DNA of 45,087 nt from Flavobacteriaceae bacterium (lineage in GTDB: Bacteria; Bacteroidota; Bacteroidia; Flavobacteriales; Flavobacteriaceae). The stretch spans positions 1 to 45,087 of the forward strand of contig JAHEMY010000010.1 of the NCBI GenBank assembly GCA_024643425.1. The letters are read 5' to 3'. Positions 1 through 45,087 of the stretch are shown in pieces. Numbering within the stretch: the first letter of the stretch is position 1; every line of letters begins with the position of its first letter. Below the pieces are notes generated by a model, which worked only from the letters and a program-made list of their open reading frames with translations, had not been told where the DNA came from and made no database searches. A program made the translations under genes and the position numbers.

Positions 1-782
1 GGAAGTTGCTTTCGGATACTGTTAGCTATTTCTTCGGGATTAAAACTCATGCCGGCGAGGTTATACGCATTTCGAATCTTAATCTTATCTGCCGGAGCTT
101 CCATAATATTGATGGTTGCATTAATTGCGTCGTCCATAAACATCATGGGTAAGGTAGTGTCTTCTTTTAGAAAACAGGTATATCGGTGATGTTTCAGGGC
201 CTTATGGTAAATGTCGACAGCATAATCGGTAGTGCCTCCACCGGGCAAGGTTTTATAGCTAATCAAGCCCGGATAGCGCACGCTGCGCACATCGACGTTG
301 TAACGTTTAAAATAATATTCACACCAACGCTCGCCGGTTTGTTTACTTATACCGTAGACTGTGCTGGGCTCCATGATTGTTCGTTGTGGCGTATCATTTT
401 TAGGAGTAGTTGGCCCAAAAACAGCAATACTCGATGGCCAAAATATCTTTTCTATTTTCTTATCCTTGGCTAAGTTTAGGACATTAAATAGGGAGTTCAT
501 ATTCAAATTCCACGCCTTCATTGGGAACTTCTCACCCGTAGCCGATAACATGGCCGCCATCAAATACACATCGGAAATCTCATGTCGAATCACTACATCC
601 TCAATCGCACTGTAATCTGTGGCATCCAAAATTTCAAAGGGTCCACTTTTCATTAAATCATCCTCCCCTTCACGAATATCACTAGCAATAACTTTATGCG
701 CAGGATAGATTTCACGCAACTTGGACGTTAATTCCGTTCCTATTTGCCCACAAGCTCCAATGATGAGGATTCGTTTTTTCAT
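1..782 (-). CDS. tdh: L-threonine 3-dehydrogenase, SDR/epimerase type (3' end cut by window)
   Basis: NAD-dependent oxidation of L-threonine to 2-amino-3-ketobutyrate, in the cytosol; this is the short-chain-dehydrogenase form of the enzyme, not the zinc form. Reading the minus strand from ATG at 782 gives MKKRILIIGACGQIGTEL, a Rossmann glycine motif (GACGQIG), then an acidic SDI where NAD ribose binds, a PSSIAVFGP segment, and the catalytic YGISK (Y-x3-K) followed by GERWCEYY and RYPGLIS, which are typical of this family. About 260 codons are visible and the C-terminus lies beyond the left edge. A perfect TAnnTTTG element sits 22 nt upstream of the start. The related UDP-glucose epimerases are the main alternative, but the YGISKQ-GERWCEYY stretch favours Tdh. 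Confidence 0.85.
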   Translation of the reverse strand, partial: MKKRILIIGACGQIGTELTSKLREIYPAHKVIASDIREGEDDLMKSGPFEILDATDYSAIEDVVIRHEISDVYLMAAMLSATGEKFPMKAWNLNMNSLFNVLNLAKDKKIEKIFWPSSIAVFGPTTPKNDTPQRTIMEPSTVYGISKQTGERWCEYYFKRYNVDVRSVRYPGLISYKTLPGGGTTDYAVDIYHKALKHHRYTCFLKEDTTLPMMFMDDAINATINIMEAPADKIKIRNAYNLAGMSFNPEEIANSIRKQL

Positions 783-803
783 GATGTTTAGCGTTTAGAA
801 AAG

Positions 804-811
804 CAAAGATA
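804..811 (-). promoter_or_regulatory. Bacteroidota -7 promoter element of tdh
   Basis: The minus strand reads TATCTTTG, a perfect TAnnTTTG, about 22 nt before the tdh ATG. No clear -33 TTG is seen at the usual spacing. Confidence 0.6.
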
Positions 812-868
812 GGGATTCCGAAACGCTTCTTTTTAAATAATTTTAGGACAAGTTCGTTGGGAGTATTT

Positions 869-876
869 TATATTTG
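869..876 (+). promoter_or_regulatory. Bacteroidota -7 promoter element of the lipoprotein gene at 893
   Basis: TATATTTG matches TAnnTTTG and ends 16 nt before the ATG at 893. It lies back to back with the tdh promoter, so the two genes are divergently expressed. No -33 TTG is found at normal spacing. Confidence 0.55.
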
Positions 877-892
877 TGGCACATCCAATTCT

Positions 893-1477
893 ATGAAATA
901 TTTCAGCATTGTAGTACTCCTTATTATTTTTTTCTCCTCCTGTGAAGATTCCTCACAAAATAAAGAGATTACTTTGGATCCCATGGAAGATACCACCCGT
1001 TATGGGAAAGACCCCTTTACTTTTCCTACTCTAACCCCAAAATCTGAAACCTTGGTTCAAGATTGGCCTATTTTTAGAGATTTTCAAAGGGTTTCATACA
1101 ACATTCAGAACATCCCCATTTCCGATATTCGCCCTCGAAGTCATAATTTATTGGCACATACAGATTCATTGATCAAGAACATTCCGGACACCTTATATTC
1201 ACCGGCCATCGAATCGCGACTGCTCGTTATAAAAACAAGATTACACCTCCTTTTTCAAGAAACAAAAAAAGGCAAACCAAGTCCTGAAAACCTAAATCTC
1301 TATATTTCGGAGCTCCATACTTCCATTCATAATTTTGTTACTCAGATTAATGAAAAGGTAGAAAAGGATGAAGTTGATTTGCTCCATAAAGACGATGAAG
1401 AAAAAGAATTGGCTAAACAAAAAAAGGCCATGGATTCCATTTATCAATTGGAGCTGAAGGATCAAAAAAAGCCATAA
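893..1477 (+). CDS. Orphan lipoprotein, function unknown
   Basis: 194-residue predicted lipoprotein. An in-frame upstream TTG or ATG-like start is less likely because the ATG at 893 begins a clean signal (MKYFSIVVLLIIFFSSC) with the lipobox cysteine at residue 17. The mature part has no recognisable domain; it is mostly helical in composition and ends in a highly charged tail rich in K, E and D (residues ~160-194) that could form a coiled coil. The cell-envelope location is inferred from the lipobox only. It converges on the MATE gene with 3 nt between the stop codons, so there is no room for a terminator. I do not recognise the family. Confidence 0.7.
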   Translation: MKYFSIVVLLIIFFSSCEDSSQNKEITLDPMEDTTRYGKDPFTFPTLTPKSETLVQDWPIFRDFQRVSYNIQNIPISDIRPRSHNLLAHTDSLIKNIPDTLYSPAIESRLLVIKTRLHLLFQETKKGKPSPENLNLYISELHTSIHNFVTQINEKVEKDEVDLLHKDDEEKELAKQKKAMDSIYQLELKDQKKP

Positions 1478-1480
1478 ACC

Positions 1481-2857
1481 TTATTCCCCTTTCAAATCCT
1501 TCCGAACCGCCTTATTCAAGAAATAACCTGTAAGAATCGTAGAGAGTACATCGGCAATTGGAAAGGCAATCCAGACTCCAAATACCCCCATCATAGGCGG
1601 CAATATTAAAAGTAATGGAATTAAAAAGAATCCTTGCTTTGTGAGACTCAACAACAGGGCTGGAATTGCTTTTCCCACCGCTTGAAAATAAGAGGCCCCT
1701 ATAAGCTGAATTACAATCACCGGCGTAGCCGCAAATACCCATCGCAGTGCAGAAGGTGTTCTAGCCAAAATCTCTTCATTGTTTGCCAAAGTAGCAGCAT
1801 CAAGATCTCCTGAATTGCTAATGAATATGGAAACAATTTCAGACGGGAATACCATGATAATCGCAAAAATGAACAATGCTAAGGCTCCTGAATACTTGAT
1901 GCTTGTATTGATGGATTCTCGCACCCGATCAAATTGTCTGGCCCCATAATTATATCCGGCAATAGGCAAGAAGCCTTGATTTACACCAATTACGGGAAAC
2001 AATGCAAACATGAGCATCCTACTAATAATTCCATACGAAGCAACATCCAAGGCATCGCCTTGGGTAATAAGCACATTATTTAACAATATGGTTAGCACCG
2101 CAATAGTCCCCTGACGGGCTAAAGTGACAAAACTTAGGGCATTGATTTCATTGACTATTTTTCTGTCGAGCATCAACGAATCCCAACGCAGGCGCAATTC
2201 ACTTTTAATCCAAAAAAACCAAAAAATGAACGCAAAGCAAATGGCATAACTCACAAAAGTGGCCCATGCCGCTCCTTCCATTCCAAAATCAAAAACCCGA
2301 ATGAACAACCAATCCATAAAAATGTTTCCTATGGCAGGAAGCATCATCGCATACATGGCAAATTTAGGCTTCCCTTCGGCTCGGATCACATTGTTTCCCA
2401 TCATGCACATGGCCAACATCACAATGCCGTAGAGAACAATTCGATAATAGGTTAGGGCCAATTCTTTAAAGGATTCATCGGCTCCGAAAAATTCGATAAG
2501 CTGGTGTTGAAAAATCAAACCAATCGCAGCAAGCACGCCGGAAGCCAGGAAGGTTAATGTAATTTGATTTCCAAATACTTTTAATGCCTTCGGGTGATCG
2601 TTGGCTCCAAGCGCCCTCGATAACACGGAAGAACCGCCAATCCCTACAGCCAATCCGATAGCCCCGATAAAAAAGGTAACTGGGATTACGACCGTTATCG
2701 CCGAAATCGCAAGTGGACCCAGCCATCGACCCACGAAAATGGTATCGACAATCATGTTCAACGACATGACCAGAATTCCTATGGAAGCAGGAACTGCTTG
2801 TTGAATCAACAGTTTGCTAATGGGAGCCGTTCCTAAGGATGCCGATTTTCTAGCCAT
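1481..2857 (-). CDS. MATE family multidrug/metabolite exporter
   Basis: 458-residue inner-membrane cation-coupled exporter of the MATE superfamily (NorM/DinF/MepA-like). About 12 hydrophobic helices are visible. The N-terminal half contains the family-typical PASIGILVMSLNMIVDT and FVGRWLGPLAISA stretches and a GLAVGIGGSSVLSRALG loop; the second half repeats the pattern with GVNQGFLPIAGYNYGA. Length is normal for the family. Its ATG directly follows the TAG of hemH with no gap, so the two are co-transcribed and probably translationally coupled. The substrate cannot be read from sequence; coupling to ferrochelatase makes a porphyrin or a heme-related compound a guess worth testing. Confidence 0.9.
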   Translation of the reverse strand: MARKSASLGTAPISKLLIQQAVPASIGILVMSLNMIVDTIFVGRWLGPLAISAITVVIPVTFFIGAIGLAVGIGGSSVLSRALGANDHPKALKVFGNQITLTFLASGVLAAIGLIFQHQLIEFFGADESFKELALTYYRIVLYGIVMLAMCMMGNNVIRAEGKPKFAMYAMMLPAIGNIFMDWLFIRVFDFGMEGAAWATFVSYAICFAFIFWFFWIKSELRLRWDSLMLDRKIVNEINALSFVTLARQGTIAVLTILLNNVLITQGDALDVASYGIISRMLMFALFPVIGVNQGFLPIAGYNYGARQFDRVRESINTSIKYSGALALFIFAIIMVFPSEIVSIFISNSGDLDAATLANNEEILARTPSALRWVFAATPVIVIQLIGASYFQAVGKAIPALLLSLTKQGFFLIPLLLILPPMMGVFGVWIAFPIADVLSTILTGYFLNKAVRKDLKGE

Positions 2858-3898
2858 CTAGGCAATTGCAGTTTTAAGATCGGTGAGTTGCCATTGTTCA
2901 ATCCAATTTGCCAATAATTTGGCAAAATCGTCGCGGTCGTTCAAGCATGGAATGGTGGTAAATTCCTTTCCTCCAACTTCGTGAAATATTTCTTCGCCTT
3001 CCATGGCTATCTCTTCCAAAGTTTCAAGACAATCGCTTACAAAGGCAGGAGTTACAATGGCCATTTTTTTCAATCCATTCTTTCCAAATCGTTCAATAGT
3101 ACGATCTGTGTAAGGCTGCAACCATGGGTCAAAGCCTAATCTGGATTGAAACGATGTAGAATAAGTGCCTTCTTTCAGTTTTAATTTTTTGGCGACCAAA
3201 CGGGTGGTTTCCACACATTGATGGCGGTAGCAATACTGGTGCGCTTTTGACGGCGTTACACAGCAGACTCCGTCCAACTTGCAATGACTTTTAGTGATGT
3301 CACTCTTTCGAATGTGTCGCTCCGGCACGCCGTGATAGCTAAATAATAACTGTTCATAATCGAGCCCTTCTAATTGCTCTTGAATGCTATTTGCCAAAAC
3401 CTCAATATAATCTTCACGATTATAAAAGGCAGGCAGTGACGAAATCTCTAAGTTGGGGAAATACTCTTCCTTCAATTCGGCCACCTTTACGTTGATCGTT
3501 TCGGTGGTCGCCATGGCAAATTGAGGATATAACGGAATTACCAATACCTGATTCACTCCTTGATCCACTAATTCCTGCATTCCTTTTTTCAAAGTCATGC
3601 TTCCATAGCGCATTGCCAAAGCAACAGGAATGTTTGTATGCTGCTGAATTTTCTTTTGCAAGCGTTCCGAAATCACAATGAGTGGAGATCCTTCTTCCCA
3701 CCATATTTTAGCATAAGCTTCTGCCGATTTTTTTGGCCGTGTATTTAGGATAATCCCACGAACCAAGAGCGTACGAGCCCATTTGGGAACATCGATTACC
3801 CTGGGGTCCATTAAAAATTCGTCCAGATATTTTTTCACGTCCTTCGGATTGGTGCTGTCAGGGGATCCTAAATTAACCAGTAAAACGCCTTTTTTCAT
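2858..3898 (-). CDS. hemH: Ferrochelatase
   Basis: Inserts ferrous iron into protoporphyrin IX, the last step of heme synthesis. 346 residues, usual length. The N-terminus KKGVLLVNLGSPDS is characteristic, the catalytic histidine is in FSYHGVPERH (H189), and the conserved acidic motif LETLEEI is near residue 292. The stretch 206-228 holds five cysteines (C206, C212, C213, C223, C228), a pattern that could bind an iron-sulfur cluster as shown for some bacterial ferrochelatases; ligation here is inference. First gene of a two-gene unit with the MATE exporter, with its own TAnnTTTG element 20 nt upstream. It is separated from the hemA operon by the divergent araC gene. Confidence 0.95.
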   Translation of the reverse strand: MKKGVLLVNLGSPDSTNPKDVKKYLDEFLMDPRVIDVPKWARTLLVRGIILNTRPKKSAEAYAKIWWEEGSPLIVISERLQKKIQQHTNIPVALAMRYGSMTLKKGMQELVDQGVNQVLVIPLYPQFAMATTETINVKVAELKEEYFPNLEISSLPAFYNREDYIEVLANSIQEQLEGLDYEQLLFSYHGVPERHIRKSDITKSHCKLDGVCCVTPSKAHQYCYRHQCVETTRLVAKKLKLKEGTYSTSFQSRLGFDPWLQPYTDRTIERFGKNGLKKMAIVTPAFVSDCLETLEEIAMEGEEIFHEVGGKEFTTIPCLNDRDDFAKLLANWIEQWQLTDLKTAIA

Positions 3899-3917
3899 TG
3901 ATGATTTTTATGTTTTA

Positions 3918-3925
3918 CAAAAATA
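3918..3925 (-). promoter_or_regulatory. -7 promoter element of hemH-MATE
   Basis: The minus strand reads TATTTTTG (TAnnTTTG), about 20 nt before the hemH ATG. No -33 TTG at consensus spacing. Confidence 0.55.
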
Positions 3926-3947
3926 TACGCTAAGCATTCAGCGAATT

Positions 3948-3975
3948 AAAAAAGCATATTGAAGTTCTACATGCT
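3948..3975 (-). terminator. Possible weak terminator of the araC-family gene
   Basis: On the minus strand, AGCAT and ATGCT pair around a 13-nt loop and are followed by five to six T, about 15 nt past the araC-family stop codon. The stem is only 5 bp, so this is a weak call. Confidence 0.3.
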
Positions 3976-3989
3976 AGTATCAAACTTCT

Positions 3990-4883
3990 TTATACACTTA
4001 ACGACATGATAAATTTCTTGGGAGTTACCCCATACTTCTTTTTAAACGCAGCAATAAAATGACTCGCTGTGCTGTATCCTACTTTCAGCCCCACTTCATT
4101 TACATTGAGGGAACCGCTGGCGAGTAACTGACGTGCAACTTCCATTTTATATTCGAATAGAAAAGTAAAAACAGGTTCTCCATAAACCTGCTTAAAACCT
4201 TCCTTAAGCTTGTTAATTGGCAGTCCTATTTCCAGCGCTAACTCATTCAAGCTTGGAGGCTCTGCCATGCGAGCAATAATAATGCTCTTCGCCTTTTTTA
4301 TTTTTCCAATGTTTACCTCATCTACCAAAAAAGGACACTGTTCTACATCCACATGTTGCGGCAAATTAAAGTACAAACTCACCAATTCGAAGGCCTTTGC
4401 TTTAAAATAAATAGGCTTGACCATTGGGTGGAGATTAAATTGCACCAACTGATTAAGCACAATCGACATCGAAGGGGTAATAAGCTCGTCCTTGTAATAT
4501 TTTCGATCGCGATTTTCTTCTGTTAAGAAGGAAATATAATGTGCTTCGTTTGAGAACATCCAATGCAATTTCTTTATGGAAACCAACAGGCTCACCATCC
4601 AACTCTTTGGCGCCAAGGTAAAATTCATAGGCAATTCTTGGCTAGGGTTGTATAAGAGTAATGAGTGGTCTTCCAATAACGGCAGTTGGTAATTCCCTTG
4701 ATTAAATGTGAATACCGCCTGGCCTTTCACACTAAAATGAAATTGAATAAAATCGGATTGTACTTCCCGTTTGAAATGCTGTGTTACAGTACTTTCATTG
4801 GAAGATTTTAGAAGAATGAATCCTTCTTCAACTAGCGTTTCTTCATAAATGCCTTGAGCGATACTTTTTTCGGAATTCAGCAT
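3990..4883 (-). CDS. AraC-family transcriptional regulator
   Basis: DNA-binding regulator of about 297 residues. The C-terminal ~100 residues form the two helix-turn-helix AraC/XylS domain: SLNELALEIGLPINKLKEGF is the first HTH and VNEVGLKVGYSTASHFIAAF the second, followed by KKYGVTPKKF. The N-terminal ~190 residues are a probable sensor domain of cupin-like composition with no assigned ligand. I prefer the ATG at 4883 over a TTG 12 nt upstream. It is divergent from hemA across ~190 bp and lies beside hemH, so it is a natural candidate regulator of heme synthesis or iron response. That role is inferred from position and from the palindrome at 4902-4918, which lies just upstream of its start. 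Confidence 0.88.
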   Translation of the reverse strand: MLNSEKSIAQGIYEETLVEEGFILLKSSNESTVTQHFKREVQSDFIQFHFSVKGQAVFTFNQGNYQLPLLEDHSLLLYNPSQELPMNFTLAPKSWMVSLLVSIKKLHWMFSNEAHYISFLTEENRDRKYYKDELITPSMSIVLNQLVQFNLHPMVKPIYFKAKAFELVSLYFNLPQHVDVEQCPFLVDEVNIGKIKKAKSIIIARMAEPPSLNELALEIGLPINKLKEGFKQVYGEPVFTFLFEYKMEVARQLLASGSLNVNEVGLKVGYSTASHFIAAFKKKYGVTPKKFIMSLSV

Positions 4884-4901
4884 AAGAATTTGCAACAGTT
4901 A

Positions 4902-4918
4902 TTTAGAATTGTTCTAAA
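4902..4918. promoter_or_regulatory. Palindromic operator candidate between araC and hemA
   Basis: TTTAGAATTGTTCTAAA is a perfect inverted repeat: 7-bp arms around TTG. It lies about 19 nt upstream of the preferred araC ATG, where it would cover that gene's promoter, and ~150 nt from the hemA start. The shape resembles binding sites of dimeric iron- or metal-responsive repressors (Fur or DtxR type), but no specific protein can be named from sequence. Confidence 0.45.
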
Positions 4919-5052
4919 CAATGTTTATATTTTAAGCGATTGAAGTGCCGAAATTAAAGCAAAAAACCTAATTTTTATAAATCTTTAGAAAGATTTAACT
5001 GCATGCGTTACATTTCGTACTTACAGCGTTATTTTTTGCACATTTCAACTTT

Positions 5053-5060
5053 TACTTTTG
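5053..5060 (+). promoter_or_regulatory. -7 promoter element of the hem operon
   Basis: TACTTTTG, a perfect TAnnTTTG, ends 12 nt before the hemA ATG at 5073. The TTTG at 5035-5038 is too close (14-nt gap) to be a standard -33. Transcription would start roughly 5064-5067, leaving a very short leader. Confidence 0.6.
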
Positions 5061-5072
5061 CATCCGATTGCT

Positions 5073-6347
5073 ATGAAGAAAACCGAGAATCAACATTTTG
5101 CGCTGCCTTCGGAACAGAAGTTTTTTGTTGTAGGCCTTAATTACGTCAAAGCCGATGCAGAGACTCGTGGTCATTTCAGTCTTTCCGGCGCGATGCAGGA
5201 ACAATTACTGAATGATGCCAAGCAACAAGGGTTTTATGCTTTAAGCGTTATTTCCACCTGCAATCGAACCGAATTATATGGTTTTGCCAGCTCCCCCAAC
5301 GAAATTATTAACTTGCTTTGTAAACATACCTTAGGTACCGCCGAGGAATTTTCAAAAGCGGGTTATCAATATGAAAGCAGAGAAGCCGTGCATCATCTGT
5401 TCCGCGTAGCTACAGGCCTCGATAGTCAGATCTTAGGTGATTTTGAAATTATTAGTCAGTTGCGAACCAGCTTCCGACTCTCAAAATCCTTAGGATTATT
5501 GGATGCTTTTATGGAGCGACTGGCCAATGCGGTGATTCAGGCTAGCAAACGCATAAAAAATGAAACAGATATTTCTTCCGGAGCTACTTCGGTGAGTTTT
5601 GCGGCCGTGCAATACATCATGGCCCGAGTGCCTTATGTTTCAGAAAAGAATATCCTCTTATTTGGACTGGGTAAAATTGGTCGCAATACTTGTGAAAACC
5701 TAATTAAGCATACCCAAAACGAGCATATTACCTTAATTAATCGCACAAAGATTAAAGCCGAGGAGGTTGCGGGAAAATTTAATTTATTGGTGAAGGACTA
5801 TGCCAATATTCAAAGTGAAATTGCGCAAACGGATGTCCTTATTGTTGCTACAGGAGCGCAACAGCCCACCATCAACAAACAATTACTCTTCCTAAAGAGG
5901 CCGTTACTAATTTTAGACCTTTCCATTCCAAAAAATGTCGATCAAAATGTAACCGAAAACCCTTTAGTGACGCTAGTGCATTTGGATGAACTCTCGCAAA
6001 TGACCGATCGAACACTACACAAACGCAGAGAGCAACTTCCTGCTGCAGAAGCTATCATTGAAGAAGTGGAGTCTGAATTTCACACCTGGGCATCGCATCG
6101 TCATTTTGCGCCTACTTTAAAAGCACTAAAACAGAAACTGCATCTGTTTAAAGTAGGGGAAATTGATAACCAGAAGCGAAAGTTAAACGACTTCAACGAA
6201 GAACAGGCAGAGATACTGGCAAATCGCCTTATTCAAAAAATTACAACGCAAGTAGCAAATCATCTTAAAAACTCCAACGGGAGTGCCCAGCAAAGTTTAG
6301 AGATTATCAATCAGGTGTTTCAACTTGAAAACGAAAAACTTAAATGA
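5073..6347 (+). CDS. hemA: Glutamyl-tRNA reductase
   Basis: NADPH-dependent reduction of glutamyl-tRNA to glutamate-1-semialdehyde, the committed step of the C5 route to tetrapyrroles. 424 residues from the ATG at 5073; an upstream in-frame TTG at 5058 overlaps the promoter and is rejected. The catalytic cysteine is in STCNRTELYG (C63), preceded by VVGLNYVKA; a helical linker is followed by the Rossmann domain with LLFGLGKIGRNT and later VATGAQQP and LDLSIPKNVD; the C-terminal dimerisation helix is present. First gene of the plus-strand heme operon, overlapping hemC by 4 nt (ATGA). Glutamate-1-semialdehyde aminotransferase (hemL) is not in this window. Confidence 0.95.
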   Translation: MKKTENQHFALPSEQKFFVVGLNYVKADAETRGHFSLSGAMQEQLLNDAKQQGFYALSVISTCNRTELYGFASSPNEIINLLCKHTLGTAEEFSKAGYQYESREAVHHLFRVATGLDSQILGDFEIISQLRTSFRLSKSLGLLDAFMERLANAVIQASKRIKNETDISSGATSVSFAAVQYIMARVPYVSEKNILLFGLGKIGRNTCENLIKHTQNEHITLINRTKIKAEEVAGKFNLLVKDYANIQSEIAQTDVLIVATGAQQPTINKQLLFLKRPLLILDLSIPKNVDQNVTENPLVTLVHLDELSQMTDRTLHKRREQLPAAEAIIEEVESEFHTWASHRHFAPTLKALKQKLHLFKVGEIDNQKRKLNDFNEEQAEILANRLIQKITTQVANHLKNSNGSAQQSLEIINQVFQLENEKLK

Positions 6348-7255
6348 AAACCTTGCGGATTGGGACCCGGAATAGCCCCTTAGCACTTTGGCAAGCCGAA
6401 AATGTTCAGGCTCAATTAGAGGCGTTAGGGTATTCGACGGTTTTAGTGCCTATCACATCTACAGGAGACATTGTCCTTGATAAGCCCTTATACGAATTAG
6501 GCATTACCGGAATTTTCACCAAAACCTTGGACGTAGCTTTGCTGCAAGATCAAATTGATATTGCCGTACATAGCATGAAAGATGTTCCTACGGCACTTCC
6601 TTTCGGAATTGTTCAGACCGCAGTGTTAGAACGAGCCAGTGTTGAAGATGTGCTTATCCTGAAAGACACGTTCAATCCGGAAAAAGAAAATACCATTGCC
6701 ACAGGAAGTTTGCGCAGAAAAGCACAATGGTTAAATCGTTTTCCTCACCACAAAGTTGTTGGGTTGCGAGGCAATGTAAACACGCGTCTTAAACATTTAC
6801 AGGACAATGCATGGGAAGGCGCTGTTTTTGCAAAAGCTGGTTTGGAGCGTATCGATTTACTTCCTGCCAAACACATTTCACTAGATTGGATGGTCCCTGC
6901 TCCGGCACAAGGAGCCATGGTGATAGTCGCTAAGGAAACTGATCCCTTCAGCATCGAAGCGACCTCAAAATTAAACCATGAAACCTCCGCATGTAGCACG
7001 CACATAGAACGACAATTCCTAAGGATTTTAGAAGGAGGATGCACCGCCCCGATTGGTGCCTTTGCGAAAATTAAGGATAACAAAATATATTTTACCGGGA
7101 TCTTGTTATCGCTCGATGGGAGTCAGAAAATTGAAGTAAGCGACCAATTTGAACTGGATCGCTGGGAGGATTTAGGAAAAAGATGTGCAGAGCAACTTTT
7201 AAGCCAAGGAGGCCGAGCGCTGATGGCTAAAATTAAAAAAGAACTTGAATCGTGA
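6344..7255 (+). CDS. hemC: Porphobilinogen deaminase (hydroxymethylbilane synthase)
   Basis: Polymerises four porphobilinogens into hydroxymethylbilane. 303 residues. It starts LRIGTRNSPLALWQA; VHSMKDVPT carries the catalytic aspartate (D80); GSLRRKAQ and LRGNVNTRL are substrate-binding arginine motifs; the dipyrromethane cofactor cysteine is in LEGGCTAPIGAFA (C233). All key residues are present. It is translationally coupled to hemA by an ATGA overlap and to hemD by a 4-nt overlap. Confidence 0.97.
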   Translation: MKTLRIGTRNSPLALWQAENVQAQLEALGYSTVLVPITSTGDIVLDKPLYELGITGIFTKTLDVALLQDQIDIAVHSMKDVPTALPFGIVQTAVLERASVEDVLILKDTFNPEKENTIATGSLRRKAQWLNRFPHHKVVGLRGNVNTRLKHLQDNAWEGAVFAKAGLERIDLLPAKHISLDWMVPAPAQGAMVIVAKETDPFSIEATSKLNHETSACSTHIERQFLRILEGGCTAPIGAFAKIKDNKIYFTGILLSLDGSQKIEVSDQFELDRWEDLGKRCAEQLLSQGGRALMAKIKKELES

Positions 7256-7905
7256 AAAGGGTTTTGTCGACTAAAATATTGAGCCTTTCTCAAAGGGAAT
7301 TACTCCTTAATTCAGGAATCGCTTTTGTGGAATACGATGCCATTGAAATCGAATTTCAGGACTTTGAAGCTCCTTCCACAATTCAAAATGCGATTGTGAC
7401 GAGTCAGAATGCAGCCCTTTCCATTATTTCTAAAAACCTTTCCATAGAACATTGCTTTTGTGTAGGTGATAAAACAAAAGCTATTTTAGAAGAAAATGGT
7501 CTAAATGTGACAAAAACGGCTCAAAATGCTTCAGAATTGGCTCAATTTATTGCTAAATCATACAAAAATGAAGGTTTTCTCTATTTCTGCGGAAACAAAA
7601 GAAGAGATGAAATTCCCGCTATTTTACAGGAAACTAAGATCCCTTTTCAGGAAATCCAAACTTACAAAACCACTCTTGTTGAAAAGAAATTCGATCAAGA
7701 ATGGGACGGAATCCTATTTTTCAGTCCAAGTGGTGTAGAAAGTTTTACTGCTTCAAATACCCTAGGGAACACGACCGCTTTTTCCATAGGCCCTACTACG
7801 GCCAAGGCATTGGAAGAGCACACTACGAACATTGTTATTTCAAATACCACATCGGTGGAAAGCGTGATCGCTAAAACCGTTAAAACCTTATTACAACATG
7901 CTTAA
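7252..7905 (+). CDS. hemD: Uroporphyrinogen-III synthase
   Basis: Closes hydroxymethylbilane to uroporphyrinogen III with inversion of ring D. 217 residues, slightly short but within the range of this poorly conserved family. It begins at GTG 7252, overlapping the hemC stop by 4 nt. Visible family signs are the two-lobed layout, [13 protein letters not shown] near residue 45, [14 protein letters not shown] near 105, [12 protein letters not shown] near 160, and [14 protein letters not shown] near 180. The assignment rests as much on position between hemC and hemE as on motifs. Confidence 0.9.
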
Positions 7906-8926
7906 AAACGATTTATTTCTTAGAGCACTTAAAGGAGAATCGGTAGATCGTCCGCCAGTTTGGATGATGCGTCAAGCAGGACGCTACCTTCCCGAATTTC
8001 AAGAAATAAAAGCCAAATACGATTTTTTCACTCGTTGTCAGACCCCCGAATTAGCCAGTGAAATTACGGTGCAACCCATTCGTCGTTACGGCATGGATGC
8101 CGCGATACTATTCAGTGATATCCTGGTAATCCCTCAAGCCATGAACATTGAAGTGGAAATGAAAGCAGGTGTCGGACCTTGGTTGCCTACTCCTATTCGA
8201 GGGGAAAAAGAATTGAAGGAAGTGATTGTTCCTAACATCGACGAGACCCTCGGATATGTTATGGAGGCGATTAAAATGACCAAAGAAAAGCTCAACGACG
8301 ACATCCCATTGATAGGTTTTGCCGGTAGTCCGTGGACTATTTTATGTTATTGTGTGGAAGGACAAGGCTCTAAGAATTTCGCCAAAGCGAAAGAGTTCTG
8401 TTTTACCCAGCCAGTTTTAGCGCATAGCTTGCTTCAAAAAATTACTGATACTACCATACTGTATTTGAAAGAAAAGGTAAAAGCGGGAGTGAATGCAGTT
8501 CAAATATTTGATAGTTGGGGAGGCATGTTATCCCCCAACGATTATCAAGAATTCAGCTGGCAGTACATTCAGCAAATCATTGATGCGCTCAAAGATGAAA
8601 CTCCGGTCATTGCCTTCGGGAAAGGGTGCTGGTTCGCCTTAGATGTTATGTCAAAAAGTGGCGCTTCCGCACTGGGAGTGGACTGGACTTGCTCTCCTCG
8701 TAACGCACGCTACCTAAGCGGTGGACAAATTACTTTGCAAGGAAATTTCGATCCATCAAGACTCTTGAGTCCGCCGAAAGAAATTAAGAAAATGGTGAAA
8801 CAAATGATTGACGAGTTTGGTAAAGATCGCTATATCGTGAATCTTGGTCATGGAATATTACCCAACATTCCGCTTGAAAATGCGGGAGCTTTTGTGGAGG
8901 CCGTAAAAGAATATTCTCAGGGATGA
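7898..8926 (+). CDS. hemE: Uroporphyrinogen decarboxylase
   Basis: Decarboxylates the four acetate side chains of uroporphyrinogen III to give coproporphyrinogen III. 342 residues. The signature [15 protein letters not shown] (about residues 19-33) contains the two substrate-binding arginines, and [11 protein letters not shown] holds the catalytic aspartate; GFAGSPWTI and [14 protein letters not shown] are also characteristic. Overlaps hemD by 8 nt and the next gene by 4 nt (ATGA). Confidence 0.97.
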
Positions 8927-9459
8927 ATTTGTGGAAACGTTTGCGGCAATTAAGCATTCCCAATCTTCTGGGATTTGGATGGTTGCTCATGCGAAGGCCC
9001 TTATTAATATATCCTATTTGGAAAGCAACGAAAAGAACCATGGAGCTTAGTGATCAACTTTACGGAAAAGCACATTTTGGTAATGGGAAAGCCAATGCAT
9101 TTCGTCACGCCTATTGGAATTACCTGTTGTGTTCCACCATCAACACTTCTACGAAAAATAAGGTAAAATCGATCGTTTTTACGCAAAATATCGTGGATTA
9201 TTATGAAAAAGTAACGCAAAATGAACTTTTAGACCGAAAAATGGATTTTCATAATAATGAAATTGGACGCAATCTTTTTTTGTCAAAAAATGAAGAAAAT
9301 GAATCAAAAATGGTCGTTTTCATTCAAAAAATGGCCAATTCATCGCAAAAAGTGATCACTATTGATGATTTTATAAAATTTGAAAACACCTTGGTCTATT
9401 TAATCGACGAACCCATGACCACCAGTGAATTTTCAAAATCAAGAACCTCAACCCAATGA
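8923..9459 (+). CDS. DUF6973-like protein of unknown function inside the heme operon
   Basis: 178 residues, overlapping hemE and hemF by 4 nt each, so it is a genuine member of the operon. The central part (about residues 40-75) has the striking motif [18 protein letters not shown], followed around residue 107 by [13 protein letters not shown]. The conserved histidines and asparagines look like a catalytic or metal site. I believe this matches the DUF6973 family common in Bacteroidota, from memory only. The N-terminus ([18 protein letters not shown]) is hydrophobic and may touch the membrane. No cleavable signal is evident. The role is unknown. Its fixed place between hemE and hemF suggests involvement in tetrapyrrole handling, but chance co-transcription cannot be excluded. 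Confidence 0.75.
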
Positions 9460-10364
9460 AAGAAACTTTTGTCCAATACATTCGGAATCTTCAAAATACC
9501 ATCACTTCAACCTTAGAAGAACTTGATGGAAGTGCAAAATTCAAAGAAGACCTTTGGGAACGTCCGGAAGGTGGGGGTGGCAGAACCCGCGTAATTGAAA
9601 ATGGGACGGTCTTTGAAAAAGGCGGTGTGAACATTAGTGAAGTTCACGGAACCCTCCCAGAAAGCATGCAGGCCTATCTTGGAGTGACTGAAGCTTCATT
9701 CTTTGCCTGTGGTTTGAGCCTGGTAATTCATCCAAAAAGTCCCATGGTTCCTACCGTTCATGCCAATTGGCGCTATTTCGAATTATACGATGCCGAAGGC
9801 AAGAAAGTAGATTCGTGGTTTGGTGGCGGACAAGACCTTACTCCCTATTACCTCTTTGAGGAAGATGCCACTCATTTTCACCAAATTTGCAAAAATGCCT
9901 GTGATGCCCATGATCCATCGCTTTATAAAGAGTACAAAGAGAAATGTGATGCCTATTTTTACAATTCACACCGAGGGGAAGGTCGCGGAATTGGCGGACT
10001 TTTCTTCGATTATTTAAAGGCGACAGAAACCACTTCCATGCAAGATTGGTATGACTTTGTTACCGGGGTAGGAAATAGTTTTTTAGAAGCTTATGTTCCC
10101 ATTGTTCAAAAAAGAAAAACACTTTCTTATGCGAAAGAACAACGAGATTGGCAGGAAATACGGAGAGGGCGCTATGTCGAATTTAACTTAGTGCACGATA
10201 AGGGGACCCTTTTCGGACTTAAAACGAATGGCCGCATCGAGAGTATTTTAATGAGCCTCCCTCCCCATGTTCAATGGCATTACGATTCCCATCCTGAGCC
10301 GGGCAGTGAAGAAGAAAAATTAATTGAAGTATTAAAATCACCCAAAAACTGGGTTAATGTATAG
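9456..10364 (+). CDS. hemF: Oxygen-dependent coproporphyrinogen-III oxidase
   Basis: Oxidatively decarboxylates two propionates of coproporphyrinogen III to vinyl groups using O2, giving protoporphyrinogen IX. 302 residues, normal length. Motifs in order: ERPEGGGGRTRV near residue 36, GLSLVIHPKSPMVPTVHAN near 87-105, WFGGGQDLTPYYLF, RGEGRGIGGLFFDYL, and YVEFNLVHDKGTLFGL. Start ATG overlaps the preceding stop by 4 nt. Choice of the aerobic enzyme fits an aerobic or microaerobic lifestyle; an oxygen-independent HemN or HemW may be elsewhere. Confidence 0.97.
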   Translation: MKETFVQYIRNLQNTITSTLEELDGSAKFKEDLWERPEGGGGRTRVIENGTVFEKGGVNISEVHGTLPESMQAYLGVTEASFFACGLSLVIHPKSPMVPTVHANWRYFELYDAEGKKVDSWFGGGQDLTPYYLFEEDATHFHQICKNACDAHDPSLYKEYKEKCDAYFYNSHRGEGRGIGGLFFDYLKATETTSMQDWYDFVTGVGNSFLEAYVPIVQKRKTLSYAKEQRDWQEIRRGRYVEFNLVHDKGTLFGLKTNGRIESILMSLPPHVQWHYDSHPEPGSEEEKLIEVLKSPKNWVNV

Positions 10365-10367
10365 CAT

Positions 10368-11357
10368 ATGTATCCTTTAAGAAGAAACCGACGATTAAGA
10401 GCTTCCGAAACCATCCGAAGTATGGTTCGAGAAACCATCATCTCCCCCAACGACTTTTTAGTTCCACTATTCGTAGTGGAAGGTAAAGGCGTTCGCGAAG
10501 AAATTCCTTCCATGCCCAATTACTACCGATACAGTTTGGATGTGCTTCATAAAGAAGTGAAAGAACTTTGGAATATGGGTTTAAAAAGTGTCCTATTGTT
10601 CGTGAAAGTCCCTGAAGCTTTAAAAGACAATGAAGGAACGGAAGCTTTAAATTCAAACGGACTTATGCAACGCGCGATTAAAACCGTAAAAAATGCAGTG
10701 CCCGATATGTTAGTCATGACCGATGTTGCTCTTGATCCTTATTCCATCTATGGACACGACGGTATAATCGATCAAGGAGAAATCTTGAACGATGAAACGG
10801 TGGATGTACTTGCCGCAATGAGTGTCTCCCATGCAGAAGCGGGCGCCGATTTTGTCGCCCCAAGTGACATGATGGACGGTCGCATTTTAAGTATTCGTGA
10901 AGCTTTGGAAGATGAAGGTTTTTACAATACCGGAATTATGAGTTACAGTGCCAAATATGCCTCGGCGTTTTACGGGCCTTTTCGCGATGCCCTTGATAGT
11001 GCGCCTGTAGATGCGAAAAACATTCCGAAGGATAAAAGCACATACCAAATGGACCCCGCAAACAGAGACGAAGCACTTCGTGAAACCGAAATGGATATCG
11101 ATGAAGGGGCCGATATTGTAATGGTAAAGCCAGGACTATGCTATTTGGACATTGTTCGAGAAATTAGAAACGAAGTAGAAGTTCCCGTAGCCGTGTATCA
11201 GGTAAGCGGTGAATATGCGATGATCAAAGCAGCCTCCGAACGAGGTTGGTTAGATCACGATGCTGCCATGATGGAACAGCTTATTGCGATAAAAAGAGCC
11301 GGAGCGCATATCATCGCGAGTTATTTCGCCAAGGATGTGGTTAAACTAATTTCCTAA
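10368..11357 (+). CDS. hemB: Delta-aminolevulinic acid dehydratase (porphobilinogen synthase)
   Basis: Condenses two 5-aminolevulinates to porphobilinogen. 329 residues. The Schiff-base lysines are in MSYSAKYASAFYGPFRDA and in VMVKPGLCYLDIV. The segment DVALDPYSIYGHDG has A, D and D where zinc-type enzymes have cysteines, so this is the magnesium/zinc-independent type. Last gene of the heme operon, 3 nt after hemF. A perfect AT-rich hairpin overlaps its stop codon. Note that hemB acts early in the pathway but is encoded last. Confidence 0.97.
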   Translation: MYPLRRNRRLRASETIRSMVRETIISPNDFLVPLFVVEGKGVREEIPSMPNYYRYSLDVLHKEVKELWNMGLKSVLLFVKVPEALKDNEGTEALNSNGLMQRAIKTVKNAVPDMLVMTDVALDPYSIYGHDGIIDQGEILNDETVDVLAAMSVSHAEAGADFVAPSDMMDGRILSIREALEDEGFYNTGIMSYSAKYASAFYGPFRDALDSAPVDAKNIPKDKSTYQMDPANRDEALRETEMDIDEGADIVMVKPGLCYLDIVREIRNEVEVPVAVYQVSGEYAMIKAASERGWLDHDAAMMEQLIAIKRAGAHIIASYFAKDVVKLIS

Positions 11358-11366
11358 ATTAGTTTA
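11342..11366. terminator. AT-rich hairpin over the hemB stop codon
   Basis: Arms AAACTAATTT and AAATTAGTTT pair perfectly around a CCT loop (11343-11365, with one more T-A pair outside). The stem includes the hemB TAA. It is low in GC and the trailing T run is short, so termination efficiency is uncertain. Confidence 0.45.
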
Positions 11367-11429
11367 TCGAACCATTTTATTCTGTGGGTAGTTTCAATCA
11401 TAAATTTTACCTTTAAGGAAATTTCATTC

Positions 11430-12521
11430 ATGAGCTTACTCATACTTTATGCAGTTCTTTCTATTTTCTTCTCCTTTCTGTGTTCGATTTTGGAGGCAGC
11501 ACTCTTAAGCTTTACCCCCTCTTTTATCAAATTAAAAAAACAGGAAGGGAAAGACTATGCCGACACCCTTTATGAACTCAAAAAAGATATTGATCAACCA
11601 CTCATTGCCATACTAACCATCAATACCATCGCGCATACCGTAGGGGCGATTCTGGTTGGGGTTGAAGCTGAAAAGCTTCCGTATAAAGTAGAAGTTATGG
11701 GTATAAACATGGTCGGAATCGTTTCGGCCATCATGACTTTACTCATTTTAGTTCTTTCTGAAATCATTCCAAAGACCATTGGAGCCACTTATTGGAAAAG
11801 CCTTGGCGGTTTCACGGCGACAAGCATGCAAATAATGCTATTCCCTCTAAAGTATACAGGTATTCTATGGATCTTGACCCAAGCCACCAAGCTTATTGGA
11901 AAGTCGGCTCATGTAAGTTCGATGAGCCGCGCAGAATTCATTGCCCTAACCGACGCTGCTGAAAAGGAAGGTGTGTTTGAAGAAAATGAAGGGGAAGTCA
12001 TTAAAAACCTTCTCGTTTTTAAAAGTATTATGGCCAAAAATGTGATGACCCCCACCCCTGTGGTGATCATGGAAGAAGAGAACACTACTTTGGAGAATTT
12101 CCATAACACGCATAAAAACCTCACCTTCTCTAGAATTCCGATTTACCGCGAAAAGCCACATAACATTACAGGTTTTGTGCTCAAGGATGATATTTTGGAG
12201 GAAATCGTAGAAAAACGAGGGGACAAATTTTTGGGAGACCTGAAAAGAGAGATTTCGATTATTGAAGGATCGAAACCAATTCCAGAGGTTTTCAACACCT
12301 TTATTAAGCAAAGAAACCATATTACTTTAGTCGTTGATGAGTTTGGTAATACGATTGGAATAGTAACCATGGAGGATATTATTGAAACCCTTCTCGGGCT
12401 TGAAATTATGGATGAAAGTGATTCCATAGAAGATATGCAACTGGCCGCTCGTAAAAGCTGGGAACGACGTGCAAAGCGTATGGGAATTTCTCTAGAAAAT
12501 GATGATGAAAGCGAAGAATAG
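11430..12521 (+). CDS. CNNM/DUF21 and CBS domain membrane protein (hemolysin C family)
   Basis: 363-residue inner-membrane protein. Residues ~1-175 are the CNNM (DUF21) transmembrane domain with about four hydrophobic segments and the conserved VLSEIIPKTIG motif. Residues ~200-340 hold a CBS pair, with NVMTPTPVVIMEEE opening the first and HITLVVDEFGNTIGIVTMEDIIE in the second. The C-terminal CorC/HlyC domain of longer relatives is absent; a short charged tail follows the CBS pair. Relatives are implicated in magnesium or other divalent-ion transport; substrate unknown here. A near-consensus TACCTTTA lies upstream at about 11408. Confidence 0.9.
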   Translation: MSLLILYAVLSIFFSFLCSILEAALLSFTPSFIKLKKQEGKDYADTLYELKKDIDQPLIAILTINTIAHTVGAILVGVEAEKLPYKVEVMGINMVGIVSAIMTLLILVLSEIIPKTIGATYWKSLGGFTATSMQIMLFPLKYTGILWILTQATKLIGKSAHVSSMSRAEFIALTDAAEKEGVFEENEGEVIKNLLVFKSIMAKNVMTPTPVVIMEEENTTLENFHNTHKNLTFSRIPIYREKPHNITGFVLKDDILEEIVEKRGDKFLGDLKREISIIEGSKPIPEVFNTFIKQRNHITLVVDEFGNTIGIVTMEDIIETLLGLEIMDESDSIEDMQLAARKSWERRAKRMGISLENDDESEE

Positions 12522-12558
12522 CCCCCGGGGTTTGTTGCGTCTTAATAACATTCAATTT

Positions 12559-13068
12559 ATGAAATCATTAATCGTCCTATTTTTAATGGCAGCTCTTCCG
12601 GTCATGGGACAACAAAGCAATCCAAAAGAAGCCTTTCTAGAAAAGTGGGAACACTCAAAAGCGTATCTTTTAGAAATCATCGAAGTCATGCCTTCCGAAC
12701 ACTTCGACTTTAAGCCTACAGAGCGAGAAATGTCGTTTTCAGAACAATTGTTGCATATCAAAGGCAATATGGATTGGTTGAGTACCACCTATTTTTCTTC
12801 AGAGCCGTTCGATAAAAAAAAGAATGATGCGTCCTATACCAAAGAGGAAATCAAGCGACTTATAGAAACCGCGTTTGATCAAACAAGTCAAAAAGTAGCT
12901 GCCACCAATGATGCTTCACTCGCTGAAACCGTTGAGTTTTTTGCAGGACCCAAAAGCAGATTGCAAATCCTGTATTTACTCATGGATCATGTAACTCATC
13001 ATCGCGGGCAATTGATTGTTTATCTGAACTTAAAGGGCATAGAACCGCCCCGATATGTTGGCTGGTAA
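12559..13068 (+). CDS. Exported DinB-like four-helix protein
   Basis: 169 residues starting at ATG 12559 with a cleavable signal (MKSLIVLFLMAALPVMGQ). The mature part has the DinB/YfiT-like putative metal-dependent hydrolase fold: a first helix, SFSEQLLHIKGNMDWL with one histidine, and near the C-terminus MDHVTHHRGQLIVYLNLKG with the paired histidines, ending PPRYVGW. These three histidines are the usual metal ligands. It is unrelated to DNA polymerase IV despite the name. Periplasmic location is inferred from the signal. An in-frame upstream ATG (12499) lies inside the end of the preceding gene and is rejected because it would bury the signal peptide. Confidence 0.85.
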   Translation: MKSLIVLFLMAALPVMGQQSNPKEAFLEKWEHSKAYLLEIIEVMPSEHFDFKPTEREMSFSEQLLHIKGNMDWLSTTYFSSEPFDKKKNDASYTKEEIKRLIETAFDQTSQKVAATNDASLAETVEFFAGPKSRLQILYLLMDHVTHHRGQLIVYLNLKGIEPPRYVGW

Positions 13069-13097
13069 TTCCCTTAAAATTGGGAATAATTTATTAC

Positions 13098-13125
13098 TTG
13101 TATCTTAATCTTTGATATACATTTG
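13098..13125 (+). promoter_or_regulatory. Complete -33/-7 promoter of the gene at 13130
   Basis: TTG at 13098-13100, 17 nt, then TACATTTG at 13118-13125. Both elements and the spacing fit the Bacteroidota consensus. The start codon chosen for the gene lies only ~5 nt downstream, so the transcript would be leaderless or nearly so. Confidence 0.65.
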
Positions 13126-13129
13126 TGAA

Positions 13130-13486
13130 GTGAAAGTCAAACAACTATCCATTCTTGTGATCTGGTCGATTGCCCTCTTTTGGGGGGTAATGAGTGTTGC
13201 TTGTGAAGTTTCTTCCTCAGGAAAAATTGGCACAGAGAGCATTTCCCAGCAAACCTTCGAAAATCATTATTTAGGTCATCAACCTTTGTTCGATGGCGCC
13301 GAAGAATTGGTTCAAGTTCAAGAAAAAGTTACTCAAGAACCTATCTCCATTTTTTTATGGGTTGAAAATAATCCTTGGAAAACGGATCGTCCTTCTGCTA
13401 ACTACCGTTTTACCCATAGAGGTGAGATAGTCAATCTAAGGGAAGTATTATCCACTCAAATTTATCCCTCACATTTTTTCTGGTAA
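13130..13486 (+). CDS. Small membrane-anchored or exported protein of unknown function
   Basis: 118 residues from GTG 13130. The longer reading from TTG 13112 overlaps the promoter -7 element and is unlikely. The N-terminus KQLSILVIWSIALFWGVMSVAC is a signal or single membrane segment; the cysteine lacks a typical lipobox. The rest is polar without a recognised domain; the last ~40 residues (FLWVENNPWKTDRPSANYR) are rich in aromatic residues. No homolog family recognised. It is flanked by a good promoter and a short hairpin, so it appears to be its own transcription unit. Confidence 0.55.
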   Translation: MKVKQLSILVIWSIALFWGVMSVACEVSSSGKIGTESISQQTFENHYLGHQPLFDGAEELVQVQEKVTQEPISIFLWVENNPWKTDRPSANYRFTHRGEIVNLREVLSTQIYPSHFFW

Positions 13487-13511
13487 AGTGTTTTACAAAT
13501 TATTTTAAAAC

Positions 13512-13527
13512 AAAGGCCGCGCCTTTT
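13512..13527 (+). terminator. Short GC hairpin after the gene at 13130
   Basis: AAAGGC pairs with GCCTTT around a CGC loop and is followed by T and AT-rich sequence, 25 nt after the stop codon. The stem is compact and the U tract is short. Confidence 0.45.
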
Positions 13528-13556
13528 AAACAAAATCAATTTTAAAACACACATTT

Positions 13557-14027
13557 ATGAAAATATCAGTAGTGCTGGTGAGCGTGATCCTTATCGCCAC
13601 CATCTTCTTACCCTTGGCCTATTTAGTGACTAAAAGTGCCAGAACCGAATCTAAAATTAAAAAGATACTCCAGAAATTTGGGGTAGAAAACAAGCTTTCC
13701 ATTGATGCCATTAAACTTCATGGAAACCTAATATTAGCCTTAGACCAAACCCACAAAAAATTGTTGCTTGCGGCGCGAGAAACTGTGGGCTCAGATATTC
13801 AGGTGATTGATTTACCATTACTTTCCGATTGCCATATCCGGACCTTACGCAACAAAGGGAAGCACTTGGAATATGTGAGTCTCGAATTGGGCAATCGTGA
13901 TGCCAAACACAACATTGTTTTTTATGAAGAAGAGCAAGATACGGGCCCTGTAGTAGATCCAATGGCAAGTTTATATGAAGCAGAAAAATGGAAAATTCTA
14001 ATTCAACCCCATTTAAAAATAGCTTAG
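13557..14027 (+). CDS. Membrane-anchored protein of unknown function
   Basis: 156 residues. The first ~22 residues (MKISVVLVSVILIATIFLPLAYL) form one membrane segment; the remainder is a soluble domain with alternating strands and helices (LDQTHKKLLLAAR, VIDLPLLSDCHIRTLRN, HLEYVSLELGNRD) that resembles a small PH-like or beta-barrel fold, but I cannot assign it. It is followed 5 nt later by a strong intrinsic terminator. Role unknown; topology suggests the soluble part faces the cytosol or periplasm behind a single anchor. Confidence 0.7.
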   Translation: MKISVVLVSVILIATIFLPLAYLVTKSARTESKIKKILQKFGVENKLSIDAIKLHGNLILALDQTHKKLLLAARETVGSDIQVIDLPLLSDCHIRTLRNKGKHLEYVSLELGNRDAKHNIVFYEEEQDTGPVVDPMASLYEAEKWKILIQPHLKIA

Positions 14028-14032
14028 AAAAA

Positions 14033-14056
14033 GGGCGCCAATAGGCGCTCTTTTTT
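14033..14056 (+). terminator. Intrinsic terminator
   Basis: GGGCGCC and GGCGCTC form a 7-bp stem (one G-T pair) around AATA and are followed by six T. It closes the gene ending at 14027. Confidence 0.85.
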
Positions 14057-14091
14057 ATTGGATAGCTCTACTGAAATAAGTACATTAGGCT

Positions 14092-14562
14092 ATGGCAAAT
14101 GCAACACTGAACACTCCTATCGGAATGTTAACTTTAGAAGGCGATGAACATGGGCTTCACAAAGTTTACTTTGAAGAAGGCAACAGTAATTCTTCAGAAA
14201 TTCCTCAGTGTTTAGAGGAGGCCGTAAATCAATTGACGGAATATTTCGAAGGAAAAAGAACCGATTTTAGTCTAAAGCTAAACCCTGAAGGAACAAAATT
14301 TCAGAAAGAAGTTTGGCAACGTCTAAATGCCATTCCTTTTGGCAAAACAAAATCCTATCAAGCAATTGCAAATGAGTTGGGAGATCCAAAGGTTATTCGG
14401 GCAGCGGCTTCAGCCAATGGCAAAAACCCAATGGCCATCATCATCCCTTGTCATCGTGTAATTGGTTCCGACGGATCCTTGACCGGATACGCCGGAGGAC
14501 TTCATCGTAAAAAATGGTTGTTGGATCACGAAAACCCAATAAAACAGGGGTCTTTATTTTAA
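14092..14562 (+). CDS. ogt: Methylated-DNA-protein-cysteine methyltransferase
   Basis: Removes methyl groups from O6-methylguanine in DNA by irreversible transfer to its own cysteine. 156 residues, the short Ogt form. The active site IIPCHRVIG (C120) and the preceding helix-turn-helix with VIRAAASANGKNP (arginine finger) are intact, followed by LTGYAGGLHRKKWLL, typical of this family. No Ada N-terminal domain is present. It is followed 3 nt later by the serine hydrolase gene, so the two are probably co-transcribed. Confidence 0.95.
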   Translation: MANATLNTPIGMLTLEGDEHGLHKVYFEEGNSNSSEIPQCLEEAVNQLTEYFEGKRTDFSLKLNPEGTKFQKEVWQRLNAIPFGKTKSYQAIANELGDPKVIRAAASANGKNPMAIIIPCHRVIGSDGSLTGYAGGLHRKKWLLDHENPIKQGSLF

Positions 14563-14565
14563 AGT

Positions 14566-15717
14566 ATGAAAAAGCTAAAAAAAATTACTGGATGGTTTGT
14601 AGGCACACTAGTATTGCTGGTTGCGATTCTCTATCTCACTGGCACCGATTACTTAATTAGTGCGGTACGTACCGTATATTTAAAAGGACACGTCACCGCC
14701 TACCTAGACGATTATAAGGAGTTTGACAATCGCATCGTAAAAGCAGGAACTCCCCAGCCATGGTCCTTTCATGAAGCCTATAATAAAGCTTCAGAAACCA
14801 ATCGCCTCATAGATTTCAACAACGAATTAGGAACGGTGGCTTTCCTAATCATTAAAAATGATAGTATCTGGTTCGAAAAATATTATGATGGGTATGATGA
14901 AAATTCAAAATCGAATTCCTTCTCCATGGTAAAAAGCATGGTTGCCGCCCTGCTGGGCAAAGCCATCATGCAAGGCAAAATTGAAAGTTTAGATCAGCCC
15001 GTTGGAGATTTTCTGCCAAATTTCAAGGAGGGTGTGGGTGCGAAGTTAACTGTTGGCGATTTAGCCTCGATGGCGTCAGGAACCGATTGGGATGAAGCCT
15101 ACTATTCGCCTTTTTCAATCACGACCCAAGCGTACTTCGATACCAACTTACGATTGGTAATGCAAGATGTGGAAGTGGTTGAAACGCCCGGTGAACGCTA
15201 TAAATATTCAAGTGGTGACATGCAGCTTTTAGGAATGGTGTTGGAAAAAGCCACCGGAAAATCGCTGTCTGCCTATTTAAGTGACGAATTCTGGAAGCCA
15301 CTTGGCGCAGAAAATGATGCCCTATGGCAATTGGACAGTGAGGAATTTGGCATGGAAAAAGCCTACTGCTGCTTGGCCAGTAATGCCCGTGATTTTGCTC
15401 GATTCGGGAAATTGTATAAAGATTTTGGAATGTGGAACGGCACTCGATTATTAGACTCCACCTTTGTGGCAAAGTCCATTCGTCCCCGTTTTCCTGAAAG
15501 TCCGCAATACGGTTATGGCTGGTGGCTATATCAAACCATGAACAAATCGTTTTTCATGATGCGCGGTCACTTAGGTCAGTTAGTGATGGTCGAACCCACC
15601 GACAATGTAATTATCGTGCGTTTGGGGCATGAAAAATTCCCGGACGAAGGTGAAGCAAAATTCAGTGAGGACATTCAAATCTATATCGAAGAAGCCTACA
15701 AGATGTTGGGGTATTAA
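14566..15717 (+). CDS. Serine hydrolase, class C beta-lactamase/esterase fold
   Basis: 383 residues with an N-terminal membrane segment (residues ~10-26) and a periplasmic catalytic domain. Catalytic SMVK (S120 and K123) matches SxxK; YKYSSGD provides the tyrosine-serine motif; RGHLGQ near residue 342 replaces KTG, as in esterase-like members. TVAFLIIKNDSIWFEKYY is the typical opening strand of this family. The family spans beta-lactamases, DD-peptidases and esterases, so the substrate is open. Co-transcribed with ogt (3-nt gap). Confidence 0.85.
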   Translation: MKKLKKITGWFVGTLVLLVAILYLTGTDYLISAVRTVYLKGHVTAYLDDYKEFDNRIVKAGTPQPWSFHEAYNKASETNRLIDFNNELGTVAFLIIKNDSIWFEKYYDGYDENSKSNSFSMVKSMVAALLGKAIMQGKIESLDQPVGDFLPNFKEGVGAKLTVGDLASMASGTDWDEAYYSPFSITTQAYFDTNLRLVMQDVEVVETPGERYKYSSGDMQLLGMVLEKATGKSLSAYLSDEFWKPLGAENDALWQLDSEEFGMEKAYCCLASNARDFARFGKLYKDFGMWNGTRLLDSTFVAKSIRPRFPESPQYGYGWWLYQTMNKSFFMMRGHLGQLVMVEPTDNVIIVRLGHEKFPDEGEAKFSEDIQIYIEEAYKMLGY

Positions 15718-15772
15718 ATTGGTTAAAATTTAGTAGCTTTACAAGAACTCCCTTTCACTTAATACATGCATT

Positions 15773-16486
15773 ATGTTACAACGAATTTCGCTGGAACACA
15801 TCCTCTTTTTGGATATCGAAACCGTTCCGGAGCACAAATTGTACAATGAGCTTGAGCCTACAGCGCAAGAGCTTTGGGAGTTAAAAACACAGTATCAACG
15901 AAAGGATGAATTTTCTGCTGAAGAATTTTACGACCGTGCCGGAATTTGGGCCGAATTCGGTAAAATTATTTGTATTTCCGCAGGCTATTTTCATTTTAAA
16001 GGATCGAATCGAAGCTTTCGAGTGACCAGCTTTTACGGAGAAGAACCCAAGATACTTATCGAATTCAAGAATTTACTGGAGACCCATTTCAACCGACCCA
16101 ATCATTTGCTTTGTGCACACAATGGAAAAGAATTTGATTTTCCATTTTTAGCACGAAGAATGATTATTCATGGGATTGAGCTACCGCCAAAGTTAAATCT
16201 GTTTGGAAAGAAACCTTGGGAGGTGCCGCATTTGGATACCATGGAGTTATGGAAATTTGGCGATTATAAGACCTATACCTCTTTAAAGCTCATGGCCCAT
16301 GTCTTAGGAATTCCTTCTCCAAAGGACGATATTGATGGCAGTCAGGTGCGCAATGTTTATTACGAAGAAGAAGATATCGATCGCATTATCGAATATTGTG
16401 AAAAGGATACGGTCACCGTCGCTCAAATTTTCTTGCGCCTTCGGAATGAGCCTATTTTAGAAGCGCATGAAATCCAATCGATATAG
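15773..16486 (+). CDS. 3'-5' exonuclease, PolB-like DEDDy fold
   Basis: 237-residue RNase H-fold nuclease. ExoI motif is LFLDIETVPE (D14 and E16), ExoII is AHNGKEFDFPFLARR near residue 120, and ExoIII is EYCEKDTVTVA near residue 211-216, where Tyr-x3-Asp marks the DEDDy class. It has no polymerase domain. Likely a stand-alone DNA or RNA 3'-end trimming enzyme; the substrate is not known. Start at ATG 15773 is preceded by AT-rich DNA and TAGCTTTA, one base off the promoter consensus. Confidence 0.85.
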   Translation: MLQRISLEHILFLDIETVPEHKLYNELEPTAQELWELKTQYQRKDEFSAEEFYDRAGIWAEFGKIICISAGYFHFKGSNRSFRVTSFYGEEPKILIEFKNLLETHFNRPNHLLCAHNGKEFDFPFLARRMIIHGIELPPKLNLFGKKPWEVPHLDTMELWKFGDYKTYTSLKLMAHVLGIPSPKDDIDGSQVRNVYYEEEDIDRIIEYCEKDTVTVAQIFLRLRNEPILEAHEIQSI

Positions 16487-16547
16487 GAAATTATTTCGCA
16501 TGAGCTCCTTATTCGTGGTTTCATTAGCTTAAATAAGGACAAGTATA

Positions 16548-16555
16548 TACATTTG
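16548..16555 (+). promoter_or_regulatory. -7 promoter element of the ABC transporter gene
   Basis: TACATTTG (TAnnTTTG) ends 18 nt before the ATG at 16574. No -33 TTG at consensus spacing. Confidence 0.55.
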
Positions 16556-16573
16556 TTATTCTAGAATGACCCA

Positions 16574-18259
16574 ATGGGAAAAACCGAATTACTCCATATT
16601 GAAAACTTAACTATTTCCTTCGGAAAAAAAGATCCACGGAACGTTGTTGAGGATATTTCATTGGTAGTTCATCCCAACGAAGTCTTAGGTATTGTAGGTG
16701 AATCAGGTTCGGGAAAATCGGTTACCTCCATGGCGATTATGGGGCTGTTGCCAAAAGAACAATCCCACATTGCCGGTTCCATCCAATTTGAAGGGAAAGA
16801 ACTGTTGAGCCTTACTAATCATCAATTTCAAAAGCTACGCGGCAATGATATTGCGATGATTTTTCAAGAACCAATGAGCGCACTGAACCCGTCCATGACA
16901 TGTGGCGTACAGGTAGCTGAATTGCTTCGACTGCATAGGTCGATGTCGGCTTCAGAAGCAAAAAAAGAAACCCTATCCTTATTTGAAAAAGTAAAACTCC
17001 CGCGCCCAAACGAAATATTCAAAAGCTATCCGCATCAAATAAGTGGAGGGCAAATGCAGCGTGTAATGATCGCGATGGCCATTTCTTGTAAACCAAAATT
17101 ATTAATTGCCGACGAGCCCACCACTGCTTTGGATGTTACCGTTCAAAAAGAAGTCCTTTTGCTGTTAAAGGAACTTCAGCAAGAAACAGGCATGAGTCTA
17201 ATATTTATATCGCACGATTTGGCCCTTGTTTCAGAAATTGCAGAACGGGTGGTAGTTATGTATCAAGGGCGGATTGAAGAGTCCGGCAGCGTATTTGAAA
17301 TATTCAAATTACCCAAATCTTCATACACCAAAGCATTATTAGCTTCCCGACCCACGTTAGATGTTCGTTTAAAAGAACTTCCAACGATTGCATCGATTGC
17401 CGATAAGACCTTTAAACCGCAAGAAATTACACCACAACAACGCGCTTTTCGGCACAAAAGCATGTATACCCATGCGCCATTATTGGAAGTTCAAAACTTG
17501 AAAAAATATTATTACCAGAATGCTAAATTATTTGGAAAAGCAGACGTTGTTCGCGCCGTAGACGAGGTATCTTTTTCAGTTTTCGAAGGTGAAACGGTAG
17601 GATTGGTAGGTGAATCCGGTTGTGGAAAATCTACCTTGGGAAAAACAATCATGCAGTTAATAAAACCCACAGATGGGAAGGTGCTTTTTAAAGGGAAGGA
17701 TATTACATTATTAAAGTCTAAAGAAATTCGACAATTACGAAAAGACATTCAAATTGTTTTTCAAGACCCTTATTCATCCCTAAACCCCCGAATTACCATT
17801 GGTGCTGCCATTCTGGAACCAATGAAAGTACATCGTATTGGAACTTCAGAAGTAGGTCGAAAATCTAAGGTAAAAGAATTGCTGAATCGAGTTGGGTTAG
17901 ACGAAAGTTACTACGATCGCTACCCACATGAATTGTCCGGCGGACAGCGACAACGAGTAGGCATCGCACGTACGATAGCCCTGGAACCAAAATTGGTGAT
18001 TTGTGATGAGTCGGTAAGTGCTTTGGATATTTCAGTACAAGCGCAGGTGCTTAATTTATTGAACGAATTAAAAGAAGACTTTGGATTCACGTATATATTC
18101 ATTTCCCATGACCTTGCCGTCGTAAAATATATGTCGGACCAGCTTATTGTGATGAATCAAGGTAAAATTGAAGAGATTGGAGATGCCGATGAAATCTACG
18201 CCCATCCAAACCAGTCTTATACTAAAAAGCTAATTGAAGCCATTCCGAAAGGAAAATAA
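16574..18259 (+). CDS. ABC transporter ATPase with two nucleotide-binding domains, peptide/nickel type
   Basis: 561 residues, a fusion of two oligopeptide-type ATPases (YejF/DppD-DppF layout). NBD1: Walker A GESGSGKS near residue 45, signature ISGGQMQR, Walker B LLIADEPT. The linker contains the oligopeptide-transporter C-terminal region. NBD2: Walker A GESGCGKS near 344, signature LSGGQRQRVGIAR, Walker B LVICDES. All ATPase motifs are intact. No permease or binding protein gene lies next to it, so its membrane partners are elsewhere. Confidence 0.92.
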   Translation: MGKTELLHIENLTISFGKKDPRNVVEDISLVVHPNEVLGIVGESGSGKSVTSMAIMGLLPKEQSHIAGSIQFEGKELLSLTNHQFQKLRGNDIAMIFQEPMSALNPSMTCGVQVAELLRLHRSMSASEAKKETLSLFEKVKLPRPNEIFKSYPHQISGGQMQRVMIAMAISCKPKLLIADEPTTALDVTVQKEVLLLLKELQQETGMSLIFISHDLALVSEIAERVVVMYQGRIEESGSVFEIFKLPKSSYTKALLASRPTLDVRLKELPTIASIADKTFKPQEITPQQRAFRHKSMYTHAPLLEVQNLKKYYYQNAKLFGKADVVRAVDEVSFSVFEGETVGLVGESGCGKSTLGKTIMQLIKPTDGKVLFKGKDITLLKSKEIRQLRKDIQIVFQDPYSSLNPRITIGAAILEPMKVHRIGTSEVGRKSKVKELLNRVGLDESYYDRYPHELSGGQRQRVGIARTIALEPKLVICDESVSALDISVQAQVLNLLNELKEDFGFTYIFISHDLAVVKYMSDQLIVMNQGKIEEIGDADEIYAHPNQSYTKKLIEAIPKGK

Positions 18260-18263
18260 AAAA

Positions 18264-18291
18264 GCCCGTTCTAACCTCACAAAGAACGGGC
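18264..18291 (-). terminator. Intrinsic terminator, best oriented for the minus strand
   Basis: GCCCGTTCT and AGAACGGGC form a perfect 9-bp stem around a 10-nt loop. Reading the minus strand it is followed by TTTTTTATTTT; reading the plus strand the following sequence is TACCTTTA, a poor U tract. It may serve the ABC gene too, but it fits a minus-strand transcript better. Confidence 0.7.
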
Positions 18292-18575
18292 CTACCTTTA
18301 TCTGAATCGTTGCAGATTTGGGGAAAAAGGATTTTAAATAAGTTACATTAACAAGAACACCTTTTTGGCGACATAGAACAAATTCCTAAGAAGTTGTACC
18401 GTGTTTTTAATCGAGTTAGTTTTACTTTTCATATCATAAGTTGGTTAAGCTTGATAATCTTATTTGGGAGTACTAAAGTGTATAATTTTTTCAATAAACA
18501 CGATAAAAAACATTTTTATTCGATGAAATGCTCTTTTTTTTAACATATCGAATGAAATAATCTATAAAACGAAGT
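18292..18575. other. Gene-poor interval downstream of scoB
   Basis: 284 nt of AT-rich DNA. It holds a possible 29-codon reading frame on the minus strand (18343-18432) and a long-loop inverted repeat ATTCGAT (18518-18524) and ATCGAAT (18547-18553). No known RNA or element was recognised. Its minus-strand end is the terminator at 18264-18291. Confidence 0.5.
18343..18432 (-). CDS. Possible small peptide gene
   Basis: ATG at 18432 to TAA at 18343 encodes 29 residues, beginning MKSKTNSIKN and ending AKKVFLLM, basic with hydrophobic runs. It lies 50 nt before a good minus-strand terminator. No perfect TAnnTTTG is seen upstream, and no homolog is known to me. It could be chance. Confidence 0.25.
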   Translation of the reverse strand: MKSKTNSIKNTVQLLRNLFYVAKKVFLLM

Positions 18576-19232
18576 CTAAAATTGCATTTCGGGGATGTCT
18601 CCCGCAACAATTAAATCTCCTTCGGTTGCGTTTTTTATAAACTCAACAGAAACTCCGGGTGCCCGTTCTAGAAGATGAAAGGCATTATCCCTAATTTCCA
18701 TCACCGCAAGATCGGTGACTACTTTTTTTACGCAATGAACACCTGTTAAGGGCAAGCTACATGTTTTTAGAAGTTTTGATTCGCCGGCACGGTTTGTATG
18801 CATCATGGCAACGATAATATTTTCTGCGGAAGCCACCAAGTCCATAGCGCCTCCCATACCCTTCACCATTTTTCCGGGTATTTTCCAATTCGCGATATCT
18901 CCATTCTGCGAAACTTCCATGGCTCCTAAGATGGTTAAGTCAACATGCTGACCCCGTATCATGGAAAAGCTCGTAGCAGAATCAAAAAATGATGCTCCCG
19001 GTAAGGCGGTAATGGTTTGCTTTCCAGCATTTATTAGATCCGGATCTTCTTCCCCTTCAAATGGAAATGGTCCCATTCCCAGGATTCCATTTTCACTCTG
19101 AAACTCTACTTCAATATCGTCTCGGACAAAATTTGCCACCAAGGTTGGTATTCCAATACCAAGGTTAACGTAGTATCCGGACTTCACTTCTTTCGCAATC
19201 CGTTGTGCAATCTGATTTTTATCTAATCCCAT
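18576..19232 (-). CDS. scoB: 3-oxoacid CoA-transferase subunit B
   Basis: Beta subunit of succinyl-CoA:acetoacetate CoA-transferase type, moving CoA between acyl groups in ketone-body or fatty/amino-acid metabolism. 218 residues. The catalytic glutamate is in FQSENGILGMGP (E47), with the preceding VNLGIGIPTLV; GAMEVSQNGDIANW and HTNRAGESKLL are typical. Follows scoA with a 2-nt gap and ends the operon. Specificity (succinyl, butyryl or acetyl) is not readable. Confidence 0.93.
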   Translation of the reverse strand: MGLDKNQIAQRIAKEVKSGYYVNLGIGIPTLVANFVRDDIEVEFQSENGILGMGPFPFEGEEDPDLINAGKQTITALPGASFFDSATSFSMIRGQHVDLTILGAMEVSQNGDIANWKIPGKMVKGMGGAMDLVASAENIIVAMMHTNRAGESKLLKTCSLPLTGVHCVKKVVTDLAVMEIRDNAFHLLERAPGVSVEFIKNATEGDLIVAGDIPEMQF

Positions 19233-19234
19233 GA

Positions 19235-19936
19235 CTATCCTCTTTTTCGTACGGTTAATTGTTCAATTCTCTTTTCATAGGCAGTACCTTGGAAGATACG
19301 TTGGACAAAGATTCCGGGAATGTGCACTTGGTTTGGATCTAAGGTTCCGGCCGGAACCAGTTCTTCAACCTCAGCCACAGTAATTGTTGCCGCGCCGCAC
19401 ATATTTGGGTTAAAATTTCTAGCTGTTCCTTTGAAGATAAGGTTTCCTGCTGTGTCACCCTTCCATGCTTTCACAAAAGCAAAATCGGCTTTAAAAGCCC
19501 TTTCCATGATATGCATCTTTCCATTGAATTCACGGACTTCTTTTCCTTCAGCCACTTCAGTACCATAGCCTGCAGGGGTGAAAAAGGCTGGAATTCCACT
19601 TTGTGCAGCCAAACAGCGTTGGGCTAAGGTTCCTTGAGGAATAAGGTCTACTTCGAGTTCTCCACTCAACATCTGACGTTCAAACTCGGCATTTTCTCCA
19701 ACATAAGAAGAAATCATTTTTTTGATTTGCTTTTTTTGAAGCAGCAATCCTAAGCCAAAGTCGTCTACTCCGGCGTTGTTTGAGATACAAGTAACGCCTT
19801 TTACATTTCTACGAACCAATTCAGCAATGCAATTCTCAGGGATTCCGCTTAGCCCAAAGCCTCCTAACATGAAGGTCATACGGTCCTGAATACCTTCGCA
19901 AGCCTCTTGAACGTTGGACACAGTTTTTGTAATCAT
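19235..19936 (-). CDS. scoA: 3-oxoacid CoA-transferase subunit A
   Basis: Alpha subunit of the same CoA-transferase. 233 residues. [13 protein letters not shown] (residues ~22-34) is the CoA-binding glycine-rich loop; [17 protein letters not shown] and [13 protein letters not shown] are family motifs. It lies 24 nt downstream of the pbp1A stop and 2 nt before scoB, so it is probably read from the ricT promoter, though a promoter in the 24-nt gap or inside pbp1A cannot be ruled out. Confidence 0.93.
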
Positions 19937-19960
19937 GGTGTTGTGTTTTTGATTGTTCTA

Positions 19961-22267
19961 CTAAAAATCAAATTCATCGGTCGAATCAATTTGACGATTC
20001 TCTTCTTTGAATCTCTGACAATCGGTTTCTATCGTTAACTCTTCCGGTTTTGAGAAGTTATTTTTAGACACATTCAAAGTTTCGTCTTGATAGCATTTTC
20101 TCATATAAATGGCCCAGATTGGCAACGCCATGGTAGCACCTTGACCATAGCCTGTATTTGAAAAGTGCGTGGATCGGTCTTCTCCTCCTACCCAAACTCC
20201 GGTGGCTAGATTAGGCACCATCCCCATGAACCAACCATCACTATTATTCTGAGTAGTTCCCGTTTTACCGGCTATAGGATTTGTAAATTCAAAAGGATAT
20301 CCGGTAACTGCTCTTTTATAAATGGGAGCGTTCACTGCCCAAGAATGACGCAATCGTTGTCCAGATCCGGCTTCTGTTACCCCCTGCATTAAACTCACAG
20401 TTACATAGGCCGATTCTTTGCTTATCACATCCCTAGTTTCGGGAATATTCTGATATAAAATGGTTCCATTTTTGTCTTCAATACGTTGTATTAATACCGG
20501 AGTTACATACACGCCCTCATTGGCAAAAGTACTGTATGCACCTACCATATCGTATAAACTTACATCCGGTGTTCCTAGAGCAATAGATGGTACCTCCGGA
20601 ACATTTTCTGTATCAACACCCATCTTCTCAATTAAATCGATAACAGGTCTAGGACCCACCCGATCAATCAAGCGGGCTGTGATTGTATTTATTGAATTAG
20701 CCAATGCGTGCTTTAAGGTCATCATCCCACCGTATTTACCGTCGCTGTTTTTTGGACACCATTCTTCCAATAAACCATATTTCCCTTGCGCAATACAAAA
20801 TGGAGTGTTGGGCAATGTATCACAGGGCGACATATGCATTTGATCTATAGCCGTAGCATAAACGAAAGGTTTGAAAGTGGAGCCAATTTGGCGTCTCCCC
20901 GTCTTCACCATATCGTATTTAAAATGTTTGTAGTCGATTCCTCCCACCCAGGCCTTGATTTCTCCGGTTTGTGGTGTTGCTGATAGTATGGAAGCGCGCA
21001 AAAATGATTTGTAATAGCGAATAGAATCCAAGGGAGTCATCAAGGTGTCGACCGTTCCACTCCATTTAAAAACAGTCATTTCTGTTTCTTTCAAAAAGCT
21101 TTCTCGAATCACCGCTTCACTCTTGCCCTGCTTTGTCATTTCTCGCCAGCGATCACTTCGCTTCATGGCCGATTCTAAAATTCCTTGTTCTTCCTCCGTT
21201 GTAATGTCTCTAAAAGGTGCGGTCTTGTTCTTCTCGTTTTGACTATCAAATTCCTTTTGCAAATTCGCCATGTGCTCATCGATCGCCTCTTCAGCAAATT
21301 CCTGCATTTTCGAATCTAGTGTGGTGAAGATTTTAAGTCCGTCACTACTAATATCGTATAAGCTCCCATCGGCTTTTGGATTGTCCTTCGCCCACTGCTT
21401 CATATACCCACGAATGTATTCTCGAACATAGGTTCCAATTCCTTCATCGTGATCCTGCGGTGTAAATTTCACTCCTAAGGGAAGTTGTCGTAACGAATCT
21501 CTTTCTTCTTCAGTGATATAATCGTACTTCTCCATCTGACCCAAAACCACATTTCGACGATTGGTCACACCAACCGGATTTCGTTTAGGATTGTACAAGG
21601 ATGAATTTTTAAACATACCCACCAACATGGCCGACTCTTCAACATTAAGATCCCTAGGAGCTTTATCAAAATATATGTTTGAAGCCGACTCGATTCCTAT
21701 GGCTAGATTTAAGAAATCATAGACATTAAAATACATGGTTATAATTTCTTCTTTGGTGTACCTGCGTTCTAATCGGGTCGCAATAATCCATTCCTTGATT
21801 TTTTGCATTCCCCGTTCAAATTTATTTCTAGAAACTTGATCGGTAAAAAACTGTTTCGCTAATTGCTGTGTAATGGTACTTGCGCCTCCGCGAGTCCCTA
21901 AGAATGCCAAGGCTCTCACCGTTCCTTTTCCATCTACTCCTGAATGGTCATAAAAACGCGCATCTTCAGTTGCCAAAAGAGCATTTACAAGATGTTCGGG
22001 TAATTCCTCATATTGAACGGGTGTTCGATTTTCTTTGAAAAATTTCCCAATTACTTGACCATCGGACGAAATAATTTGGGTGGCAAGATCCTTTTCGGGA
22101 TTTTCAAGACTCGTTTCATCGGGCAGACTGCCGAAGATTCCCCAGGAAGCCAACACAAAAACTAAGAACACCAAAAAAAGACAAACACCAAAAAGTTTCC
22201 AAAACGTTTTAATGTGTTTCTTTACACTTAATTGTTGATTTTTCTTTGTCGCGGTCTTCTTGGCCAT
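19961..22267 (-). CDS. mrcA: Penicillin-binding protein 1A, bifunctional transglycosylase/transpeptidase
   Basis: Builds and cross-links peptidoglycan in the periplasm. 768 residues. Basic cytoplasmic N-terminus, one membrane segment (~23-46), GT51 transglycosylase domain with catalytic E101 in ATEDARFYDHSG and STITQQLAKQFF, then the penicillin-binding transpeptidase domain with STFK (S463-K466), SIN (S525-N527) and KTGTT (K668-G670). All catalytic motifs are intact. Starts 2 nt after the gldH stop, tying cell-wall synthesis to the gliding lipoprotein gene. Confidence 0.95.
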   Translation of the reverse strand: MAKKTATKKNQQLSVKKHIKTFWKLFGVCLFLVFLVFVLASWGIFGSLPDETSLENPEKDLATQIISSDGQVIGKFFKENRTPVQYEELPEHLVNALLATEDARFYDHSGVDGKGTVRALAFLGTRGGASTITQQLAKQFFTDQVSRNKFERGMQKIKEWIIATRLERRYTKEEIITMYFNVYDFLNLAIGIESASNIYFDKAPRDLNVEESAMLVGMFKNSSLYNPKRNPVGVTNRRNVVLGQMEKYDYITEEERDSLRQLPLGVKFTPQDHDEGIGTYVREYIRGYMKQWAKDNPKADGSLYDISSDGLKIFTTLDSKMQEFAEEAIDEHMANLQKEFDSQNEKNKTAPFRDITTEEEQGILESAMKRSDRWREMTKQGKSEAVIRESFLKETEMTVFKWSGTVDTLMTPLDSIRYYKSFLRASILSATPQTGEIKAWVGGIDYKHFKYDMVKTGRRQIGSTFKPFVYATAIDQMHMSPCDTLPNTPFCIAQGKYGLLEEWCPKNSDGKYGGMMTLKHALANSINTITARLIDRVGPRPVIDLIEKMGVDTENVPEVPSIALGTPDVSLYDMVGAYSTFANEGVYVTPVLIQRIEDKNGTILYQNIPETRDVISKESAYVTVSLMQGVTEAGSGQRLRHSWAVNAPIYKRAVTGYPFEFTNPIAGKTGTTQNNSDGWFMGMVPNLATGVWVGGEDRSTHFSNTGYGQGATMALPIWAIYMRKCYQDETLNVSKNNFSKPEELTIETDCQRFKEENRQIDSTDEFDF

Positions 22268-22269
22268 AG

Positions 22270-22752
22270 TTATTCAATTACTTCTTCGATGCTGTATCCA
22301 ACTTCAGTGATTCCTTGCAATTCTGAAACGCCTCCAACATCGCCATTATTGCGCACAGCTTGGGAAACGGTTAGGGTATAATTGCCTTCCTCGTAAAAAG
22401 AAACACCTTCCTTGTACCACAATTTACTTTCCTTCACACTTCCAATTCCATTACCTAACCAAGTTCCATCGGCCTCGGCCATGCGGTATTCCAACGTATC
22501 CTGAAGCGTTTTTCCATGAGGAAATTTCATGCTCACAATGAGAAAGATGTTGTTATAAGGGTATTCGTTTGTATTTCTAAGGTTTAGAAATACATTGTAT
22601 TTTTTTAAAGAATCCATTTCCGGAATCGTAAAGGAAATTGCTTCATTTGCATCCCAATAACCAGGCAAGCTTTTGGCATCGCCCCATGCTGCATTCGAAC
22701 TACAGGAAACAATAACGCCCAGGATAAAAAGTATCTTAAACAATTTAAGCAT
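22270..22752 (-). CDS. gldH: Gliding motility lipoprotein GldH
   Basis: 160 residues with lipobox LGVIVSC (C17). The mature region with SLPGYWDANEAISFTIP, YNVFLNLRNTNEYPYNNIF and ADGTWLGNGIGSVKES matches GldH as known from Flavobacterium johnsoniae, where gldH is needed for gliding. Gliding in this group depends on the type IX secretion system. Overlaps ricT by 8 nt and precedes pbp1A by 2 nt. Its exact biochemical role is not established. Confidence 0.93.
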   Translation of the reverse strand: MLKLFKILFILGVIVSCSSNAAWGDAKSLPGYWDANEAISFTIPEMDSLKKYNVFLNLRNTNEYPYNNIFLIVSMKFPHGKTLQDTLEYRMAEADGTWLGNGIGSVKESKLWYKEGVSFYEEGNYTLTVSQAVRNNGDVGGVSELQGITEVGYSIEEVIE

Positions 22753-23914
22753 TCTTCTTTTTATTTTTAGTCGGATTACGTTTACGATTGCGGTTATTCT
22801 TGTTTTTAGATTTCCGCTTTCGAGGCTGATCGAAGCGCGTTAAACTGTCTTGCCCTACCACATTATTGAATAATTCGGAGTCTTCGATAACTTTTTCTTC
22901 AATGAACTCCTCAAGCCCAGCCACTTTCTTATCCTTTTTATTGATGGCGATAATTTCATTCACCTTGGAAACAGATAGTTCAAACCAAGTAGCAAATTCA
23001 CCTTCGTAAGTAAACCACATTAACCCCTTGAAAATATCGATCTTCTGACAAACCGCTTTTCCTTTTTCTGTAAAGAGCTTCACATCGGTTTTTGGAAACT
23101 CTTTTAAGGCTTCCATATAAGTATCCAACTCGTAATTGAGACAGCATTTTAATTTACCACATTGTCCCGCTAGTTTCTGAGGGTTAAGCGACAATTGTTG
23201 ATAGCGCGCCGCAGAAGTATTCACCGAACGAAAATCGGTTAACCAAGTGGAACAACACAATTCTCTTCCGCAAGAACCTATTCCTCCCAAACGGGAAGCT
23301 TCCTGGCGAAATCCAACCTGCTTCATTTCGATGCGGGTATTAAACGTCCGCGCAAAATCCTTAATCAATTGTCGGAAGTCTACACGTTCTTCTGCCGTGT
23401 AGTAGAAAATAACCTTAGAACCATCCCCTTGAAACTCGACATCGCTTATTTTCATTTTCAACCCCAATCCCATCGCAATTTCTCGAGATCGTTTTTGAAC
23501 AGTGTCTTCGCGGTCTCTCACCTCTTGCCATACATCGATATCCTTTTGCGAAGCTTTTCGATAAATCTTTGGCAGGTCATCGACCTTTAAGGGTTCTTTT
23601 TTTCGCGTCATTTGAACGCGAACCAATTCTCCCGTAAGCGTGACAATGCCTATATCATGACCCGGAGAAGCCTCCGTTGCCACCACATCTCCAATGGAAA
23701 GCGTAAGATTTTCAGGATTTTTATAAAAATGTTTTCTTCCGTTTTTGAATCGAATCTCAACAGCATTAAAAGGCTCCATGTCTCCGGGAAGAGCCATGTT
23801 GGAAAGCCAATCAAAAACCGTAAGTTTATTGCAACCATCGGTTCCACAAGTCCCATTGTTCTTGCAGCCTTTTGGTTGTCCGTTTGCGCCGGAAGCACAG
23901 CTGGTACAGCCCAT
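22745..23914 (-). CDS. ricT: RicT/YaaT family protein with PSP1 domain
   Basis: 389 residues. The central PSP1 domain (~residues 85-240) is followed by a cysteine cluster GSCGRELCCSTWL and QCGKLKCCLNYEL; an N-terminal CTSCASG...CKNNGTCGTDGC cluster adds more cysteines. In Bacillus the RicT homolog acts with RicA and RicF in an iron-sulfur containing complex affecting RNA processing; here function is inferred from family only. The C-terminal ~30 residues are an arginine/lysine-rich tail that could bind RNA. First gene of the ricT-gldH-pbp1A-scoAB unit; TATCTTTA (one base off consensus) lies ~70 nt upstream. Confidence 0.88.
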   Translation of the reverse strand: MGCTSCASGANGQPKGCKNNGTCGTDGCNKLTVFDWLSNMALPGDMEPFNAVEIRFKNGRKHFYKNPENLTLSIGDVVATEASPGHDIGIVTLTGELVRVQMTRKKEPLKVDDLPKIYRKASQKDIDVWQEVRDREDTVQKRSREIAMGLGLKMKISDVEFQGDGSKVIFYYTAEERVDFRQLIKDFARTFNTRIEMKQVGFRQEASRLGGIGSCGRELCCSTWLTDFRSVNTSAARYQQLSLNPQKLAGQCGKLKCCLNYELDTYMEALKEFPKTDVKLFTEKGKAVCQKIDIFKGLMWFTYEGEFATWFELSVSKVNEIIAINKKDKKVAGLEEFIEEKVIEDSELFNNVVGQDSLTRFDQPRKRKSKNKNNRNRKRNPTKNKKKNA

Positions 23915-24117
23915 ATTGTTCTATATATTGCTCTATTCTAAGTAGAAAAGAGACGAAGATGAAACGTTTCGTTTAAAAGGTAAAGATACCGTATTTCTAA
24001 CAATTCCGTAAGGCTACAGAAACAAATTTCTATGTGGGCATCCTCCGAAAAAAGAGGACCTCCCTTTCTCATTGGTCCATAGGTTTTCCCTATTTTAGAT
24101 GAAAATACCGCTGTACT

Positions 24118-26418
24118 ATGATTCGTTACTTTTTGGTTGTTTTTGCTTTAAGCTACAACATCTTTGCCCAAACATCGCAAGATTCCAATTCGGGCAAAAT
24201 ATCCATTATCCCTGAACCGCAATCAATCACTTATCAAGACGGACAACTTACCTTAGAGTCTCCTATTTTAATTCACACCGATAAGGAGCTAGAGCTCGCA
24301 GAATCTTTTCTTAATAACTACCTAGAACATTCAAAATTCGAACTCAAGAAATCGTCCAAAACAAATGCGAACCTCTTCATAACACTTGATAAATCCCTTC
24401 CAAAGGATGGCTATTCCATCGGTATTTCTAAAAACGGAATTCATCTTAAAGCGTCCGATTCAGGGGGTGCCTTGTACGCTGTTCAAACATTACGACAATT
24501 ATTACCCCCTTCTTTGGAGCAAAATTCCGAAACATTGATGGGTTCATTAACGCTACCCCTATTGCACATTGAAGATGCACCCAAATTTTCTTACCGAGGA
24601 ATGCATTTGGATGTGGGGCGGCATTTTTTCGACATTGCATTCCTTAAAAAATACATCGGTTATCTTTCCATGCTAAAGATGAATTATTTTCATTGGCACC
24701 TCACAGAAGATCAGGGTTGGCGCATTGAAATTAAAAAGCACCCCAAGCTTACTTCTCATGCGGCCTATCGAGAAGAAACCTTAGTTGGGCACTATAACGA
24801 TAATCCCCAGCAATACGATGGCCAACGCTATGGAGGGTTTTATACCCAAGAGGAAATAAAAGAAATTGTGGCTTATGCCGAATCGCTAAATATCACCGTC
24901 ATTCCTGAAATAGAAATGCCCGGTCACGCGCAAGCAGCTATCAGTGCCTACCCGGATTTAGGCTGTTCAGGAGAACCCGTGGCTGTAGCCACTAAATGGG
25001 GTGTTTTTGAAGAAGTATTTTGCCCCAAAGAAGCCACTTTTACATTTTTGGAAGAAGTTTTATCGGAGGTAATTGAATTATTCCCGGGGCCTTACATCCA
25101 TATTGGAGGCGATGAAGCGCCAAAAATGCATTGGAAAAATTGCCAACACTGTCAGCAACTAATTCAAAAAGAAGGCCTTAAAGACGAACACGAGCTCCAA
25201 AGCTATTTTATTAAACGCATCGAAAGCTTTGTGAATGCAAAGGGTAAAAAAATCATTGGTTGGGACGAGATTTTGGAGGGAGGCCTAGCCCCAAACGCCA
25301 CGGTGATGTCTTGGAGAGGCACACAAGGAGGTATTGACGCTGCAGAACAGAATCATCCCGTAATCATGACACCCACTTCGCATTGTTATTTTGATTATTA
25401 CCAAAGTGAAAATGCTTCCGAGCCATTGGCGATTGGAGGATTTCTTCCTTTGAAAAAAGTATTTTATTTCGACCCTGTTCCGGAGTCTCTCGATCAAGAC
25501 AAGTCTAAGTATATTCTTGGCGCCCAAGGAAATGTATGGACCGAGTACATGAAGAACCCGGATCATGTTGAATATATGATCTTTCCACGAATGATGGCCC
25601 TAAGTGAAGTAGTTTGGCATGGTCCTGCAAGCAAAACTGAAGCTGCCTATTCAAGGTTTACTCAGAAAGTAGAACAGTTTTATCCGAGATTGGATGCCAT
25701 GGGCGTTCATTATGCCAATCACCTTTACGAAATTGAAAGTTCCATCTCTAAAAAGAAAGGAACCGTATACTACGAACTCGCTACGCCCACGCCCGGAAAA
25801 GAAATAAGGTATACTATGAACCATGAACCCTCAAAAACATACCAAGAGCCCATTCCTTTGAACCAACATTCGGTAATAAAATCACAGCTCTATAAAAACA
25901 AAACTCCGATTGGGACTGCTTTCATTGATACCATTATTTACCACAAAGCAATCACCGGGCGAATCCTCTTAAATGAATATCCACACCCTAGTTACGCCGC
26001 AGGGGGGAAAGAGGCCCTAATCAATGGGAAAATGGGAAGCTCCACGCGTTATGGTGATCGAGAATGGCTGGGATTTTGGGGGAAAGATTTAGAGATAATC
26101 ATCGACTTAAATCAAGCAACAGAGGTGAATGGTCTCAATTTGCGTTTTTTTAATGCTCCGGGACAATGGATCTATGCCCCAAAAGAAGTGCATTTAAAAA
26201 TTGATCTGAGCGATGGCCAAGTAGTCTTTGTTAGTGCTAAAGCAGCGGATGCTTCAGCAAAAATTCAAGAGTTTTCCTTCAACTTAGATTCAGCAACAAA
26301 AAAAGTAAGCACTCAAAGAATTATCTTAGAAATTCCTAATTACGGCCTAATCCCCGATGGAAAGCAGGGTGCGGGAAATAAAGCCTGGACCTTTGTGGAC
26401 GAAATTATCGTAAAATGA
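24118..26418 (+). CDS. Beta-N-acetylhexosaminidase, GH20
   Basis: 766-residue exported glycosidase that releases terminal GlcNAc or GalNAc from chitin oligomers or glycoconjugates. Signal peptide residues 1-18 (MIRYFLVVFALSYNIFAQ). N-terminal GH20b domain, then the catalytic barrel from YRGMHLDVGRHFF, with MNYFHWHLTEDQGWR and the catalytic pair in HIGGDEAPKMHW (D332 and E333). C-terminal regions include a chitobiase-type domain (IRYTMNHEPS) and a discoidin-like carbohydrate-binding module near 625-766 (NGKMGSSTRYGDREWLGFW). Overlaps cutC by 4 nt. The substrate may be environmental chitin or peptidoglycan fragments. Confidence 0.93.
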   Translation: MIRYFLVVFALSYNIFAQTSQDSNSGKISIIPEPQSITYQDGQLTLESPILIHTDKELELAESFLNNYLEHSKFELKKSSKTNANLFITLDKSLPKDGYSIGISKNGIHLKASDSGGALYAVQTLRQLLPPSLEQNSETLMGSLTLPLLHIEDAPKFSYRGMHLDVGRHFFDIAFLKKYIGYLSMLKMNYFHWHLTEDQGWRIEIKKHPKLTSHAAYREETLVGHYNDNPQQYDGQRYGGFYTQEEIKEIVAYAESLNITVIPEIEMPGHAQAAISAYPDLGCSGEPVAVATKWGVFEEVFCPKEATFTFLEEVLSEVIELFPGPYIHIGGDEAPKMHWKNCQHCQQLIQKEGLKDEHELQSYFIKRIESFVNAKGKKIIGWDEILEGGLAPNATVMSWRGTQGGIDAAEQNHPVIMTPTSHCYFDYYQSENASEPLAIGGFLPLKKVFYFDPVPESLDQDKSKYILGAQGNVWTEYMKNPDHVEYMIFPRMMALSEVVWHGPASKTEAAYSRFTQKVEQFYPRLDAMGVHYANHLYEIESSISKKKGTVYYELATPTPGKEIRYTMNHEPSKTYQEPIPLNQHSVIKSQLYKNKTPIGTAFIDTIIYHKAITGRILLNEYPHPSYAAGGKEALINGKMGSSTRYGDREWLGFWGKDLEIIIDLNQATEVNGLNLRFFNAPGQWIYAPKEVHLKIDLSDGQVVFVSAKAADASAKIQEFSFNLDSATKKVSTQRIILEIPNYGLIPDGKQGAGNKAWTFVDEIIVK

Positions 26419-27134
26419 TTTTAGAAGTATGTGCCAACAGTTTTGAAAGTGCCCTTGCCGCTCAGGAGGCTGGAGCGCATCGCATAGAACTGTGCACTGA
26501 ATTAAGTGTGGGAGGTCTTACTCCTTCTTATGGGTTGATTGAAAAAGTGCTGACCGAATTGACCATTCCGGTTCATGTGCTCCTTCGGCCTAGAGCAGGT
26601 AATTTCACCTATACCGAATCGGAGATTGATGTCATGCTGAAGGATATTGAATTATGTAAAAAATTGGGCGTTGCAGGAATTGTTTCGGGTGTTTTATCTA
26701 ACGATTTCTCCGTTGATGTCAATCAGACCCGCCGCCTTTTGAATGCTAGCGAATCCATGGATTTTACCTTTCACAGAGCCTTCGACTGGTGTGCCAATCC
26801 TTCAAAATCGTTGGAAGATTTACTAAAATTAGGCGTTACCAGATTACTAAGTTCCGGTCAAGAGACTACTGCAACTGCAGGAATTGAACTCCTTGTTGCC
26901 TTGAAAAATCGAGCCGGCTCTGCGCTTGAAGTAATGCCCGGAGGAGGCATCAATGAATCAAATGCTTTGCTTTTTAAAGAATACGGTTTTGAGAGCATTC
27001 ATTGTTCGGCTTCGGAAAAAGTGCAAACGCTTGCCTCCAAACCAAAAGTGCCTATGCAGGGGACAGTTCTTGAGGGCGTGCTAAGCACTTCATCGAAAAC
27101 CAAAATTGAACAGATTTTAAAACTCTTATCGTAA
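26415..27134 (+). CDS. cutC: CutC family protein
   Basis: 239-residue TIM-barrel protein of the CutC family, originally linked to copper homeostasis; later work in other bacteria suggests other roles, so the biochemical function is open. Typical motifs: LEVCANSFESALAAQEAGAH, RIELCTELSVGGLTPS, VHVLLRPRAGNF, FHRAFDW, and EVMPGGGINESN. Overlaps the hexosaminidase stop by 4 nt and converges on the YCII lipoprotein gene with a 9-nt overlap of the 3' ends. Confidence 0.92.
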   Translation: MILEVCANSFESALAAQEAGAHRIELCTELSVGGLTPSYGLIEKVLTELTIPVHVLLRPRAGNFTYTESEIDVMLKDIELCKKLGVAGIVSGVLSNDFSVDVNQTRRLLNASESMDFTFHRAFDWCANPSKSLEDLLKLGVTRLLSSGQETTATAGIELLVALKNRAGSALEVMPGGGINESNALLFKEYGFESIHCSASEKVQTLASKPKVPMQGTVLEGVLSTSSKTKIEQILKLLS

Positions 27135-27623
27135 AGGGAATCCTTTTGCGGCCCACCAAGGATGAATTTCAATTTCTAATCGTCCTGCTTTCACCATGGG
27201 ATCCAAATTTGCTAAGCTGTCGGCCATTCGAAGAGTGGGGACATTGTAAATGGTTATTCCTCGAATATCACCATCGTCTCCAAAAGGGCCTGAAATATCG
27301 GCATAGCCAAGTTCATACATGCTACTCAAATGTGCTAGGTGTAACGTTTGTAAACTATCTGCTTCTTCTCTAGTCTGAGAACGCGTTGTTCCTTTTTTTA
27401 GAAAAGCCATAAAATACTGTTGCATTAACACGGTATCCCCTGAGGTTTGATCAACATAATCAAAGATCTCAAATCCTTCCGACACAAGTTTTTCTTTTAA
27501 ACTAGCCATAGACGATTTCTTTGCTTCTACTTTTTCATCTATGTTCGATTGGGATATATTATCTTTTTGGTTGCAGCTCAAGAACAAAAAGATGGCGAAA
27601 AGTACAGTTATAAAAGTTTTCAT
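27126..27623 (-). CDS. Lipoprotein with YCII-related domain
   Basis: 165 residues, lipobox LFLSC (C17). Residues ~60-160 resemble the small YCII dimerising fold, with YFMAFLKKGTTRSQ, HLAHLSSMYELGYADISGPFGDDGDIRGI and a C-terminal EIHPWWAAKGFP. YCII proteins usually are cytosolic; here the domain is tethered to the envelope, a variant common in Bacteroidota. Last gene of a three-gene minus-strand unit (VOC-CYTH-YCII) with a 1-nt gap to the CYTH gene. Function unknown. Confidence 0.8.
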   Translation of the reverse strand: MKTFITVLFAIFLFLSCNQKDNISQSNIDEKVEAKKSSMASLKEKLVSEGFEIFDYVDQTSGDTVLMQQYFMAFLKKGTTRSQTREEADSLQTLHLAHLSSMYELGYADISGPFGDDGDIRGITIYNVPTLRMADSLANLDPMVKAGRLEIEIHPWWAAKGFPLR

Positions 27624-27624
27624 A

Positions 27625-28092
27625 TTACCAATTTTTAAATGGATTCATCCCTAATTGTGAATTGTAATAGCGAATATCTCCTGTGACTTCCTTTCCTAAC
27701 CATTGAGGCTTTTCGAAGGTAGCATCTACAGAAGGCAGCTCGATTTCAGCCAGTAATAAGCCTTCATTGGTCCCTAAAAACTCGTCTACTTCATACAAGT
27801 ATCCTGAAACGGGAACCACATATCGATATTTTTCAATAATCCCTTCCTCACACAAAGTCAGCAGCGCTTTTGCTTCTTCAATCGCAATGCGAGTTTCCCA
27901 TTCAAATCGTGTAGTGCCATCCTCTGAAGTTCTTCCCTTAACCGTTAAGACACCCACATCTCCATACATACGAACACGAACAGTACGATTAGGGTCTGTA
28001 TTTAAAAACCCCTGAACGATGTACGTTTTCGACATGGATGCTGTTTTAAATACTTCCGAAGTCACTAAAAATTTTCGTTCTATTTCGATCAT
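27625..28092 (-). CDS. CYTH domain protein (inorganic triphosphatase/adenylate cyclase-like)
   Basis: 155 residues from ATG 28092, chosen because it overlaps the upstream VOC stop as ATGA and because MIEIERKFLV is the canonical ExExK N-terminus of this fold; an in-frame start 18 nt upstream is rejected. YIVQGFLNTDPNRTVRVRMYG, TVKGRTSEDGTTRFEWE and YEVDEFLGTNEGLLLAEIEL complete the tunnel-fold motifs. Family members hydrolyse triphosphates such as tripolyphosphate or thiamine triphosphate; the substrate is not predicted here. Confidence 0.9.
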   Translation of the reverse strand: MIEIERKFLVTSEVFKTASMSKTYIVQGFLNTDPNRTVRVRMYGDVGVLTVKGRTSEDGTTRFEWETRIAIEEAKALLTLCEEGIIEKYRYVVPVSGYLYEVDEFLGTNEGLLLAEIELPSVDATFEKPQWLGKEVTGDIRYYNSQLGMNPFKNW

Positions 28093-28472
28093 GCTTCTGA
28101 AATTCGCCAAGGAGGGTTTTTTCGATTCGCTCCTGCCTTATAAATAATTATTTGATTGCCGTCAGGGTCTAATAACCTAGCTTCAGTCCACAACCAAGGT
28201 TGCTCGGCCCCTTCCGTTTGAAAATGAATTCCCTTTCTTTTCAATGCTTCCACCTCTTTATTCACATCCTCAACTTCAAAATAAACCATCGTGCCACTTT
28301 TACTCGGTAATTCTTCTACATAGTGCATGGAAAAAGTACTCCCTCCCACCGGGCATTCGAACCGAGCATAACGATCATGCGTATGCACAATTAAATGCAA
28401 TCCCAATTTCTTATAAAATTCTATCGATTTTGGAACGTTAGAGGAAGGTATTGTCACCTGATTTAAGTTCAT
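28089..28472 (-). CDS. VOC family protein (glyoxalase/bleomycin resistance fold)
   Basis: 127-residue single-domain VOC protein with two beta-alpha-beta-beta-beta modules: TIPSSNVPKSIEFYKKLGLH in the first and MVYFEVEDVNKEVEALKRKGI in the second, ending LLDPDGNQIIIYKAG with a probable metal-ligand glutamate lost or displaced. Members range from isomerases to drug-binding proteins, so no reaction is claimed. First gene of a three-gene unit, divergent from dinB across 46 nt. Confidence 0.88.
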   Translation of the reverse strand: MNLNQVTIPSSNVPKSIEFYKKLGLHLIVHTHDRYARFECPVGGSTFSMHYVEELPSKSGTMVYFEVEDVNKEVEALKRKGIHFQTEGAEQPWLWTEARLLDPDGNQIIIYKAGANRKNPPWRISEA

Positions 28473-28518
28473 GGATCTTTCCTTGAAGTTTGTCCCTAAG
28501 ATATTATAATTTTAACAG

Positions 28519-29628
28519 ATGGAAGACGATTTACCGATACGAAAAATCATTCATGTGGACATGGATGCCTTCTATGCGTCGGTGGAACAACTCGACCATC
28601 CGGAGCTCCGTGGAAAGCCTTTGGCAGTGGGTGGAAGTGAAAAAAGAGGCGTAGTGAGTGCTGCGAGCTATGAAGCTCGAAAATTTGGCGTACGCAGCGC
28701 GATGAGCGGAGTAATTGCCAAGGAACGTTGTCCCGAACTTATTTTTGTTCGTCCGCGATTCGAACGTTATGCTGAAATATCTAAACAGATTCGCGCCATT
28801 TTTTATGAATATACCAACTTAGTGGAACCGCTTTCCCTCGATGAAGCCTACTTGGATGTCACCGAAAATAAAAAGGGAAATCCAAGTGCTACCTTAATTG
28901 CTAAAGAAATAAGAGCAGCGATCAAAGATCGCTTGGGGCTAAATGCCTCTGCGGGTATCTCCATCAACAAATTTGTAGCAAAGGTGGCCAGTGATGTCAA
29001 CAAACCTAACGGACAAAAAACAGTTCCTCCGGAAGAAGTATTGCCTTTTCTCGAAGCCTTGGACATCAAGAAATTTTACGGTGTGGGTAAAGTAATGAAA
29101 GAGAAAATGTACCGCCATGGAATCTTTACCGGGAAAGACCTCAAAGAAAAAGAGTTGGAATTTTTGGAAGCACATTTTGGAAAAAGTGGAGCCTACTTTT
29201 ACCAAATTGTTCGTGGGATCCAACACAGCGAGGTACAACCCGAACGCACTCGTAAGTCGTTGGCAGCAGAGCGCACTTTTAATGAAAACATCACGTCAGA
29301 AATCTTTATGCTCGAACGGCTCGAGCAAATTGCCGAAGAGGTGGAACGACGACTCAAAAAAAGTAAGGTGGCGGGTAAAACCATTACGCTAAAAATTAAA
29401 TACAGTGACTTCACCCTACAAACAAGAAGTAAAACCTTGCCGCTTTATATTTCGAGCAAATCTTTAATCATGGAAAACGTTAAAGATTTGTTATACCAAT
29501 CCGAACTGAAAAATTCGGTACGCTTGTTGGGAATTAGTATTTCAAACCTCAACAACGAAGGTTCTAAAAAACAAGAATCCACTCCGCAGGAACAAAGCAT
29601 AGACGTACAACTTAAATTAGATTTTTAG
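28519..29628 (+). CDS. dinB: DNA polymerase IV
   Basis: Y-family translesion DNA polymerase for bypass of damaged bases. 369 residues. Catalytic HVDMDAFYASVEQ near residue 13, SLDEAYLDVT near 106, then thumb and little-finger domains (GVGKVMKEKMYRHGI, YFYQIVRGI). The C-terminus QLKLDF fits a beta-clamp binding motif. No LexA-like box was spotted in the 46-nt divergent promoter region, so damage control is unknown. Confidence 0.96.
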   Translation: MEDDLPIRKIIHVDMDAFYASVEQLDHPELRGKPLAVGGSEKRGVVSAASYEARKFGVRSAMSGVIAKERCPELIFVRPRFERYAEISKQIRAIFYEYTNLVEPLSLDEAYLDVTENKKGNPSATLIAKEIRAAIKDRLGLNASAGISINKFVAKVASDVNKPNGQKTVPPEEVLPFLEALDIKKFYGVGKVMKEKMYRHGIFTGKDLKEKELEFLEAHFGKSGAYFYQIVRGIQHSEVQPERTRKSLAAERTFNENITSEIFMLERLEQIAEEVERRLKKSKVAGKTITLKIKYSDFTLQTRSKTLPLYISSKSLIMENVKDLLYQSELKNSVRLLGISISNLNNEGSKKQESTPQEQSIDVQLKLDF

Positions 29629-29684
29629 CCGTGAACTGAACAGTACTTTTTTCAATTGATTATTAATTTCTAAACCCATCTATT

Positions 29685-30491
29685 ATGAAAAAAGTAGTTT
29701 TAATGTTCGCCCTTATTGTTGTATCCCAAGGAGTTTATTCCTGTAAAGAAGCTGTTCCTAATGCTTCAGAATTTCCCGAAACTGAATCCGAGACCGACAA
29801 TAAACAAAAGTCCCAATTAGCGTTAGCGGAAGAACCCGCAGCAGATCCTTCAACGAATACAGCATACAAATATGTCACTGCGCAAAGCGGCCTCAGCCTT
29901 CGTGAATATAACAATCTTCAAAGCAATAAAGTAGGAAAGATGCCGTATGGATCGCGCGTGAAAGTGATTCATTCCGAACCAAAACCTACCATGAAGGTAT
30001 CGGGTATTGAAGGTTCCATGGATGAAGTAGCCTTCAATCATAAAACCGGATTTGCCTTCAATGGATATCTTTCAAGATATTTCCCGCCGGAACGCGACAT
30101 GCATGCCAAAGCCTATGCTTCGGAACTGCAAGGACATTTTCCGGAAGTTAGCTTTTCAGAAATTAAGAGCGGGACGGCGAGCAATCCCATTACAAAAGAA
30201 ACCATCTCCCTTCCCAAAGCACAATGGCATGAAGCCTTTTTCATAGCGCAACAACTATTCGAAATTCCCTCAGAATTTGAATTCCCTAAATCGGCCGGGA
30301 AAGACCAAGAAATCATTCAGGATAAAAAACCTAAAAAAGACCTTTGGGTAAGTCAGCTAGAAATCACTCGAAAAGATGATGTCCTTGAAAAGATTGTCTA
30401 CCAATACGCTTCAAAAAAATTCAAAGCACAAGTCCTCATTGAAAAAGAGAAGGAATTGATGAAAATAACGAAGATGGAAGTTCTTCAATAA
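29685..30491 (+). CDS. SH3-like domain lipoprotein
   Basis: 268 residues. Lipobox GVYSC (C20). After a low-complexity acidic linker (~25-60), residues ~62-130 form a bacterial SH3 domain: YVTAQSGLSLREYNNLQSNK followed by KMPYGSRVKVI and GFAFNGYLSRYF. The C-terminal ~120 residues are unassigned. SH3b domains often bind cell-wall components, so an envelope role is likely but not specific. Preceded by TACTTTTT, one base off the promoter consensus, and followed by a strong terminator. Confidence 0.82.
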   Translation: MKKVVLMFALIVVSQGVYSCKEAVPNASEFPETESETDNKQKSQLALAEEPAADPSTNTAYKYVTAQSGLSLREYNNLQSNKVGKMPYGSRVKVIHSEPKPTMKVSGIEGSMDEVAFNHKTGFAFNGYLSRYFPPERDMHAKAYASELQGHFPEVSFSEIKSGTASNPITKETISLPKAQWHEAFFIAQQLFEIPSEFEFPKSAGKDQEIIQDKKPKKDLWVSQLEITRKDDVLEKIVYQYASKKFKAQVLIEKEKELMKITKMEVLQ

Positions 30492-30495
30492 ATGG

Positions 30496-30524
30496 AAAAG
30501 CCGGTTCACCCCCGGCTTTTTTCT
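30496..30524. terminator. Bidirectional intrinsic terminator
   Basis: AAAAGCCGG and CCGGCTTTT form a 9-bp stem, with T tracts on both strands. It separates the SH3 lipoprotein gene from the convergent MBOAT gene. Confidence 0.85.
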
Positions 30525-30527
30525 TTT

Positions 30528-32186
30528 CTAGAATTGAAAATAGATGAAAGGCTGGAAATCGGAAGAATAGGCTTGATAACAAAGCACCCCAACTACCGTC
30601 GCCACAATGCCTTTCAGGACCAATGGACTGTTCGAGTATTTTAACTCAAGTAAGTCTTTTTTATGTTGAGGATACCAATGCGTGATGTACCCCAACACCA
30701 TGATCACGAAGACCATTTTGTAATGCATAATTACTTGCAACGCATTCCCCCAGTCCATATTATTAGCGATTTGTCGGTACCATTTGGCAATGTGATCCAT
30801 GCTCTCCCCGCGGAAATAGATTCGCACATAGGTGATAAAAAAGAAGGTGACTAAAATTTTCCAAAAGTGTACGAGCCAACCGGTTTTGTCTTCATAAGGA
30901 CTCACGCGACGCCAGTATTTATAAATCACTATCCCCAAACCATTTAGTCCGCCCCAAAGGACAAATTTCCAGGATGCACCGTGCCAAAGACCTCCAATCA
31001 ACATGGTTAGCATAAGGTTGATGTTGGTGTTGATGTGGTTTGCGACTACGGGATATCGAAGCGCTGCGAAAATAGCAAATCCCACAATCCCCGCCACAAT
31101 AATGGTAAAGAGAAGGTCTCCCATGGCGAATACCACACCGGTCAAAATGATTCCCAAAATAATAAAGGATGCCATGGTTCCTTTTCGATTTCCTCCAAGG
31201 GGAATGTATAGATAATCTCGGAGCCAGGTGGATAATGAAATATGCCAACGTTTCCAGAAATCGCCACAATTAATCGCCTTGTAGGGAGATCTAAAGTTCA
31301 CAGGCAATTCGAAGCCCATTAATAAGGCGAGTCCGATGGCAATGTCGGTATAGCCAGAAAAGTCTCCATAGATCTGTAAGGAATAACCAAAGAGCGCCAT
31401 GATATTAGTAAATCCTGAAAACATTTCAGGCGCATCGAATACGCGGTCCATAAAATGCATGGCGATATAATCGGCAAAGATCATTTTTTTGATCAATCCT
31501 TTTAGGATCATATAGCTTCCACGATTAAATTCTAAAGATCCTACTTGTGTAGGTTTCGTAATCTGAGGAACAAAATTCTCCGCCCGAACAATAGGTCCTG
31601 CCACCAGTTGCGGAAAGAAACTCACATAGAACCCAAAGTCCACGATAGATTTAAGCGGTTTTAATTTCTTTCTATAAATGTCGACACTATAACTTATGGT
31701 CTGGAAGGTATAGAATGAAATCCCAACAGGAAGGATGATCGAATCAATCGTGAAATAAGAGGTGTCTGAAAATCCATTTGCCCATACGGCCAACCAGTTT
31801 ACTACTTCATAATTTGTATGAAATAGGGCATTAAACGAATCGGTAAAGAAATAGGCATACTTGAAATAACTCAGTGTAAATAAGTTGATACAGACACTTA
31901 AGACCACTAAAAACTTCCTTCGTGCCTGAGAGGCCGATTGATGGATGTATTTCCCTATGAAAAAATCTGAGAAGGTGCTAAAGAGCAAGATTCCAACAAA
32001 TAATCCGCTGGTTTTGTAGTAAAAAAACAAACTCACCAACAACAGGTAAGCATTTCGTACTTGCGTCTTTTTGTAAACAAGGGCGAATAAAAAATAGGCA
32101 ATCGCGAAGAAGATCCAAAAATTGGCTTGCGTAAAAATTAACGGAAAATCTTCCGAAAAATCAAGAATGTCCGTAAGCCTATTCAT
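30528..32186 (-). CDS. MBOAT family membrane O-acyltransferase (AlgI/DltB-like)
   Basis: 552-residue polytopic membrane enzyme moving acyl, usually acetyl, groups to extracellular polysaccharide or lipid. About 11 hydrophobic segments. Motifs: ISFYTFQTISYSVDIYR and FFPQLVAGPIVRAENF, WKRWHISLSTWLRDYLYIPLGG, and the catalytic histidine in GGLWHGASWKFVLWGG. AlgI-type members need partner SGNH proteins; two are encoded directly upstream, the nearest overlapping by 8 nt. The acylated polymer is unknown. Confidence 0.93.
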   Translation of the reverse strand: MNRLTDILDFSEDFPLIFTQANFWIFFAIAYFLFALVYKKTQVRNAYLLLVSLFFYYKTSGLFVGILLFSTFSDFFIGKYIHQSASQARRKFLVVLSVCINLFTLSYFKYAYFFTDSFNALFHTNYEVVNWLAVWANGFSDTSYFTIDSIILPVGISFYTFQTISYSVDIYRKKLKPLKSIVDFGFYVSFFPQLVAGPIVRAENFVPQITKPTQVGSLEFNRGSYMILKGLIKKMIFADYIAMHFMDRVFDAPEMFSGFTNIMALFGYSLQIYGDFSGYTDIAIGLALLMGFELPVNFRSPYKAINCGDFWKRWHISLSTWLRDYLYIPLGGNRKGTMASFIILGIILTGVVFAMGDLLFTIIVAGIVGFAIFAALRYPVVANHINTNINLMLTMLIGGLWHGASWKFVLWGGLNGLGIVIYKYWRRVSPYEDKTGWLVHFWKILVTFFFITYVRIYFRGESMDHIAKWYRQIANNMDWGNALQVIMHYKMVFVIMVLGYITHWYPQHKKDLLELKYSNSPLVLKGIVATVVGVLCYQAYSSDFQPFIYFQF

Positions 32187-33477
32187 CTGCGTTCTCTAAA
32201 ATTTTTTTAAACAAACTCCCCGGCTCACGCCCTGTGGTGCGTTCCCATTGTGAAACAAATGCTTTTAATAATAAATCCGATTTCACATGGTAGCCTTTTT
32301 GGGTAAAATGAACTCGATCTCTGGCCATTAATTGGTTTTGATACCACTTTTGAGAGGAGCCTAAACCTCCCATAAGCTCGTAGACATCCCACACTGCCAT
32401 TTCGTATTTATTGGCTAATTCATAAATAATACTTTTTGCTCTCGCGGTATTGGTATTGGGCTTTCGACGGCGATAATAGCTATCGTTTGGAACAGTAAGC
32501 AAGATTGCACATTCCGGATTTACTCTTTTCACCAATTGAATGAAAGCCTCATAGTCTGCTTTAAACTTTTCAGGATCGAATTTAGAAGCCGGCATATAGG
32601 TATCGTTCGTCCCTATGGAAATGATAAACAGGTCCGGGCAATACAACTTCAGTTGTTCTTCAAAATAAATACTTCGTGCATAGGCCGGAAAGTTGGCTCC
32701 ATTGACCCCAATACTGGTATATTCGATTCCCGGCTCATCATTCATTAGATCCATTCCCATGAGCATAAATGGCACGTTTGCCAGAGAATCGGTGCGTTCT
32801 ACTTGAAAATTGATGGTTTCCAAATCCTGGTTAAAAACGTATTCAATGAAATGTGAGGTCGTATCTATGATTGATCCTCTTACCAGAGTACTATCTACCG
32901 GACGTACCACATAACAATCGTTCGATTCATTACAATAGAGCCTAAGTTTATTAAATCGATAAGGTTTTTTATTATAGCTTTTGTTGTTGGCTTCTACTCG
33001 AATGGTGTCGTAGCTACCACTAAATAATGCAGTAATACCCGATAGGCCCCAGACCGTACTATCTCTTTTTAGAGAACTTCGTTGTCCTTCCCATTCCTGC
33101 CCTGACGTAACCTTATAATTCGCAGGATTGTTGGTGTTTGCCAATTTATAAGGGAACACAAATCCGCGTTGCGTCATGGTATGCTCACTGCTGTTTTGCA
33201 GATAGGTACGTAAACGGTTGGAATATATATCGGCTTGAATATGAGAGCCTCCAATATGAAATATATGTACCCGTTCTTTTTTACCTTCATAAACACTATC
33301 CAAGGCATTAAAAAATTTCTGAAAGTACTTCGAAGAATCAGCATTTTTCAACACATTGGCTTCTTCTACCACAAGATTGGGATGAATTTGAAGCACACTG
33401 TCCAATACATAATGCTGTCCTTTCATCTGCAATGCCAGCAGAAAAAAGACGATATGTATGATGTTCAAATGCTTCAT
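32179..33477 (-). CDS. Exported SGNH/GDSL-type hydrolase or acyltransferase
   Basis: 432 residues with a signal peptide (~1-21, ending MKGQ). SGNH block I is HIGGSHIQAD (S78), block III is IISIGTNDTYMP near residue 285, and block V is RDRVHFTQKGYH (D387 and H390), so the Ser-Asp-His triad is present. A beta-rich insertion separates blocks I and III. Overlaps the MBOAT gene by 8 nt and sits 4 nt after the other SGNH gene. By analogy with AlgX/AlgJ and PatB it probably receives the acyl group from MBOAT and transfers it to a polysaccharide. Confidence 0.88.
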   Translation of the reverse strand: MKHLNIIHIVFFLLALQMKGQHYVLDSVLQIHPNLVVEEANVLKNADSSKYFQKFFNALDSVYEGKKERVHIFHIGGSHIQADIYSNRLRTYLQNSSEHTMTQRGFVFPYKLANTNNPANYKVTSGQEWEGQRSSLKRDSTVWGLSGITALFSGSYDTIRVEANNKSYNKKPYRFNKLRLYCNESNDCYVVRPVDSTLVRGSIIDTTSHFIEYVFNQDLETINFQVERTDSLANVPFMLMGMDLMNDEPGIEYTSIGVNGANFPAYARSIYFEEQLKLYCPDLFIISIGTNDTYMPASKFDPEKFKADYEAFIQLVKRVNPECAILLTVPNDSYYRRRKPNTNTARAKSIIYELANKYEMAVWDVYELMGGLGSSQKWYQNQLMARDRVHFTQKGYHVKSDLLLKAFVSQWERTTGREPGSLFKKILENADE

Positions 33478-33481
33478 TTTC

Positions 33482-34993
33482 CTAAATTTTCTTCATTAAA
33501 TCCAATTGAAGTGCCGTAAAAAATAGTTCTGAAACAATTCGGTTTCCTGAGGCCGTAAAATGTGTATAGTCCGACCCGGCCAATTTCTGTTCCACCCAAT
33601 AAGGCATTGAATTTTCTCCTCCCATGGCATCGAACAAACTCCAATAGGCAATATTATTTTTCAAACAGACTTCTTTAAGTCTTTGGTTCATGTGAGAAAG
33701 CAACGGATAGGTCATCATCGTACCATTTACGGAGGTCGACATATCGGAAGGGCCAATAAACAATACCGTGGCATCGGGATTGCTTCTTCGGACCCAATTT
33801 ACATTGGACATTAAATAATCTAAATAATCGTCCACTCCTTTTTCACTCCTCAAATAAGGGATTGTATTTCCCCCATATTGAAAAATAAAAATCTTAGGAT
33901 CCCGTCTTGCTGTCATTTGATTGAACACGGCCCTATCCTGCTTAACAAAAATAGTCCCCGATGCTCCACGCATAGCCACGTTATCGAGCGAAATCCCTTG
34001 GGCTCCATCAAGTGTTAATCCATAAAAATCAGGGCTTTCAACCCCCTCTAATTCGATGATTACTTCGGTAGGAGTCGTTGCAAATTCTATTAGAACTTCG
34101 TGATAAGCCCCATCCTCCAGCAAATTTTCACTTCGAATAAGTGCCCCTTCATGATAAACTTTTAAGCTGGTTGGCTGGGTACAATTACCATAGTGCAGCC
34201 CTATATTTGTATAACTCCCAAGCTTACGGTAAAGCATTTTTGATGGTTTAACACTAATCGTAGCCTTTTGTAATGTAGGTTCAGGAGGAGCAATTGTATC
34301 GTTCGGATCGGCATAAGGAGTAAATCTAGAAACCGAAGTAAACAATCCATATTTCTTATGATGGAATTTCTCCTGCGTTGGATCAAAAGCGGCATAGCGC
34401 AACCAATTTTCTGAAGGTGTTACTTTAGCACTTATTTGCTCGTATGCTTGCTTTATTGGTATAAATCCCGGTCCGGAACCCCCAAATACACCTTGAAGTC
34501 GATTTCTTATATAGGCTGAAATGCGGTCTCCTTCCAATTGAGAATCCCCGTAATGCACAATTCTACATTGGGGACTTTTTAATTGTTCCAAGAGTGTGGT
34601 CACAAATTGATCCTTTGAATCTGGGTAAGAAATGCGAACAATCTTTGTGGTGTCCATCACAGAAACATCAAAGACCTTCGAGATTTTTCCCGGAACCTTT
34701 TCCTTTTCATCGGGTATAATGGGCTCGATGATTTCATTCGGCTTTTCTTCGATGATTTCTTCAACGATAGGCTCCACATTATGCAAGATACTATCGATCT
34801 GATCTTTATTCTCTACCGCAACATCGGCATTTAAAAAATACTCTAAGGTGGGATATTTTAAACTCGTACCGCCAATTGGAAATCCGGTTTCTTCAATTCC
34901 GGTTTCATTACCCAACGACCTACTAAGCAATGTAAGCAAGAGCATTGCCAGCAGCACTGAAAAAATAAATGCGCTTAATTTTTTAGGGTTCAT
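33482..34993 (-). CDS. Second exported SGNH-type protein, membrane-anchored
   Basis: 503 residues from ATG 34993 (an upstream TTG-like start adds only five residues before MNPKK). N-terminal membrane anchor ~5-25, a proline/glutamate-rich stretch (~70-115, EEIIEEKPNEIIEPI) as spacer, then an SGNH domain: RIVHYGDSQLEGDR block I, FIFQYGGNT block III and GSDYTHFTASGNR block V (D475 and H478). A jelly-roll like insertion around 255-345 may bind carbohydrate. It starts the three-gene acylation cassette. Confidence 0.87.
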   Translation of the reverse strand: MNPKKLSAFIFSVLLAMLLLTLLSRSLGNETGIEETGFPIGGTSLKYPTLEYFLNADVAVENKDQIDSILHNVEPIVEEIIEEKPNEIIEPIIPDEKEKVPGKISKVFDVSVMDTTKIVRISYPDSKDQFVTTLLEQLKSPQCRIVHYGDSQLEGDRISAYIRNRLQGVFGGSGPGFIPIKQAYEQISAKVTPSENWLRYAAFDPTQEKFHHKKYGLFTSVSRFTPYADPNDTIAPPEPTLQKATISVKPSKMLYRKLGSYTNIGLHYGNCTQPTSLKVYHEGALIRSENLLEDGAYHEVLIEFATTPTEVIIELEGVESPDFYGLTLDGAQGISLDNVAMRGASGTIFVKQDRAVFNQMTARRDPKIFIFQYGGNTIPYLRSEKGVDDYLDYLMSNVNWVRRSNPDATVLFIGPSDMSTSVNGTMMTYPLLSHMNQRLKEVCLKNNIAYWSLFDAMGGENSMPYWVEQKLAGSDYTHFTASGNRIVSELFFTALQLDLMKKI

Positions 34994-35135
34994 TCGACGA
35001 TAGCACAAGTAGGTTTATGATGGATGAAAAAAGATCATCCTCTAATTGAAACGAAATCTCTTTAAAAATTATTGATTATCAAAACATAATCTTTTAAAAT
35101 ACACCTATTTTATCAAGAGAGGTTTCAACAATTTT

Positions 35136-36563
35136 TTAGGCTTGAGAAACTCGCAGGGTATTCACCATTCCTTTATCCACAATTGGCATCGCCGCAAGAT
35201 TTACTAAGAAATCCCCTTTTTCAACAAACCCCTTTTCAAAAGCAATACGATTAACATCTTCTACGGTTTCATCGGTACTTACATATTTGTCGTAATAAAA
35301 TGCTTTCACCCCCCATAATAAATTGAGTCGTGATAAAATTCGCTTATTTGACGTAAATACCAAGATGTGAGAGTGTGGACGCCATGCTGAAATTTGGAAT
35401 GCCGTATATCCACTATTTGTTAAAGTGCAAATTGCTTTGGCTTCTATTTCCCCGGCCATTTTCGCAGCATGATAGCACACAGATTTTGTGATGTAACGGT
35501 TGGTTCGGACATGCGGGGGATGATGAGGCACTTTAATTAGATCGCTATTTTCAACCGTTTTACAGATAATTGCCATTTTTTGAATCACCTCAACAGGATA
35601 TTTTCCAACAGAGGTTTCCCCGGAGAGCATCACCGCATCAGCACCGTCCATTACACTGTTCGCCACATCGTTCACCTCTGCACGAGTTGGGGTTAGTGAA
35701 GTAATCATGGTCTCCATCATTTGGGTAGCAATAATCACGGGAATTCGTGCTTTTTTAGCAATCAGCACTAATTCTTTTTGAATTAAAGGCACATCTGCTG
35801 CCGGCACTTCTACTCCTAAATCACCTCGTGCTACCATCAAGCCATCACAATATGAAACGATACTCTCGATATTTTTAACGGCCTCCGGCTTTTCTATTTT
35901 TGCAATAATGGGGATTTTATATTCTGAATGCGCTTCAATAAGTGCTTGCAATTCTTGCAAATCGGCTGCATGACGCACAAAGGATAATGCAATCCAATCC
36001 ACTTCCAAACTAATCGCAAAAATAGCATCCTCCTTATCTTTTTCGGTGAGTGCCGGTAAGGATATGTTCGTATTTGGAAGGTTCACCCCTTTTTTTGAAC
36101 GCAAAGGTCCTCCTTGAATTACTTTGGTAGAAACCTTATCCTTTCCATTGGTTTTTACCACTTCAAAAATTAGTTTTCCATCGTCCAATAAAATTCGCTC
36201 TCCGGCCTTAACATCTGCAGGAAACTGATCGTAGTTCATAAAGACCCTATTCTTGGTTCCTTCGAACTCTTTTCCTGTACAGAAATCGATAAGGTCTCCG
36301 GGGTTCACTACAACTTCTTCTTTCATCACGCCCACTCTAAGCTTTGGTCCTTGTAGGTCGGCTAAAATGGCTGTGGAGGTTCCCATTTCTTCCGTTAACT
36401 CACGAATCATCTGCACCCGGTCTTTCACGTCCTTATAATCGGCATGAGAAAAATTGATTCGAAACACGTTGGTCCCTTCCTCAATCATGGCTTTCAATAC
36501 TTTTTTATCGCTTGTAGCAGGACCTAAAGTCGCAACTATTTTAGTCTTTTTTTGGATGGGCAT
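35136..36563 (-). CDS. pyk: Pyruvate kinase
   Basis: Converts phosphoenolpyruvate and ADP to pyruvate and ATP in glycolysis. 475 residues. KTKIVATLGPATSDKKVL opens the barrel, INFSHADYKD and ILADLQGPKLRVG follow, the active site is IIAKIEKPEAVKNIE with GLMVARGDLGVE, then IATQMMETM and DGADAVMLSGETSVGKYP. The allosteric C-domain is present; no extra phosphotransfer-like domain. Start overlaps the stop of the preceding gene by 1 nt (TAATG). Confidence 0.97.
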   Translation of the reverse strand: MPIQKKTKIVATLGPATSDKKVLKAMIEEGTNVFRINFSHADYKDVKDRVQMIRELTEEMGTSTAILADLQGPKLRVGVMKEEVVVNPGDLIDFCTGKEFEGTKNRVFMNYDQFPADVKAGERILLDDGKLIFEVVKTNGKDKVSTKVIQGGPLRSKKGVNLPNTNISLPALTEKDKEDAIFAISLEVDWIALSFVRHAADLQELQALIEAHSEYKIPIIAKIEKPEAVKNIESIVSYCDGLMVARGDLGVEVPAADVPLIQKELVLIAKKARIPVIIATQMMETMITSLTPTRAEVNDVANSVMDGADAVMLSGETSVGKYPVEVIQKMAIICKTVENSDLIKVPHHPPHVRTNRYITKSVCYHAAKMAGEIEAKAICTLTNSGYTAFQISAWRPHSHILVFTSNKRILSRLNLLWGVKAFYYDKYVSTDETVEDVNRIAFEKGFVEKGDFLVNLAAMPIVDKGMVNTLRVSQA

Positions 36564-37069
36564 TAGTGAAATATTAAGTTCTTATTCGATTTAATTTTTT
36601 CGGTGTCAACTTCATACGAAGATATGACTTCTTTTATATCATTGAGCTGAGCCAATGTTTTTCGCAATGGAATACGTTCAAAATCGGATTCTATTTTTAA
36701 AAAAAAATCCACTTTTTTTAATTCAGGTAATAAATAGGCCGTGACCATTTTATTAGGTTCCTGATCTTCAAAAAGGCTTCCAGCTGAATTGAGCTGAGCC
36801 ATTTTGGACTTACACTTATTCGCGACCAAGTAGTAGGTGGTATATTGAAATTCGTCATCAAATTTAAAAATGGGAAAAGTAACGTCTAATCCATTCATGC
36901 TGAAATCCAAATCAACGCGTCGTCGCTCTAATTTTAAACCCAAATACTTATTCAACATAAATGCCATTTTGTACGCTTCGGCACTACAGTGAATGGCTAT
37001 CAAAGAAAATTCTTCTTCAAAGTCGTCATCCAACCATAATTTATGTGAGGTCATGGGTGCAATTTTCAT
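36563..37069 (-). CDS. IPExxxVDY family protein
   Basis: 168-residue cytosolic protein of a family known mainly from Bacteroidota. The name motif appears in variant form as LLPELKKVDFFL near residue 118. LWLDDDFEEEFSLIAIHC and YTTYYLVANK are the other conserved parts. Function unknown. It is translationally coupled to pyk by a 1-nt overlap and follows rnc after 91 nt, a gene order typical of Flavobacteriaceae. Confidence 0.85.
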   Translation of the reverse strand: MKIAPMTSHKLWLDDDFEEEFSLIAIHCSAEAYKMAFMLNKYLGLKLERRRVDLDFSMNGLDVTFPIFKFDDEFQYTTYYLVANKCKSKMAQLNSAGSLFEDQEPNKMVTAYLLPELKKVDFFLKIESDFERIPLRKTLAQLNDIKEVISSYEVDTEKIKSNKNLIFH

Positions 37070-37160
37070 TAAAAATAATAATTGTTTTGCTCACCCCGCA
37101 ATTCCCTTTCGTAAATTTAGTCGAAAGTGCTCCGAAATCGTTTTTGGTGCTGTAGGGGTT

Positions 37161-37904
37161 TTAGTGGCTATTTAGCTGCATGGATTTCTGCAACTTGTAG
37201 AATGCGCGTTTCGCAGCGCGCTCTTCGGCTTTCTTTTTGGAGGTGCCTCGAGCTTTGGCAACTGTATCTTGTTCAAGCTGTAGCTTTACCGCAAAATGTT
37301 TCAAAGGATCGTTTCCGGTGTCCTCATAGACATTAAATTTGAAACTCTTTTTGTTTTTCTGACACCATTCGATAAAAAGGCTTTTATAGCTAATAACCTT
37401 CCCTTCCAATTTCTGTATATCGACATAAGGTTTTATCACTCGACGTTGAATGAATTTTTCAACCGACCGAAACCCTTTGTCGAGATAAATTGCCCCGATT
37501 AGCGCTTCAAACACATTCCCGTGAATATTTTCCCCAAATTGTTGCGTCGGAACGGTTGTTCTAACAAGTTGAATTAAATTAAGGTCTCTTCCCAGTTCAT
37601 TAAGGTGTTCACGGCTCACAACTTTAGACCGCATCTTTGTAAGGTAGCCTTCATTTCCTCCCGGCACCTTTTTAAACAAATGCGCCGCGATTACCGAACC
37701 CAGCATCGCATCTCCCAGAAATTCCATACGCTCGTAATTTTGAGGCTGACCATCGTTATTGGTGGTATTCATCGATCGATGCGTAAAGGCTTCCTTATAA
37801 TACCCCAAGTTATTGGGCTTGAAACCAATTATTTTTTTTACAGCATGATAGAAATCTTCATCCTTTTCGTTACGAGAGGAAAATATGTTCTTAAGGGAAG
37901 CCAT
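37161..37904 (-). CDS. rnc: Ribonuclease III
   Basis: Double-stranded RNA endonuclease for rRNA and mRNA maturation. 247 residues: RNase III domain with YERMEFLGDAMLGSVIAAHLF, the metal-binding signature, and VFEALIGAIYLDKGF; then a dsRNA-binding domain ending KARGTSKKKAEERAAKRAFYKL. Follows fabF after 6 nt. Confidence 0.96.
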   Translation of the reverse strand: MASLKNIFSSRNEKDEDFYHAVKKIIGFKPNNLGYYKEAFTHRSMNTTNNDGQPQNYERMEFLGDAMLGSVIAAHLFKKVPGGNEGYLTKMRSKVVSREHLNELGRDLNLIQLVRTTVPTQQFGENIHGNVFEALIGAIYLDKGFRSVEKFIQRRVIKPYVDIQKLEGKVISYKSLFIEWCQKNKKSFKFNVYEDTGNDPLKHFAVKLQLEQDTVAKARGTSKKKAEERAAKRAFYKLQKSMQLNSH

Positions 37905-37910
37905 AGAAAA

Positions 37911-39164
37911 TTACTCGGCGAACTTCTTGAAAAGAATGCAAGCATTGTGCCCACCAAAGCCAAAGGTGTTGCTCATGGCAACATTGATTTCCTTCTCCTG
38001 TGCCTTATTCAGTGTAAGGTTCAAGGAAGGATCTATATTCTCATCCACCGTGGTATGATTAATCGTAGGTGGTACTAAACTGTACTTCATCGCTAAAATA
38101 GAAGCAATGGCTTCAATAGCTCCGGCAGCACCTAATAAGTGCCCGGTCATTGATTTTGTAGAATTGATATTGATGTCGTGGGCATGCTCCCCAAACACCT
38201 TACTGATAGCCTTTAATTCGGCCACATCTCCTAGCGGAGTGGAAGTACCGTGGGTGTTGATCGCATCCACTTCATCAGGGCTCATTCCAGCATCCTTCAA
38301 GCAGTTAATCATCACACGCTCTACACCAATTCCATCCGGATGAGGCGCCGTCATGTGATACGCATCACTAGACATTCCGCCACCGGCAACTTCGGCATAA
38401 ATTTTTGCGCCACGCTTTTTAGCATGTTCGTACTCTTCCAAAATAAGGGCCCCGCCACCTTCTCCTAACACAAACCCATCTCGGGTCGCGTCAAAAGGCC
38501 TGGAAGCTGTTTCCGGACTCTCATTTAATGTGGAAAGCGCGTGCATGGCATTAAATCCACCCATTCCCGCTTGCGTTACTGCCGCTTCACTTCCACCGGT
38601 TACAATAATATCACAAAGCCCTAAACGTATATAGTTAAAGGCATCGATAATCGCATTTGCCGAGGAAGCACAGGCAGAAACCGTGGTGTAGTTGGGTCCC
38701 ATAAAACCATGCTTGATTGAAATATTACCCGGGGCAATATCTGCAATCATCTTTGGAATGAAAAAGGGGTTGAAACGAGGTGTTCCATCCCCTTTTGCAT
38801 AATTTAATACTTCATCTTGAAAGGTTTCCAAGCCACCGATTCCCGCACCCCAAATAACCCCAACTCGAAATTTATCAACTTCGTCTAAGTTTATATTGGC
38901 GTCTAAAATTGCTTCATCGGAAGCAACTAACGCATATTGGGCAAAACGGTCTAGTTTACGGGCTTCTTTCCGATCAAAATGATCCAAAGGATCGTAGTTC
39001 TTAACTTCACAAGCGAATTTTGTTTTGAACTTTTCAGTATCAAAATAGGTAATAGGGGCACAACCGCTCTTTCCATTTTTCAATCCATCCCAATATTCTG
39101 AGATATTATTTCCAATGGGAGATAGTACACCAAGACCTGTAACAACAACTCGCTTTAATTCCAT
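37911..39164 (-). CDS. fabF: 3-oxoacyl-[acyl-carrier-protein] synthase II
   Basis: Condensing enzyme elongating fatty acids with malonyl-ACP. 417 residues. Catalytic cysteine in VSACASSANAI (C165), histidines in NTHGTSTPLGD and TGHLLGAAGA, and the ending SNTFGFGGHNACILF. Sits 13 nt after acpP and before rnc, the classical acpP-fabF-rnc operon. Confidence 0.97.
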   Translation of the reverse strand: MELKRVVVTGLGVLSPIGNNISEYWDGLKNGKSGCAPITYFDTEKFKTKFACEVKNYDPLDHFDRKEARKLDRFAQYALVASDEAILDANINLDEVDKFRVGVIWGAGIGGLETFQDEVLNYAKGDGTPRFNPFFIPKMIADIAPGNISIKHGFMGPNYTTVSACASSANAIIDAFNYIRLGLCDIIVTGGSEAAVTQAGMGGFNAMHALSTLNESPETASRPFDATRDGFVLGEGGGALILEEYEHAKKRGAKIYAEVAGGGMSSDAYHMTAPHPDGIGVERVMINCLKDAGMSPDEVDAINTHGTSTPLGDVAELKAISKVFGEHAHDININSTKSMTGHLLGAAGAIEAIASILAMKYSLVPPTINHTTVDENIDPSLNLTLNKAQEKEINVAMSNTFGFGGHNACILFKKFAE

Positions 39165-39177
39165 GTAGGAAGTAGTT

Positions 39178-39411
39178 TTATTTTGCTTTTTCGATGTAGG
39201 AAATTGCTTGACCTACAGTCGCGATGTTTTCAGCTTGATCGTCCGGAATTTGAATATCAAATTCTTTTTCAAATTCCATAATAAGCTCTACCGTATCCAA
39301 TGAATCGGCCCCAAGGTCGTTAGTGAAGCTAGCTTCGTTCACAACTTCGTTTTCGTCAACACCTAATTTGTCTACGATAATCGCTTTAACTCTTGATGCA
39401 ATGTCTGACAT
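39178..39411 (-). CDS. acpP: Acyl carrier protein
   Basis: 77-residue carrier for fatty-acid chains, phosphopantetheinylated on the serine of [12 protein letters not shown] (S37). Acidic throughout, of normal length. First gene of the acpP-fabF-rnc-IPExxxVDY-pyk run, divergent from purN across ~260 bp. Confidence 0.97.
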
Positions 39412-39443
39412 AATTCTTAATTTTTAGATTTAATTACAAGTGG

Positions 39444-39451
39444 CAAAAATA
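39444..39451 (-). promoter_or_regulatory. -7 promoter element of the acpP operon
   Basis: The minus strand reads TATTTTTG, perfect TAnnTTTG, about 33 nt before the acpP ATG. No clear -33. Confidence 0.55.
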
Positions 39452-39597
39452 AAATATTTTAATTTAAAACACCATTTTACCTTTAAAATGTGAAACGTAG
39501 GTTAAATTTAGTTAATGGTCTGAATTTGATACAATGGGACATTTATTTTCTGAAAATAATTAAAATGCTCAAATTGAGATACCCAATTTAAACAAAT

Positions 39598-39631
39598 TTG
39601 GCAGAAGTATTCGTCTATTATTTTACTTTTG
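39598..39631 (+). promoter_or_regulatory. -33/-7 promoter of purN
   Basis: TTG at 39598-39600, a 23-nt spacer (upper end of the usual range) and TACTTTTG at 39624-39631, about 40 nt before the purN ATG. Confidence 0.6.
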
Positions 39632-39670
39632 TGTAAAATTAAAAATCTCCCCTTTAACTTCAGTGCTTTT

Positions 39671-40246
39671 ATGAAGAAACGCATCGCAATATTTGCCTCC
39701 GGAAGTGGCACAAATACCGAAAAAATAATCCAACATTTTGCCAACAGCTCTTTGGCAGAGGTTGTTTTGGTCCTTTCCAATAAAGCCGATGCTTTTGTAC
39801 TAAAACGCGCCGATAAATACAACATCCCAAACACCTCCTTCACACGCGAACAACTAAATTCGGAGGAAGGTGTGATAAAGGCGTTAAAGGAAAAAGCTCC
39901 TGATCTTATCGTGCTCGCCGGTTTTTTATGGAAGTTTCCCGAACATATTTTAGATGAATTTCCAAACCAAGTAATCAATATTCATCCTGCCTTACTTCCG
40001 AAATACGGCGGAAAAGGAATGTATGGCATGCATGTTCATGAGGCGGTGGTTGAAAATCACGAAAAAGAAACCGGAATTACCATTCATTACGTCAATGAAG
40101 AATACGACGATGGCGCCATTATATTCCAGGCTACCACAGCGGTAAACAAAAGTGACACCCCCGAAGATGTTGCAGTGAAAGTGCATCAATTGGAATACCA
40201 ACACTTCCCCATCGTGATTGAAAAACTCCTTGAAAATCCTAACTAA
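39671..40246 (+). CDS. purN: Phosphoribosylglycinamide formyltransferase
   Basis: Transfers a formyl group from 10-formyl-tetrahydrofolate to GAR in purine synthesis. 191 residues from ATG 39671; the upstream in-frame extension overlaps the promoter. IAIFASGSGTNTEKII binds phosphate, NIHPALLPKYGGKGMYG carries the catalytic Asn/His, and TIHYVNEEYDDGAIIFQ has the catalytic aspartate. Followed 3 nt later by rnhA. Confidence 0.96.
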   Translation: MKKRIAIFASGSGTNTEKIIQHFANSSLAEVVLVLSNKADAFVLKRADKYNIPNTSFTREQLNSEEGVIKALKEKAPDLIVLAGFLWKFPEHILDEFPNQVINIHPALLPKYGGKGMYGMHVHEAVVENHEKETGITIHYVNEEYDDGAIIFQATTAVNKSDTPEDVAVKVHQLEYQHFPIVIEKLLENPN

Positions 40247-40249
40247 TCG

Positions 40250-40888
40250 GTGTCCAAAAAACAAAAATACTATGTAGTTTGGTTTGGAAATCCTCCGGGG
40301 ATTTTTGATAGTTGGAAGGAATGCCAGCTTTCTATAAAAGGCGTAAAAGGCGCTCAATATAAATCGTTCGAAACCTTTGCCGAAGCAAAAACTGCCTACA
40401 ACAAAGAGTATTCCGATTATAAAGGGATTGGCGGGAAAAAGAAAAAAATACTTTCTTCAGAAGAATTAAAAAAAATTGGGGAACCCAACCTCTATTCTAT
40501 CGCGGTAGATGCAGCTTCCAGCGGAAATCCGGGGATCATGGAATATAGAGGTGTCGATACACAGACCAAAAAACAATTGTTCCATCAAGGTCCTTTTCAA
40601 CAAGGAACGAATAATGTAGGAGAGTTTTTAGCCTTGGTCCATGGAATTGCCTTTCTAAAACAAAAAGGAAGCGACCGGATTATTTATAGCGATAGTCGAA
40701 TCGCGATGGGCTGGGTAAAAAGAAAGAAGTGTAATACAAAATTGAAAAGAACAACCCGGAATACAACCCTGTTTGAATTGATTGAACGGGCAGAAACGTG
40801 GCTTCGAAATAATAAATACGACACCAAAATAGTGAAGTGGGAAACCAAAGCCTGGGGAGAAATTCCGGCCGACTTTGGCCGAAAATGA
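40250..40888 (+). CDS. rnhA: Ribonuclease HI with viroplasmin-like N-terminal domain
   Basis: 212 residues from GTG 40250. Residues ~5-50 are a viroplasmin-type RNA-DNA hybrid-binding domain (YYVVWFGNPPGIFDSW, FETFAEAKTAY). The catalytic domain from ~80 has IAVDAASSGNPG (first Asp), NNVGEFLALVHG (Glu) and IIYSDSRIAMGWV (second Asp). Cleaves RNA in RNA-DNA hybrids. Co-transcribed with purN (3-nt gap). Confidence 0.92.
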   Translation: MSKKQKYYVVWFGNPPGIFDSWKECQLSIKGVKGAQYKSFETFAEAKTAYNKEYSDYKGIGGKKKKILSSEELKKIGEPNLYSIAVDAASSGNPGIMEYRGVDTQTKKQLFHQGPFQQGTNNVGEFLALVHGIAFLKQKGSDRIIYSDSRIAMGWVKRKKCNTKLKRTTRNTTLFELIERAETWLRNNKYDTKIVKWETKAWGEIPADFGRK

Positions 40889-40926
40889 AGCGCCATTTCA
40901 CATTAGTATTTCTCTATGTAAACGTG

Positions 40927-40934
40927 TATCTTTG
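40927..40934 (+). promoter_or_regulatory. -7 promoter element of the PfkB kinase gene
   Basis: TATCTTTG, perfect TAnnTTTG, ends 24 nt before the ATG at 40959. It argues against the longer reading starting at 40875. Confidence 0.6.
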
Positions 40935-40958
40935 CAAGCTCAATTTAAGCCGCTTTCT

Positions 40959-41882
40959 ATGAGCAAACTAGTAATTGTTGGAACCGTCGCCTTTGACGCA
41001 ATTGAAACCCCTTTTGGCCAAACAGATAAAATTTTAGGAGGGGCAGCAACCTATATTGGTTTGGCTGCTTCCCAATATCAAGTGGACAGTGCCATCGTCT
41101 CGGTGGTTGGCGGAGATTTTCCAAAACAAGATCTTGAAATGTTACGCAATAAAGGCATTGATATTTCAGGCCTTGAAATTATTGAAAGCGGGAAAACCTT
41201 CTTTTGGAGCGGAAAGTATCATTACGATATGAATTCGCGCGATACCCTTGCTACTGAATTGAATGTTTTGGCCGATTTCAAACCGGTGGTTCCTAAATCT
41301 TACAAAGATGCCGAGGTGGTTATGTTAGGAAATTTGCATCCTATCGTCCAATTGAGCGTGATCGAGCAAATGAACGGTCCCAAGATGGTGCTTTTAGACA
41401 CCATGAATTTTTGGATGGACAATGCTTGGGACGACTTAATGAAGGTGATTAAGAAAGTGAATGTCTTAGTTATTAACGATGAAGAGGCGCGTCAGCTTAC
41501 AGGAGAATACTCGTTGGTAATGGCCGCCTTAAAAATCATGGAAATGGGACCTACGAATGTGGTGATAAAAAAAGGAGAACACGGTGCTTTGTTGTTTGAT
41601 CAAAATGATGTGTTCTTTGCTCCTGCCCTTCCATTGAAAGCAGTATTTGACCCAACCGGCGCAGGAGACACTTTTGCCGGAGGATTTGCAGGCTTTTTAG
41701 CCAAGAATGGAGATTTCTCCTTCGACAATATGAAAAATGCAATTATCAATGGTTCGGCCATGGCTTCCTTCTGTGTAGAGAAATTTGGAACGGAAGGATT
41801 GATGGATTTGTCTATGAATGATTTGAATGATCGCTTATTAAAATTTAAAAATCTAACACAATTCGACATCGAATTGAATTAG
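40959..41882 (+). CDS. PfkB family carbohydrate/nucleoside kinase
   Basis: 307 residues from ATG 40959. Ribokinase fold: GTVAFDAIETPFG at the start, GGAATYIGLAASQY, and the anion-hole/catalytic FDPTGAGDTFAGGFAGFL near residue 230. The base aspartate is intact. The substrate could be ribose, adenosine or another sugar; its position before a PurF-type gene makes a nucleoside or ribose-phosphate link plausible but unproven. Closed by a strong terminator. Confidence 0.92.
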   Translation: MSKLVIVGTVAFDAIETPFGQTDKILGGAATYIGLAASQYQVDSAIVSVVGGDFPKQDLEMLRNKGIDISGLEIIESGKTFFWSGKYHYDMNSRDTLATELNVLADFKPVVPKSYKDAEVVMLGNLHPIVQLSVIEQMNGPKMVLLDTMNFWMDNAWDDLMKVIKKVNVLVINDEEARQLTGEYSLVMAALKIMEMGPTNVVIKKGEHGALLFDQNDVFFAPALPLKAVFDPTGAGDTFAGGFAGFLAKNGDFSFDNMKNAIINGSAMASFCVEKFGTEGLMDLSMNDLNDRLLKFKNLTQFDIELN

Positions 41883-41886
41883 TCAT

Positions 41887-41913
41887 ACGCCTTACTTATA
41901 TGAGGCGTTTTTT
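41887..41913 (+). terminator. Intrinsic terminator after the PfkB kinase
   Basis: ACGCCT and AGGCGT pair around a 10-nt loop, followed by six T. It separates the kinase from the purF-type gene, so the latter needs its own promoter. Confidence 0.8.
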
Positions 41914-41937
41914 ATTAAAACTATTTTTTCTGAACCT

Positions 41938-43842
41938 ATGAGTGACGAATTAAAACATGAATGTGGTATAGCGCTGGTCCGACTGCTTAAACCCTTGGAA
42001 TACTACAAGGAAAAATACGGGACTGCTTTTTATGGGATCAATAAAATGTATCTCATGATGGAAAAACAGCACAACCGAGGACAAGACGGAGCCGGATTTG
42101 CCGGTATTAAAATGGACATGTCCCCCGGAGAACGCTATATAAGTCGGATTCGATCGAACGCCGCACAACCCATTCAGGACATTTTCTCTCAAATCAATGA
42201 ACGCATCAATCTGGAAATAAAGAATAATCCGGAAATTAAAGAGGATATCGCACTTCAGAAAAAGATGATTCCCTACTTAAGCGAATTGTATCTAGGACAT
42301 GTTCGTTATGGAACTTTTGGAGGCAACAGCATCGAATCGGTTCACCCATTTCTTCGACAAAACAATTGGATGCACCGAAATTTGATCATTGCCGGGAACT
42401 TCAACATGACCAATACTAATGAACTTTTCCAAAATCTTATCAAACTGGGAATGCACCCAAAAGATAAAGCCGACACCATTACAGTGATGGAAAAAATTGG
42501 ACATTTCTTGGATGATGCCGTGCGCAAATTGTATAAAAAAGCGAAAGCTAACGGCATGAACAAACGAGAAGCTTCTCCTTACATTGCCGAACACCTCAAC
42601 ATTAGCAAAATACTTAAAAAGGCCTCTAAAGATTGGGATGGCGGTTATGCCATGGCTGGGTTATTGGGACATGGTGATGCCTTTGTACTGCGCGATCCTG
42701 CTGGAATACGCCCTGCCTATTATTATCAAGATGACGAAGTGGTTGTCGTGGCTTCAGAGCGCCCTGTAATTCAGACTGTTTTTGATGTTCCTTTTGAATC
42801 TGTTCACGAACTCGATCCCGGTCATGCGCTTGTGATTAAGAAAGACGGTAACGTGGATCTTTCACAAATTCTTGACCCTTTAGAACGCAAATCATGTTCC
42901 TTCGAACGCATCTACTTTTCACGAGGGAGCGATGCCGAAATTTACCAGGAGCGAAAAGAATTAGGGCGATTGGTGATGCCAAAAGTGTTGAAGAGCATTA
43001 ACTATGACACCCAAAAAACTGTTTTTTCATTCATCCCGAATACTGCTGAAACTTCTTTCTATGGAATGATGGAAGCGGCTCAAGATGAATTGAATAAACA
43101 AAAGAACGAAGCCATTTTAGAAGAAAAGCAATCCCTTACTCCGGAGCGCTTACAAGAAATACAATCGTTTAAAATACGTACCGATAAGCTCGCTATCAAG
43201 GACGTAAAATTACGAACGTTCATCACCGAGGACAGCAGCCGAGACGATCTGGTTGCGCACGTTTACGATGTGACTTATGGCATTGTTAAACCGGACGATA
43301 ATTTGGTGATTATCGACGATAGCATTGTGCGTGGAACGACCTTGAAGAAAAGTATTTTAAAAATGTTGGATCGTTTGCATCCAAAGCAAATCATTGTAGT
43401 TTCCTCCGCTCCCCAAATTCGGTATCCCGATTGTTACGGAATTGACATGGCCCGTTTGGAGCATTTGGTTGCTTTTAATGCGGCATTAGAACTTCATAAG
43501 GAACAAGGCACCTACGATATTGTTAAGACTATTTACGATAAATGTAAGATCGAATTATCGAAAACCGATCCATCGTCTGAAGTTGTGAATCACGTAAAAG
43601 AGCTATATGCTCCTTTTTCTGATGAGCAAATATCCGATAAGATTGCAGAAATTATTTCAGATGAAACTATTGGCGCGAAGGTAAAAGTAATCTTTCAATC
43701 GGTAGACGATTTGCACAAGGCCTGTCCTAAGAATCTGGGTGACTGGTATTTCACGGGAGATTATCCAACCGAGGGAGGTAAAAAAGTAGTGAACAGAGCC
43801 TTTGTTAATTTCTACGAAGGGAATCCGGAGCGTGCCTACTAA
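41938..43842 (+). CDS. purF: Amidophosphoribosyltransferase-like protein, long form
   Basis: 634 residues, about 130 longer than classical PurF (~500). N-terminal glutaminase (Ntn) domain with nucleophile C9 in KHECGIALV, which would need removal of a short propeptide; MMEKQHNRGQDGAGFAGI and HVRYGTFGG are family motifs. C-terminal phosphoribosyltransferase domain with the PRPP loop LVIIDDSIVRGTTLKKS and VSSAPQIRYPDCYGIDM. Extra segments lie between (~residues 195-215 and 365-420). It catalyses or derives from the first committed step of purine synthesis. Bacteroidota often also carry a shorter canonical PurF, so this may be a paralog with a distinct role. Confidence 0.88.
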   Translation: MSDELKHECGIALVRLLKPLEYYKEKYGTAFYGINKMYLMMEKQHNRGQDGAGFAGIKMDMSPGERYISRIRSNAAQPIQDIFSQINERINLEIKNNPEIKEDIALQKKMIPYLSELYLGHVRYGTFGGNSIESVHPFLRQNNWMHRNLIIAGNFNMTNTNELFQNLIKLGMHPKDKADTITVMEKIGHFLDDAVRKLYKKAKANGMNKREASPYIAEHLNISKILKKASKDWDGGYAMAGLLGHGDAFVLRDPAGIRPAYYYQDDEVVVVASERPVIQTVFDVPFESVHELDPGHALVIKKDGNVDLSQILDPLERKSCSFERIYFSRGSDAEIYQERKELGRLVMPKVLKSINYDTQKTVFSFIPNTAETSFYGMMEAAQDELNKQKNEAILEEKQSLTPERLQEIQSFKIRTDKLAIKDVKLRTFITEDSSRDDLVAHVYDVTYGIVKPDDNLVIIDDSIVRGTTLKKSILKMLDRLHPKQIIVVSSAPQIRYPDCYGIDMARLEHLVAFNAALELHKEQGTYDIVKTIYDKCKIELSKTDPSSEVVNHVKELYAPFSDEQISDKIAEIISDETIGAKVKVIFQSVDDLHKACPKNLGDWYFTGDYPTEGGKKVVNRAFVNFYEGNPERAY

Positions 43843-43851
43843 ATGCAATTC

Positions 43852-43875
43852 CTAGTAGAAAACTAGACTTTTTTT
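43852..43875 (+). terminator. Terminator after the purF-type gene
   Basis: CTAGT and ACTAG pair around AGAAA and are followed by AC and seven T, 10 nt past the stop codon. Short stem but good U tract. Confidence 0.55.
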
Positions 43876-43948
43876 GCACTTCATCGAATATACGAAACCG
43901 TTTATCCAAAAGTAGGAAAAGTCTGTAGTTTCTATGTATTTTTTGCTT

Positions 43949-43956
43949 TACATTTG
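43949..43956 (+). promoter_or_regulatory. -7 promoter element of leader unit A
   Basis: TACATTTG, perfect TAnnTTTG. Five nucleotides later the conserved block begins (TACCAT), exactly where transcription should start. No -33 TTG at standard spacing. Confidence 0.55.
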
Positions 43957-43961
43957 TATCA

Positions 43962-44047
43962 TACCATAGCATAAGTAGGTTAAGTTCATGGTAAGATTTG
44001 GGGCAAAAAAGGTAAACGAAAGTTTACCTTTTTTATTTGGCCCAAAT
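43962..44047 (+). ncRNA. Candidate small RNA, unit A
   Basis: Begins TACCATAGCATAAGTAGG; TACCAT (43962-43967) pairs with ATGGTA (43988-43993) around a 20-nt loop. It ends in a long hairpin: ATTTGGG (43996-44002) with CCCAAAT (44041-44047), A6 with T6, and GGTAAAC (44011-44017) with GTTTACC (44022-44028) around GAAA. The inner part is a terminator-like hairpin with a T run. Predicted transcript ~75-86 nt. No reading frame of note. It is 86-90% identical to unit C by eye, with paired changes in the hairpin. Confidence 0.55.
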
Positions 44048-44051
44048 TCGG

Positions 44052-44271
44052 GGTGGCGAGCTTCAAAGCGAGCCGTTTTACTCTTCCCTATAACGCCCCT
44101 TTGCCTTTTTTTTCTGTGTAAAAATAGAGGTGTCTGGCTTTAAAAACTCTCGTATTATAACTTTCCATATCGATCTTTACGTTTTTTTGAGTTGCTAGCC
44201 GCTGCCGCGGGTATCTCCATCAAATGTCCTCAGGACATTTGATTTTGCTTCCCAAAATTTTATTTCGATAA
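44052..44271 (+). repeat. ~220-nt repeat unit U1
   Basis: Begins GGTGGCGAGCTTCAAAGCGA and ends TTTTATTTCGATAA. Within it: a hairpin with tandem G-A mismatches (GGC-GA-GCT and AGC-GA-GCC), a GAG...CTC pair near 44127-44150, a T-rich run, then the GC palindrome and 25-nt inverted repeat. U2 follows head to tail with no gap. Confidence 0.7.
44194..44243 (-). repeat. REP-like palindrome plus inverted repeat, copy 1
   Basis: Plus strand GCTAGCCGCTGCCGCGGG then TATCTCC. On the minus strand this is GGAG followed by an imperfect hairpin (TA-C-CCGC, loop GGCA, GCGG-C-TA). Next to it, ATCAAATGTCC and GGACATTTGAT form a perfect 11-bp stem around TCA (44219-44243). Confidence 0.6.
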
Positions 44272-44495
44272 GGTTGCAAACTTTATATGCGAGCTATTTT
44301 TCACTTCTCCATAACAACTGTTTACTCTTCTTTTATCTGTATAACAATAGAGGTTTCATGCTTTAGAAGTCACTCGTTTTATAACATCCCAGATGGACCT
44401 TTACCTTTTTTTATGTTGCTAGCCGCTGCCGCGGGTATCTCCATCAAATGTCCTGAGGACATTTGATTTTGCTTCCCAAAATTTTATTTCGATAA
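44272..44495 (+). repeat. ~224-nt repeat unit U2
   Basis: Tandem copy of U1. The first ~35 nt are diverged (GGTTGCAAACTTTATATGCG) so the GA-mismatch hairpin is lost, but CCATAACAACTGTTTAC matches U3 and the last ~85 nt are almost identical to U1. This copy has no promoter or leader of its own. Confidence 0.7.
44418..44467 (-). repeat. REP-like palindrome plus inverted repeat, copy 2
   Basis: Identical GC-rich part to copy 1. The adjacent inverted repeat (44443-44467) keeps both 11-nt arms; only the loop changes from TCA to TGA. Confidence 0.6.
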
Positions 44496-44669
44496 GGTGG
44501 CGAGCTCTGAGAGGAATATAATTTCCCTTATTTCCCTATAATTAAGAATTAACCTTTCTTCGACAAAATGTTATCAAGTAAAACTTGATGCAGCATGCTA
44601 AACTTCCAGAATGTATTTTTTATTTTTTTTGTGATGCAACAAACGAAAACAAAGTCCGTATATTGTTAT

Positions 44670-44725
44670 TATCTTTATAAAAAGAAGCATAAGTAGTTGA
44701 CTCAATGAGGTAAATAATACCTTTT
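44670..44725 (+). ncRNA. Diverged leader/small RNA copy B
   Basis: TATCTTTA (44670-44677, one base off TAnnTTTG) is followed by AGCATAAGTAG (44687-44697), the core shared with units A and C, and then by a different hairpin, AGGTA and TACCT around AATAA, with four T. Sequence differs from A and C but the order promoter, core, hairpin is kept. Confidence 0.35.
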
Positions 44726-44758
44726 ATCGAAAAAAAAGGCGATTGGTCTAAAAGAGTA

Positions 44759-44787
44759 TTGTGTATTCAAAAAAACATATACATTTG
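44759..44787 (+). promoter_or_regulatory. Complete -33/-7 promoter of leader unit C
   Basis: TTG at 44759-44761, 18-nt spacer and TACATTTG at 44780-44787. This is one of the best promoter matches in the window, and it drives no protein gene. Confidence 0.65.
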
Positions 44788-44792
44788 GTTTA

Positions 44793-44877
44793 TACCATAG
44801 CATAAGTAGGTTAAGTTCATGGTAGATTTGGGGCAAAAAAAGGTAAACGACTGTTTACCTTTTTTTATTGGCCCAAT
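44793..44877 (+). ncRNA. Candidate small RNA, unit C
   Basis: Same start as unit A (TACCATAGCATAAGTAGG) at the same distance from the -7 element. TACCAT (44793-44798) pairs with ATGGTA (44819-44824). The 3' hairpin has A7 (44835-44841) facing T7 (44860-44866), GGTAAAC (44842-44848) with GTTTACC (44853-44859), loop GACT, and an outer TTGGG/CCCAA stem. Compared with unit A, one A and one T were gained on opposite arms. Confidence 0.6.
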
Positions 44878-44881
44878 ACGG

Positions 44882-45087
44882 GGTGGCGAGCTTCAAAGCG
44901 AGCCGTTTTATTCTTTCCCATAACAACTGTTTACCCTTCTTTTATTTATATAAAATAGAGTGTCATGCTTTAAAAGTCACTCGTATTATAACGATCCATA
45001 TCGATCTTTACCTTTTTTTTATTGCTAGCCGCTGCCGCGGGTATCTCCATCAAATGTCCTCAGGACATTCGATTTTGCTCCGCAAAA
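44882..45087 (+). repeat. Repeat unit U3, truncated by window end
   Basis: 206 nt of the same unit as U1/U2. The GA-mismatch hairpin is intact (GGCGAGCTTCAAAGCGAGCC). GAGTG and CACTC (about 44958-44982) can pair. The end reads TTTTGCTCCGCAAAA instead of TTTTGCTTCCCAAAA, making a new perfect TTTTGC/GCAAAA pair at the window edge. Confidence 0.65.
45024..45073 (-). repeat. REP-like palindrome plus inverted repeat, copy 3
   Basis: GC-rich part identical to copies 1 and 2. The inverted repeat (45049-45073) has one change in its second arm (ATTCGAT for ATTTGAT), giving a G-T wobble in one RNA orientation. Confidence 0.6.

Follow-up and report, generated by a model that had tools for sequence, protein, structure and literature searches.

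A widespread multicopy small RNA family of Flavobacteriaceae that probably pairs with the translation starts of cell-surface and secretion genes

Introduction

To our knowledge, few flavobacterial small RNAs (sRNAs) have a worked-out mechanism. Flavobacteria are reported to lack Shine-Dalgarno sequences (PMC9723704; this and all other citations refer to the available part of each source), and control of translation by RNA is therefore of interest in these bacteria. Known RNAs include 85 newly described in Flavobacterium psychrophilum and Flavo-1, an RNA motif widespread in Flavobacteriaceae (PMC9723704), as well as candidate sRNAs of F. columnare that have no Rfam matches (PMC5395568) and F. 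psychrophilum sRNAs that accumulate with blood, in a report whose available part does not name the family described here (PMC9331221).

The question addressed here is raised by a stretch of 45,087 nt from a Flavobacteriaceae genome (contig JAHEMY010000010.1, positions 1 to 45,087; hereafter the window), near the 3' end of which two short and closely similar units follow a purF-like gene. A preliminary description saw in them promoter-driven RNA units that belong either to an undescribed small RNA family or to the 5' module of a repeated element. As set out below, its observation holds but understates what exists, and its interpretation is partly supported.

Results

Two complete units at the 3' end of the window

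Direct reading of the sequence confirmed that each unit has a TAnnTTTG box, a UACCAU/AUGGUA 5' stem and a terminator-like hairpin, and that the A and T tracts are 6/6 in one unit and 7/7 in the other, with loops GAAA and GACT. The ends originally given for the units (44047 and 44877) do not stand, as the terminators stop at about 44037 and 44868. The features of the region are as follows.

41938..43842, + strand: purF-like gene (amidophosphoribosyltransferase family), an open reading frame that matches TIGR01134 purF at E 5.3e-35, under the curated cut-off
43879..43912, + strand: unit 1 twin direct repeats CTTCATCGAATAT / GTTTATCCAAAAG, 21 nt apart, a presumed regulator site; scored at 26.9 bits by a matrix whose training loci were others
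43949..43956, + strand: unit 1 sigma-A -7 box TACATTTG, from sequence
43961..44037, + strand: sRNA copy 1, predicted transcript; model match 43963-44034, 98.5 bits, E 4.5e-20, this copy being one of the 40 sequences used to build the covariance model that scores it
43962..43993, + strand: copy 1 5' hairpin UACCAU...AUGGUA with apical loop GUAGG; predicted fold, sequence nearly invariant
43970..43983, + strand: copy 1 antisense segment CAUAAGUAGGUUAA, complementary to candidate-target translation starts; sequence match
43995..44004, + strand: copy 1 single-stranded GAUUUGGGGC, second candidate seed; predicted fold, with CCAAAT upstream of candidate sites
44005..44034, + strand: copy 1 intrinsic terminator hairpin, A6/T6 flanks, loop GAAA; fold and family covariation
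44683..44715, + strand: possible degenerate third copy (GCATAAGTAGTTGACTCAATGAGGTAA), weak; best local score equalled by 29 of 2000 shuffles, and no covariance-model match at E <=1
44722..44754, + strand: unit 2 twin direct repeats TTTTATCGAAAAA / ATTGGTCTAAAAG, 20 nt apart; 19.6 bits
44780..44787, + strand: unit 2 sigma-A -7 box TACATTTG, from sequence
44792..44868, + strand: sRNA copy 2, predicted transcript; model match 44794-44865, 88.4 bits, E 7.6e-18
44793..44824, + strand: copy 2 5' stem, from sequence
44801..44814, + strand: copy 2 antisense segment CAUAAGUAGGUUAA; sequence match
44835..44866, + strand: copy 2 intrinsic terminator hairpin, A7/T7 flanks, loop GACT; fold

A TAnnTTTG consensus is reported at -12 to -5 in F. 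psychrophilum (PMC9723704), and it is for this reason that the predicted +1 positions are placed where they are. Unit 1 thus runs TACATTTG-TATC-A (+1, 43961) TACCATAGCATAAGTAGGTTAAGTTCATGGTAAGATTTGGGGC and then into the A6/T6 terminator hairpin, and unit 2 (+1, 44792) is the same except for one A fewer ahead of GATTTGGGG and the A7/T7 hairpin. The predicted fold consists of a UACCAU/AUGGUA hairpin with the GUAGG apical loop, single-stranded AGAUUUGGGGC and the terminator, and none of the 200 dinucleotide shuffles of either RNA folds as well as the RNA itself (z -4.9 and -4.1); the 5' hairpin was predicted in all four units folded. Each unit is, in short, a complete predicted sRNA gene of about 77 nt, with -7 box, 5' hairpin, single-stranded GAUUUGGGGC and terminator, and a simple terminator scan listed neither of the two terminators. 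The array runs past the window, the contig ending inside array repeats, and another contig of the same genome (C157) was seen by eye to open with those repeats as well, beyond which come a short gene and, on the other strand, a superoxide dismutase gene. Other local repeats are also present at the 3' end of the window.

Distribution of the family

With unit 1 as query, blastn matched 27 of 60 genomes (its own among them), namely 26 of 37 from the same family and, weakly, one of 23 other members of the order. The covariance-model search across Flavobacteriaceae genomes that the preliminary description had proposed (model R1) matched 245 of 299, with up to 7 matches per genome, often in tandem, which upholds the suggestion of a small RNA family with its own promoter and terminator; within one genus, called Flavobacterium by inference from a shared sequence variant, 128 of 150 genomes matched, with 1-7 matches each. 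A chance origin of the units is ruled out by these blastn and covariance-model matches across the family. At E <=0.01, the model matched 50 of 295 genomes of the class: at least one strong match was found in 6 of the 9 that belong to the family, and weak matches of at most 39.3 bits in 44 of the 286 outside it. These out-of-family matches were rejected as true homologues, the sequences read from 7 of the 44 genomes being terminators or unrelated.

A scan of named genomes with an exact 22-nt core pattern returned at least 118 stretches, and the titles among those listed give genera that we take to be Flavobacteriaceae, or unclassified Bacteroidota. Conservation inside those 22 nt is partly selected, as loci L035-L152 were chosen by the core itself; the flanking ACCAT and GATTTGGG, which lie outside the fetching pattern, are nearly invariant too among the matches listed, and the units found by blastn are free of this selection. 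Altogether, 304 units were counted in 144 oriented loci among the matches listed, a figure that includes repeats since some loci overlap or come twice from the same genome or contig (L058/L140; L008/L093), and 299 of the 304 were kept for comparison of core and indel. Tandem units are spaced by a median of 207.5 nt (160 gaps, among the matches listed).

Comparison with Rfam found no family at cut-off for either unit, and Flavo-1, which the preliminary description had singled out, gave no match at the gathering threshold over the window nor at E <=1 for 43800-45087; the remaining Rfam matches below threshold, in six related loci, seem to be driven by terminators and were set aside. A search of the open-licence literature found no description of the family. 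The word "undescribed" holds against Rfam at curated cut-offs and is less firm with respect to the 85 RNAs newly described in F. psychrophilum (PMC9723704). We conclude that the units represent a real and widespread sRNA family in Flavobacteriaceae, new to Rfam at curated cut-offs.

The earlier suggestion of a 5' module of a mobile repeated element was rejected because the locus is syntenic in most named stretches and because no match to the RNA unit was found in viral contigs (by exact pattern), plasmids or phages. That the units are repetitive DNA or terminators devoid of RNA function is scarcely credible: the further local repeats at the window's 3' end would fit such an origin, but the near-invariant core, the promoter repeats and the family-wide synteny would not.

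Structure, covariation and coding capacity

Paired change, which had been taken as a mark of selection on RNA structure, is found in the terminator and not in the 5' stem. Across 133 matches (113 distinct sequences), two-sided changes occur in 12 of 13 terminator pairs and 99.5% of cells are paired, a percentage inflated by the choice of alignment A2 for perfect terminators and by the fitting of alignment A4 (61 loci) to that model; despite this inflation, the two-sided changes are far above slid controls, the whole structure holding 315 two-sided cells, all in the terminator, against a shuffled mean of 78 and 9-32 in the slid controls. In the 5' stem, none of the five pairs shows two-sided change: two never vary, one varies only between A-U and G-U, and two are sometimes broken. 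The paired change thus marks the intrinsic terminator, and the 5' half is conserved as sequence; since the stem is without compensatory change, it is sequence, and not pairing alone, that selection appears to keep. By a crude measure, the lengths of the A run and the T run are correlated (Spearman 0.52 over 282 units among the matches listed).

The nearly invariant core carries an A/AA alternative after AUGGUA, an indel that shifts every reading frame and therefore argues against any conserved peptide, so that a coding core was ruled out. At the level of sequence, the units accordingly present the hallmarks of a base-pairing sRNA, with their own promoter, their own terminator, no coding capacity and predicted transcription. 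A diverged paralog on another contig of the same genome (C29, 2352-2427; 34 bits), which is without twin direct repeats, keeps CATAAGTAGGTTAA and ATTTGGGGC with another hairpin between them, and since both segments are kept while the hairpin is swapped, the segments are supported as working parts.

The frozen 5' hairpin is also what would be expected of a protein-binding sponge or scaffold RNA, in which a protein would read the hairpin, tandem copies would titrate that protein, and the antisense sites described below would be coincidental. A 5' stem that is nearly invariant over 113 distinct sequences, with no compensatory change, fits a protein that reads both strands, and the array is multicopy; the C29 paralog, however, favours the segments over hairpin shape, and we regard a protein-binding role as unlikely.

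Promoter and a presumed regulator site

Among the matches listed, a loose expression for the -7 box was positive in only 170 of 302 family units, with the box 4-7 nt ahead of (A/G)CCAT, and in 134 of these 170 the predicted start is that A or G. Farther upstream lie two direct repeats of approximately GTTYRTCNAAAA, which in the window stand about 50-80 nt before the start. A strict expression for these repeats occurred 30 times in 940 kb, 29 times ahead of an exact core and once ahead of a diverged unit; it fits only 29 of 241 exact-core units (among the matches listed), and a matrix is therefore the fair measure. Trained on half of the loci, with a split by locus that leaves related species on both sides, the matrix exceeded 8 bits at 97 of 108 held-out main-type units among the matches listed, compared to a rate of 3.3% in 1000 random windows and of 1.1% in 540 shuffles. 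A second type of unit, recognized by the linker GATTTGGGA and closing the array in those Maribacter and Allomuricauda loci that were read, is without the twin repeats, only 3 of 25 among the matches listed scoring above 8 bits.

The start-to-start distance between the repeats is 20 nt in 88 and 21 nt in 7 of the 97 held-out sites (among the matches listed), which corresponds to repeats of about 9 nt with 11-12 nt between them and fits the rule for LytTR sites, namely a pair of 9-11-nt repeats separated by 11-13 nt (PMC4847170). The LytTR site of YpdB, GGCATTTCAT, resembles several array repeats, some of which read GCATTTCATC or GCATTTCGTC; LytTR sites are reported to lack a common consensus (PMC4847170), and the likeness is one of spacing and resemblance only. 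Tentatively, a regulator of the LytTR class may act at the twin repeats, an assignment that names the class and not the regulator.

Chromosomal place of the array

Among the matches listed, purF lies upstream of the array in 97 of the 118 named stretches, a superoxide dismutase gene (sod) lies within the next two downstream open reading frames in 87, and both are present in 72, with 24 of the 118 stretches ending close to the array. No convincing unit was found within 1.5 kb after purF in 21 genomes read, of which 19 were without a model match (the covariance model having been run on these 19) and two came from other families of the order.

The usual location between purF and sod could point to a cis-acting device of one of these loci, such as a leader, an attenuator or convergent terminators, and not to a trans-acting RNA. 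Such a device is very unlikely, since copies of the main type are equipped with promoter repeats and terminators of their own, since dismutase motifs on the other strand still follow purF within 1.5 kb in 5 of the 21 unit-free loci, and since units also occur away from the array, for example in genomes G005, G014, G024 and G007. As targets of the RNA, too, the neighbouring genes did not stand out: by duplex energy, their start regions were not better than shuffled controls (those tested being 40 of 61 found for sod, 40 of 73 for purF, 40 of 61 for addA and 38 of 38 for pfkB). An earlier and looser test had given a mild signal for sod, with on average 10% of shuffles as good over 35 loci. SusC starts showed no clear difference between loci of genomes with and without the sRNA (9 each, 18 of 30 loci being usable).

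Complementarity to translation starts

Exact CATAAGTAGGTTAA occurs 91 times in 45 genomes of the family, against once for the reversed control. Matches within arrays were taken as sRNA genes by position, and noticed outliers were read individually; of the five matches found outside sRNA genes, four stand, on the opposite strand, at the starts of genes for exported or hydrophobic products. The start-codon test that followed up these sites used the shorter TTAACCTACTT (the core complement) in 26 hand-picked genomes, the five suggesting genomes included, and counted a site as near a start when it began no more than 30 nt from the first ATG of a sense open reading frame of at least 60 codons, a window set after the first sites had been seen. 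Outside sRNA genes, there were 22 sites in 14 genomes that hold the sRNA and 16 sites in 12 genomes that do not. Near a start were 9 of the 22 (background 5.2%, binomial p 7e-7), compared to 1 of the 16 (background 4.4%, p 0.51), and the contrast between the two groups gave a one-sided Fisher p of 0.018.

These numbers shift with the sites admitted. Site L358, among the 22, is possibly a degenerate copy of the sRNA, and in an sRNA-free genome (G004) four sites resemble one repeated coding motif; the contrast has p 0.039 if these four look-alikes count once, and p 0.051-0.089 without the five suggesting sites. Against background, 6 of 17 sites remain near a start when the suggesting sites are left out (p 1.5e-4), and 5 of 16 when the PorP/SprF site, which had been seen earlier, is left out as well (p 0.001). 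By eye, three more sites stand at starts missed by the rule (L331, L349, L351), and three others lie 46-61 nt upstream of starts (L353, L355, L359). Complementarity of these candidate sites to translation starts thus appears to exceed chance, with a modest contrast to genomes without the sRNA. A contrast of just p 0.02-0.09 would suit the protein-binding alternative, but the clustering of complement sites at starts above background, in sRNA-holding genomes only, would not.

The candidate targets encode a PorP/SprF-family protein of the type IX secretion system (T9SS), a choice-of-anchor L protein, a CAP-domain lipoprotein, an S41 peptidase, a DUF6588 protein, a protein like SBBP-repeat lipoproteins (below cut-off) and unknown proteins. 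GldL is a candidate target in two genera, the site lying within the gap before gldL, and the start of a 22-codon hydrophobic open reading frame, by eye downstream of a serS-like gene, likewise carries the site in two genera. A target is shared by only two pairs of genomes, and few targets recur across genera. Complementarity seldom extends beyond the 11-mer except into the AUG (5 of 22 sites), so that pairing would seldom exceed 11-14 nt. Further signals accompany some sites: CCAAAT, the complement of the linker, stands within 40 nt upstream of 5 of the 22 (background 2.5%, p 2e-4; 4 of 21, p 0.002, when L358 is omitted) and of none of the 16 controls, and twin repeats that score above 8 bits precede 4 of the 22 (background 2.8%, p 0.003), also against none of the 16 controls, those of site L356 being near-perfect at 26.5 bits.

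Two other modes of pairing were considered and rejected. A long perfect antisense target is not apparent, the 12-mer CTTAACCTACTT being rare outside sRNA genes and not recurrent, and pairing with the 16S anti-Shine-Dalgarno sequence would, by eye, contain two mismatches.

Proposed mechanism

Of the mechanisms considered, control of envelope and secretion genes through base pairing has the best support and is likely: the sRNA probably silences genes that encode cell-surface and secretion proteins by pairing with the starts of their messages. In its full form, to which we give a probability of roughly 0.6 from sequence evidence, the proposal is that of a regulator-driven, multicopy, trans-acting sRNA that represses envelope and type IX secretion genes at the translation start. 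A response regulator of the LytTR kind would bind the direct repeats and turn the array on. The apical strand CAUAAGUAGGUUAA, aided by the linker GAUUUGG, would then pair with UUAACCUACUU(AUG), the proposed pairing being that of the sRNA segment AAGUAGGUUAA with its complement in target start regions; because the antisense segment lies inside the predicted hairpin, the hairpin must open for pairing to occur. Such pairing, either around the start codon or within the leader, would block initiation on mRNAs that encode exported, lipoprotein and type IX secretion or gliding proteins, and the several copies of the array may add dosage.

The same direct repeats stand at some candidate targets, and an incoherent feed-forward loop may thus connect the regulator, the sRNA and its targets. 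A more ambitious and rather doubtful extension is a family-wide circuit, in which one regulator would act through the twin repeats to drive both the sRNA array and the envelope and type IX secretion genes, the sRNA would block those genes and gldL, and copy number would set the strength of the block; if true, the secretion and gliding machinery would be governed by an incoherent feed-forward loop. An RNA present, mostly at one locus, in 245 of 299 genomes of a large family of marine, soil and fish-associated bacteria offers a handle on the control of translation by RNA in these bacteria, and the dedicated promoter motif and the candidate secretion and gliding targets of the array add to the value of that handle.

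Relation to known small RNAs

The csRNA genes of streptococci are more scattered than the flavobacterial array. Each genome has two to six of these genes, driven by a single response regulator, CiaR (PMC3091779). The csRNAs are the functional analogue in streptococci, and differ from the flavobacterial array in phylum and in regulator.

Closer in phylogeny is Rfp18 of F. psychrophilum, an sRNA conserved in its genus for which secreted proteins, namely metalloproteases and an adhesin, are the predicted targets (PMC9723704). The RNA described here could be Rfp18 or another Rfp RNA, an identity that would be compatible with the base-pairing mechanism and that we hold to be comparatively unlikely. 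In favour of it, the candidate targets proposed here fall into a comparable broad class, and the family occurs in 128 of 150 Flavobacterium-like genomes. Rfp18 is described with at least three stem-loops, however, and its pairing is placed in the third (PMC9723704), whereas a single unit here has two; a transcript that reads through two tandem units would have four, and hence would possess a third. The comparison is one of descriptions only.

FopS (RF04319) of Bacteroides is a family of paralogous sRNAs, likewise short, multicopy and from the Bacteroidota, in which a conserved 5' part is combined with a terminator, and it is reported to bind the translation starts of outer-membrane protein mRNAs, as proposed here for the flavobacterial RNA (PMC11697453). 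FopS is described with a single-stranded 5' stretch, whereas the flavobacterial RNA has a predicted 5' hairpin (PMC11697453). Association with the RRM protein RbpB is a further trait of FopS. Membership in the FopS family was rejected, on scores of 22.9-23.3 bits against a cut-off of 56 and on the predicted difference in 5' fold, and the FopS model run over 198 genomes of the phylum gave 15 weak matches and none over the cut-off. The two RNAs have in common the string UUCAUGGUA..AGAUUU, a likeness weakly above chance, which 76 and 124 of 5000 shuffles attain for one variant and 274 and 371 for the other.

Variant units, a small ORF and a neighbouring repeat

The final unit of sRNA arrays in Maribacter and Allomuricauda (at loci L139 and L053, for example) is of a second type, GATTTGGGACGAAAAGGG, preceded by a conserved upstream region of its own (TTATTTCTCACAATACCAGTAATTTAG and near variants) that is without the twin repeats. 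Because of this distinct upstream region and the missing twin repeats, the second type is probably controlled differently from the main type. A diverged sRNA paralog lies on another contig of the window's genome, where both conserved sRNA segments are kept, the hairpin differs, and the twin repeats are absent upstream:

G000, C29, 2352-2427: diverged sRNA paralog (L328)

The sRNA complement lies at the start codon of a 22-codon hydrophobic ORF conserved in two genera, at L331 (genome G005) and L349 (genome G008), MKNIKRIVVLVSLVVMVSKIFF and MKNVKRIILLVVLVVIMTKVLF, which may encode an unannotated small membrane peptide.

Two genomes from a different family (G518, locus L204; G619, locus L205) carry a hairpin and T-run with GTTTAGTTAAGTTTAGTTAGGTTAGG before it, perhaps representing an unrelated or distant sRNA.

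The array region also has a local repeat of ~134 nt, distinct from the sRNA units and containing the palindrome ATCAAATGTCCTCAGGACATTTGAT, with these copies in the window:

44149-44282: copy
44373-44501: copy
44980-45087: copy 3' of the sRNA units, truncated by the contig end

This repeat probably caused the assembly break at the window's end. One more almost complete copy is found on contig C157 of the same genome; elsewhere, sequence search returned short matches only, in 3 of 39 other genomes.
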